Assembly: GCA_024681855.1 (NCBI GenBank)
Contig: JAILAB010000041.1
Location: forward strand, 1 to 46,844
Direction of reading: 5' to 3'
DNA length: 46,844 nt
Origin: Elusimicrobiales bacterium
GTDB lineage: Bacteria > Elusimicrobiota > Elusimicrobia > Elusimicrobiales > UBA9959
In this document: piece by piece, positions 1 to 46,844 of the stretch
Layout: the number at the start of each line of letters is the position of its first letter
Numbering within the stretch: the first letter of the stretch is position 1
The notes under the pieces: model-generated
What the model was told of the DNA's origin: nothing
The model's database searches: none
The model's input: only the letters and a program-made list of their open reading frames with translations
Translations under genes and position numbers: made by a program

Positions 1-117
1 CTTTATGTCTCAGGCGTGCAGGATTCTATACTGAAAGTGTCTTCCCAAAAAAATTCTTCAGTTGCGCCTTCCGGACCTGCTGACAGCTCCTCTTCTGAGC
101 AGGCTGCCGTTAAATAG
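1..117 (+). CDS. C-terminal end of an unidentified protein (partial)
   Basis: Frame 1 is open from the first base to a TAG at 115-117, giving 38 residues that begin LYVSGVQDSILKV and end in a Ser/Ala/Pro-rich tail (SSSSEQAAVK). The low-complexity tail resembles the hydrophilic tails of small membrane or secreted proteins, such as the Ser/Ala-rich end of the protein at 38420-38872, but this may be composition only. The start lies outside the window, so no function can be given. It could also be a chance open frame, although it shares the + orientation of the genes that follow. Confidence 0.45.
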   Translation, partial: LYVSGVQDSILKVSSQKNSSVAPSGPADSSSSEQAAVK

Positions 118-210
118 TATTGCATTTAATGTCATGCCGCAGGCAGATTGCGGCTTTCCATGCCGGAAGCTGATTTGCCATGCGCGGATATTATTGGCTG
201 TATATTAATT

Positions 211-243
211 GGGCTTGGCGGAAATAATATTTCCGTCTTGCCC
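211..243 (+). terminator. hairpin upstream of tldD, possible terminator of the preceding gene
   Basis: CGGAAATA and TATTTCCG are separated by one base (219-235) and flanked by GGGC/GCCC, so the whole element can fold as a long imperfect stem. The following bases are only moderately T-rich (CTTTCG), so termination is plausible but not certain. The element ends 22 bp before the tldD start codon and could instead act in the tldD leader. Confidence 0.35.
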
Positions 244-265
244 TTTCGCACATAATGTTTGATTT

Positions 266-1702
266 ATGCAGAAACTTATTGAAATAGCTGACTATTTAAA
301 AAATAAAGGCGCCCGTTTTGCGGATGCCAGGGAACACTCAGTTAAAGACCGCACTCTTATTACTGAAAATATGCGCATAAACTCTTTCCGGGAGAAAGAG
401 ATTTCGGGTATAGGCATAAGGGTATTGTATGAAAATGGCTGGGGATATTCCTCAACTAAAGATTTTTCCATGAACGGCCTGCAAAAGGCAGCAGACGAGG
501 CCTTGAGGCTTGCTAAAGCTGCAAATTCAATTTCATCAGAAAAAATTGATTATGCGTTTGAGCCGGTGCATTTGGACCGTTTTGCGACCAAAATACAGAT
601 TGATCCTTTTCAAATAGATCCGGCGGAACAGGCCTCTCTAATGCTTGCTGCCTCCCGCAAAATGCTGAAAAGCCGTGATATTTTCAAGACCATAGGTTAT
701 GTTTATTTTAAGAGACAGGAAAGAAAATACGCAAGCACGGATGGATCCCAGATAGAGACCGTTCTTTATTCAGTTCTTCCCGAAATGATTGCCATCGCAA
801 AGGCTAACGGAGAGGTAAAGAGCCGGACTTGGATGCCTAATGCCTGCAATGCCGGTTATGAATATTTTAAAGAGCTTCCATTTATGGAAAATGCGGAAAG
901 AATAGCTGCCCAGGCCAGGGAGCATTGCTTTGCGCGCCAATGTTCTGAAGGCAAAACAAATCTTATACTTGATCCTCTGAATCTGTCCCTTACCATGCAT
1001 GAATCAGTAGGCCACCCGACTGAATTAGATCGCGTATTGGGCTATGAGGAGTCATGTGCTGGCCGCAGCTTCGCCACTTTAGACAAGCTTAAGAATTTCC
1101 GCTATGGCTCAGATAAGGTGACATTCATTGCTGACAATACTATGGAAGGCGGGCTTGCAAGCTATGGCTATGACGACGAAGGCGTTAAATGCCAAAAATG
1201 GAAAATGATAGACGAGGGAATTTTAGTGGATTATAGCGCTCCACGAGAATTGGCAAAAAAAATAGGCAAGGAGCGCTCTAACGGAAGCTGCCGCGCAGAG
1301 CTTTACAATAATGTTCCGATAACACGAATCCCTAATCTCTATCTTGCCCCTGGCGAGAAAATCCTTTCCAAGGAGGAGATAATAGCAGACACAAAGGATG
1401 GCATTTATATTGAAGGCCGCGGTTCTTTCAGCATAGATCAGATGCGGCTTAATATGCAGTTCGGCGGCGATGCTTTTTGGGAAGTTAAAAACGGCCATAT
1501 AACCGGAATGCTTAAAGATGTGGTTTATAATGCTATTTCATATGAGTTTTGGCGCAGCTGCGACGCTGTTGCCGACAGCCGTGAATTTGAAAAGGCCGGT
1601 TTTATAAGCTGCGGCAAGGGAGATCCTATGCAGATAGGACAGATGACTCATGGCGCAAGCCCTGCCCGTTTCCGCAATATAATGGTTAGGAGGGGAAAAT
1701 AA
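266..1702 (+). CDS. tldD: TldD family metalloprotease
   Basis: This 478-residue protein is the catalytic subunit of the TldD/TldE zinc metalloprotease, which in the known family proteolyses unstructured peptides, including microcin B17 precursor and CcdA antitoxin. The zinc motif HESVGH is visible at residues 245-250. The family's conserved C-terminal Cys-Gly-Lys-Gly segment (SCGKGDPMQ) is also present, and length is normal. The stop overlaps the next start by one base (TAATG), so TldD and TldE are translationally coupled, as expected for a heterodimer. No clear Shine-Dalgarno precedes the ATG. No peptide-modification genes are nearby, so the substrate is unknown. Identification is secure; the physiological target is not. 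Confidence 0.93.
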   Translation: MQKLIEIADYLKNKGARFADAREHSVKDRTLITENMRINSFREKEISGIGIRVLYENGWGYSSTKDFSMNGLQKAADEALRLAKAANSISSEKIDYAFEPVHLDRFATKIQIDPFQIDPAEQASLMLAASRKMLKSRDIFKTIGYVYFKRQERKYASTDGSQIETVLYSVLPEMIAIAKANGEVKSRTWMPNACNAGYEYFKELPFMENAERIAAQAREHCFARQCSEGKTNLILDPLNLSLTMHESVGHPTELDRVLGYEESCAGRSFATLDKLKNFRYGSDKVTFIADNTMEGGLASYGYDDEGVKCQKWKMIDEGILVDYSAPRELAKKIGKERSNGSCRAELYNNVPITRIPNLYLAPGEKILSKEEIIADTKDGIYIEGRGSFSIDQMRLNMQFGGDAFWEVKNGHITGMLKDVVYNAISYEFWRSCDAVADSREFEKAGFISCGKGDPMQIGQMTHGASPARFRNIMVRRGK

Positions 1703-3006
1703 TGAAAGAGCTTAAAAAAAACATAAGAGGAATTTTAGGCAAGCCCTCCACAGATCATTTGGTGCTTAGCCCGGTGCAGAAAGACATTCATTTCATAAGA
1801 TTTTCTAATAATGGCGTTAACAGGGAAAATCTTTTTGACCGCAAGGTGGAAACTGCCATTGAGGCTGGAGTAAATGGCAGGACAGCCCTGCTTACTATTG
1901 ATGGACAGGAAAGTTCCTCTGTGGAAGCAGCGGCAGCAAAAGCCCGCCAGACAGCGGAGCTATTGCCGGAAGACCCAGAATATATGCCTCCAGTTACAAA
2001 AGAAGAAACGGCTGGCATTAAGACAGTAAGCATAGTTTATGATCCTATCCCGGTAGAAGAAAAATATACTCTGCTTTCTCACATTTTTGCCGCCATGAAG
2101 AATGCGGGCCTGGTTTCAGCAGGAAGCCTGGCATCTTCTGTTACGGAACATGCCGTTTTTAATACTAAAGGCGTAAATCTGTCTCATTATTCCTTAGATT
2201 ATGCTCTAAATGTAACTGCAATGAGCGGCAAGAGCGCATTTAAGGATTTTTACTATGGCAGCGATCTAAAAAAACTGGATTTGGAGAATTTTATCAACAA
2301 TCTTACGGAGAAAGCGAAGCTTGCGTCAAAGGTGAAAACTCAGGATGCCGGCAAATATGCGGTAATTCTGGGGCCTGACGCGACCGCAGAGCTTTTGGCT
2401 TTTTTCTATTATTATGCCTTTGACAGAAAGAAGATAGATGAGGGGCTTAGCAGCCTTGCTTCGCGCATGGATAAGGAAATTGCCGTTAAGGATTTTCACT
2501 TTTTCAGCGATCCCTATGACCCTGACATGAAAGTTAATCCTCCTTTTGACGCAAAAACAGGCATGCCATGCCGGCGGGTGGAGCTTATAAAAGAAGGTCA
2601 TTTCCAGGAGGCATTCTGTACGCGATATTATGCAAAAAAGAACGGTTTTGTTCCTTGCGGCAATGGCATAATGAATACCAAGTATAATCTTTCAGTTGAA
2701 GGGAAGAATAAGACATTGGAACAGATGGCTGCGGATATAGGCAATGGCCTTTTCATAAACAGCTTTTTCTATATCAGGGTTGTAGATGAGATGGATTCAG
2801 TGTTTACAGGCATGACTCGCAATGGCGTTTTCCGCATAAAGAACGGAAAACTCATAAATGCCGTGAACAATTTCCGCTTTAACCAGAATGTTTTTGAAAT
2901 GCTGGCTAACATAATAGATATAGGCGAGGCGCGCAATACTGAATTCGGGCGTTTCCCATACCTTGCGGTGAAAGATTTTAATCTTGTGAGCCAAACTGAA
3001 TTTTAA
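1702..3006 (+). CDS. tldE: TldE/PmbA family protein
   Basis: This 434-residue protein follows tldD with a one-base overlap and is the expected non-catalytic partner. It lacks an HExxxH motif, as TldE subunits do, and keeps the family's C-terminal region (GNGIMNTKYNLSVEG, then a MTRNGVFRIKNGKL stretch). In the known complex TldE pairs with TldD to form the closed protease chamber. The symbol pmbA is equally used. The + strand continues 62 bp later with the HEAT-repeat gene, which may share the transcript because no terminator is visible between them. Confidence 0.9.
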   Translation: MKELKKNIRGILGKPSTDHLVLSPVQKDIHFIRFSNNGVNRENLFDRKVETAIEAGVNGRTALLTIDGQESSSVEAAAAKARQTAELLPEDPEYMPPVTKEETAGIKTVSIVYDPIPVEEKYTLLSHIFAAMKNAGLVSAGSLASSVTEHAVFNTKGVNLSHYSLDYALNVTAMSGKSAFKDFYYGSDLKKLDLENFINNLTEKAKLASKVKTQDAGKYAVILGPDATAELLAFFYYYAFDRKKIDEGLSSLASRMDKEIAVKDFHFFSDPYDPDMKVNPPFDAKTGMPCRRVELIKEGHFQEAFCTRYYAKKNGFVPCGNGIMNTKYNLSVEGKNKTLEQMAADIGNGLFINSFFYIRVVDEMDSVFTGMTRNGVFRIKNGKLINAVNNFRFNQNVFEMLANIIDIGEARNTEFGRFPYLAVKDFNLVSQTEF

Positions 3007-3068
3007 ATTCATATGTTCAGAAATTGGCTTTTAGATGTATTAAATATAAGTTTTATGGAGCATGGAAT

Positions 3069-4085
3069 ATGGAGATAGATAAAGAGCAGCTGAAAGAAAA
3101 TGCAGAAAACTTAAAGCAGTCTGGGGCAGAAATAGGAAGTCTTATTTTTTGGATTGCAAAAACGTATTTTGGCGACAAGAAAAAGACTATGCCTGAACTT
3201 TGCGACGGAATAGTGAATCAAAGCAAATGGGGAAGAATTTACGCATCATCAATGATACTCAAAAAGATAACAGAAGAAGATGCGCCCATAGCCGTGCCTG
3301 CGCTTATAGAAGCTTTAATTGATGTTGAAAAGAGCGTTGCGGTAAATGCCGCATCAGCTCTTGGCAAGCTTGGCAGCAAGGCAGCATTTTCAATCTATGC
3401 ACTAAAAAATTGCGCGGAAGCTCATCTTGCTGAAGAGGCCAGGGCTGCAGCTGAATCTGCCTTATCTCATACTGGCAGCCAAATAGAGCTTGGATTTGCT
3501 GATGCCGTTACATATTTAAAGCATCAGAATCCTTTTATCCGCCGTTATGCGGCAGATCTGATAGCAGCGCTAGGCCCTGCTGCCAGGAATGCCGTGCCTT
3601 TTCTCAAGGAAGCCGCTAAAGATGAGGATTCCAGCGTCCGCTCAGCCGTTATAAAGGCTCTAGGAACTATGGGAAAATATGCTGCCCCAGCAGCATCAAT
3701 CATAGTGGAAAAGCTTACCTTAGATAACGACATGGAGGTAAAGCAGGAAGCTATTCTTGCTTTGCTTAACATGGGCTCGGCAGTGCCAGGCGTTAAAGAA
3801 TCTCTAGTAGAGATTGCCTCAAGCTCTGATAAGGAACTGAGCGAATTCCTTTTAGGAAATATCAGCAAGCTCGGAGAAGATGCTCTTCCAATGTTAATGA
3901 AAGCATTAAAAGAGGGAACTGCCACTCAGAAGAGAAAAGCGGCCCAGTCCCTTGGAGAGCTTGGAGCAGCTGGAAAAGATGCCTTAAAGCTGCTTGAAGA
4001 AGCTTTAATGTCCGATGATGCCTTATTGCGCGGCATTGCAAAAAACTCAATGCATAAAATAAAATCACAGGCCGGGATTTTTTAA
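3069..4085 (+). CDS. HEAT-repeat protein
   Basis: About 338 residues made almost wholly of helical HEAT/PBS-lyase-like repeats, for example AVPALIEALIDVEKSVAVN and NAVPFLKEAAKDEDSSVRS, recurring every ~35-40 residues. Such solenoids bind proteins and carry no catalytic motif; none is seen here. An open frame extends to a TTG at 3024, but the ATG at 3069 has a GGAG-type ribosome site about 7 bases upstream and is preferred. No signal peptide or membrane segment is evident, so it is probably cytoplasmic. It sits between tldE and hldD and its partner is unknown. Confidence 0.75.
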   Translation: MEIDKEQLKENAENLKQSGAEIGSLIFWIAKTYFGDKKKTMPELCDGIVNQSKWGRIYASSMILKKITEEDAPIAVPALIEALIDVEKSVAVNAASALGKLGSKAAFSIYALKNCAEAHLAEEARAAAESALSHTGSQIELGFADAVTYLKHQNPFIRRYAADLIAALGPAARNAVPFLKEAAKDEDSSVRSAVIKALGTMGKYAAPAASIIVEKLTLDNDMEVKQEAILALLNMGSAVPGVKESLVEIASSSDKELSEFLLGNISKLGEDALPMLMKALKEGTATQKRKAAQSLGELGAAGKDALKLLEEALMSDDALLRGIAKNSMHKIKSQAGIF

Positions 4086-4134
4086 TCAGCTTTAGTTAAT
4101 TGGTATAAAGTTAAATATTTTTATAGGAGAATTT

Positions 4135-5121
4135 ATGATCATTGTAACAGGCGGAGCCGGATTCATCGGCTCTAACATCGTAGCGGAACTTGAAAAACAA
4201 GGATATAAGGATATAGCTGTAATTGACTGGCTTGGCAAAGATGACAAATGGAAGAACATCGCAAAGCGTGAGCTGGCTGCAGTTATAGCGCCGGAAGGTA
4301 TTTTCGCATACCTGGATGACCATGTTGCGGAAATTGAGGCTGTTATTCACATGGGAGCAATTTCCACTACCACTGAAACAGATGCTGACCTTATATTAAG
4401 TTCAAATTTCCAGCTCACATGGGCATTATGGTGCTGGTGCAGGGATTTCTCCAAACGTTTCATTTATGCTTCTTCTGCCGCCACATACGGCGATGGCAGC
4501 CTGGGCTTCAAAGATGATGAAAGCCAGGAATTCCTGAATTCTCTGCGTCCTCTGAATAAATATGGCTGGAGCAAGGCCCTGTTTGACAGAAAGGCTGCCC
4601 GCGAGCTTTCCGAAGGGAGAGGCTGCCCTCCGCAGCATGCCGGTCTTAAATTTTTCAATGTGTATGGCCCTAATGAATATCATAAAGGCGGGCAGAAAAG
4701 CGTAGTGGCTCATATTTTCCCAGTGATAAAAGCCAATCAGGAAGTAAAACTTTTCAAGTCATATAATCCTAAATATAAAGATGGCTGGCAGCTGAGGGAT
4801 TTCGTATGGGTAGGCGATATTGTTTCTGTTATCATGTGGCTGCTGAAAAATCCTAAGGTTTCCGGACTTTTCAATGTAGGCACAGGCCATGCCCGTTCTT
4901 TTTATGATCTTGCTAAAGCGGCTTGGGAAGCTATTGGGATGCAGCCAAAAATAGGCTTTAAGGAAATGCCTGAGGAACTTCGCGGAAAATACCAGTATTA
5001 TACTCAGGCTGACCTTGCGAAGCTGCGCAAGGCTGGATATGATGCCCCTATGACAAGCCTTGAAGAAGGCGTAAGACAGTATGTGCAGGATTATCTGAAC
5101 ACTGATGATCCTTACAGATAG
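4135..5121 (+). CDS. hldD: ADP-L-glycero-D-manno-heptose 6-epimerase
   Basis: This 328-residue SDR-type epimerase converts ADP-D-glycero- to ADP-L-glycero-D-manno-heptose, the donor for lipopolysaccharide inner core and for some protein heptosyltransferases. Visible motifs are the NADP-binding GGAGFIGSN at the very N-terminus, YASSAATYGDG with the active-site Ser/Thr region, and the catalytic YGWSK. The closing segments (FKSY, DGWQLRDFVWVGD, GLFNVGTG) are typical HldD. An AGGAG ribosome site lies just upstream of the ATG. It is followed by a hairpin terminator candidate. A heptosyltransferase that could use this pathway's products is encoded at 31041-32489 in the same window. Confidence 0.92.
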   Translation: MIIVTGGAGFIGSNIVAELEKQGYKDIAVIDWLGKDDKWKNIAKRELAAVIAPEGIFAYLDDHVAEIEAVIHMGAISTTTETDADLILSSNFQLTWALWCWCRDFSKRFIYASSAATYGDGSLGFKDDESQEFLNSLRPLNKYGWSKALFDRKAARELSEGRGCPPQHAGLKFFNVYGPNEYHKGGQKSVVAHIFPVIKANQEVKLFKSYNPKYKDGWQLRDFVWVGDIVSVIMWLLKNPKVSGLFNVGTGHARSFYDLAKAAWEAIGMQPKIGFKEMPEELRGKYQYYTQADLAKLRKAGYDAPMTSLEEGVRQYVQDYLNTDDPYR

Positions 5122-5143
5122 TTAGCCTATAAGATTATTTGAT

Positions 5144-5170
5144 AAGAGCAATTGGGGCATTGCTCTTTAA
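5144..5170 (+). terminator. probable rho-independent terminator of hldD
   Basis: AAGAGCAAT and ATTGCTCTT form a 9-bp stem around a six-base loop, followed by TAATTA. The T-run is short, so strength is uncertain, but the position directly after hldD fits. Confidence 0.5.
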
Positions 5171-5202
5171 TTATGTTCTAAATTGAGGAAAAATAACTGC
5201 CT

Positions 5203-6546
5203 ATGATGAAATTAATGTTTTTTTTCATGTTCGCCATTGCTGCCGGCCCGGCAATGGCAGAAGAAGCGGCTGTGCCGGAATGGGGCATTCTTGTCTATTC
5301 TAACGGACAGGACAAGACATCAAAATCTTCTGCCGAAAAAAAAGCTGCAATTCTTGAAAATCAGGGGTCTTCCAAAAATGTTTCCATACTGCTTGAGCTT
5401 GGCCTTATGGATAATGTCTCAACTGTTGATCCCAAAATAGTGCGGAGATATGTTTTGAAAAAACATTCGCACGGGGATCTTGAAAGCAGAGAAGACATTA
5501 AACTGAAAACGCCAGCAGAATATGAGCGGGAAGGCATTGACATGCAGCGCCTTGATGACTTGGAAGATTTCATAAAATGGGCAAAAAAAGTTAGTCCGGC
5601 TAAACATTATGCGCTTATTCTTTGGAGCAGATATGCGAATTATCCGTTAAGATGCATGAATACCTGTTTTGCGTATAAGGAAGACATTTCAGCTGAAAAG
5701 ACAGCGGACGCAATCAAAAAAGCCGGAGGAGTGGATATTATAGTAATGGATGCTCCAATGCTTCAGACTGCCGATTGGATTTACGAATTTGACGGCGCGG
5801 CAAAATATTATGTCGGCGCGCAAGGGTATCCTCCGGAAAACGGATATGTTTCTGGGGAATTGTTAAAAAAACTAAACAAGGGTTCTGTTTCGCCAATGCA
5901 GGCAGCTGATTTTTTTGCCGCATTGGCTGAAAAGCAGGTTCTTGACGATGAACAACAGGAGAGAAAAAAACGAACTTCAAATGTTTATATATCAACCGCA
6001 GGTTATTCTTATGGCATGGCTGATATTTCCGTGATTGCCTCCGTAAAAAAAGAGGCTGAACAGCTTGCTCTTGCTATAATGGAATCAAAACAGCAAAAAG
6101 AGGCAGCGGAAGCATTGTCTAATACGCTTTCCTTTGACAAAGGGAGAATTATTGATTTGCTGGATTTTTCCCTGCAGGCAGAAAAATATATTTCTGACAA
6201 AAAAGTTTCGGATGCGGCAAATAATCTGAAAGAGCAGATAAAGAAAACCGTTAAGGCCAATTATAAAAGAGATGAGAAACTCTCTTTCCGCGATGACATT
6301 CTTTACAGCCGCTCAGGGGGCATTTCAGTATTTTTGCCTGAGATCCCCAGGAGAGACCATTTCAGCCGCAAATGGAATGTCAAAGACGGAACATGGGAAA
6401 CTTTCCGCCGCTGGATATATTCAATAGACGAAAACTCTTCATCATCAAAATTAAATGGAGAAAAAAATCCGTTTGAGTCGCAGCCTTGCGTCTATAATAC
6501 CGTGACTGGCAGGAGCGGTTATTATACTTGTCCTAGCAATATGTAA
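5203..6546 (+). CDS. exported clostripain-like (family C11) protein, probably catalytically inactive
   Basis: The 447-residue product starts with a signal peptide (MMKLMFFFMFAIAAGPAMA, cleavage expected after AMA) and then follows the C11/clostripain layout: a WGILVYSNGQD opening, DLEDFIKWAKK and KHYALILWSR, later DIIVMDAP and YYVGAQGYPPENG. In active members the strand after 'ALILW' carries the catalytic His (usually HG) and the later strand ends in Asp-Ala-Cys. Here these read WSRYAN and MDAP, so both catalytic residues look replaced. That suggests a pseudo-peptidase with a binding role at the cell surface or in the periplasm. The best Shine-Dalgarno (GAGGA) lies unusually far, about 15 bases, from the ATG. 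A strong terminator follows. Confidence 0.7.
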   Translation: MMKLMFFFMFAIAAGPAMAEEAAVPEWGILVYSNGQDKTSKSSAEKKAAILENQGSSKNVSILLELGLMDNVSTVDPKIVRRYVLKKHSHGDLESREDIKLKTPAEYEREGIDMQRLDDLEDFIKWAKKVSPAKHYALILWSRYANYPLRCMNTCFAYKEDISAEKTADAIKKAGGVDIIVMDAPMLQTADWIYEFDGAAKYYVGAQGYPPENGYVSGELLKKLNKGSVSPMQAADFFAALAEKQVLDDEQQERKKRTSNVYISTAGYSYGMADISVIASVKKEAEQLALAIMESKQQKEAAEALSNTLSFDKGRIIDLLDFSLQAEKYISDKKVSDAANNLKEQIKKTVKANYKRDEKLSFRDDILYSRSGGISVFLPEIPRRDHFSRKWNVKDGTWETFRRWIYSIDENSSSSKLNGEKNPFESQPCVYNTVTGRSGYYTCPSNM

Positions 6547-6566
6547 AATATAAAAATCAAATTAAT

Positions 6567-6609
6567 AATAGAAACGGCTTGCATAAAATGGAAGCCGTTT
6601 CTATTTTAT
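6567..6609 (+). terminator. strong rho-independent terminator
   Basis: AATAGAAACGGCTT pairs perfectly with AAGCCGTTTCTATT (14 bp) around an 11-base loop and is followed by TTAT. A/T-rich flanks on both sides could let it work in both directions. It separates the clostripain-like gene from the MATE gene. Confidence 0.85.
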
Positions 6610-6656
6610 AAAGCATGAACACAAATAAAAATAAAATAATGGATAAGGATATCCTT

Positions 6657-8003
6657 ATGGAACAGCGCGGAACAGTGAAAGAAATTCTAACCGTGGCTTA
6701 TCCGCTGATAATTTCCACGGCCAGCAGCACGGTGATGCAGTTCATAAACAGAATGTTCCTTGCGCATTACAGCGCTGAGGCTATGGCTGCCTGTGTACCA
6801 GGCGGCATACTCGCATTTACATTCCTCTGTTTTTTCATGGGTCTGGTAAACTATTCAAACGCATTTGTTTCCCAGTATTTCGGCAAGGGACAGCGGAGCA
6901 ACATATCCCGCAGCGTATGGCAGGCTATATGGCTTGCCATAGCCGCAGGCATTATAATTCAGATTACCATTCCGATAGGCTATTTCATAATAGGCCATGC
7001 CGGGCATGACCCTGCCGTAGCAGTGCTTGAAAAGGAATATTTCTTCTGGCTTACGATTTTCTCCGTATTGCCTCTTACTGGCAGTGCCCTGGCTTCGTTT
7101 TACACCGGGCAGGGCCGGACAAAATACACAATGTTCGCAAATATATGCGGCAATATAGCTTGCGTATTGTTCTCTTATTGGTTTATTTTTGGCGGCATGG
7201 GCTTGCCGCCGCTAGGCATAAAAGGCGCAGCCATGGCATCAGCCTGCGGCGGCGCGGTAGTTACATCTATTCTGCTTGCATTCGTGTTTTCCGCAGCAAA
7301 CAGGGCAAGATACCGTATAGACAAATTCTGGCGTATGGATATGGAATTTTTCTGGCGCATGATACGTTTCGGCTCAGCGAACGGTATAGGATTCCTGCTT
7401 GAAATATGCGGATTCAGTGCATTTGTCTTTATGATAGGAAGCCTTGATAAAATATCGCTTGCCGCAAACAATATTGTGGCATCAGTAAACAACATTGCTT
7501 TTATGCCAATAATAGGAGTAGGCACTGCGGCATTGACGCTAGTAGGAAAATATATAGGCATGAATGACATTCCTGCGGCGGAAAAGACAGTATACCGCAG
7601 CGCAGCCATAGCGATTTCTTATGCTGTTTTTATCGGGACTCTTTTCTTCTGTTTTCCCGGAATGTTCGTTAACATATTCGGCGGGGCAGGCCCGGATTAT
7701 GCGGAAATACTTCCGCTTGCACGCCGTCTTATGGGGGTGCTGGCATTTGCCATACTGTTTGACGGCATAGGAATAGTTTTTGCGGATTCCCTGCGCGGGG
7801 CTGGGGACACAAAAGCCGCTATGATTATAGGCATTGGAACAACATTGATTGTGTTTATCCCTATTACATGGGCAGCCATACATTATACCCATTCCGTGAT
7901 TTATGCCTGGGGAGGGTACGGCATTTTTGCAACTGTATATTTCATTATGGCTTTGCTGCGCTTCCGCAGCGGCGCATGGAAAAAAATAAAGCTTATAAAA
8001 TAA
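6657..8003 (+). CDS. MATE family efflux transporter
   Basis: A hydrophobic protein of about 448 residues with roughly twelve membrane segments in two similar halves, matching the MATE family (Na+ or H+ driven export of drugs or metabolites across the inner membrane). Typical features are PLIISTASSTVMQFINRMFL near the N-terminus, QYFGKG after TM2-3, and GAGDTKAAMIIG in the second half. Three ATGs lie at 6615, 6639 and 6657; the last has an AAGGA ribosome site seven bases upstream and leaves a normal N-terminus, whereas 6615 would start right at the preceding terminator. Substrate cannot be deduced. Confidence 0.88.
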   Translation: MEQRGTVKEILTVAYPLIISTASSTVMQFINRMFLAHYSAEAMAACVPGGILAFTFLCFFMGLVNYSNAFVSQYFGKGQRSNISRSVWQAIWLAIAAGIIIQITIPIGYFIIGHAGHDPAVAVLEKEYFFWLTIFSVLPLTGSALASFYTGQGRTKYTMFANICGNIACVLFSYWFIFGGMGLPPLGIKGAAMASACGGAVVTSILLAFVFSAANRARYRIDKFWRMDMEFFWRMIRFGSANGIGFLLEICGFSAFVFMIGSLDKISLAANNIVASVNNIAFMPIIGVGTAALTLVGKYIGMNDIPAAEKTVYRSAAIAISYAVFIGTLFFCFPGMFVNIFGGAGPDYAEILPLARRLMGVLAFAILFDGIGIVFADSLRGAGDTKAAMIIGIGTTLIVFIPITWAAIHYTHSVIYAWGGYGIFATVYFIMALLRFRSGAWKKIKLIK

Positions 8004-8080
8004 TTTTATCCGAACATTAATAATGCATCCAGCATGTGTTATTGCTGTCTGCTATTAAAATCTCATTAAGCCTGTCATAA

Positions 8081-8109
8081 TGATTTATCAGCGGTCTTTT
8101 TTCTATAAT
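8081..8109 (+). promoter_or_regulatory. candidate sigma-70 promoter of the YbjN-like gene
   Basis: A perfect TATAAT at 8104-8109 with a weak -35 (TGATTT, 8081-8086) at 17 bp. The predicted transcript would begin near a perfect 12-bp palindrome, AGGCTTAAGCCT (8117-8128), followed by six T's. Confidence 0.4.
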
Positions 8110-8144
8110 GTGATATAGGCTTAAGCCTTTTTTTGGAGCTGATT

Positions 8145-8570
8145 TTGCTAACTAAACAACATTTTTCAGAACTTCTCATGGAATCTGCCCCAGCCAGCAA
8201 GGGGGAGGGGGATTCTTATTATGTTGCTATTCCTCCGGATGAGAAACGCTCTTATGAAGTGATTGCTAATTTTTTTTATGAGAAGGAAAGAATTATTTTT
8301 CTTGCCCATGCTCCAAAAATGAAGCTTAAGCCTTATGATGTGGCTCAGGCCGTGTGTTTTTGCAATAGAATGAACAGGGAATACTTAAACCAGGTAACAT
8401 ATTTTTATGGGGAAGCCAATGAGCTTAGAATGTCTGCCTGTCTTTTCACCGATTGCTATCTGTCTGATGAATACATCGTTCGCAATTTTATTAATTTTTA
8501 TTTAGATGTGTCAGCAAATTTCTTTGCAAGGGCAATGAAGTATTTTGCCATTGACGGCGCAGGCAATTAG
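8145..8570 (+). CDS. YbjN-like domain protein
   Basis: A small acidic protein of 141 residues. The pattern CNRMNREYLNQVTYFY, a middle strand segment and the C-terminal helix NFYLDVSANFFARAMKYF resemble the YbjN / bacterial sensory-transduction-regulator fold (type III chaperone-like). I infer this from pattern only. The start was chosen as TTG at 8145 because GGAG lies six bases upstream (8135-8138); the longer frame to TTG 8133 has no ribosome site. No membrane segment is seen. Its role is unknown. It is isolated between MATE and the converging FkbM gene. Confidence 0.6.
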   Translation: MLTKQHFSELLMESAPASKGEGDSYYVAIPPDEKRSYEVIANFFYEKERIIFLAHAPKMKLKPYDVAQAVCFCNRMNREYLNQVTYFYGEANELRMSACLFTDCYLSDEYIVRNFINFYLDVSANFFARAMKYFAIDGAGN

Positions 8571-8626
8571 ATTTCTCTCAGTTCCCTCAATCATTTCTTA
8601 AGCTTATTAATTTGTGACTATAGCTT

Positions 8627-9751
8627 TTATTTTTCTTTTGCGGGTATGGCTGCAAGGCTTGCTTCCGCTATGAAACTTGAGGCGTTTAGCAAATTGCGTT
8701 TGGAAAAAAGAATGTGATATTCATATTCAGGATATTTTTTTTCAAGCCATGGCTTAAGCCTGAAAAAATCGTTGTAATTGTGATATATGCTTATAAGCAT
8801 TAGCGGATGGCAGCGCTTTATTGTTCTATGGGCTCCTTTCAGCATCTGCCTCTCCCCGCCTTCAATGTCTGCTTTTATAAAACCTATGTCTAAGCCTTTC
8901 TTTTCAGCATAGCTGTCAATGGTTTCTGTGAGTACTTTGTAAAAAGCAGGATTTGACGCAGTTCTGCTTAAATGCCCGCTGCTGGGATCTTCGCCCTGTT
9001 CTAAAAACAGGCTTTCCTGCTTTTCGCCTAAGCCTGCGTTTATGGCTGATATGGCAGAACATCCGTTAAGCTTTATGTTTTCCTCTAAAACGGCAAATAT
9101 TCTCTTGTCTGGCTCAAAGGCATGTACCGTGCCTTTTGTAAGCCTGGTGAAAGGCAGAGAGGAATCGCCGAAGAATGCGCCTGCATCAATAATATCCCTG
9201 TCTTTTATGTGTTTTATATGTTTTTTTATGAAATCATATTTGTCATCAAGCGAAGAATCAGGGCCATAAAAAAAATCTTTTAAGTATTCAAAGCCGTCAT
9301 AAATTACAGTTTTTTCATTATGTCTGAATTTAATTTTTTTTTCTTTTGCTAATTCTTTTAAATCCCTTTTTTCTTCTTCAGTAAGCAGTTCCCTAAATAC
9401 CCTTGAGCTAGGATTTTTTCCTAGCTTTTCTTCCCTGCGAAGATTAAGAAGCAGTTCATTTTTTTCTTTTTCGGGCAGTCCGTTTAAAAGGGCAGTTAAA
9501 TCTTTTTCAAATGTTGTTTTGTCTGCCTTGCCCGCAGCAAGCCACTGCGCGCACCATGTCCGTCCGGGTTTGTAATAAAAAAAATTATCAGCCTTTTCAA
9601 TAAAGCGGTATATTGCTGAGTTTTTTTCAAAAGTAAAGCTGAACAGCTTTATTTTTTCAGGATTATAGTAAAAAAAAGGAATGCCGCAGAATATTAACTC
9701 AGAGAAATCTGATATTCTGTCATGCCTGAATTTTTTTTCTATAATTCTCAT
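8627..9751 (-). CDS. FkbM family methyltransferase
   Basis: A 374-residue protein whose C-terminal ~200 residues match FkbM-type SAM-dependent methyltransferases. Motif I reads DIIDAGAFFGDSS, then VHAFEPDKRIFAVLEENI, TIDSYAEKKGLDIGFIKADIEGGE and HPLMLISIYHN. FkbM enzymes usually O-methylate sugars or polyketides, often in surface glycan loci. The N-terminal ~150 residues are Lys/Phe-rich and not recognised. A TTG at 9757 is possible, but the ATG at 9751 is more likely. The gene faces pepT divergently. No other glycan genes adjoin it, so the substrate is unknown. Confidence 0.82.
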   Translation of the reverse strand: MRIIEKKFRHDRISDFSELIFCGIPFFYYNPEKIKLFSFTFEKNSAIYRFIEKADNFFYYKPGRTWCAQWLAAGKADKTTFEKDLTALLNGLPEKEKNELLLNLRREEKLGKNPSSRVFRELLTEEEKRDLKELAKEKKIKFRHNEKTVIYDGFEYLKDFFYGPDSSLDDKYDFIKKHIKHIKDRDIIDAGAFFGDSSLPFTRLTKGTVHAFEPDKRIFAVLEENIKLNGCSAISAINAGLGEKQESLFLEQGEDPSSGHLSRTASNPAFYKVLTETIDSYAEKKGLDIGFIKADIEGGERQMLKGAHRTIKRCHPLMLISIYHNYNDFFRLKPWLEKKYPEYEYHILFSKRNLLNASSFIAEASLAAIPAKEK

Positions 9752-9808
9752 GAGCAAATTATAACAAATAGTTTTATTGCGGTTATCTGAATTTTGCAGT
9801 TTTTTTGT

Positions 9809-9838
9809 TTGCTATTACCGAAGTATCTTTTTTATAAT
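9809..9838 (+). promoter_or_regulatory. candidate sigma-70 promoter of pepT
   Basis: TTGCTA (9809-9814) and TATAAT (9833-9838) are 18 bp apart, 27 bp before the pepT start, in the divergent fkbM/pepT spacer. Confidence 0.5.
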
Positions 9839-9864
9839 ATTATAGTGTTTAAGCGGAGGCTTAC

Positions 9865-11097
9865 ATGGATTTAAAAGGAAAACTTTACTCAAAACTTGAA
9901 AGATATGTGAAAATTGACACTCAGAGCGATGATAAGTCCTCTTCTTTCCCTACCACTTCCAAGCAGTTTGATCTTTTGAAACTTCTTGCTGAAGAGCTTA
10001 AGCAGATTGGCGCGAAAGAAGTTAATATGGATAAATGGGGCTATGTCACGGCTACTATACCTGCCACCGCTGATGGAAATTATCCTGTGATAGGTTTCCT
10101 TGCCCATGTAGATACATCTCCCGATGCTCCTGGCAAAGGAGTCAAGCCTCAGATACATAAATGCTGGCAAGGCGGGAATATTGAAATAAATAAGGCTCTC
10201 GGCATAGTGCTGAATACCTCAAACTGCCCGGAACTGGCCCCTTTCAAGGGTGAAGACATAGTAACAGCTTCTGGCGACACTCTGCTTGGGGCAGACGATA
10301 AGGCTGGCATTGCCATAATTATGACCGCTGCCGAATATTTGCTGCAGCATAAGGAAATAAAGCATGGCAGGCTCCGCATAGCTTTCACTCCTGATGAAGA
10401 GGTCGGGCAAGGCGTTGATCATTTTGATGTCAAGGCCTTTGGCGCCGATTACGCCTATACTTTTGACGGCGATGTGGCAGGCTGCATTGAAATGGAAAAT
10501 TTCAATGCGCATGCTGTTAAGATTAATATAACCGGAAAGAGCGTTCATCCCGGAACTGCGAAAAATTCCCTTGCAAATGCAATAAGAATTGCCGGAGACA
10601 TCATATCTTCATGGCCGGAGAATCTTCTGCCGGAAAATGCCGAAGGACGCGAAGGCTTTATAATGTTCACGGATTTAAGCGCTGAAATAGAGAAAGCCGA
10701 GCTAAGCGGAATAGTGCGTGAGCATGACAGCGCAAAGCTTCTTTCCATGGAAAAACAGCTTGAGGCTATTGTTGAAGCCAAACGCTATAAATATCCTTCC
10801 GCAAAAATAGAAATAAGTTTTCGGGAACAGTACCGCAATATGGTTGAAATAATAAACCAGCATCCGAAGGTAATGGATAACCTTAAGGAAGCTGTGCGCA
10901 TGGCAGGCCTTGAGCCAAGGATAAAGCCCGTGCGCGGCGGCACAGATGGCGCCAGGCTTTCCTTTATGGGTTTGCCAACGCCAAATATTTTTACTGGCGG
11001 CTATAACTATCATGGCCGTTATGAATGGGTGTCGCTTGACGGCATGAATAAATCTGCCGAGGTGCTGCTCAATCTTGCCCAGCTTTGGGCTAAATGA
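9865..11097 (+). CDS. pepT: peptidase T (tripeptide aminopeptidase)
   Basis: This 410-residue M20-family dizinc exopeptidase removes the N-terminal residue of tripeptides in the cytoplasm. Metal and catalytic motifs are visible: AHVDTSPDAPG (His81, Asp83), LLGADDKAGIA with the bridging Asp, the general-base pair DEEVG (Glu178-Glu179), and the closing RGGTDGARLSFMGLP and NYHGRYEW. Length equals E. coli PepT. A GGAGG ribosome site precedes the ATG. The stop is 20 bp from the preferred start of the ATP-grasp gene, so the two are probably co-transcribed. It fits a peptide-fermenting life style. Confidence 0.95.
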   Translation: MDLKGKLYSKLERYVKIDTQSDDKSSSFPTTSKQFDLLKLLAEELKQIGAKEVNMDKWGYVTATIPATADGNYPVIGFLAHVDTSPDAPGKGVKPQIHKCWQGGNIEINKALGIVLNTSNCPELAPFKGEDIVTASGDTLLGADDKAGIAIIMTAAEYLLQHKEIKHGRLRIAFTPDEEVGQGVDHFDVKAFGADYAYTFDGDVAGCIEMENFNAHAVKINITGKSVHPGTAKNSLANAIRIAGDIISSWPENLLPENAEGREGFIMFTDLSAEIEKAELSGIVREHDSAKLLSMEKQLEAIVEAKRYKYPSAKIEISFREQYRNMVEIINQHPKVMDNLKEAVRMAGLEPRIKPVRGGTDGARLSFMGLPTPNIFTGGYNYHGRYEWVSLDGMNKSAEVLLNLAQLWAK

Positions 11098-11117
11098 ATA
11101 TAAGGAGAGAAAATTTT

Positions 11118-12320
11118 ATGGGAAGAACTTTTCTGTTCATTTCTCCTCAGTATCCTCAGAGACTGCGTTTTTTGGCTAATCGCCTTAAAGCCGCAGGCTT
11201 TACTGTTGTGGGCATAGGCGATTCTGACTGGGCTTCTCTTGCTCCAGAGCTTCAGGGCGACCTTGCCGAATACTGCAAAGTAAATATGAACTGCTATAGG
11301 GCAGACGGCTCCATAGAGCCTGATGCTTATGCCGGAATATTTAATACTGCATGCTATCTTGCAGATAAATACGGCAAGCCGGAATATATAGAATCATTCA
11401 ATGAATGGTGGCTGCCTCTTGACGCTCAGCTTCGCGCTGATTTAGGCGTGCAGGGCAATAAGCCTGATGAGCTGTCTCATCTTAACCGCAAGTCCCTTAT
11501 GAAGGAGCGTTTTCGCCGCGCAGGCGTAAGCGTTGTGCCCGGAAAGCTGGTAGAAGACCTCCCTGGCATGCTCAGGTTCATGAACGGAATATGCAATAAT
11601 GACATAATCGTTAAGCCGGATCATGGCGTAGGCGCTTCCTGCACTTATAGAATACGCACAAAAGAAGAAGCTGAGAACTTTTTTGCTAATAAAAATCCTG
11701 CCCAGCGGTTTTATATGGAAAGGTTTATATCAGGCGAAGACAGGGAATTGCTTTCCTTTGACGGCATAACAGATGCGGATGGCAAGCCTGCTTTCTTTAT
11801 TGCTCATCATTATTGTGACGGAATTATGGAAGTTGTCGGCGGCGGCACTCTAAGCTATAATAATCTTAAAATGTCAGAAATGCCCGAAGGTTTGCTGAAA
11901 GCCGGCCTGGCTTCTGTGGAATCTTTTAATATAAGAAAAAATTTTTTCCATATAGAATTTTTTAAGTCAGGTGAAAAATTCTTCGGCCTTGAGATAAATG
12001 CCAGGCCTCCAGGCGTTGTAACTCTAGACATGGATAATCATGCCAGGGGCATGGACATTTGGGCTTTGTATGCCGATATATGCGCAAACGGGCATACCTG
12101 TCTTGGCCCTTCCCAGGATAGAATATGCGGTTATGTGGGCAGGCTGAACAGCTGTGATTACAGGCTTTCTCATAATGACATCATGGCAAGGTTTGGCTCA
12201 GAGATAGTGTTCCATATGCCAATGGACAGCAGAGTAATGGGAGATTACTGTTATCTTACCATATCTGATTCTCAGGAACGCAGGGAGGAATTGCGTCGCG
12301 CGATCACGGAGCTCAGATAA
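11118..12320 (+). CDS. ATP-grasp domain carboxylate-amine ligase-like protein
   Basis: About 400 residues with an N-terminal Rossmann-like pre-ATP-grasp region (FLFISPQYPQRLRFLANRL), then the ATP-grasp core: RKSLMKERFRRAGVSVVPGK, IIVKPDHGVGAS, the FYMERFISGEDRE strand and a metal-binding HIEFFK...GLEINARPPG. Such enzymes couple ATP to join a carboxylate to an amine through an acyl phosphate. The particular product cannot be read from sequence. ATG 11118 has AAGGAGAG nine bases upstream and is preferred over ATG 11094, which would overlap pepT. The partnership with a tripeptidase suggests a peptide-like product or amino-acid ligase activity, which is an inference. Confidence 0.78.
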   Translation: MGRTFLFISPQYPQRLRFLANRLKAAGFTVVGIGDSDWASLAPELQGDLAEYCKVNMNCYRADGSIEPDAYAGIFNTACYLADKYGKPEYIESFNEWWLPLDAQLRADLGVQGNKPDELSHLNRKSLMKERFRRAGVSVVPGKLVEDLPGMLRFMNGICNNDIIVKPDHGVGASCTYRIRTKEEAENFFANKNPAQRFYMERFISGEDRELLSFDGITDADGKPAFFIAHHYCDGIMEVVGGGTLSYNNLKMSEMPEGLLKAGLASVESFNIRKNFFHIEFFKSGEKFFGLEINARPPGVVTLDMDNHARGMDIWALYADICANGHTCLGPSQDRICGYVGRLNSCDYRLSHNDIMARFGSEIVFHMPMDSRVMGDYCYLTISDSQERREELRRAITELR

Positions 12321-12346
12321 CCTTATAACAGGCTTGTTTGCTCTAT

Positions 12347-12384
12347 GGCTTCCGGCATTGTTCATGATGACGGAAGCCTTTTTT
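12347..12384 (+). terminator. rho-independent terminator after the ATP-grasp gene
   Basis: GGCTTCCG pairs with CGGAAGCC across a 16-base loop and is followed directly by six T's. Confidence 0.85.
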
Positions 12385-12406
12385 ATGTGCTTGCAGACTG
12401 CGCTTT

Positions 12407-12436
12407 TTGTCTTTCAAATATATTTATTTATATAAT
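12407..12436 (+). promoter_or_regulatory. candidate promoter of the acyltransferase fusion-rex operon
   Basis: TTGTCT (12407-12412) and TATAAT (12431-12436) are spaced 18 bp, right after the preceding terminator and about 64 bp before the coding start. Confidence 0.5.
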
Positions 12437-12456
12437 TTAAATATTATGGCCGTAAC

Positions 12457-12473
12457 TTGCTTTTCATAAGCAA
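12457..12473. promoter_or_regulatory. palindrome in the leader of the fusion-rex operon, possible operator
   Basis: TTGCTT and AAGCAA flank five bases in a perfect 17-nt inverted repeat. It lies about 15-30 bp after the likely transcription start, a position that suits a repressor. Rex sites have a TTGTgA-N-TcACAA outline; this shares only the outer TTG/CAA bases, so Rex autoregulation is a guess. Confidence 0.3.
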
Positions 12474-12499
12474 AAGCTTTGCGGCATTTAGGATGTATT

Positions 12500-15400
12500 A
12501 TGGAAGACAATAATAATGTAGATGTTCTTTTATCCCGCCGTTCATTTGTTTCTCTCCTTATAACCGTAGCCTCAAATGCTTTTTATGATATGTTCCTTTG
12601 CATTGCTGCGGCTTTATGTCATTTTTCAGTTGATCCGCATTTATCAGGATACTGGCTTCTGGTTCTTTCTTTTACCATATATGCTTTGCCTATTGTTTTG
12701 TTTGCCGCTCCGGCAGGTCTTTTCGCAGACAAATATGACAGTTCAAAGGTAATAAGGTTTTCACAAAAAGCTGGTTTTGTTTCACTTTTCCTTGCGATAC
12801 TAGGCTTTGTTTTTGACAATCCTTATGTTGCTTATCTTGCCTTGCTTTGTGCCGGAATCAAGACTGCCATATATTATCCTGCTCAGCAGCAGCTGCTGCC
12901 TCAGGCCGTGCGAAGGAATAATATGGCCTTGGGAAATTCTCTTGCCCAGGCTGTTTTTTTTGCAATGGCTTTTATTGTTGCTGTTACCGGGCTTATAAAG
13001 CCGCTTTTCCTTCATACCGGGCAGCCGCTTTTCCCAATAATGGCAGTAATGATCCCTCTGATAATAGCGGCTGTTGCCGGCTTTTCATCCTCATTCGGCA
13101 TTGCTCCCGGCGGAAGTTTCAATCCTGAGCTGGAGATAACGCCTAATACTATTCTTAATTCCTTCCGCAATATATTTTTGATAGGCCGCACTACGGACAT
13201 TCTTCTGTGCGTGCTTGGCATATCATGGTTCTTCTTTTTGCAGGCTGCGGTATGTTTTACTATGCAGTTTGTTATAAACAGAACTTTTGGCACTGTTGCT
13301 CCTTATATACAGCTTTATCTTGGCACTCTGATTGCCGGAATTATTGGCGGAATATTGTGGTGCAATCACATTTCCCGCAGAGACCTTAATGCCCGTATGG
13401 CTCCAATCAGCGCTCTTTTTATGACGCTGTTTCTTTTCCTGTTTATTTTCATGGGGCTTATATCGCCTAGCGAGATAGTGCGTTTTTCCCTTACTGCCGG
13501 AGACCGCATTCAAATGCTGCTGATGCTTGTTTTTCTGTTTGCTTTTGGCATTGCTTCAGGCATTTTCCTTCTGCCTCATTATTCAATGCTGCAGCGTTTC
13601 TCAGGCGCAAAGCGCAGAGGCCGCATAGCCGCAGCCAACTTAGTGCTTAACATGTTTGCTGCAGTCATCGGCATTCTGCTTTTTACCCTGCTTTCCATGG
13701 CTTTTGGCGTATATTTCGCAATATTGCTGCTTACGGTTATGGCTGCGCTTGAAGCCCTTATAACATGCTTCCTTTTGCCGGAACATATAGTTCGCATTCT
13801 GCTGCGCCGGCTTTTTGACTTCATGTATGGCGTTAAGGTGCATGGCGTGGACAATCTTTTCAAGCCTAGGGGAAACTGTCTCGTTATAGCTAATCACACA
13901 TCTTTCCTTGACGGCGTGCTTATATGGACTTATGTGCCCTATAAATTTTATTATGCGATAGACACTTATCAGGCTAAGCATTTTTTCTTCAAGCCTTTTC
14001 TCCGCTTCGTTAAGTATTTTACCATTAACCCGAATGAGCCTATGTCAGTAAAGAGCATTATAGACGAGGTTAAAAATGGCCATAGGGTTGTTATTTTCCC
14101 GGAAGGCCGCATAACCACTACAGGCGCTCTTATGAAGATTTACCCGGGCCCCTCAATGATAGCTGATAAAGCGGATGCGGAAATACTGCCTATAAGCATA
14201 GAGGGGAGCCAGTATTCTGTTTTTGCCAGATTTGGCAGCAAGCTGAAAACCAGGATGCACAGCAAGATAACGCTTACAATACAGCCTCCGCTAAGGCTGG
14301 ATGTCCCGGAAGAGATAACAGGCCACAGGCGCAGGACTGTTTCTGTGTCAAAGATGTCAAATGTAATGCAGAATATGCGTTTTTCAGCTGCTCCGGTGGA
14401 CCAGACACTGTTTGATTCACTGCTTGATGCCAAACAGCTGGTGGGCCGCTGGAAGCCTATCATAGAAGATTCCAATATGACCACGCTGAATTTCGGGCAG
14501 TTCATAACTACCTGTTTTGCATTGGGCAAGCAGTTCGCCATGCAGAACAGGCAGGGTACATTTGTAGGGCTGCTGCTGCCAAACTCTATTGCGGCAGTGG
14601 CAACATTCTTCGGCATGGGGGCTTTCAACATAACTCCGTGCATGCTTAATTTCTCTACCGGCACTAAAAATATATTGTCATGCTGCCGCGCGGCTAAGAT
14701 AAAAAGGGTTTATACTTCTAGAGAGTTTATACTTAAAGGCGAGCTGCAGCATATAGAGAAAGCCTTGCTGGATGCTGATATTGAGCTTATTTATCTTGAA
14801 GACGTTAAGACCATGATAACAAAATGGGATAAGCTTTTCGCTTTTGCGATGTCTTTCATGCCAAGGAGATATTACAAGAAGATAAGAGGCACTGCTTCGC
14901 CGCATTTGCCAGCAGTTGTTCTGTTTACTTCCGGCTCTGAAGGCGTGCCTAAGGGCGTGGTGCTAAGCCATCGGAATCTCCAGGCTAACCGCTACCAGCT
15001 GCAGAGCGTTCTGGACTTTGGTGTTAATGACACTATGTTCAATGCCATGCCGATATTCCATTCCTTTGGCTTGTCTGCCGGAACAATACTTCCTCTGTTA
15101 ACAGGTATGAAGGTTTTCTTGTATCCTTCTCCTTTGCATTACCGCATAATACCTGACTTGATATACAATACTAATTCAACGCTTGTGCTTGGCACGGAAA
15201 CCTTCTTTGCCGGCTATGCCAAGAATGCTCACCCTTATGATTTCTATTCCGTTAGAATGCTCATATCAGGCGCAGAAAGGCTTAAGGAAGAAACAGTGCG
15301 CACATATAGCGATACCTTTGGCGTGCGCCTTTTTGAAGGATATGGCGCTACGGAAACGTCTCCTGTCATAGCCGTAAATACTCCGATATTCTTCCGCAGG

Positions 15401-15928
15401 GGAACTGTAGGAAAAATACTGCCTGGAATGGAGTATCGGGTAGAGGAGCAGCCTGGAATTAAGGAAGGCGGACGTCTTCTTGTTAAGGGCGCTAATATTA
15501 TGATGGGGTATCTGCGCGAAACTGCTCCATGCGAGCTTGAGGAACCTCAAGGCGGATGGTATGACACGGGTGATATTGTCAGTATTGATGAAGACGGATT
15601 TGTAACAATAAAGGGCCGCGTAAAGCGTTTTGCCAAAATCGGCGGTGAAATGATTTCATTAGGAGCTGTGGAAAATTATCTTGCAGAGATATGGAAAGAT
15701 AATATGCACGCTGTTATTTCCCTGCCTGACGAGAAAAAAGGCGAACAGCTTATAATGTTCACTACCTCTGAGGGCATAACCAGAAATGACGTGGCTGATG
15801 AATTCCGCAAGCGCGGCATAAGCGAGCTTTCTGTTCCTAAGGTTGTGAAGCATATGAAGGAAATACCTGTAATGGGAACTGGCAAGCCTGATTATCAGGC
15901 TTTAAAAGCTGCGTATCTTGGAGAATAG
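12500..15928 (+). CDS. LplT-like transporter / PlsC acyltransferase / acyl-ACP synthetase fusion
   Basis: A 1142-residue three-part protein. Residues ~1-430 are an MFS-type membrane domain like LplT (lysophospholipid flippase), about twelve segments. Residues ~440-640 are a PlsC/LPLAT acyltransferase with NHTSFLDG (HX4D at ~466-471) and FPEGR. Residues ~650-1140 are an AMP-forming acyl-ACP/acyl-CoA ligase with TSGSEGVPKG (~810), YGATETSP and WYDTGDIV. In E. coli the same functions are split between LplT and the bifunctional Aas, which import and re-acylate lysophospholipids at the inner membrane. Such full fusions are known in other Gram-negatives. ATG 12500 (AGGA seven bases upstream) is preferred over TTG 12479. 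rex starts 2 bp after the stop. Confidence 0.9.
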   Translation: MEDNNNVDVLLSRRSFVSLLITVASNAFYDMFLCIAAALCHFSVDPHLSGYWLLVLSFTIYALPIVLFAAPAGLFADKYDSSKVIRFSQKAGFVSLFLAILGFVFDNPYVAYLALLCAGIKTAIYYPAQQQLLPQAVRRNNMALGNSLAQAVFFAMAFIVAVTGLIKPLFLHTGQPLFPIMAVMIPLIIAAVAGFSSSFGIAPGGSFNPELEITPNTILNSFRNIFLIGRTTDILLCVLGISWFFFLQAAVCFTMQFVINRTFGTVAPYIQLYLGTLIAGIIGGILWCNHISRRDLNARMAPISALFMTLFLFLFIFMGLISPSEIVRFSLTAGDRIQMLLMLVFLFAFGIASGIFLLPHYSMLQRFSGAKRRGRIAAANLVLNMFAAVIGILLFTLLSMAFGVYFAILLLTVMAALEALITCFLLPEHIVRILLRRLFDFMYGVKVHGVDNLFKPRGNCLVIANHTSFLDGVLIWTYVPYKFYYAIDTYQAKHFFFKPFLRFVKYFTINPNEPMSVKSIIDEVKNGHRVVIFPEGRITTTGALMKIYPGPSMIADKADAEILPISIEGSQYSVFARFGSKLKTRMHSKITLTIQPPLRLDVPEEITGHRRRTVSVSKMSNVMQNMRFSAAPVDQTLFDSLLDAKQLVGRWKPIIEDSNMTTLNFGQFITTCFALGKQFAMQNRQGTFVGLLLPNSIAAVATFFGMGAFNITPCMLNFSTGTKNILSCCRAAKIKRVYTSREFILKGELQHIEKALLDADIELIYLEDVKTMITKWDKLFAFAMSFMPRRYYKKIRGTASPHLPAVVLFTSGSEGVPKGVVLSHRNLQANRYQLQSVLDFGVNDTMFNAMPIFHSFGLSAGTILPLLTGMKVFLYPSPLHYRIIPDLIYNTNSTLVLGTETFFAGYAKNAHPYDFYSVRMLISGAERLKEETVRTYSDTFGVRLFEGYGATETSPVIAVNTPIFFRRGTVGKILPGMEYRVEEQPGIKEGGRLLVKGANIMMGYLRETAPCELEEPQGGWYDTGDIVSIDEDGFVTIKGRVKRFAKIGGEMISLGAVENYLAEIWKDNMHAVISLPDEKKGEQLIMFTTSEGITRNDVADEFRKRGISELSVPKVVKHMKEIPVMGTGKPDYQALKAAYLGE

Positions 15929-15930
15929 CA

Positions 15931-16566
15931 ATGGTTGCTGAAAAAAAACTCCTTCCTCCAAGAACTGTGGAAAGGTTTTTTCTTTATTCCCGTTTTCTTA
16001 AGGCTAAGCTGGAGATGGGGGCTGAAAATGTATTTTCGCATGAGCTGTCATTAGCCGTGGGGATTTCTCCTGAGCAGGTGCGTCAGGATTTAAGGCTGCT
16101 TAATATAAGCGGAACTCCGCAGAGGGGCTATCAGATAGCCCCTTTTCTTGCGGATTTGCGCGGCTGTCTTTCCATGGAAGTCCCTGTAAATGCAGTGCTT
16201 GCTGGGGTTGGCAATTTGGGCCGCGCGCTGCTAAGGCATTTTTCCGAAGCCCGGCCAAATTTGCGGATTGTGGCGGCTTTTGATTCCGATCCGGATAAAT
16301 ATGGCCGGGAATATGCTGGCTGCCCCGTTTATCCGGCAGCGCGCATGGATGAAATAATTGCTATGGAAAAGCCTCTTGCCGGCATTATTGCGGTGCCTCC
16401 TGCGGGAGCGCAGCAGCTTGCCGATGACATGGCCGAAAGCGGTATAAAGGGCATTCTTAATTTTGCCCCTGTTGTTATAAAGCCGCCCAAAGGCATATAC
16501 CTTGAACAGGTTGATGTGCTAATGGCCTTGGAAAAAACCGCATTCTTCGCAAGAAATATGTTTTAA
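15931..16566 (+). CDS. rex: redox-sensing transcriptional repressor Rex
   Basis: A 211-residue NADH/NAD+-responsive repressor. The N-terminal ~75 residues form the winged helix (FSHELSLAVGISPEQVRQDL), followed by the Rossmann fold with GVGNLGRALL and the FDSDPDKYG loop. The sequence ends with the domain-swapped helix (LEKTAFFARNMF). Rex typically represses fermentative and hydrogenase genes when NADH is low. It begins two bases after the acyltransferase fusion and converges with the hydrogenase operon, the expected target. Identification is firm; the target genes are inferred. Confidence 0.93.
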   Translation: MVAEKKLLPPRTVERFFLYSRFLKAKLEMGAENVFSHELSLAVGISPEQVRQDLRLLNISGTPQRGYQIAPFLADLRGCLSMEVPVNAVLAGVGNLGRALLRHFSEARPNLRIVAAFDSDPDKYGREYAGCPVYPAARMDEIIAMEKPLAGIIAVPPAGAQQLADDMAESGIKGILNFAPVVIKPPKGIYLEQVDVLMALEKTAFFARNMF

Positions 16567-16570
16567 ATAA

Positions 16571-16596
16571 GATTCTGAAATAAATTTAGCATGATG
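16571..16596. repeat. dispersed intergenic repeat, copy 1
   Basis: GATTCTGAAATAAATTTAGC followed by ATGATG is a slightly decayed copy of the element at 33982-34008 and of the copies at 37271-37337. It lies immediately after the rex stop codon. Confidence 0.5.
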
Positions 16597-16700
16597 AGAA
16601 AGCAGTCCATAATATTCTTTATCAGAGTCTCGTTAAATTAATTTTTTGTTTTGCCGGAAAAAAGCAAAGTTTCAAAGTCTGTCAAATTTAAAGGCGTACA

Positions 16701-16729
16701 AAAAAAGAGCCGGATTTCTCCGGCTCTTT
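16701..16729 (-). terminator. rho-independent terminator of the hydrogenase operon
   Basis: AAAGAGCCGGA pairs with TCCGGCTCTTT around TTTC (11-bp stem, 16704-16729). Read on the minus strand it is followed by a run of T's, and it sits 20 bp after the hydA stop. Confidence 0.88.
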
Positions 16730-16748
16730 CATTTTGTCATCAGCAGAA

Positions 16749-18503
16749 TTACTTGTTGTACAGTTTTCTCTTCTGATATGTGGTGTGCAGAAGTTCGTGT
16801 GATTTGCCGTGGAGGGGTTCTCCAAGGAAATCCTTGTACAGCTTCTGTATGCTTTCATTGTGATGGCTGCAGCGTTTCTGCAATGCAGAATCTTCGTCGT
16901 ACAGACCTTTTGCGCGGGCAACTCTCACTTTGTCATTGCCGCCGTAAGGCTGTCCGCCGCCGGTAACGCAGCCGCCGGGGCAGGCCATTACTTCCACGAA
17001 GTGATAGGGGAGCGGCTTGCCGTTTGCCTTGGCTTCCCTTATCATCTCAATGACGGGGGGAACATTGCCAATGCCGTTCACAACTGCCGCCTTAAGCTCC
17101 AGTTCGCCGATCTTTACAGTGGCTTCCTTTACGCCTTTAAGGCCGCGCACATCATAGAATTCAACCTTTTCAAGGTCTTTCTTCGTTATGAGATATGCGC
17201 CTGTGCGGAGAGCTGCTTCCATAACGCCGCCGGTAGCGCCGAATATTGTCGCTGCGCCGGTGTAGTCGGCCATCATGTCATCGCCTTTGCCGTCCTCAAG
17301 TTTTGCGAACTCAATGCCGGCCTGTTTTATCATCTTGCCAAGCTCGCGGGTTGTAAGTACATAGTCCACGTCCTGATGACCGCTTGATGACATATTGCTG
17401 TCTCTGTCAATTTCCTGCTTTTTGGCTGTGCAGGGCATTACGGAAACAACAACTATGTCCTTGGGATCAATTCCCATTTTCTGGGCATAATATGTCTTTG
17501 CAACCGGGCCTACCATCTGATGCGGTGATTTTGCTGAGGACAGATGAGGTATCATGTCCTGCGCAAATTTCTCCACGTAGTTTACCCATGCCGGGCAGCA
17601 ACTGGTGAGCAGCGGCAGAACGCCATTGTTTGTCACTCTGTCCACAAGCTCGCTTCCCTCTTCCATAATGGTAAGGTCTGCGCCGAAGTTTGTATCAAAT
17701 ATGCCTTTGAAGCCCAGGGCACGGAGGGCGGAAAGCATTTTTCCAGTGGAATTTGTCCCTACGGGAAGACCGAATTCCTCGCCAATGCCTACGCGCACGG
17801 CGGGAGCGCACTGTACTATGCAGTATTTTTTGCTGTCAAGAAGAGCATCCCATACATAGTCAATGGCTTCTTTTTCCACTATTGCGCCTACGGGGCAGTG
17901 TGCGGCGCACTGGCCGCAGTTAATGCAGGGTGAATCCGCAAGCTCTACCTCACCGCCGGCTTTCATTTCTGTTGAAATGCCACGGGATATGGAGGCAAGC
18001 GCATTTATTTTCTGCACTTTCTGGCATACCTGTACGCAGCGTCCGCACTGTATGCACTTTGACGTGTCAATCTTTATGCTCTTTGAAGAGCAGTCCAGTG
18101 TCTGCGGAATTTCATTGACAATGTTCGCAAAGGGGATTTCCCTTATGCCGAAGTCAGATGCCAACTGCTGAAGTTCGCAGTTGTGGTTTCTTTCGCAGGA
18201 AAGGCAGTCCTGCGGGTGATTGGAAAGAATGAGCTCAAGCACGGTTTTGCGGGTTCTCATAAGTTCCGCATCCTGGGTGATGGCTTCCATGCCTTCCGCA
18301 ACCTTTGTGGTGCAGGCGCGCATTGTGCGGTAACCGGGACCCATTTTAACTTTGGTCACGCAGAGACCGCAGCCGCCTGTGGCTTCAAGGTCGTCATTAT
18401 AGCAGAGAGTGGGAATATTGAAACCTGCCTGTTTCGCAGCTTCCAAAAGGGTTATTCCTTCTTCAACCTGTACTTTTTTGCCGTTAATGGTTATGTTGAT
18501 CAT
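16749..18503 (-). CDS. hydA: [FeFe]-hydrogenase catalytic subunit
   Basis: A 584-residue protein that makes or consumes H2 at the H-cluster. Domains in order: a 2Fe-2S ferredoxin (CGLCVTKV), the NuoG-like His-Cys3 cluster (NHPQDCLSCERNHNC), two 4Fe-4S clusters (CIQCGRCVQVC, CINCGQCAAHC), then the H-domain with its three signatures: TSCCPAW, MPCTAKKQE and MACPGGC. All cluster-binding Cys are present. It is the third gene of hydC-hydB-hydA, three bases after hydB, with a GAGG ribosome site. With HydB/HydC it forms the trimeric type that is often electron-bifurcating, coupling NADH and reduced ferredoxin to H2. The maturases HydEFG are not in the window. Confidence 0.95.
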   Translation of the reverse strand: MINITINGKKVQVEEGITLLEAAKQAGFNIPTLCYNDDLEATGGCGLCVTKVKMGPGYRTMRACTTKVAEGMEAITQDAELMRTRKTVLELILSNHPQDCLSCERNHNCELQQLASDFGIREIPFANIVNEIPQTLDCSSKSIKIDTSKCIQCGRCVQVCQKVQKINALASISRGISTEMKAGGEVELADSPCINCGQCAAHCPVGAIVEKEAIDYVWDALLDSKKYCIVQCAPAVRVGIGEEFGLPVGTNSTGKMLSALRALGFKGIFDTNFGADLTIMEEGSELVDRVTNNGVLPLLTSCCPAWVNYVEKFAQDMIPHLSSAKSPHQMVGPVAKTYYAQKMGIDPKDIVVVSVMPCTAKKQEIDRDSNMSSSGHQDVDYVLTTRELGKMIKQAGIEFAKLEDGKGDDMMADYTGAATIFGATGGVMEAALRTGAYLITKKDLEKVEFYDVRGLKGVKEATVKIGELELKAAVVNGIGNVPPVIEMIREAKANGKPLPYHFVEVMACPGGCVTGGGQPYGGNDKVRVARAKGLYDEDSALQKRCSHHNESIQKLYKDFLGEPLHGKSHELLHTTYQKRKLYNK

Positions 18504-18506
18504 GGC

Positions 18507-20366
18507 TTATCCTCTTACTATGGCTTTGAATTTGCACTGGTTGAAGCAGAGACCGCATTTTATGCACTTGCTCTGGTCAATAGTGTGTTTCTGGCGCACA
18601 GTGCCGCTGATTGCTTTTACAGGGCAGTTGCGGGCGCAAAGCGTGCAGCCTTTGCAGGCATCGGTAATTTCATACCTGGCCAGTTTGGTGCATTTTCCGG
18701 TTTTGCATTTTTTGTCGTGAATATGTTCTTCATATTCATTGCGGAAATACCTTAAGGTTGAAAGCACCGGGTTGGGGGCTGTCTGTCCAAGGGCACACAG
18801 GGAAGCAGTCTGCATTGCCTTCGCAATTTTCTCTATGTTCTCTATGTCCTTGTCTGTTGCAGTGCCTTCTGTCACTTTGCGGAGCAGTTTAAGCATCTGA
18901 TAACCGCCTATGCGGCAGGGAGAGCATTTTCCGCAGGATTCGTCCACGCAGAATTCAAGATAGAATTTTGCAATGTCAACCATGCAGTCTGTCTCGTCCA
19001 TGACGATGAGGCCGCCTGAACCCATAATTGCGCCTATTTCCTTCAATGTCTCATAGGTTATGGGCTTGTCAAAGTACTGGGGAGGAATTACGCCGCCTGA
19101 AGGGCCGCCGGACTGAACGGCTTTTACTTCTGTGCCATGTGTCGGGCCGCCGCCAATGTCATAGGCGACTTCGCGCACTGTCATTCCGAGGGGAATTTCC
19201 ACAAGACCGGTGTTTTTCACTTTTCCGGTCATTGCGAAAACTTTTGTTCCGCGGGATTTGCCCTCGCCGATGGAAGCATACCATTCGCCGCCTTTGCTCA
19301 GAATATAAGGAACATTGGCCAGTGTTTCAACATTGTTTACGGTAGTAGGCTTCTGCCAGAGACCGCTCTGTGCCGGGAACGGCGGTTTCGGGCGGGGTGT
19401 GCCTTTGAGTCCTTCTGTTGAAGCTATAAGGGCTGTTTCCTCACCGCAGACGAATGCTCCTGCGCCGTAGCGTATTTCAAGATCGTAATTGAAACCTGTT
19501 CCGAGAATGTTCTTGCCTAACAGTCCTGTCTTGTAGCAGGCGTCTATGGCAATCTGAATGCGCTCAATGGCAAGCGGATATTCCGCACGGATATAGAAAT
19601 ATCCTTTGCATGCGCCGGTAGCAAAACCAGCAATTATCATGCCTTCCACTATGGAATGGGGATTTCCTTCCAGAAGTGAGCGGTCCATGAATGCGCCCGG
19701 GTCGCCTTCGTCGCCGTTGCAGATCATGTATTTCTCATCGCCTTTTGATTTGCGGGTAAATTCCCATTTCATTCCGGTGGGGAAACCTGCGCCGCCGCGT
19801 CCGCGCAGCTGGCTCTTCTTCATTTCCTCAATAGTGGCTTCCGGACCTATTTCAAGGGCTTTCACAAGTCCCTGATATCCGCCGTGGCCGATATACTCAT
19901 TGATGTCTTCCGGGTTGATTCTGCCGCTGTCGTGCAGCAGTATGCGGTGCTGTTTCTTGTAGAAAGGAATATCATCGCGTTTTGCATAGGTTTTGCCGTC
20001 CGCCGGGTTTTTGTAAATGAGCCTTTCAATAACTTCACCTTTTATAATAGTCTTCTCAACTATTTCCGGCACATCCTCAACTTTTACCTTGGTGTAGAAA
20101 ATGTCTCCGACGCTTACCAGAGGCCCCTGTGCGCAGAAACCCTGGCAGCCGCTCTTGGAAATGTATGTGGAGCCTTCGCGGCAACCTTTTGTTATCTCAA
20201 CGGTGTAATCGAGACCGCGTTTTTTGTATTCTTCCTGGAAAGCCTTATAAATGTTCATGGAGCCGCTTGCTACGCAGCCTGTTCCGCCGCATACAATTAT
20301 GCGGTTTTTCATTTTGGCCATTTCTTCGTTAAAGGCCTTTTTAATGTTTTCAATCTTCTCGTTCAT
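18507..20366 (-). CDS. hydB: NADH-binding NuoF-like hydrogenase subunit
   Basis: A 619-residue flavin and NADH subunit of the HydABC complex. An N-terminal thioredoxin-like 2Fe-2S domain (CGGTGCVASGS, CREGSTYISKSGCQGFC) precedes the NuoF core: RGRGGAGFPTG (FMN/NADH site), CNGDEGDPGAF, GAGAFVCGEETAL and the 4Fe-4S motif ESCGKCSPCRIG. A C-terminal pair of 4Fe-4S clusters follows (CKGCTLCARNCPVKA, CIKCGLCFNQCK), typical of bifurcating hydrogenases and Nfn/Hnd-type enzymes. Its ATG overlaps the hydC stop by four bases (ATGA), indicating coupled translation. Located in the cytoplasm. Confidence 0.95.
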   Translation of the reverse strand: MNEKIENIKKAFNEEMAKMKNRIIVCGGTGCVASGSMNIYKAFQEEYKKRGLDYTVEITKGCREGSTYISKSGCQGFCAQGPLVSVGDIFYTKVKVEDVPEIVEKTIIKGEVIERLIYKNPADGKTYAKRDDIPFYKKQHRILLHDSGRINPEDINEYIGHGGYQGLVKALEIGPEATIEEMKKSQLRGRGGAGFPTGMKWEFTRKSKGDEKYMICNGDEGDPGAFMDRSLLEGNPHSIVEGMIIAGFATGACKGYFYIRAEYPLAIERIQIAIDACYKTGLLGKNILGTGFNYDLEIRYGAGAFVCGEETALIASTEGLKGTPRPKPPFPAQSGLWQKPTTVNNVETLANVPYILSKGGEWYASIGEGKSRGTKVFAMTGKVKNTGLVEIPLGMTVREVAYDIGGGPTHGTEVKAVQSGGPSGGVIPPQYFDKPITYETLKEIGAIMGSGGLIVMDETDCMVDIAKFYLEFCVDESCGKCSPCRIGGYQMLKLLRKVTEGTATDKDIENIEKIAKAMQTASLCALGQTAPNPVLSTLRYFRNEYEEHIHDKKCKTGKCTKLARYEITDACKGCTLCARNCPVKAISGTVRQKHTIDQSKCIKCGLCFNQCKFKAIVRG

Positions 20367-20839
20367 GCTGGTTTTTCTCCCTTGTCAAGGCCTTCAAGTA
20401 TTCCTTTAACCTGCGAAGCTTTCACCTGACCATAAATTTTGCCGTTTATGGAAATGACTGGGGCAAGGCCGCAGCAGCCCAGGCAGCGCAGCCCGGCTAT
20501 TGCATATTTGCCGTCTTTTGTAGTTTCGCCTTCCTTAATACCAATCAGTTTGTTAAGTTCTGCAAGAATCTCCGGCGCGCCTTTAAGATAGCAGGCTGTG
20601 CCAGTGCAGACATTAATCTGGTACTGGGGAGGGGGGGTAAGCTTGAAGAAGTGGTAGAATGTGAGCACTTCATAAATCTTTGACAAAGGAATGCCGGTTT
20701 TTTCCGACACTTCCATCGCTTTTTCGCGCGGGATATAACCGCATCTGCCCTGGATGGCATGCAGCATCATAACCAGGCTGCCTTTTATCGGCTTCCACTT
20801 GGCTATAATGTCGCTTATATCAACATTAGTCTGGGTCAT
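20363..20839 (-). CDS. hydC: NuoE-like 2Fe-2S hydrogenase subunit
   Basis: A 158-residue protein of the 24-kDa NuoE family, with its 2Fe-2S ligands seen as CTGTACYLKG and LRCLGCCGLAP. The N-terminal helical bundle contains MLHAIQGRCGYIP and ISKIYEVLTFYHFF-like segments (LSKIYEVLTFYHFF). It is the first gene of the hyd operon and would carry electrons between the HydB flavin and HydA. An AAGGAG ribosome site precedes the ATG. In some naming schemes this subunit is HydE or HndA. Confidence 0.93.
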   Translation of the reverse strand: MTQTNVDISDIIAKWKPIKGSLVMMLHAIQGRCGYIPREKAMEVSEKTGIPLSKIYEVLTFYHFFKLTPPPQYQINVCTGTACYLKGAPEILAELNKLIGIKEGETTKDGKYAIAGLRCLGCCGLAPVISINGKIYGQVKASQVKGILEGLDKGEKPA

Positions 20840-20885
20840 TTATTCTACTCCTTGAGGTAGTTGTCCGGCTTAATGCCGTGCTTAG

Positions 20886-20915
20886 ATTTTAACATAAAGA
20901 AATTCCTTCGTTCAA
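20886..20915 (-). promoter_or_regulatory. candidate promoter of the hyd operon
   Basis: On the minus strand TTGAAC (20915-20910) and TAAAAT (20891-20886) are 18 bp apart, about 47 bp before the hydC start. Confidence 0.4.
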
Positions 20916-21058
20916 GATTTAACGGAGATTTTTTAGTTAGTTAATGCTAACAAATAAAGATGTAATTAATAAATAAAATAAACAAACAAATTACGGAAAA
21001 TCAAAATGCTTTTTATGGCCTCTTTTTTATACAATATTCATACAAAAAGAAATTCCTT
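20896..21058. repeat. 13-nt direct repeat in the hyd/argF divergent spacer
   Basis: AAAGAAATTCCTT occurs at 20896-20908 and again at 21046-21058, once near each divergent gene. The 318-bp spacer is otherwise AT-rich with no ORF. The repeat may be a shared regulator site or chance in A/T-rich DNA. Confidence 0.3.
20937..20954. promoter_or_regulatory. imperfect palindrome upstream of hydC, candidate Rex operator
   Basis: TTaGTTA-atgc-TAACaAA is an inverted repeat with a four-base centre lying just upstream of the proposed hyd -35 box. Its right half (TAACAA) resembles Rex half-sites of the TTAACAA type, while the left half fits poorly. Assignment to Rex is tentative. Confidence 0.25.
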
Positions 21059-21157
21059 GCAAGGCATGAGAAAAATATTGCGCTGCAAGAAATTCTTAAA
21101 TGATTGAAGCTCTTGCCATTGATCAAAGGCGAGGCTTTCTTAAGAAGGAGACCTTAA

Positions 21158-22162
21158 ATGGCATTCAACCTCAGAAACAGACATTTTCTTAAAGAAATAG
21201 ATTTCACCAAAGCGGAGATACTTTATCTCCTCCGCCTTGCCGCGGACCTCAAAAAGGCCAAATATGCGGGTACGGAAAAACCGCGCCTTGCCGGCAAGAA
21301 CATAGCTTTGATTTTTGAAAAAACTTCAACACGCACACGCTGCTCGTTTGAGGTGGCCGCCCATGACCAGGGAGCTCATGTTACATATCTTGATCCTTCC
21401 GGCAGCCAGATGGGCCACAAGGAAAGCGCAGCTGATACGGCCCGCGTTCTGGGCCACATGTTTGACGGCATAGAATACCGCGGGTTCGGCCAGGAAATTG
21501 TGGAAGAACTGGCTAAATACGCAGGTGTGCCTGTGTGGAACGGTCTTACAAATGAGTGGCATCCCACCCAGATGCTGGCTGATGTCTTCACAATGATGGA
21601 AAATTCCAATAAGCCGCTTGAGGAAATTTCCTATGTTTATATGGGCGATGCCCGCTTCAACATGGGCCGTTCGCTTCTTACCATTGGCTCCATTCTGGGA
21701 ATGGATGTCCGCATTTGCGCCCCTGCCGGTCTTCAGCCTGACAAGGAGCTTGTTGAGCTCTGCGAAAAGTTAGGTAAGAAATCCGGCGCACGCATTATGA
21801 TAACGGATGATGTTGAAAAAGCCGTAAAAGGCGTTGATTTTGTCCACACCGATGTATGGGTATCCATGGGCGAGCCCAAGGAAGTATGGACGGAAAGAAT
21901 AAAACTCCTGCTTCCGTATCAGGTAAACACGGAAGTAATGAAGAAAACAGGCAATCCGAATGTAAAATTCATGCACTGCCTGCCTTCATTCCATGACATG
22001 AAAACCAAAGTAGGAAAGAAAATTTCCGAAGAATATGGGCTTAAGGATGGAATTGAAGTTACTGATGAGGTTTTTGAATCAGAAGCCAGCATAGTTTTTG
22101 AGCAGGCTGAAAACCGTATGCATACAATAAAGGCGGTTATGGTTGCCACGCTTGGAGACTGA
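21158..22162 (+). CDS. argF: ornithine carbamoyltransferase
   Basis: A 334-residue enzyme that interconverts ornithine plus carbamoyl phosphate and citrulline. It shows the carbamoyl-phosphate site [11 protein letters not shown], then [17 protein letters not shown], the HPTQMLAD motif, and the ornithine-site HCLPSFHD in the long E. coli ArgF/ArcB style. An AAGGAG ribosome site lies upstream. Sequence alone does not separate the biosynthetic (argF) from the catabolic (arcB) role. No arginine deiminase or carbamate kinase gene is near, and the next genes degrade lysine. A strong terminator follows, so it is a monocistronic unit. Confidence 0.92.
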
Positions 22163-22257
22163 AGCGGTATCTGTTTCTGCCGTGCTTTAGTTTTTTAGGC
22201 CGCTGATTGAAATTAAAACTGAAATTCAGCGTTTTTAATTAACCGCACGGACAGATG

Positions 22258-22296
22258 AAAGCCCTGAAGTGTTTATATTGCTTCAGGGCTTTTTTT
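22258..22296 (+). terminator. rho-independent terminator of argF
   Basis: AAAGCCCTGAAG pairs with CTTCAGGGCTTT (12 bp) around an 11-base loop, followed by further T's. Confidence 0.9.
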
Positions 22297-22298
22297 GT

Positions 22299-22313
22299 TA
22301 TAATTGTTATAAT
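22299..22313 (+). promoter_or_regulatory. tandem TATAAT boxes before kce
   Basis: GTTATAAT occurs twice nine bases apart (22298-22304 and 22307-22313 contain TATAAT), directly after the argF terminator. No good -35 stands 17 bp upstream of either, so the exact start is uncertain, but this is the likely promoter zone for kce-kdd. Confidence 0.35.
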
Positions 22314-22409
22314 AAAATATGACGGCACAACTGTATATAGGAAACTGTGCCGCCGCGGCAGTATCATTTGCATTATAATTTTCATAAAGATAACAGGAGC
22401 GGCCCTACA

Positions 22410-23225
22410 ATGAAAAAAATGATAATCACCTGCGCCGTGTCAGGCGCGGAAACCACCAGAAAACAGCAGCCTGCGCTTCCTATTACACCGGAAGAGATTG
22501 CAGAAGACGCGAGACAGTGCTATGAAGCCGGTGCTTCAATAGTTCATCTTCATGTGCGCAATGATGACGGTACGCCTACATCGGATCTTAAGGTTTTCAA
22601 GAAAACAATGGATCTTATACGCGCCAAAACCGACATGGTCCTTGAACTTACCACAGGCGGCGCTGTAGGGCAGACAGCCGAAGAGCGCATAAAGGTTGTG
22701 AGCCTTGAACCGGAAATGGCCTCGCTTGACTGCGGTACGATTAATTTTGGCAATGACTATATTATAAATTCCCTGCCGGATCTCCGCATGTTTGCTTCCG
22801 AGTTTGCGAAGTATAAAGTGCGCCCCACCCTGGAGTGCATGGATATTTCCCATGTGCAGACTTCGCGTATGCTTATTAAGGAAGGGCTTATAAAACCTCC
22901 GTTCTACTATGGCCTCGGCCTTGGCATTCCCGGTGCGCTTGACTGCTCCATAAGAAGCATGGCAAATTTTGTTGCGGAGCTTCCTCCCGATGCATATTTC
23001 ACTTTCATAGGCATAGGCGGAAAGAATCATCTGCCATCTATTTATTCTTCCGTAGCTCACGGCGGTTTTATACGCGTAGGCTTTGAGGATAATATTTATT
23101 ATTCCAAAGGCAGACTTGCGAAATCCAATGCAGAGCTTGTTGAAAGAGCCGTACGCATAGCGCATGAGTTCGGCTATGAGATAGCGAAGCCGTCTGATGT
23201 AAGGGAAATGTTCCAGCTCAGATAA
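22410..23225 (+). CDS. kce: 3-keto-5-aminohexanoate cleavage enzyme
   Basis: A 271-residue BKACE-family enzyme. In lysine fermentation Kce condenses 3-keto-5-aminohexanoate with acetyl-CoA to give acetoacetate and 3-aminobutyryl-CoA. Visible family features are the start KKMIITCAVSGAE, the metal-binding VHLHVR, ELTTGGAVGQTAEER, SLDCGTINFG, TLECMDISH and IGIGGKNHLP. ATG 22410 has a CAGGAG ribosome site and gives the usual length; the upstream frame to 22347 is probably untranslated. kdd follows 60 bp later. BKACE members vary in substrate, so the neighbour genes are the main support for the lysine role. Confidence 0.9.
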   Translation: MKKMIITCAVSGAETTRKQQPALPITPEEIAEDARQCYEAGASIVHLHVRNDDGTPTSDLKVFKKTMDLIRAKTDMVLELTTGGAVGQTAEERIKVVSLEPEMASLDCGTINFGNDYIINSLPDLRMFASEFAKYKVRPTLECMDISHVQTSRMLIKEGLIKPPFYYGLGLGIPGALDCSIRSMANFVAELPPDAYFTFIGIGGKNHLPSIYSSVAHGGFIRVGFEDNIYYSKGRLAKSNAELVERAVRIAHEFGYEIAKPSDVREMFQLR

Positions 23226-23285
23226 AGGCAGCTTTAGCAGAATAAACTGAAAAAAATTTTATTGAATTTTACTAAGGAGAAATAC

Positions 23286-24344
23286 ATGAGCGAAATAATT
23301 GAGAAACCCAATGGAAACCCTTTCGGCACACACCGTGTGATAGAGCCTAAAGGTGTTCTTCCGCAACCTGCGCTTAAAGTGTGCAATGACATGGATTCCA
23401 TCTATGACAATGAAATACTTGTAGATGTTGAAACCCTGAACATTGACTCTGCCAGTTTTACGCAGATTAAAAAGGCCTGCGACAATGACGAAGAGAAAAT
23501 AAAGGCCATGATAATGCAGATTGTCGGCGAGCGCGGCAAAATGCAGAATCCTGTTACCGGCAGCGGCGGAATGTTCCGCGGCAAAGTTATAAAAATCGGC
23601 AGTAAGCTTAAAGGAAAAATAAAACTGCAGGAAGGCGATAAAATCGCGAGCCTCGTTTCGCTTTCGCTCACACCTCTGAAGATTGAAAAAATCATTGGCA
23701 TTAAGCCAGGCACCGAGCAGGTGAATGTGCAGGCCAAGGCCATAATATTTGAAAGCGGCATTTACGCAAAACTGCCGGAAGATATGCCTGAAACGCTTGC
23801 CCTGGCAGTTCTTGACGTGGCCGGCGCTCCTGCGCAGACTGCGAAACTGGTACGGCCCGGAGATACTGTAGTTATTATGGGCGCAGCCGGAAAATCCGGT
23901 GTGCTCTGCTCATACGAGGCCAGACGCCGCGCCGGCGTTGGCGGAAAGATTATAGGCATAACCAGTTCTGACAGAGGCCTTGCCGCCATGAAGGATTACG
24001 GCTTCTGCCATGAATGCCTGAAACTCAGCGCTACAGATGCTGTCGCCTGCTATGAAAAAATCAAGGAAGTTACCGGCGGTAAAATGGCGGATGTTGTTAT
24101 CAACTGCGTCAACATTCCGAATACGGAAATGGCTTCAATTCTTATGACACGCGACCGTGGAACTGTATATTTCTTCACAATGGCTACATCATTTACAAAA
24201 GCCGCCCTCGGAGCCGAAGGCTGTGGCCGCGACGTGGATATGATAATAGGCAATGGCTATTGCAAAGACCATGCCGAGGTAACACTCAATATTCTGCGCG
24301 AATCAGAAAAGATACGCAAGATATATCAGGAAAAATACGCGTAA
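23286..24344 (+). CDS. kdd: L-erythro-3,5-diaminohexanoate dehydrogenase
   Basis: A 352-residue NAD(P)-dependent dehydrogenase that deaminates 3,5-diaminohexanoate to 3-keto-5-aminohexanoate, the substrate of the preceding gene. It has a GroES-like N-terminal domain (GTHRVIEPKGVLPQPA) and a Rossmann domain with VVIMGAAGKSGVLCSYEARR. The family's Cys-rich stretch (GFCHECLKLSA) and DVVINCVNIPNTE follow. ATG 23286 with AAGGAG is preferred over the upstream ATG 23262. It forms an operon with kce and ends at a strong terminator. Confidence 0.92.
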   Translation: MSEIIEKPNGNPFGTHRVIEPKGVLPQPALKVCNDMDSIYDNEILVDVETLNIDSASFTQIKKACDNDEEKIKAMIMQIVGERGKMQNPVTGSGGMFRGKVIKIGSKLKGKIKLQEGDKIASLVSLSLTPLKIEKIIGIKPGTEQVNVQAKAIIFESGIYAKLPEDMPETLALAVLDVAGAPAQTAKLVRPGDTVVIMGAAGKSGVLCSYEARRRAGVGGKIIGITSSDRGLAAMKDYGFCHECLKLSATDAVACYEKIKEVTGGKMADVVINCVNIPNTEMASILMTRDRGTVYFFTMATSFTKAALGAEGCGRDVDMIIGNGYCKDHAEVTLNILRESEKIRKIYQEKYA

Positions 24345-24365
24345 ACTGAAGTGTTCTGAATAATT

Positions 24366-24400
24366 AAAAAACGCTTCCGATAATAAGGAAGCGTTTTTTT
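24366..24400 (+). terminator. rho-independent terminator of kce-kdd
   Basis: ACGCTTCC pairs with GGAAGCGT around an eight-base loop, flanked by A-run and T-run that extend the stem (AAAAA/TTTTT). Confidence 0.9.
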
Positions 24401-24639
24401 ATATACCCGGTATTCCGGCACTCTGCTCATTTGCAGGAACAAACATGGCAGATTCAGCAGAATTTTTAATTGCATCTTTTATTTGGGCGGGTGTTTTATA
24501 TCTGCGATTGCTATACTAAGCGCATTTTCTTTTTTTATGCTAAAATAAATTTAACTCTGTATAAGAAGAGTTTTTTGCTTTCAACTTTATACAGAACCAT
24601 AAATTTATCGGTCGTAATTTTTTATTACAGGAGCTTTTC
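24401..24639 (+). other. kamA leader region, no recognised element
   Basis: About 240 bp between the kdd terminator and kamA. It contains only short AT-rich boxes (TATAAG at 24560-24565 is the best -10 candidate) and a small CCGG-TATT-CCGG hairpin. I looked for a lysine riboswitch outline and did not see one. Confidence 0.3.
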
Positions 24640-25917
24640 ATGCGCGAATACAAGAAAGTTGATTATAAAAAAATACCTTTGTGGAAGGATGTTCCCGAGA
24701 AAGACTGGTACGATTACAAATGGCAGCTTGCCCATGTTATACGCGATATAAAAACACTTGAGAAAGTGGCCGTCATAACATCACAGGAAAAGAAAGAACT
24801 TCAGGCCTGTCTGAAAAAATTCACAATGGCCATAACTCCGTATTATGCCGCTCTTATGGACAAAAAAGACAAGAGCTGCCCCGTGCGTCTTCAGGCCATT
24901 CCGCGCGCAGATGAACTCCAGGACGATCCTTCGGATCTGGCTGACCCTCTTCATGAAGATGTTGACTCGCCTGTTCCGGGGCTTACCCACAGATATCCGG
25001 ACCGTGTGCTTCTGCTGGTTACAAATATGTGTTCCATGAACTGCCGCCACTGCACGCGCCGCCGCCTTGTGGGCCATACCGATGTGCACATGCCTAAGGA
25101 ACAGATAGACAAGGCCATAGAATACATTGAGAAGAGCAAAGAAGTGCGCGACGTGCTTATTTCCGGCGGAGACCCGTTCACCCTGCCTGATGAAATGCTG
25201 GAAGGCATAATAAAGCGCCTTAGAGCCATTGACCATGTGGAGATAATCCGCATTGGCACCCGCACGCCAGTTGTAATGCCCATGCGCATAACAGACAGCC
25301 TTGTGAATATGCTGAAGAAGTATCATCCTGTATATGTGAACACTCATTTCAATCATCCAAAAGAAATGACAGCTGAGGCTTATGAGGCCTGCCGCAAGCT
25401 GGCAGATGCCGGCATACCGCTTGGCAATCAGAGCGTGCTGCTGCGCGGTGTAAATGACTGCCCGCAGACCATGAAGCGCCTCATGCATGAGCTGCTTATG
25501 GCCAGGGTAAAACCGTATTATATTTATCAGTGCGACCTTTCCAAGGGCATAAGCCATTTCCGCACGCCTGTTTCAAAAGGCATAGAAATAATAGAGAATC
25601 TGCGCGGCCATACCACCGGCATGGCAGTGCCAACATTTGTTATTGATGCGCCCGGCGGCGGAGGGAAAACTCCTGTTATGCCTACTTATGTGATTTCACA
25701 GAATGAGCACCGCGTGGTACTGCGCAATTATGAAGGTGTTATAACCACGTATACGGAGCCACTGAAATATGAGCATGAATGCGCCAGCAACTGCACATTC
25801 TGCCAGTCTGAAAGCTACAAGCCTATGGACGGCGTAGCCAAGCTGCTGAATGGAGAGCGTCTTACCATGGAGCCGGCGAATCTCATGCGTACTAAGAGAA
25901 ATCACAAGAACAAATAA
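24640..25917 (+). CDS. kamA: L-lysine 2,3-aminomutase
   Basis: A 425-residue radical-SAM, PLP-dependent enzyme that converts L-lysine to L-beta-lysine, the first step of lysine fermentation. The SAM cluster motif is CSMNCRHC (CxxxCxxC). PLP-binding Lys lies in [13 protein letters not shown], and the two Asp that hold the lysine side-chain amine in the clostridial enzyme are present (YQCDLSKG and VIDAPGG), arguing against glutamate 2,3-aminomutase. Upstream, [18 protein letters not shown] is typical KamA. A CAGGAG ribosome site precedes the ATG. It has its own leader and terminator next to kce-kdd. beta-Lysine 5,6-aminomutase (kamDE) is not found in this window. Confidence 0.94.
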
Positions 25918-25943
25918 AAGTTGTTCATAACCATATATTAAGG

Positions 25944-25973
25944 AAAGCGGCGGACTAAGTTCCGCCGCTTTTT
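25944..25973 (+). terminator. rho-independent terminator of kamA
   Basis: AAAGCGGCGGA pairs with TCCGCCGCTTT (11 bp) around CTAAGT and runs into TTTA. Confidence 0.9.
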
Positions 25974-25982
25974 ATATTTCCA

Positions 25983-26022
25983 CAAAGAACTCCGTATAGC
26001 AAGGCACAGACGGAGTTCTTTG
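25983..26022. repeat. second hairpin between kamA and the autotransporter
   Basis: CAAAGAACTCCG and CGGAGTTCTTTG form a perfect 12-bp stem with a 16-base loop. No T-run follows on the plus strand. It may be a backup terminator or part of the autotransporter leader. Confidence 0.6.
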
Positions 26023-26050
26023 CCATGCAAAAATAAGCCGGAAAGGAAAA

Positions 26051-26073
26051 CTCTGCTCACAGTGTGAGCAGAG
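26051..26073. promoter_or_regulatory. 23-nt palindrome upstream of the autotransporter
   Basis: CTCTGCTCAC, a three-base AGT centre and GTGAGCAGAG form a perfect 10-bp inverted repeat. It is symmetric and compact enough for a dimeric DNA-binding protein and could also form an RNA hairpin. Confidence 0.5.
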
Positions 26074-26134
26074 AAAAGTCCGCTTTTATATAAAGGTAAC
26101 TTTAGAAAAAAACAGAAACAGCTAAAAAAAGGCT

Positions 26135-26176
26135 GGCGGGGGAATATTTGTATTCTTGACTAAGGCGGGGGAATAT
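26135..26176 (+). repeat. 13-nt direct repeat at the autotransporter start
   Basis: GGCGGGGGAATAT occurs at 26135-26147 and 26164-26176, 29 bp apart, on either side of the upstream TTG candidate start. It could be a duplicated ribosome-binding or regulator element, or the scar of a small duplication. Confidence 0.6.
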
Positions 26177-26209
26177 GTCCCTGCGCTAACCAACAAGCTG
26201 GATAAATTT

Positions 26210-29200
26210 ATGAAAAACAAAAAAACTGCCGGAAACTATCAGTCCTCAATAGTATTGTGCCAACCGTCATGCGGATATTATTTTAGCAGCGGCTTAGTGG
26301 TAAGCGAAACAGTATACAGCAGTGCGGAACACGGCGCAATATACAATGCCGCCAGCCGAGTGATAATAGACGGGGGCAGAAAAGTGCTGCAGACTGCCGC
26401 TCTGGGGGGTATGCTTGCGCAGAATTTCACGTTGCCTGCTTATGCCGGGAACAGTAGCGGTGTGTTAGTATTTTCAGGACAGAGCCGCACTGTATCTGCT
26501 GGAGACACTTGGACTTCCACAACAATATACTTTGATGGAAGGTTGCAGGTTAGCAGCGGTGGTACAGCTAACAGCACAATTGTAGACAGTGGCGGTTATT
26601 TGCGGATTTCCAGTGGCGGCAGAGCTCTAAATATATCCCAGGCAATAGGAGGAGTGCTAAGCGCTAATGTAAAGGGCGGAGATACACAAACATTAGTTAG
26701 CGGGATAAATGAAAACGGAGCATTTAGCTTGTCCGGAGGCATTGCAAGCAACTTTGTTTTGTATAAAGACGGACATTTATATCTTAGCAGCGGTGGCATA
26801 GCTAACAACACAACAGTAAACAGTGGCGGAAAATTGTGGATTTACTACGATGGTGGCACGGCGAATAGCACAGAGGTAAACGATAGAGGAATTTTTTGTA
26901 TTTACTATGGCGGCACAGCTAACAGTACGACAGTAAACAGTGGCGGAATTTTGGAAGTTTATGGAACAGCTAACAGCACAACGGTAAATAGTTACGGAAG
27001 TTTGTTTGTTCTCGGTGCTGGTGCTACAACTAACGGCACAACAGTAAACAGCGGCGGAATTTTTATTGTTTCCAATGACGGTACGGTAAATAGCACAACA
27101 GTAAACAGTGACGGATATTTTGGTGTTTACAGCGGAGTAGCTAACAGCACAAGAGTAAATAGTGCTGGAGTATTATCAGTAGAATCTGGCGGCAGCGCAA
27201 TAAACATAATACAGGAAATCGGCGGAGTCCTTTCTGTGGACGTCACAGGAACAACTTATATCACAGGCACGAACCAGTACGGGCTGAGTTTCAGCCTGGT
27301 AAGCGGTATTGCGTCTAATTTCGTAATAAATTCATACGGTGGTTATATAGGCATAGACAGCGGAGGCAAGGCATACAGAACCATTGTCAATATTGAAGGA
27401 GAGGAGAATGTGTATTCCAGTGGCAGCGCAATATCAACGGTGGTAAATCCCGGTGGCTTGCAATATATAGAAGATGGCGGTACGGCCATCAATACAATAA
27501 TCAACTCAAACGGCAGCCAGGTAATATTAAGCGGAGGGCTTTCAATATCCGCAACAATAAATTCTGGCGGTAAACAGTATATAGAATCAGCCGGTGTCGC
27601 AAGCGATACAACAATTAATGTTGGCGGATGGCAGTATATTTCTGCCGGAGGCTCTGCTGTAAATAATATAGTCGGAAGCGGCGGTTCCATGGTTGTTTAT
27701 AACAGCGGCGTTGTAAGCAACACGGTTGTAGAATCCGGAGGAAGCCAGATAGTCAGCAGCGGCGGCAGCGCCGGCGGCATGATAATAAGCGGCACGCAAT
27801 ATGTAAGCAGCGGAGCAGTTGACACAGCAGCGACAGTAGTTGCTGGCGGCTATCAGAATGTGCTTTCAGGCGGTATTGCAAATAATGCCACATTAATGAT
27901 TGGTGGAAATCAAACCATATCATCAGGCGGATTGGCGAATAATACAGTGATAAATTCATGGGGGTTTCAGACTGTCTGTAACGGCGGCATGGCTAACAGC
28001 ACTACAGTAAACAGTGCTGGAATATTATCAGTAAGTTCTGGCGGCAGTGCAACAAATATAATCCAGCACAGCGGCGGACAGCTTATTTTTGATATTGCCT
28101 CAGGCAACACAACTTATATAACTGGCATAAACGAGAGAGGAAGCAGCTTTAGCGTTATAAATGGCGTTGCCAGCAATGTGATAGTAAACAATAAAGGCGT
28201 TTACCTGCATGATGGAGGTATACTTTACAATTATATAGCTACAAGCAATGGGAACGCCCCGTTCGGAGCTGGCGGCAGCGCAATAAACGTAATACAGGAA
28301 ACTGGCGGAGATGTTTCTGTGGATGTGGGCATAGGATATGACGACAAAGATGACTATATAGGAACAACTTATATCACAGGCACGAACCAGTACGGGCAGA
28401 GTTTCAGCCTTGTAAGCGGTGTTGCTTCAAATTTTGTAATTAACGAACATGGGTATCTTGACATATACAGCGGCGGCAAGGCATACGGCACAATCATAAA
28501 CAGCGGATATTCTGCTGGCCAAAAAGAAGAGCCTGGCATGACTGTATATTCCGGGGGCAGTGCAATATCAACGGTGGTAAAGTCCGGCGGCTCGCAGCTG
28601 ATAGAAGAGGGCGGATATGCGATATATACCACAGTAAGCAGCGGCGGCAAGCAGACAGTAGAATCTGGCGGCATCGCAATAAGCAATTTCATTTATGCAG
28701 GCGGAATACAGAATGTGGAACCAGGCGCGATTGTGCAAAACGCAGTAATATCAGGCGGCGGCTCCAACAGTTCCGGCGCAAGCATACAGGTGGTTTCCAG
28801 CGGGGCAACAGCAAGCAATACAATCATAGGCGCAAATGCCGTGCAGCAGATAAACGATGGCGGCTTGGCAATATCTGCGGTTATAAGCAGCGGCGGGGAA
28901 CAGAACATATTGTCAGGCGGTGGGGCATTAGGCACCGTAATATACAATGGCGGAACGCAGAAGATAGGCAGCAGCGGTTATGCCAGCGGCACTGTAATAA
29001 GCCAGGGCGGAGCAATGGAGCTTGCGTCCGGAGGCTTTGCCGCAGGGCTTACCGTAAAAGGCGGCGGCACCGCCCGCATAAGCGGTACGAATACGCTGTA
29101 CGGCGACAATGAATTGCAAAATGGCGGCAGCATCAGCCTTGTGCGCACAGATGTTTCCGCGCCTGCTGTTTTGACTTTTGAAAATTTATATGGAAACGGC

Positions 29201-31009
29201 ACAATTGACATGGGCATTGACTTTTCCAATCCTGCCGAAAGCGACAAAATTGTAATATCCGGCATTCACAATGGCAATACTGTATTGAACATAAAGACAA
29301 TAAAAGGCGGCAAACCGGTAAATGATGACAGCCTTAAAGTTGTTGACTGTTCCGGCGCTACAGAAACAGGCACATTCAGCCTGAAAGGCGGAAAACTGGA
29401 CACAGGCTGGTATGAATACACTTTGGACAGAGACATTCAGGATTACTATCTGCGCAGCAACGGAGAAATGACCAATGTGGCAAAGACAGCCATAGCGGCC
29501 CCTGCCATGGGCAATGTGTCTATAAATGTGGCATTAAACTCCCTGCAGAAACGTCTTGGCGATTTGCGCACTATGGGCAACGGCAGCGCGCAGCACGGCA
29601 CCTGGGCAAGAGGTTATTACCAGAGCCTTACCCTTAAAGAAAAGATTGAAACGGAGATGAAAATATCGGGCATAGAGGCCGGGTATGACTTCCGCCTTTC
29701 GGAAGAAGGCTCTTATAACGGGGAAGGCACATATCTGGGCATAATGGCCGGAAAGAGCAGTGTTAGCGGCATTGAGGGCAAAGGCAGGACAGGCAGGCAG
29801 GAAAGCAAAGGCGAGGGTGAAGGAGTTCTCGGCGGTGCATACCTTACCTATATTGGCGAAAGCGGATTCTTTGCGGACTTTACAGCAAGGGCAGGCACAA
29901 ATAAGCTGGATCTGTCCGCATATAGTGAAAGCGAGGGCGGCTGGCTACAGTTTAGCCCTGAACGCACATTTATCGCCGCAAGCATGGAAGCCGGAAAGTC
30001 ATTCGGCGGCAGCGGCTGGAAAATAGAGCCCAAAGCCGAAATGCGGTACATGAATATTGGCGGTGCAGATGCGGAAGTAAAAGGACAGCCGGAAAAAATA
30101 AAATTCAGCGGAGCATCATATATTACGGCAATAGGCACATTGAACGCCGCATACTCATGGAAAAGAGCAGACGGCATGATAACTCAGCCTTATGCCGAGG
30201 TTTCATACAGTCAGGAATTAAGCGGGGAGGAAGAAATAAAATATTCCGGGAATATGGACAAATCAAGCATGAAAGGCGGTTTCATAGAGGGGCGCATAGG
30301 AATAAACATGCAGATGTCTGATAACCTGTACTGGCATGCGGCAGCAGGCATTGAAAGCGGCAGCAGGCGCGAGGGTTTCGGCGCGGATGCCGGAATACGC
30401 TATATGTTCGGCGGCCATAAGCAGGCAAAGCGCCAGACTGATAATTACTGGAAGGATAAGGATAAGACTGGGACAAAAGCTGTTTCAGCAGAAAAGAAGG
30501 CAGATGATAAGGCTATAACGGCCTTGCCTGCCAAACCGGCAACGGTTTTATTAAAGGCTGTAAATGCAGAGCCTGGAAATAACGTCGTTACCACAGAAAA
30601 AGAGGAGTATCTTGAGAAGGCAGGCAGGGCGGAAAAAACAATCAGCAAAGAAGTATTAAAAATACCTCCCATGGGCTTGCTGTTTCAAATCGGAAAGATG
30701 GCCATACTTTCTTACTATACGCCAATGCTGGATGCTTTTGCAAAGCTGTATCTGCTTACGGACCAGAGCAGCATAATCTATGTTGAAGGTTTCTCCTCAA
30801 ATGGAGGAAACGAGACAAAAAATAATCCTAACCTGTCAAAGGAACGTGCCATGAATGTTGCTTATTATCTTATGAGCAAAGGAATAAAAGGGAATAAAAT
30901 ACTTGTCAAACCGTATGGAAACAGCAAAATAGGTTCCGGAATGTTTGCCAATGATTCCGGGTGCAGTGGGGGCGGATGTTACAGGCGCGTTAACATCAGC
31001 ATAAAGTAG
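26210..31009 (+). CDS. AIDA-type autotransporter adhesin with C-terminal OmpA-like domain
   Basis: About 1600 residues; residue numbers here count from the TTG at 26156, of which ATG 26210 is residue 19. Residues ~100-1090 are a beta-helix passenger of AIDA-type repeats (NSTTVNSGG, SSGGSA and variants every ~19-20 residues). Residues ~1145-1418 are an autotransporter beta-barrel starting HGTWARGYYQS and ending ADAGIRYMF, a normal barrel terminus. A Lys/Ala linker and an OmpA-like domain (~1509-1617: IIYVEGFSSNGG, LSKERAMNVAYYLM, CYRRVNISI) follow, which is unusual. No ordinary signal peptide is at either start; a signal-like stretch RKVLQTAALGGMLAQ ending in PAYA lies at residues 75-97. ATG 26210 has only a weak GGA upstream. 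A heptosyltransferase follows 31 bp later and is expected to glycosylate the passenger. Confidence 0.88.
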   Translation: MKNKKTAGNYQSSIVLCQPSCGYYFSSGLVVSETVYSSAEHGAIYNAASRVIIDGGRKVLQTAALGGMLAQNFTLPAYAGNSSGVLVFSGQSRTVSAGDTWTSTTIYFDGRLQVSSGGTANSTIVDSGGYLRISSGGRALNISQAIGGVLSANVKGGDTQTLVSGINENGAFSLSGGIASNFVLYKDGHLYLSSGGIANNTTVNSGGKLWIYYDGGTANSTEVNDRGIFCIYYGGTANSTTVNSGGILEVYGTANSTTVNSYGSLFVLGAGATTNGTTVNSGGIFIVSNDGTVNSTTVNSDGYFGVYSGVANSTRVNSAGVLSVESGGSAINIIQEIGGVLSVDVTGTTYITGTNQYGLSFSLVSGIASNFVINSYGGYIGIDSGGKAYRTIVNIEGEENVYSSGSAISTVVNPGGLQYIEDGGTAINTIINSNGSQVILSGGLSISATINSGGKQYIESAGVASDTTINVGGWQYISAGGSAVNNIVGSGGSMVVYNSGVVSNTVVESGGSQIVSSGGSAGGMIISGTQYVSSGAVDTAATVVAGGYQNVLSGGIANNATLMIGGNQTISSGGLANNTVINSWGFQTVCNGGMANSTTVNSAGILSVSSGGSATNIIQHSGGQLIFDIASGNTTYITGINERGSSFSVINGVASNVIVNNKGVYLHDGGILYNYIATSNGNAPFGAGGSAINVIQETGGDVSVDVGIGYDDKDDYIGTTYITGTNQYGQSFSLVSGVASNFVINEHGYLDIYSGGKAYGTIINSGYSAGQKEEPGMTVYSGGSAISTVVKSGGSQLIEEGGYAIYTTVSSGGKQTVESGGIAISNFIYAGGIQNVEPGAIVQNAVISGGGSNSSGASIQVVSSGATASNTIIGANAVQQINDGGLAISAVISSGGEQNILSGGGALGTVIYNGGTQKIGSSGYASGTVISQGGAMELASGGFAAGLTVKGGGTARISGTNTLYGDNELQNGGSISLVRTDVSAPAVLTFENLYGNGTIDMGIDFSNPAESDKIVISGIHNGNTVLNIKTIKGGKPVNDDSLKVVDCSGATETGTFSLKGGKLDTGWYEYTLDRDIQDYYLRSNGEMTNVAKTAIAAPAMGNVSINVALNSLQKRLGDLRTMGNGSAQHGTWARGYYQSLTLKEKIETEMKISGIEAGYDFRLSEEGSYNGEGTYLGIMAGKSSVSGIEGKGRTGRQESKGEGEGVLGGAYLTYIGESGFFADFTARAGTNKLDLSAYSESEGGWLQFSPERTFIAASMEAGKSFGGSGWKIEPKAEMRYMNIGGADAEVKGQPEKIKFSGASYITAIGTLNAAYSWKRADGMITQPYAEVSYSQELSGEEEIKYSGNMDKSSMKGGFIEGRIGINMQMSDNLYWHAAAGIESGSRREGFGADAGIRYMFGGHKQAKRQTDNYWKDKDKTGTKAVSAEKKADDKAITALPAKPATVLLKAVNAEPGNNVVTTEKEEYLEKAGRAEKTISKEVLKIPPMGLLFQIGKMAILSYYTPMLDAFAKLYLLTDQSSIIYVEGFSSNGGNETKNNPNLSKERAMNVAYYLMSKGIKGNKILVKPYGNSKIGSGMFANDSGCSGGGCYRRVNISIK

Positions 31010-31040
31010 TTTGGCATTTTAAGATTCGCAGGTGAAAATT

Positions 31041-32489
31041 ATGGAAAACAGCAATTCCAATAACAATAATCAGCAGTTTCAGAATCAGACAGCGCAGGGC
31101 CAGCAGCCGGTTCAGTCTAGTGTTCAAAATACACAGCCGCAGCAGATGCAGCAGCAAAACCAGCAGGCTCAGCAGTCTAATGGCAGCCAGCAGGGTGTTG
31201 CCACGGCAAATTCCCAGGCTGTCAGGCCCGGTGATGTTACTGCGGCAGGGAACACATCTGTAAGGCCGGGGGTGCCATACAACCCTTTTCTTGTGCCTGT
31301 CCCGCCTGTGCCGACACAGGAAGGCCCTATGGGCATAAAGTATGACTTCAACGATGGCGCACGCGTGCTTTTGCCAAAAGGCAGATGGCATGTGCAGCTT
31401 GAAGATGCGGAAAGCGACAATATAATTTTTGCCTGCGACACTGCGGAAGGGTGGGTGCTTTCCACAAAAAAGTATTATGTGAAGTTCCGCATAAAAGTAT
31501 GGATAATAGGCGAAACAGAACCAGTCCTGAATCATACTCTTGATTTAAAAAACAGATATGTGCAGATTAATTTTCCTGTAGGCACAATAGGTGATATTGT
31601 AGGCTGGATGACTTATGCCGTGCGTTTTGCGGAAAAGCATAAATGTGCAACGGAATTTACAATGTCAAAACAGCTTTCCGAGGTTTTTGCGGAACAATAT
31701 CCCGGCATAATATTTACACCTCTGCCGGATGGCAAGCCTAAATTTCAGAAACCGTATGCCACATACAGAATGGGACTGTTCTTCCGCGGAGACACAACAT
31801 GCCAGCCTATAGACTTCCGGCAAGTGGGACTGCACCGCACGGCAGGGTATATACTCGGCGTTGATCCGAGGGAGGAAGCGCCTAAAGTCAAGCTGGGAAA
31901 TCCAAGAACCATAAAAGAACGCTATGTGGTGATAGCGACGAAATCAAGCAGCCAGGCCAAATACTGGAATAACGGTGGCGGATGGGAACAGGTTGTGGGC
32001 TATCTTAAATCCATTGGCTACCGTGTGCTCTGCATAGACCGGGATGCCGTAACCGGATTTGGTTTTGTATGGAACAGAATGCCTCACGATGCCGAAGATT
32101 TTACCGGGAACCGCCCGCTTCAGGAACGTATTGCCCTAATGGAACATGCGGATTTCTTTGTGGGCCTGTCTTCCGGCCTGAGCTGGCTGGCGTGGTGCGC
32201 AAAACGTCCCGTGGTGCTTATAAGCGGCTTTACATTGCCAATATGCGAGTATTATACGCCATACAGGGTTTATAGCAGCCATGGCTGCATGGGGTGCTGG
32301 GATAATGTAAACGAAAATTTTGACCACTATGATTTTTTCTGGTGTCCTAAGCATAAAAATACGGACAGGCAGTATGAGTGCACGCGCTTAATAACGGGGA
32401 AACAGGTTATAGGCCATATAAACCGGCTCATGAAAGACAATAATCTTATGCGTCCGTCAGACGGCAGGCCTGTGGATGCCCCCGTGTAA
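31041..32489 (+). CDS. autotransporter strand-loop-strand O-heptosyltransferase
   Basis: A 482-residue cytoplasmic glycosyltransferase of the TibC/Aah/BAHT type, which adds ADP-linked heptose to Ser/Thr in autotransporter repeats before secretion. The C-terminal half shows the GT-like elements KSSSQAKYWN, GWEQVVGYLKSIGYRVLCID, HADFFVGLSSGLSWLAW and PVVLISGFT. The family's four-Cys iron site follows: Cys416 and Cys419 in SSHGCMGCWDN, Cys435 in FWCPKHK, Cys447 in YECTRL. The first ~75 residues are an extreme Gln/Asn-rich low-complexity tail not needed by the family. ATG 31041 has an AGGTGA ribosome site; GTG 31032 is less likely. It is coupled to the autotransporter, and hldD of the donor pathway is in the window. 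Confidence 0.9.
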   Translation: MENSNSNNNNQQFQNQTAQGQQPVQSSVQNTQPQQMQQQNQQAQQSNGSQQGVATANSQAVRPGDVTAAGNTSVRPGVPYNPFLVPVPPVPTQEGPMGIKYDFNDGARVLLPKGRWHVQLEDAESDNIIFACDTAEGWVLSTKKYYVKFRIKVWIIGETEPVLNHTLDLKNRYVQINFPVGTIGDIVGWMTYAVRFAEKHKCATEFTMSKQLSEVFAEQYPGIIFTPLPDGKPKFQKPYATYRMGLFFRGDTTCQPIDFRQVGLHRTAGYILGVDPREEAPKVKLGNPRTIKERYVVIATKSSSQAKYWNNGGGWEQVVGYLKSIGYRVLCIDRDAVTGFGFVWNRMPHDAEDFTGNRPLQERIALMEHADFFVGLSSGLSWLAWCAKRPVVLISGFTLPICEYYTPYRVYSSHGCMGCWDNVNENFDHYDFFWCPKHKNTDRQYECTRLITGKQVIGHINRLMKDNNLMRPSDGRPVDAPV

Positions 32490-32533
32490 GAATTAATAAG
32501 ACCTGTTGGCACTCCTTATTCAACATTTTGTCC

Positions 32534-32560
32534 CGTTGCACTTGCAACGTTAATCCGCAT
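32534..32560. repeat. dispersed palindromic repeat, second type, copy 1
   Basis: CGTTGCA-CT-TGCAACG is a perfect 7-bp inverted repeat followed by TTAATCCGCAT. A related, partly decayed copy is at 37471-37498. It lies between the heptosyltransferase and the converging ATPase gene. Confidence 0.5.
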
Positions 32561-32636
32561 GATTGAAAAAAGTGATTGAGTGTTTTTTTGCAGATAAAAA
32601 TCTAATGTCGCCAGATTTGCCTATTAAGTCCCCATT

Positions 32637-33785
32637 TTACTGCCCCTGGTTCTCTCCTGAAACAAATCCGAAATAATTTTCCCTGGTAATAACGCCATAT
32701 TTTATTTCCGGGTATGCCTTTGCAAATGTAACAGGGCATTTCGCATTCCCCTTTTTTGCGCTGTATTTAAATTCCCAGGCCTGGATTATGCCATTTTTCT
32801 CTTCAAGAAAGTCTATTTCCTGCTTTTGAGTTGTTCTCCAGAAATAGTGTCTTGCCTTTATGTTATTGAAAGCATTGTTTTTGATTCTTTCGCTTATAAG
32901 AAAATTCTCCCAAAGAGCCCCTATGTCGCTACGCAGGTCAGGCATGGAGAAATTCGCAATTATACTGTTGCGTATTCCATTATCATAAAAATAAATCTTT
33001 ATGCTTTTTTTTAGTTCATTGCGCAGATTCCTGCTATACGATGATAAATGAAATACAATGTATGCTTTTTCAAGCAAATCCACATATTTCTGAACAGTAA
33101 GGACGTTAATACCAAGGAGACGGCCAAGCTCGTTGAAGGAAACCTCGCTGCCTACCTGCAAGGCCAGAGCCTGTAAAAGTTTTTCTATGATGGAATGTTT
33201 GCGTATGCCCTGAAACTCAAATACATCTTTGTAAAGATAGCTTGAAGCAAGATTCATAAGGATTTCCTGTTCGTCCCCAGGATTATTAACTACGTCGGGA
33301 TAAAAGCCGTAAACAAGCCTTGAATTGAGCATACGTATTTCTTCAATCGGAGAAGAATTTCTGGCAAGTTCCGCTGTGGAAAAAGGATAAAGGGAATATT
33401 CAAATTTCCTGCCGGTAAGCGGTTCCTTTATTGTGTCCGAAAGATCCAGTGAGGAAGACCCTGTTATAGCAAACTGTATATGTGGCATGGAATCGTGAAG
33501 CAGCTTTAATGTAAGGCCTATTCCCTGTATGCGCTGTGCCTCGTCTATAACAATGATTTTGGATTTGCCTGCCATGGCTTTAAGCTGGCCGGAATTAGCG
33601 TTCTGGAGCATAAGACGAATGTCCGGCTCGTCGCAATTCCAGAACTGCGTTTCATTTTGCCGGTAATCCGACAAAATATGCTTCAGCAGCGTGGTTTTGC
33701 CCACCTGTCTTGCTCCAGTAATGATTATGGCCTTGCCTTTGCCTATTCTGCCTCTTATGATCTGCTCAATGTCCCTTATTATCAT
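32637..33785 (-). CDS. AAA-family ATPase with DUF4143 domain
   Basis: A 382-residue protein of the common AAA_14-DUF4143 type. Walker A is GARQVGKTT (near residue 24), Walker B IIVIDEAQR, sensor region FAITGSSSLDLS, then EPLTGRKFEYSLYPFS. The C-terminal DUF4143 part has a winged-helix region (LGRLLGINVLTVQKYVDLLEKAYIV) and a restriction-like fold segment (RTTQKQEIDFLEEKNGIIQAWEFK), with E-D and E-K residues that could be nuclease-like. Function in cells is unknown; the family spreads laterally and is often found alone, as here. The minus orientation and flanking repeats mark the start of the accessory stretch. Confidence 0.85.
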   Translation of the reverse strand: MIIRDIEQIIRGRIGKGKAIIITGARQVGKTTLLKHILSDYRQNETQFWNCDEPDIRLMLQNANSGQLKAMAGKSKIIVIDEAQRIQGIGLTLKLLHDSMPHIQFAITGSSSLDLSDTIKEPLTGRKFEYSLYPFSTAELARNSSPIEEIRMLNSRLVYGFYPDVVNNPGDEQEILMNLASSYLYKDVFEFQGIRKHSIIEKLLQALALQVGSEVSFNELGRLLGINVLTVQKYVDLLEKAYIVFHLSSYSRNLRNELKKSIKIYFYDNGIRNSIIANFSMPDLRSDIGALWENFLISERIKNNAFNNIKARHYFWRTTQKQEIDFLEEKNGIIQAWEFKYSAKKGNAKCPVTFAKAYPEIKYGVITRENYFGFVSGENQGQ

Positions 33786-34126
33786 TCTTTAAGTTTACAT
33801 CATTTCTTAGTTGAAATCAACAAAAATTATAATTTTCGTTTATTATGATAAAAAAATATTATAGTATTTGTTTATTTAAGATGGCTCTTTTAAATGAAAA
33901 TATTGATACGATGTAATTATAAAGGCTGGCAAAAATTACTTTGTTGTTCTGAACCTGCTTCAGGCCCTCATTAATCCGTATAGATGCTGAAATAAATTCA
34001 GCATGACGGGATAATTATAGAATCAATGTTTTTCTTATATATTCTTACACAGCGCAGAAAATAAATTGAAACATTATCCAATCATAAGTATAATTTAGTT
34101 ATATTTTTTGCAAAGGATTTCTTACT
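33786..34126. other. 341-bp spacer with degenerate repeats, no gene
   Basis: AT-rich DNA without a supported ORF. It contains the repeat at 33982-34008 and a related TTCTGAACCTGCTTCAGG block around 33945-33965. The last ~50 bp probably hold the promoter of the DUF6273 gene. Confidence 0.5.
33982..34008. repeat. dispersed intergenic repeat, best-preserved copy
   Basis: TGCTGAA-ATAAA-TTCAGCA is a perfect 7-bp hairpin flanked by AGA and TGACG. Copies or relics occur at 16571-16596 and, in both orientations, at 37271-37337. Confidence 0.6.
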
Positions 34127-34636
34127 ATGGAAGAAAGAAAAAAAATTTTTTTTGGAACCTATTTCTATTCTGAGAATGGCGAAAAAAAGCCTGTTGAATG
34201 GATTGTCCTTGAGGAAACACCGCAGGATATGCTTCTTATTAGCCTGTATGGCTTAGAGGCAATAGCTTTTGATCATAGCAGCAATAATTGGGAACCTAGC
34301 AGCTTGCGCGCGTGGCTTAACGGTGATTTTAAGAAAGAAGCTTTTGCTAAAGCGGAACAGTCAAAAATACAAGGCGATATAACAATACTTGATATAGATG
34401 AAGTACGCAAGTATTTTGGAGAAACTGCCGATCAGCTTAAGCCAACTCCTTATGCCGCTGCGAGAGGAGCGTTTATATCCAGGGATGACGGAAGCACCTG
34501 GTGGTGGCTGCGCTCGCAGGGAGCCCAGCCAAATATGGCCGCGTTTGTGTATAATGACGGAACGCTTTTCCCGGACGGCAGCCTGGTAAGCCGTGATAAC
34601 GGAGCCGTACGGCCTGTAATCAGAATTAAGAAATAA
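34127..34636 (+). CDS. DUF6273-like protein
   Basis: A 169-residue protein with the pattern of DUF6273: an opening IFFGTYFYSENGEKKPVEWIVLEE, LLISLYGLEAIAF, SSLRAWLNGDF, a TPYAAARGA segment, WWWLRSQG and the closing GAVRPVIRIKK. Such domains occur singly or repeated in surface or lipoprotein-like proteins of gut bacteria and have no known function. No signal peptide or membrane segment is seen here, so this copy may stay in the cytoplasm. AAGGA lies before the ATG. A strong terminator follows. Confidence 0.75.
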   Translation: MEERKKIFFGTYFYSENGEKKPVEWIVLEETPQDMLLISLYGLEAIAFDHSSNNWEPSSLRAWLNGDFKKEAFAKAEQSKIQGDITILDIDEVRKYFGETADQLKPTPYAAARGAFISRDDGSTWWWLRSQGAQPNMAAFVYNDGTLFPDGSLVSRDNGAVRPVIRIKK

Positions 34637-34662
34637 ACATCTTAGCTGCCTATCTGTCAGAT

Positions 34663-34703
34663 AAAAAGAAAATCCCCATCAAAAAACTGGGGATTTTCTT
34701 TTT
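34663..34703 (+). terminator. strong terminator between convergent genes
   Basis: AAAAAGAAAATCCCCA pairs with TGGGGATTTTCTTTTT (16 bp) around a nine-base loop. The A-run and T-run suit termination in both directions, serving the DUF6273 gene and the converging NERD-helicase. Confidence 0.9.
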
Positions 34704-34734
34704 TGTAAAGCTTAACAAACTCATTCCATAGCTT

Positions 34735-36456
34735 TTATTTCTTTTCTTCGTATAAACTTCTGAAATAATTTTCCGTTTTGTCGCGCACCAGGAATATAAC
34801 CTTGAATTTAGCCCTGGTCGCGCCTATATAAAGCACTGTCTCCAGATTTGGAATGAAAGGCTTTGTGTCGTCTATGTCTGTTATAATTACAACATTGGCT
34901 TCCAGTCCTTTGAAGCGGTGAACAGAGGTAAAGCGTATATTGTTTTCATTAGCTTTCTCAGGCGCTGCTATATGCCTTCCCCAGCCGCGTTTGCTTTCAG
35001 CTAATTTGTGAATGTCGGAGGAAAGCCAGGAATGCGCTGAAAGAAGAACTATGTCGCTTCTGCGGTGTCCGCATTCCTTTGAAAGCAGCTTTTCAATAAG
35101 AATTTCTGCTTTTTCCTGCTGGTCTTCTGATGATTTGTAGATAATAATATTATCAGCTGAGCCTCTGGCGCTTACAGCTGAACGCTCATAAAGCACATTG
35201 TCTGTTTTTATAAGATTTTCCGAAAGCCTTGTTATAGCTCCGGGATTTCTGTAATTTATAAGCAGGTTTACCTTACAGTCCGTGAAACCATATTTTTCTT
35301 CAAAATCATTTTCTTTTTCCTGCTGGTTTATATTGAAGACGCTTTGGTCAAAGTCGCTTAGCAGCCACACATTGCCTTTTTTCAGTCCTCCTTTTACAGA
35401 AGCATCCAAAACTTTAAGGTATCCTTTTGAACATATATCCTGAAATTCATCAACTACCAGAAGATCGTATTTCTTGCATTCATTTTTCAGAAAAGCCTCA
35501 GGCAGTGTTTTATAATAAAAATCAGGTTTTTCCTTATCTTCTTTTTTGAATTTTATTCCAGCAGAAGAAAGTGCCTTAGTCATATATTCTTCAATGCAAG
35601 CGGTTTTTACATCTGAGCACATCTTATATGATTCTTTGAAGTATTCACCTAAAAGCCTGTTAAAGCATAGCAGCAGAGTTTTCTTTCCTGCCGCTCTAGC
35701 GTCTTTTATTTTTTGGAAAGCCATGAATGTTTTGCCAGTTCCGGCGCCGCCTTTTATTAAAAGCCTCGGCATATCCTTTAGCATTTTATATTGTATGCCA
35801 ATGTCCTGGTTTAAAGAAGAAAGGGTATCGGCAATATCCATTGCCGCTTCTCTTTCATTAACTTCAAAAACCGGTTTAAGCAGCTCTATGCTTCTGTTTA
35901 TAGCTTCCTCAATATCTTTTGGAGGCAGGCAGGCCACCTTTTCTTTTTGGCTATGATGCAGATTAATCAAATAGTCTGGCAGATTTTCAGTGGGCTGGTG
36001 GTTTTGGTTAAAATACTGCGAATTAAGGTAAAATTCCCTGCGGCGGCATATAGCATGGGAAAATTCCTTTGTATATTTTGGGAACATTATCACATGGCTT
36101 ACAAAAGTTCCGTTGCATTTAGGGTCTTGCCGCAAGAAATCTTTAATTTGAAGTGCCTGATATTGAAGTTTAGTGAATGGGTTGCTTGCTTTTGTGCGCA
36201 GATTATTATAGTCATAAACAAATTCAGAGGGGGAAACTTTTTTAGGTATTATGTTTTTCAATTCTATTGCTATTATTCCTTCTCCTGGAATTGCTGCTAT
36301 GAAATCCACCTCTCCAAAACGGGCTATTCTTTTGCGATAAGAATAAAATACTGTCCACCCTTGTGTTTTAGGGCTGTCCATAAAAAAACGGTAAAATGCT
36401 TCTTCGCTTTTATTGTTAAATATTACCTTGTCTGGGGAAGGGATCATTGTTGCCAT
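34735..36456 (-). CDS. NERD-nuclease / UvrD-type helicase fusion
   Basis: A 573-residue protein. Residues ~15-140 are a NERD (nuclease-related) domain with the restriction-like core RFGEVDFIAAI and IAIELKN (Asp and Glu-x-Lys). Residues ~210-565 are a superfamily-1 helicase: Walker A GGAGTGKTF, Walker B LLVVDEFQD, LLSDFDQSVF, LLINYRNP, TSVHRFKGLEANVVII and motif VI YIGATRAKFKV. A nuclease-helicase in one chain resembles single-gene antiphage systems such as Nhi, but the family also occurs in DNA-repair settings. ATG 36456 has GGAG eight bases upstream. It stands alone on the minus strand in the accessory stretch. Confidence 0.87.
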   Translation of the reverse strand: MATMIPSPDKVIFNNKSEEAFYRFFMDSPKTQGWTVFYSYRKRIARFGEVDFIAAIPGEGIIAIELKNIIPKKVSPSEFVYDYNNLRTKASNPFTKLQYQALQIKDFLRQDPKCNGTFVSHVIMFPKYTKEFSHAICRRREFYLNSQYFNQNHQPTENLPDYLINLHHSQKEKVACLPPKDIEEAINRSIELLKPVFEVNEREAAMDIADTLSSLNQDIGIQYKMLKDMPRLLIKGGAGTGKTFMAFQKIKDARAAGKKTLLLCFNRLLGEYFKESYKMCSDVKTACIEEYMTKALSSAGIKFKKEDKEKPDFYYKTLPEAFLKNECKKYDLLVVDEFQDICSKGYLKVLDASVKGGLKKGNVWLLSDFDQSVFNINQQEKENDFEEKYGFTDCKVNLLINYRNPGAITRLSENLIKTDNVLYERSAVSARGSADNIIIYKSSEDQQEKAEILIEKLLSKECGHRRSDIVLLSAHSWLSSDIHKLAESKRGWGRHIAAPEKANENNIRFTSVHRFKGLEANVVIITDIDDTKPFIPNLETVLYIGATRAKFKVIFLVRDKTENYFRSLYEEKK

Positions 36457-36649
36457 TGTTTATGCTCCAAAAATTAATTTAAAAATTAACTGCTCTGGCA
36501 ATATATATTTGCCGTTTTCATTTACAAAAACTAATACAGAATACTAGTTTTTGTCTCCTGCCGTTTTTAATGTTTGCATGTCGGCAGATAAAGAGATCTT
36601 CTTATTGCTAATATATACTATTTATCGGCCCGTCAGTCAAGATTTAATG

Positions 36650-36681
36650 CGCTGCGGCGCGTTAAACAATTAAGCGCAGCG
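36650..36681. repeat. GC-rich inverted repeat beside the pseudopilin gene
   Basis: CGCTGCG (36650-36656) and CGCAGCG (36675-36681) face each other across 18 bases in otherwise AT-rich DNA. It ends 30 bp beyond the pilin stop and may be a terminator without T-run or a relic of a dispersed repeat. Confidence 0.4.
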
Positions 36682-36710
36682 GTTCATAAAAAATATGTGT
36701 TTTTCTGTCA

Positions 36711-37205
36711 TTAAGGCAGTAAATAGCGATTGTTTTCTTTTACAAAGCCTAATATAGCGCACCAGTCTTTGGTTCCATCATTGGAGCAGCCTATTCTGTT
36801 TAGCTCAGGTTCATTATAATTGCTTTGATATGTTGTAGTTTCTAATGAATATTTGTTGCAAGGCCTTCTTATTGCAATAATGTATTGTCCATCGGCCCAA
36901 TATTCAAAATTTTTTGTAGCCGGGCCAGCTGTAGTGCCATAATCACACATCGGTGTTTCTGTGCTTGCCATGGCATCCCCATAGGTAAAAAGATTGTTAT
37001 TTTCTGGCCCTTGCATGCATTTTTCGCTATCAGGATATTTTGCCAAACAGCTTGCTTGCTGTTCAGCTAAAGCTCTTAGAGCCGTAATGCCTTCCGCAGC
37101 TCTGGTTTTTTCAACAGTTTGATCAAATTTTGGCATGATTACAGCTGATAATATGCCCATTATGAGCACTACCACCATAACTTCAATTAGGGTAAATCCT
37201 TTCAT
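36711..37205 (-). CDS. type IV pilin-like / pseudopilin protein
   Basis: A 164-residue class with a type III signal: MKG followed by FTLIEVMVVVLIMGIL, cleaved by a prepilin peptidase between Gly3 and Phe4, with Glu5 of the mature chain present. The segment is the usual long N-terminal helix, followed by VEKTRAAEGITALRALAEQQ and a globular domain with several Cys (CLAKYPDSEKCMQ, CDYG, CNKYS, CSNDGTKDWC). PilE-like proteins of this kind are numerous in Elusimicrobiota genomes. No pilus assembly gene adjoins it. An AAGGG ribosome site precedes the ATG. Confidence 0.85.
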   Translation of the reverse strand: MKGFTLIEVMVVVLIMGILSAVIMPKFDQTVEKTRAAEGITALRALAEQQASCLAKYPDSEKCMQGPENNNLFTYGDAMASTETPMCDYGTTAGPATKNFEYWADGQYIIAIRRPCNKYSLETTTYQSNYNEPELNRIGCSNDGTKDWCAILGFVKENNRYLLP

Positions 37206-37270
37206 TTTTTATCCCTTTTTTTTTAGTTTCTATCGTTCTTTATAAGAAGGTTATTGATTTTACAGTTTTT

Positions 37271-37337
37271 CCGTCATGCTGATTTTGTTTAATCATCTCT
37301 GCGGCTTAAAGAGGTTCTGAAACAAGTTTATGACGAC
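37271..37337. repeat. inverted pair of dispersed-repeat copies
   Basis: CCGTCATGCTGATTTTGTTT (from 37271) is the reverse complement of the 33982 element with a few changes. GGTTCTGAAACAAGTTTATG (from 37313) is a decayed copy in the direct orientation. Together they form a larger imperfect inverted repeat in the pilin/lipoprotein divergent spacer. Confidence 0.5.
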
Positions 37338-37470
37338 GAAATAATATCTGCATTTTTTATAATTACATTGTATCAATACTTTTCTTTATAAAGAGCCATT
37401 TCTATAATATTTAGAATTATAATAGATGATCTCTAAATTTTCAAGGCTTCTTAATTTAACCGCGAATTAA

Positions 37471-37498
37471 CGGTTGCGCTTGCAATGTTAATTTGCGC
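37471..37498. repeat. dispersed palindromic repeat, second type, copy 2
   Basis: GGTTGCGCTTGCAATGTTAA followed by TTTGCGC matches the element at 32534-32560 in about four of five positions. It ends just before the lipoprotein gene. Confidence 0.45.
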
Positions 37499-37535
37499 TA
37501 TCGCTTTTCCTCTTGAAATTGCTAAACTGAATATT

Positions 37536-38339
37536 ATGAAATCAGCTATTATAAATAAGATAAACCGTTATAAATTTTTTTTCTTTGCATTAGCCATTGT
37601 ATCATTTAGCATGCTGCAAGGCTGCTCATTTATGCCTCAGGCCCTGCGGCGGGAAGCTGACGCTGTAAATACGATAGGGAAGAAAGCAGTTCTTCAGAAT
37701 AATGGCTGGTATTTATATTCAATTAAGGGAAATAGCAAGGATGTGAGGCAATATGTAGCAGGCGATAAAGCCTACTTTGTTTTGCCAGCGCGTTTTGAAA
37801 CAGTTCCGGCTGTTCTTCCTCCTAATCCTCCCGCAGCACTAAAGCAGGCTTTTGCTTCCTTTGCCAGGGGCAGCGTGCCTGTATTGTGTTCTTCTTCCCA
37901 TCAGAGATCTTCATCTTGCGACAAGAGCAATCCTGATGCCTATGAGGACTGCCGCTATCTTCATGATGAGACCGTCTCATGTCTTAAGGCTGGAGACGGA
38001 AGCCTTACGGTTGAACTGAATAATTTTTATGAACGCCATAAATCAGATTTGAACTATTCCAATATGAATCCTGCTGTGTCTGCGAGAATATTCGTGCATG
38101 GCTCTTTAGAAAATACAGGCTTTTATGAAACCGTTAAGATGATTCCTGAACAGCTTCTTTTCATCTGCGACAGTAAAAGCTGTTATTTCGCAGATGAAAA
38201 CAAAGAACCTGTGAATGTCATAACTGTTCAGAAGAAAATCGTTTTTAATAATCAGGAAATACAGAGCATGCGGGATGAGGAAAAACTTAAGGAACGCCAG
38301 GAACGCATAGCGGATTATTTTGAGGGAAAAGGAAGCTGA
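37536..38339 (+). CDS. lipoprotein of unknown function
   Basis: About 267 residues. The N-terminus KINRYKFFFFALAIVSFSM leads to the lipobox LQGC, so the protein is probably lipid-anchored and faces the periplasm or surface. The mature part has several Cys (VLCSSSHQRSSSCDKS, EDCRYLHDETVSC, FICDSKSCYF) and a charged C-terminal helix (RDEEKLKERQERIADYF). No family is recognised. The frame opens further upstream to 37485, but ATG 37536 gives a proper signal sequence. The downstream small membrane protein and PspC gene may be co-transcribed. Confidence 0.7.
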   Translation: MKSAIINKINRYKFFFFALAIVSFSMLQGCSFMPQALRREADAVNTIGKKAVLQNNGWYLYSIKGNSKDVRQYVAGDKAYFVLPARFETVPAVLPPNPPAALKQAFASFARGSVPVLCSSSHQRSSSCDKSNPDAYEDCRYLHDETVSCLKAGDGSLTVELNNFYERHKSDLNYSNMNPAVSARIFVHGSLENTGFYETVKMIPEQLLFICDSKSCYFADENKEPVNVITVQKKIVFNNQEIQSMRDEEKLKERQERIADYFEGKGS

Positions 38340-38419
38340 TCTGTAACAATTTAAAACTAGACTGTAAAAGACAGTCAAAATTGAAATTTATATAATTATG
38401 TAATAGACTTGGAGAAATT

Positions 38420-38872
38420 ATGTTCAGTTCTTTTTTATCAATGACGATATCTTTTTTTTCAAAGGCTGGCGCTTTGCTGCTGAATCTTTTTGCCTCTATG
38501 GGAACATATAAATGCGTGTTTTCATGGGGCATGGTTGGGATATGCGCGCTGGTCTTTCTGTATTTTCTGCTGAGAGGAAAATTTAAGTTCGCAATAGCAG
38601 TTTTCTTTTTGCTTGGCGCCTCAACATATATATATGATTTCGTGGGATGCAATGACTGCGGCAATAAGCTTCCGCTAAGCCGTCATTTCGGAGCGGCATG
38701 CCCCGCTGAATCCTCTGAGCCTGCACCTGAAAACAACTCTGGAGAAAGCTCCTCCTCTGCTGCCAGTAAGGGAACAGAAGATTCCAAAAATGCAGCCAAT
38801 GCGGCAGATGAGAATCCTGAAAATGCTGCAAAAGCCCAGCCTTCATCAGCTAATTCTCAGAAAAGCAAATAA
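38420..38872 (+). CDS. small membrane protein with Ser/Ala-rich tail
   Basis: A 150-residue protein with two hydrophobic segments (SMGTYKCVFSWGMVGICALV region and FKFAIAVFFLLGASTYIYDF), preceded by a hydrophobic N-terminus. A short Cys-containing loop (GCNDCGNK) follows, then a ~60-residue Ser/Ala/Asn/Glu-rich disordered tail. A GGAG ribosome site precedes the ATG. No family is recognised. It lies between a lipoprotein and a PspC-domain protein, which suggests an envelope role. Confidence 0.65.
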   Translation: MFSSFLSMTISFFSKAGALLLNLFASMGTYKCVFSWGMVGICALVFLYFLLRGKFKFAIAVFFLLGASTYIYDFVGCNDCGNKLPLSRHFGAACPAESSEPAPENNSGESSSSAASKGTEDSKNAANAADENPENAAKAQPSSANSQKSK

Positions 38873-38912
38873 ATATAAATGCTAATTAGTATTTTGTGAT
38901 ATAATAACTGTT

Positions 38913-39224
38913 ATGGAAAATAATGCGCAATTTGTAAAAAGCAGCGATAACCGTGTTTTCACAGGCATTCTTGGGGGACTTGCGGAATATTTCGGGCTGT
39001 CGCCTAGGCTGCTTCGAGTGTGTTTCTTTCTTATAACCTGGTCTTTTAACTGGTTTGCTTTTGTATATCTCATTCTTATGTTTGCCATGCCTGAAAGGAA
39101 TGATGAATACGAGGAAACAGGCACTTTCATTAGCAATACCAGCCTTCCTTATCCGTTAAAGAAAATAATAAGCCGCTTCTGGTCATCCTTTTCAGAGGCT
39201 TGCTCTGTGCTTTTTAAAGACTGA
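38913..39224 (+). CDS. PspC domain protein
   Basis: A 103-residue inner-membrane protein with a clear PspC domain: SSDNRVFTGILGGLAEYFG, LSPRLLRVCFFLITW, and a hydrophobic WFAFVYLILMFAMPE. In other bacteria PspC senses envelope stress and anchors PspA or interacts with secretins; no other psp gene is in the window. The stop codon sits inside a 12-bp palindrome ACTGAATTCAGT (39220-39231). Confidence 0.85.
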   Translation: MENNAQFVKSSDNRVFTGILGGLAEYFGLSPRLLRVCFFLITWSFNWFAFVYLILMFAMPERNDEYEETGTFISNTSLPYPLKKIISRFWSSFSEACSVLFKD

Positions 39225-39409
39225 ATTCAGTTTCTGATTATATTGCAGCGCAGCAAAGAAAATAACAGGCCTTTTGAAATTCTGTTTTTTTGCTCCGCAG
39301 CATTGGCATGCCGTCATTAGCCATGTCTCAGTATTTACAAAAAGGCATTTTGAGCATTATATTCTCAAAGTAAATATATAAAAGACGAAAAGAAAAAATT
39401 GTAAACATT

Positions 39410-40789
39410 ATGGAAGAATCTGGGGAAAATGTATTTAGCAATAATGCTGGCGCCATGCCATCAGGCATTTCCCCTAATATTTCTATTCCAGAGGCTCTTC
39501 CTGAATATGATTTCCCTTTAGATGATGTTCAGCAGAAGATATTTGACATTCTGGAGAATACCTCAAGGAATGTTTTTCTGCAAGGCCGCGCTGGTACTGG
39601 CAAGACGACTTTTGTGCAATATTTGCGCCGTCATTCAAAAAAAAGAATAAGAATTGCATGCCCTACTGCGGCAGCTGCTGTTAATCTGGGGGCTGTTACT
39701 CTTCATTCGCTTTACAGGCTTCCATTAAGTGATTTTTTTATTTTTGAAGATTTGATGGCTGTGCCCAGGAAAAAACTGAAAAGCATTTTAAGCCGCACTG
39801 ACATGCTTGTCATAGACGAAGTGTCAATGGTCAGGCCTGATATGCTGGACGCTGTTGACCTGCTATCGCGCGAAGCTAGGGGAAATCATCTTCAGCCCTT
39901 CGGCGGACTTCAGGTTCTGCTTGTAGGAGATCTTGCGCAGCTGCCTCCGGTAATAAAACAGAATGCGTACGAGGTTTTCAATGAGAAATACGGTAGCCGC
40001 CAGCCTTATTTTTTTCATGCCTATGTATATTCGGAGGCGGATTTTCAGCATGCGGAGCTTGAGAAGGTTTACAGGCAGAATGACATTGAGCTGCTTGATA
40101 AACTGGCCTGTCTCAGGGAAAACCGGAATATTAGCGAAGCCGTGAATTATTTCAATGAATGCGGGCCTGCTGACAGGGATTTCCTTAAAACCGCTGTTAC
40201 GCTTACGCCGTACAGGCGCATTGCGGATGCCTTAAATGCCAGGCGGCTTTCAGAGATAAAGTCCCCGGCTGTGGATTATAAATGCACAGCAACAGGCACA
40301 TTTGAAACATCTCAGGAATGCCCTGCGCCGAGAATTTTATCGCTTAAGCCTGGAGCGCTTGTTATTTTCAACCGCAATAATCCGGGCTGCTGGATTAATG
40401 GCACTGCCGGCATAGTTCGCATGCTTGCTCCAGATTTTATAGAAACAGAAATAATCAGCTCCGGCCATAAGGCAATCGTGCGCCAAGAAGAATGGAAAAG
40501 CTACCGCTATGATTTTGACAGGCTTACTGGCCGCGTTTACGAGGAAGAAACAGGCTCATTTGTGCAGTTCCCGCTTCAGCTGGGCTATGCGCTTACCATA
40601 CATAAGGCACAAGGTAAAACTTTGGACAAGGCCGTGATTGATATGAATCACGGAGCGTTTGCCCATGGCCAGCTTTATGTGGCTTTAAGCCGCACCAGGC
40701 ATAAGGAAGACATTCGCATTATGGGCCGCATAACAGAAGATGATGTGATAACGGATCCCGCGGTTCAAGAGTTTCTGCGCAGAAAATAA
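39410..40789 (+). CDS. Pif1/RecD-like superfamily 1B helicase
   Basis: A 459-residue ATP-dependent 5'-3' DNA helicase. Motifs are GRAGTGKTTFVQ (Walker A), ACPTAAAAVNLGAVTLHSLY, DMLVIDEVSMVRPDM (Walker B), GDLAQLPPV, LEKVYRQND, LTPYRRIADALN, ALTIHKAQGKT and LYVALSRTRH. These are the ordered SF1B motifs of Pif1-type proteins without RecD's N-terminal domain. Pif1-like helicases unwind G-quadruplex and R-loop structures; bacterial members are widespread and mostly uncharacterised. No good ribosome site precedes the ATG. The gene is separated by 185 bp from PspC and faces the symporter gene. Confidence 0.88.
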   Translation: MEESGENVFSNNAGAMPSGISPNISIPEALPEYDFPLDDVQQKIFDILENTSRNVFLQGRAGTGKTTFVQYLRRHSKKRIRIACPTAAAAVNLGAVTLHSLYRLPLSDFFIFEDLMAVPRKKLKSILSRTDMLVIDEVSMVRPDMLDAVDLLSREARGNHLQPFGGLQVLLVGDLAQLPPVIKQNAYEVFNEKYGSRQPYFFHAYVYSEADFQHAELEKVYRQNDIELLDKLACLRENRNISEAVNYFNECGPADRDFLKTAVTLTPYRRIADALNARRLSEIKSPAVDYKCTATGTFETSQECPAPRILSLKPGALVIFNRNNPGCWINGTAGIVRMLAPDFIETEIISSGHKAIVRQEEWKSYRYDFDRLTGRVYEEETGSFVQFPLQLGYALTIHKAQGKTLDKAVIDMNHGAFAHGQLYVALSRTRHKEDIRIMGRITEDDVITDPAVQEFLRRK

Positions 40790-40827
40790 ACAGTGGAAAT
40801 CAGAGCTTAGAACGAAAGATCTAGTAT

Positions 40828-42261
40828 TTAATGCTTTAAGGGCACGGCTGTTTCTTTTGTTTGACCATGCGCTGACAATTTCCTTTCTTTAATGAAAGCT
40901 GTGCTTATGGCTGGCAGCATTATCAGCAGCGCGGCAGCCAGGCCTGCGAAAAGGATATTTTTGCTTTCTGGAAAAATTATCTTCCAAAGCAGCGCTCCGC
41001 AGATGGCGGCAAGCATAGATGCTAATCCGGCTTTTCCAGGCACATGTTCACGGAAGAATATTAGGCAGGAAAGAGGAATAAAAATTGTAAGCCCTCGCGT
41101 TGCCATTGAAAGATAATTCCATTTAAGCACCATGGAATCATAATAGCACAGCGCAAAAATGAGGCCTCCGGCTGTAGCAGCAAGCACTGTCAGGCGGTTC
41201 AGCCAAAGCACTTTCCTTTCATTGTTTATATTCAGGATATTGCGGAAAATATCGTTTGAAACTGTTGTGCCTATTCCAAGGGAAAGCCCAGCCACAGAGC
41301 CGGCGGCTGAAAAAAGAACTGCGGCAAGCCCTGCCCCGCCGAGATAATCAGGCAGATATTTGCACAGAAAATACGGCAGGGCGTTTATCGGCAGCAGTTC
41401 TGGGTGCGCCTGACGCATATACAGGCCTATTATCACTGACGGCAGGCCTACCAGGATTATTGTTATTCCGGCGGATATGCAGCCCCAGTATGCAGTGCGG
41501 AGATTTTTGGCCGCAAAAACTCCCTGCACATAGGCCTGCGTTGAAATAACGCCTATTATCATGGCTGTAAGATTATACAAACCATCTCCTATTCCGCCGC
41601 TGTACAGGTTAAGCCAGGGTTCAAAAGCGAAAGAGCTCTTCAGTCCGGAAAAAGCGCCAATGTCAAAGAAAGCCCATATCCCTCCGGCTATTATTGAAAC
41701 GGCAACAAGGGCCAGTTTTACAAGCCCGGCTGTGCCTGAACCCTTAAGTCCCCCGAAAAATACGAAACACAGCACAAGGCCGCCTATTATAAACGCTGAA
41801 ATGCCGAGGCTTATTCCGAAAATTCCGGCTATCAGATGCAGTCCGGTTATGGAACTGGCTATTATGCTGAAGAACATGCCAAGCGATACTGTCATGCTGC
41901 TTACCGCTCCGGCTTTTTTACCGAAGCAGTGTGTAAGAAACTGAGATACAGTAGAGAGACGGCTTCTTCGCAGCGGCTTGGCATAAAAAAATGCCATTAG
42001 CAGAAGCGCTATCCCCGCCCCGAGGGTTACCCACCATGCGGTAATGCCTTTCGCAAATGCCATCTGTGAGGTGCCAACGGTGGAAGAGCCCCCTATTATT
42101 GTGCCTAATATGGTGCCTGTTACCATGGGAACGCCGTATTTCCGGCCGCCAACACTGTAATCATCAGCGCTTTTCACCTTTCTGGCAACCATTATTACAG
42201 GCACAAGCGAAATAGCTATGGCGATAATCAGGCTTATGTAGTGAACAATAGTAAGAGACAT
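40828..42261 (-). CDS. sodium:solute symporter (SSS) family transporter
   Basis: About 477 residues with roughly 13 membrane segments, the SSS/LeuT-fold pattern: SADDYSVGGRKYGVP, GTIIGGSSTVGTSQMAFAKG, an IIGGLVLCFVFFGGLKG segment and AAVLFSAAGSVAGLSLGIGTTVSND. Members import sugars, amino acids, pantothenate, nucleosides or carboxylates with Na+. The substrate is not apparent. ATG 42261 is preferred over TTG 42270. It converges with the helicase gene and has no obvious operon partner. Confidence 0.88.
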   Translation of the reverse strand: MSLTIVHYISLIIAIAISLVPVIMVARKVKSADDYSVGGRKYGVPMVTGTILGTIIGGSSTVGTSQMAFAKGITAWWVTLGAGIALLLMAFFYAKPLRRSRLSTVSQFLTHCFGKKAGAVSSMTVSLGMFFSIIASSITGLHLIAGIFGISLGISAFIIGGLVLCFVFFGGLKGSGTAGLVKLALVAVSIIAGGIWAFFDIGAFSGLKSSFAFEPWLNLYSGGIGDGLYNLTAMIIGVISTQAYVQGVFAAKNLRTAYWGCISAGITIILVGLPSVIIGLYMRQAHPELLPINALPYFLCKYLPDYLGGAGLAAVLFSAAGSVAGLSLGIGTTVSNDIFRNILNINNERKVLWLNRLTVLAATAGGLIFALCYYDSMVLKWNYLSMATRGLTIFIPLSCLIFFREHVPGKAGLASMLAAICGALLWKIIFPESKNILFAGLAAALLIMLPAISTAFIKERKLSAHGQTKETAVPLKH

Positions 42262-42380
42262 GATAAACAATTGGCAGTCAGTTTGCAGTCAGACTTTTTT
42301 GAAAATGGCCTTTAATATGTTCCGGTTATCCGAAATTTTCATACGGTATGCTTTTGCGTAACAGCATATTGCTGCCTATC

Positions 42381-43082
42381 CTATTTATTTTGGAATTCCA
42401 AAATCTGGTCAACCCGCTTTAGGCCAAGTTTTACATCTTCATTTTCAGGATCAAGCTGCATTGCCTTTGTCCAGTGCTCTTTTGTTTTTAAATAATCCTT
42501 GTTGTTGAAACACTTCAGACCTTCAAGATAAAGTTTTGCCGCCTGAGATTTGTCTTTGGGAGTTTTTTCAGTGTTTAAAATACTATCAATGCGTTTAAGA
42601 CCAATGTGTGCGTCGTTTTCAGGGTCAAGCTGGTTTGATTCGGTCCAGTATTCTTTTGCCTTTGAATACTCCCCTTTATTGAAACATTTCAGACCTTCAA
42701 AATAAAGCTGGAAAGCGCGGGCCTTGTCTGCGGAATTTACGGTTTTACCTGCAGCTGCCTCTTTTGTAATGCTTTGTCTGCACTCTTCCGTTTCACATTT
42801 GCTTATTTTTTCTTCGGCTTCCCTTCTCTTGTGTTCTGTAATTATTTCCTGTGCTTCCTCTGGTGTTATAAACGGCTTAGGTGCCATATGGGCGGCAGGT
42901 TCCGGCTGAGGTGTATCTGCTTCATGCCGCTGTTCCGGCTGAACTGCATGCCTGTTTTTTTCCAGATTGTCAACAGTATTATATAGCTTATAAACTAATG
43001 CCGTTACAGCGGCTATCATGAACAAAAATAATAATTTGAAAAAAAAGTTATTCTCTTCTCTGTTTACGGGACTCTCTGTCAT
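42381..43082 (-). CDS. membrane-anchored TPR protein
   Basis: A 233-residue protein with one N-terminal membrane segment (FFFKLLFLFMIAAVTALVYK) and a Pro/Glu-rich linker. Two near-identical TPR-like blocks follow: LYFEGLKCFNKGEYSKAKE / QLDPENDAHIGLKRIDSIL, and LYLEGLKCFNNKDYLKTKE / QLDPENEDVKLGLKRVDQIL. The tail therefore arose by an internal duplication. TPRs usually mediate protein contacts; here they would face the periplasm or cytoplasm depending on topology, which is likely N-in. The function is unknown. AAGGGA stands before the ATG. Confidence 0.75.
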   Translation of the reverse strand: MTESPVNREENNFFFKLLFLFMIAAVTALVYKLYNTVDNLEKNRHAVQPEQRHEADTPQPEPAAHMAPKPFITPEEAQEIITEHKRREAEEKISKCETEECRQSITKEAAAGKTVNSADKARAFQLYFEGLKCFNKGEYSKAKEYWTESNQLDPENDAHIGLKRIDSILNTEKTPKDKSQAAKLYLEGLKCFNNKDYLKTKEHWTKAMQLDPENEDVKLGLKRVDQILEFQNK

Positions 43083-43134
43083 ATATTTCTTCCCTTGCGT
43101 GTAAATATTGATTTTAACTCAATTCTTTAAATAA

Positions 43135-44244
43135 CTATTTTACCATTATCAGTTCGTACTGCTGTGTGCCAAGGCCCAGTTCTTCTGCGTGATTAAGGCA
43201 CAGTTTCCAGTCGCTGGAGGGGAATATTTTATGGAAATGGTCTCCTTCGTTGTGCCACGCTTCGGAAAGAGCAGTGTCCGGCAGCGGTTTTGCCGCATTC
43301 ACTGCGTCTATGCAGGCCCGGTCTAAGGCCACTGGGTCAAATGAGGCGAACATTCCTATATCAGCCACAACCGGCGCGTCATTTTCCGAATGGCAGTCGC
43401 AGCAGGGGGAAATGTCTATTGCAAGTGAAATATGGAAATTGGGTCTTCCGTCAAGTACAGCCATGGCGTATTCTGCCATTTTGCCATTGAGAACTTCATT
43501 GGAGGCCCTGTAATCAGGATAAATGGCATCCACAGGACATACGCCTATGCAGCGTCCGCAGCCCAGGCAGATTTCCTGATTTATAGTGCATTTTCTGTCT
43601 TTTATTTCCGGTGCCTCTACCTGGCAGGTTTTTCTGCATTTGCCGCAGCCTATGCATTTTTCCCGGCTTACACGGGGTTTGCCTGCGCTGTGCATATCCA
43701 TTTTGCCAGCACGCGAACCGCAACCCATTCCGATATTCTTCAGTGCTCCGCCGAAGCCGGTGAGTTCATGGCCTTTGAAATGGCTAAGCGAAATAACAAT
43801 GTCTGCATCCATTATGGCACGGCCTATTTTTGCTGCTTTTACATGTTTTCCGCCTCTTACCGGCACTTCTGCCTCATCTGTGCCTTTCAGTCCGTCAGCA
43901 ATTATAATCTGGCAGCCGGTGGCTATAGGAAAAAATCCGTTTTTATATGCGCTGTCAATATGGTCAAGGGCATTTTTCCTGCCTCCGACATAAAGAGTAT
44001 TGCAGTCCGTCAGGAAAGGTTTTCCGCCAAGCTCTTTTATGACATCTGCTACGGCAGCCGCATAATTGGGACGGAGATATGCAAGATTCCCCGGCTCGCC
44101 GAAATGTATTTTGATTGCGGCAAAGTGATTTTTAAAATCAATGCGCCCTATTCCAGCTGTCTTTATAAGCCTTTTGAGCTTGTCGGGGAGACTGTCTCCT
44201 GTTGCTGCTCTCATTGATGTAAAATACACTTTTGCCTTTTCCAT
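43135..44244 (-). CDS. DUF362 ferredoxin-like iron-sulfur protein
   Basis: A 369-residue protein with an N-terminal DUF362 region (KVYFTSMRAATGD, IHFGEPGNLAYLRPNYAAAV, DCNTLYVGGR, LSHFKGHELTGFGGALKNIG). Two 4Fe-4S clusters follow (CIGCGKCRKTCQVEAPEI and CLGCGRCIGVCPVDAIY). DUF362 proteins are widespread in anaerobes and their reaction is unknown; they are probably ferredoxin-type redox carriers or enzymes. AGGAG precedes the ATG. It lies divergently from preT, so a shared redox link is possible but unproven. Confidence 0.85.
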   Translation of the reverse strand: MEKAKVYFTSMRAATGDSLPDKLKRLIKTAGIGRIDFKNHFAAIKIHFGEPGNLAYLRPNYAAAVADVIKELGGKPFLTDCNTLYVGGRKNALDHIDSAYKNGFFPIATGCQIIIADGLKGTDEAEVPVRGGKHVKAAKIGRAIMDADIVISLSHFKGHELTGFGGALKNIGMGCGSRAGKMDMHSAGKPRVSREKCIGCGKCRKTCQVEAPEIKDRKCTINQEICLGCGRCIGVCPVDAIYPDYRASNEVLNGKMAEYAMAVLDGRPNFHISLAIDISPCCDCHSENDAPVVADIGMFASFDPVALDRACIDAVNAAKPLPDTALSEAWHNEGDHFHKIFPSSDWKLCLNHAEELGLGTQQYELIMVK

Positions 44245-44698
44245 ATATATTCTCCTGTTAATATTCTAATTCATCAGTTTCTTTGCGTCTGCGGCTGTTT
44301 TTCTGCTGATATGACTGTTTTCGGTTACACTTCTTTTAAATCTAAAATTCTTAATTATCTCTTACATTATAATTTTATCAAAAGCGTTTTGCATATATTT
44401 ATGGCATATTATTGTCATTTTCTTAATCTTAAACTGATTTTGCGTATTTCTGTTCATGCTTTAATCAGCGTTAAATAAACATTGTTTAGCCTCATCTTAT
44501 GCATAATTTCCATAATTAATTGACTAATTTTTTGAGCGAGTTTTTGCATAATCTTCCAGATAAAATTTAAGTAATGTTTCATGTAAGCTTTTGAGATATC
44601 TCTGTTTCATAATTCGCTTTTTTTTAAAATTGTGTAATTCCTCCTTTATTTTGTTATCATATTTTAATACACTCTTGTAAAATACCGGAGGACATATC
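44245..44698. other. 454-bp AT-rich divergent spacer, no gene
   Basis: No supported ORF or RNA. The left end serves the DUF362 gene and the right end preT, where GGAGGA precedes the GTG start. Possible -10 elements (TATCAT at 44655-44660, TAAAAT at 44678-44683) lie before preT without a matching -35. No terminator or strong palindrome was found. Confidence 0.4.
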
Positions 44699-45916
44699 GT
44701 GTCTAAAGAATATATGAAAGAATATGACAAGGCATTGACCCCTCGCCTGGTCATGGAAGAAGCGGCCCGCTGCCTGCTGTGCCTGGATGCACCATGCTCC
44801 GCAGCCTGCCCCGCAAAAACTGATCCAGCAAAGTTTATACGCTCAGTGCGTTTTAAAAATTTTAAAGGTGCGGCAGAAACCATAAGGACGAATAACCCTC
44901 TTGGTTCTATATGCGCAAGAGTCTGCCCCACTGAAAGATATTGTGAAAAAGCCTGCTCCCGCTGCGGCATAGACAATCCAATAAACATAGGCGCAATACA
45001 GCGTTATGTTACGGATTTTGAACAGGCCTGCGGAATGGAAATACTGGAGGCCGGAACACCGAACGGGAAGAAAGTCGCAATAATCGGCTCAGGCCCTGCC
45101 GGGCTTTCCGCCGCCGCATTCCTTGCCCAGAAAGGCTTTGCCGCAGAGATATTTGAAAAATCGGAAAAAGCCGGCGGATACCTGCGCTACGGCATTCCCG
45201 AATACAGGCTGCCAAATTCCATAGTGGACTATGAAATAGCCCGCATAGAGAAATTAGGCGTAAAGATAAACACAAACTGCGAAATAAAATCGGTTGCGGA
45301 ACTTTCACAGAAATATGATGCCGTCCTTATAGCCACAGGCTTCAGCAAAGGCAAGAACCTTGCCATGTTTGACGGCTGCAAAAACGTAAGCACCGCTACG
45401 GAATTTCTTAAAGAGGCAAAGAGCAAAGCCGGAAAAATAGAACTGCCGGACAATGTTCTTGTCATTGGCGGCGGCGATGTGGCAATGGATACAGTAACAA
45501 CACTCCGCCTGCTCGGAGTAAAACATGTTACAGATGTTGTTTATGAGACTTTTGACGAGTTCCGCGCCAGCCGCAAGGAACTAAGAACCTCTCAGGAGAA
45601 CAATGTTTCCATAATTGACGGCTTCAAGCCTGTAGCCGTAAACGGCAATGAGGTGTCATTCCAGCACCGCTATACCGGTGCGGAGCTTAAAGTAAAGGCG
45701 GATATGATAATTCTTGCCATAGGCCAGGAAAACGAGCTTGACAAACTGAGCATTCCGTCTGAAAAAGGCGAAGTAAAGGCGGAAGGAAACCGCATGGGAA
45801 CTTCCAATATCTTCTTCGCTGGCGACATAGGTCATGCGGAAAAAACCGTCGTCTACGCAGTAGGCACAGCCAAACAGGCTGCCGCAGACATAGCAGAATA
45901 CCTTGGAGGCAAATAA
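44699..45916 (+). CDS. preT: NAD-dependent dihydropyrimidine dehydrogenase subunit PreT
   Basis: A 405-residue electron-input subunit of the PreTA enzyme, which reduces uracil and thymine to dihydropyrimidines with NADH. N-terminal Cys motifs for 4Fe-4S clusters are [19 protein letters not shown] and [22 protein letters not shown] binding is at [17 protein letters not shown] and NAD binding at [13 protein letters not shown]; the end has [19 protein letters not shown]. It starts at GTG 44699 with a GGAGGA ribosome site. The preA gene follows two bases after the stop, separating it from the related GltD subunit of glutamate synthase. Confidence 0.92.
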
Positions 45917-45918
45917 AA

Positions 45919-46844
45919 ATGAAAAAGAAAGACTTAGGAATAAATTTCCTTGGAGTGCATTTTGACAATCCGTTCTGCCTCTCATCATCGCCAGTAGGCA
46001 ATTGCTATGACATGTGCCGCAAGGCTTATGAGACAGGCTGGGGCGGCGTTGTATTTAAAACTATTGGTCCAAAACATTTTCTTATAGATGAGGTTTCACC
46101 ACGCTTTGACTCAGTAACTAAAGAGGCTGAACCTTTCGTTGGCTTTAAGAACATGGAGCAGATAGCGGAGCATCCTCTTGAGCAGAATCTTGAGGATCTT
46201 CGCCGCCTGAAAAAGGAATTTCCGAATAAAGTTCTGATAGCATCCATCATGGGAACGAATGAGGCAGACTGGGAAGAGCTGGCCCGCCTGGTTGAAGAAG
46301 CCGGAGCGGACATGATAGAAATGAACCTGTCCTGCCCGCAGATGACCTCCCATGCAATGGGTTCTGATGTTGGCTCAAATCCGGAACTCTGCCGCAAATA
46401 CTGCGCCGCAGTGAAGCGCGGCTCAAAGCTGCCGATGATGGCAAAAATGACGCCTAACATTATGGATATGGTGCCGGTTGCCAAGGCCTGCCTTGAAGGC
46501 GGCGCTGACGGCATTTCCGCAATAAATACAATCAAGTCAATATGCAATGTGGATCTTGACAAGAAGATAGGCATGCCTATTGTGGACGGAAAATCCTCCA
46601 TATCCGGCTATTCCGGCAAGGCTGTAAAGCCCGTGGCATTGCGCTTTGTACAGCAGCTGCGCATGGGCATACCCGGCATAAACATATCCGGCATAGGCGG
46701 CATTGAAACCTGGGAAGACGCTGCTGAATTTATTCTGCTCGGCGCAAGGAACCTTCAGGTGACCACTGCCATAATGCAGTATGGCTACCGCATAGTGGAA
46801 GACATGAAGAACGGTCTTGAGCATTATATGGAAGAGCAGGGCGT
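45919..46844 (+). CDS. preA: NAD-dependent dihydropyrimidine dehydrogenase subunit PreA (partial)
   Basis: The frame from ATG 45919 is open to the window end, giving the first ~308 residues. It is the FMN TIM-barrel subunit that binds and reduces the pyrimidine: [96 protein letters not shown] and [18 protein letters not shown] are all near-identical to known PreA. The C-terminal ferredoxin domain lies beyond the window. Operon with preT. Confidence 0.93.

Follow-up and report, generated by a model that had tools for sequence, protein, structure and literature searches.

The window (the whole stretch of DNA that we analyzed, 46,844 nt) carries on its + strand a gene for an autotransporter adhesin (26210..31009, ATG to stop) and, downstream, a gene for an autotransporter O-heptosyltransferase of the Aah/TibC family (31032..32489, +). 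The adhesin lies within a single open frame, 26156-31009, which encodes 1617 aa when counted from its earliest possible start, a TTG at 26156, and whose first stop is at 31007-31009. Since relatives' proteins open at the Met equivalent to the ATG at 26210 in an alignment, we take this ATG to be the better start, and the adhesin is probably 1599 residues long; the residue numbers given for the barrel, linker and OmpA-like domain nevertheless run from the TTG. From the N-terminus, the frame encodes an extended, putative signal region and an AIDA-type repeat passenger; these are followed by a 12-strand barrel, a Lys/Ala-rich linker of ~90 residues and, last, an OmpA-like domain. Upstream, three lysine-fermentation genes lie in a row (22347-25917), encoding a 3-keto-5-aminohexanoate cleavage enzyme, 3,5-diaminohexanoate dehydrogenase and lysine 2,3-aminomutase, and between these and the adhesin gene a hairpin followed by a T-rich run (AGCGGCGGA CTAAGT TCCGCCGCT TTTTATATTT; 25946..25980, +) was read by eye and is absent from the hairpin scan's list; it is a possible terminator of the upstream gene. 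Those relatives that carry a name are MAGs from Elusimicrobiaceae, Elusimicrobium and Elusimicrobia, with rumen or rectum in many of the labels, and the host is a gut-type Elusimicrobiota bacterium.

The N-terminus of the adhesin is extended by ~79 aa (26210..26446, +) and closes with a signal-peptide-like stretch (GGRKVLQTAALGGMLAQNFTLPAYA) with a putative cleavage site; this arrangement is kept in eight proteins from relatives. The residues ahead of the signal-like stretch, ENIYSSxxVQALEQxYCSSCSAAVVSSC...SRIYNGGRxAxYTATxGAML, were seen in the window and in L072, L073, L075, L076, L077, L082 and L083, and may constitute a lineage-specific extended signal peptide. The passenger that follows (26447..29164, +) is made of AIDA and strand-loop-strand O-heptosylation repeats, with PF16168 matching in 16 stretches (E 4e-76) and TIGR04415 in 19 stretches (355.6 bits, E 7e-109), and leads into a pertactin-like end of the passenger stalk (aa 1004-1093; 29165..29434, +; PF03212, 40.1 bits against a cut-off of 22). 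As in type Va autotransporters, the passenger thus is of the repetitive beta-solenoid type and N-terminal to the barrel.

The heptosyltransferase was assigned by TIGR04414 (568.5 bits, cut-off 200) and PF21129, and its true start may be the Met at 31041. Heptosylation repeats and the cognate Aah/TibC enzyme occur together at this locus, the combination that marks O-heptosylated self-associating autotransporters, and homologues of the enzyme directly adjoin the autotransporters of many relatives, whether or not these are fused to an OmpA domain. Because the gene, from the family that modifies AIDA and TibA, begins only 22 bases past the adhesin stop, the adhesin is probably O-heptosylated. The enzyme was also noted elsewhere: in a prophage-like region of G012 contig 34, an AIDA-like repeat protein is immediately followed by an autotransporter-type heptosyltransferase (L171:9015-11814), and in G001, a genome of the same genus, a heptosyltransferase gene has no neighbouring autotransporter (L170:9222-10646). 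The AIDA repeats, the strand-loop-strand O-heptosylation repeats, the adjacent heptosyltransferase and the 12-strand barrel are all shared with AIDA-I, TibA and Ag43 and their Aah/TibC enzymes; the window adhesin differs in its ~79-aa N-terminus and in adding a linker and an OmpA-like domain. To our knowledge, the known E. coli members of this group end at the barrel.

The barrel (aa 1147-1418; 29594..30409, +) was recognized by PF03797 (29603-30343, E 5.5e-23) and TIGR01414 (aa 1007-1418, E 2.8e-44). An AlphaFold2 model built from a 14-sequence alignment has 12 long strands across aa 1147-1418, with most blocks at pLDDT 80-96, and in Foldseek this model matched the barrels of the autotransporters BrkA and EspP (best E 1.1e-16, TM to target 0.88). 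The adhesin therefore has the monomeric 12-strand PF03797/TIGR01414 barrel of type Va, the C-terminus of which is expected to face the periplasm. The chain runs on for 199 residues beyond the barrel, so that it departs from type Va in not ending at the last barrel strand, a trait that is usual for the type rather than strictly defining.

These residues comprise the linker (aa 1419-1508; 30410..30679, +), which contains 18 K/R and 13 D/E and is predicted to be disordered, and the OmpA-like domain (aa 1509-1617; 30680..31006, +). PF00691 matched aa 1510-1591 at 39.2 bits against a curated cut-off of 27.2 (E 9.2e-10), and the best sequence match of the domain in the PDB is E. coli Pal (E 1.9e-5). 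AlphaFold2 gave the domain a beta-alpha-beta-alpha-beta-beta order with moderate confidence (mean pLDDT 71 for the domain alone), and a fold search with the isolated domain returned Pal, OmpA and YiaD among the best matches, with probabilities of 0.96-1.00 and modest E values of ~0.008-0.04. The earlier note had claimed a barrel at ~1145-1418 continuing in one chain into an OmpA-like domain at ~1509-1617; the uninterrupted frame and the domain profiles above curated cut-offs bear this out, the residue ranges, including that of the linker, are correct, and the structure prediction it called for yielded the barrel, the disordered linker and the OmpA-like fold. Within the OmpA-like domain, we also observed the sequence CSGGGC (30962-30979) immediately before YRRV, at what we take to be near the position of the disulfide loop of E. 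coli OmpA; it may form a disulfide.

To look for the same architecture elsewhere, as the earlier note had also proposed, we searched a barrel-only profile over 341 Elusimicrobiota genomes and obtained matches in 41; an earlier search of the genome contigs with a single sequence had given no match, and it was the alignment-based search that found the relatives. The order barrel then OmpA recurs in 13 genomes from three families (G000, G066, G071, G082, G148, G149, G153, G156, G290, G291, G293, G294 and G300). Of the distinct barrels, 45 had sufficient length to be placed in a tree, and an OmpA domain follows 19 of these; two further fused proteins fall outside the tree, one at a contig end (L068/L085) and one in which the barrel was detected by Pfam only (L076:9357-13475). 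In a Pfam scan of relatives, PF03797 and PF00691 were both above cut-off in 7 of 8 proteins, the eighth (L162) giving only OmpA.

This recurrence bears on whether the join in the window could be an artefact of a frameshift, or of an assembly or binning error. The assembly is a fragmented draft (81 contigs, ~90% complete), and the barrel-profile search found the barrel in no other listed genome of the window's own family. Against this, the same order is present in 12 other genomes, one of which has two copies in tandem, and the linker contains neither a signal peptide nor a lipobox. In addition, the window gene at 39410-40789 is 75% identical to its counterpart in the same-genus genome G001 across the matched part, which makes it most likely that the contig was binned correctly. 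We therefore regard an artefact as extremely improbable. A frameshift, which the earlier note had named among the findings that would refute its reading, or an assembly join of two genes is ruled out by the same domain order in independent genomes, and a separate OmpA gene beginning within the adhesin frame is ruled out by the features of the linker. The absence of the barrel from the other listed genomes of the family suggests instead that the gene may have been acquired horizontally. In a plasmid collection, 234 records matched the barrel-plus-OmpA query, none of them spanning most of it. A search of the open-licence literature for autotransporters of Elusimicrobia or Endomicrobium and for autotransporter-OmpA fusions returned nothing relevant, and a text search of two broad autotransporter papers found mention of neither Elusimicrobia nor such a post-barrel tail; the variant is thus unreported in the open-licence literature searchable here.

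The premise from which the earlier note had started, that autotransporter chains normally end in the last barrel strand, fails in Elusimicrobiota, where tails after the barrel are common: of the 45 barrels, most of those that lack OmpA are followed by a different tail, and in some the chain stops right at the barrel. Autotransporters of this kind can thus generally do without the OmpA domain. Barrels without OmpA often close with long, mostly basic tails, and L067, L075, L079, L082 and L084 share a YSLMEEIE-like end motif, perhaps another periplasmic docking signal. In G293, three autotransporters (L154, L155 and L156) have near-identical barrels and OmpA tails and total lengths of 1248, 1117 and 1085 aa, as though the C-terminus were constant and the passengers variable. 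Another reading is that the tail serves biogenesis rather than anchoring, affecting how the barrel C-terminus is handled during assembly and export, so that any basic or folded tail would suffice. Unrelated tails at the same place, many of them net positive and five with the YSLMEEIE-like end, are in keeping with a role of this kind, but the OmpA domain is found again and again, in most fused copies with its ligand motif intact, and some relatives stop exactly at the barrel; we consider this explanation improbable.

The OmpA module also occurs in a two-gene state. On contig 57 of the same genome as the window (G000), an autotransporter ends at its barrel and a gene for an OmpA lipoprotein with the classic motif follows 60 bases later, and at L076 an OmpA lipoprotein gene (L076:15944-16459) overlaps the end of an autotransporter gene; the OmpA domain of the latter clusters with both fused OmpA domains from its own genome (99/93). 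These adjacent genes indicate that the module exists both as a separate protein and fused. The barrel tree shows at least 8 changes in OmpA presence, and the fused OmpA domains fall in several places, leaving a single ancestral fusion for all cases unsupported.

We then examined the site at which OmpA domains bind diaminopimelate, for which the motif TD(x)7NxxLSxxRA, with Asp2, Asn10 and Arg17 as key residues, has been described (PMC5104382). The window domain departs from this motif: Asp2 is replaced by Ser, and although Asn and Arg are kept, the spacing from Asn to LS is longer by one residue. Two observations in the earlier note, that GFSS stands in place of GHTD and that the Arg of LSxxRA is kept, both proved correct in the alignment; in addition, NRR is replaced by YRR. 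When 78 Elusimicrobiota OmpA domains were compared, the Asp was absent in 8. Tyr in place of the Asn before RR was found in only 4 of the 78 (the window, two in G082 and one in G066), and these four also lack the Asp, which is Ser in the window and Cys in the other three. All four are fused to barrels, in four proteins from three genomes. They group at 89/95 in the domain tree, and at 76/86 after the trait columns and some long rows were removed; the window domain sits on a long branch, and its barrel is not firmly grouped with those of the other three proteins. From these alignments and trees, we favor a common origin of the four domains, short of proof. In the window's genome, 5 of the 7 other OmpA domains have the Asp, so its cell wall presumably still contains diaminopimelate; the change presumably sits in the window protein and not in the wall.

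With the Asp lost, peptidoglycan binding by the window copy could be weak, altered or absent. One reading is that peptidoglycan binding has been lost from the OmpA-like domain in this subfamily, which would leave a relic or a protein-protein module, acting in dimerization or contacting the barrel-assembly machinery or another wall protein. The Asp is gone from all four members along with the Asn-to-Tyr change, the long branch suggests that the window domain may be decaying, and there is a precedent in the Treponema Tp0624 domain, which has Ala at the place of the Asp and for which experiments found no diaminopimelate binding (PMC5104382). Like the window domain, Tp0624 is a divergent OmpA-like domain in which the Arg is kept; it differs in not being attached to a barrel and in having Ala rather than Ser. 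Set against this reading are the retention of the fold core, Asn10 and Arg17 in the window and both G082 copies and, for a relic in particular, a frame that is still open in four proteins from three genomes, something not required of a relic. We judge a loss of binding somewhat unlikely.

Our preferred reading, which we hold to be reasonably probable, is of an AIDA-like, probably O-heptosylated adhesin with a built-in periplasmic anchor akin to AtaA-TpgA, in a subfamily with a changed wall-binding site. The 12-strand barrel would export the repeat passenger of the same chain, to which the enzyme encoded next door probably attaches heptose. Past the last barrel strand, the chain would enter the periplasm and reach the OmpA-like domain by way of the flexible ~90-residue linker. 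There, the domain most likely touches the peptidoglycan layer, where it would retain the long adhesin or aid its assembly, as TpgA does for AtaA. In the window copy and its three relatives, the altered site, with Ser or Cys for the Asp and Tyr for the Asn of NRR, probably binds another part of the wall, or binds weakly. A role as a cell-wall tether is plausible given the position after a barrel that should have its C-terminus on the periplasmic side and the full diaminopimelate motif in most barrel-fused relatives; the latter suggests that the domain originally bound the wall. Counting against this reading are the broken motif together with the Tp0624 precedent, the long branch of the window domain, the modest E values of its fold matches and the relatives without an OmpA domain. 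The interpretation in the earlier note is thus partly supported: the architecture was right, but the wall tether it proposed is weakened in the window copy by the missing Asp.

The nearest functional parallel is in Acinetobacter, in which TpgA, a separate OmpA-domain protein, anchors AtaA to peptidoglycan and is needed for AtaA display (PMC5861075). Both systems pair a barrel-displayed adhesin with an OmpA-like domain that links it, or in the window protein would link it, to peptidoglycan, and in the two-gene form the adhesin and anchor genes are adjacent. They differ in that TpgA is separate and works with a trimeric (type Vc) barrel, whereas the window domain shares its chain with a monomeric (type Va) barrel and has lost the Asp; the profile NF047726 for the TpgA system reached only 18.6 bits against a cut-off of 350. 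Inverse autotransporters also place an adhesin barrel and a periplasmic peptidoglycan-binding module in one chain; in intimin and YeeJ, LysM precedes the barrel and the passenger comes after it, so both order and fold differ from the window adhesin (PMC5595812), which has the reverse of the type Ve order and no LysM profile match. A barrel followed by a C-terminal periplasmic OmpA-like domain is also the plan of OmpA, OprF and Myxococcus TraB, which are not autotransporters and have no exported AIDA-type passenger.

More broadly, it is possible, and we put it forward tentatively, that type V secretion includes an undescribed subclass, made up of the Elusimicrobiota autotransporters, with interchangeable periplasmic tails (OmpA domain, basic or YSLMEEIE-type), in which the OmpA-like domain of the window's subfamily would have been re-tuned to a ligand other than diaminopimelate. 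In our judgement, two questions are open in autotransporter biology: how large adhesins stay in the outer membrane when pulled, and whether assembly requires a free C-terminus on the barrel. Both questions become testable in a family that has repeatedly placed a wall-binding-type domain after the barrel and that also has a two-gene version in the same genomes; the family further offers natural variants of the OmpA-like domain that either keep or lack the diaminopimelate Asp.
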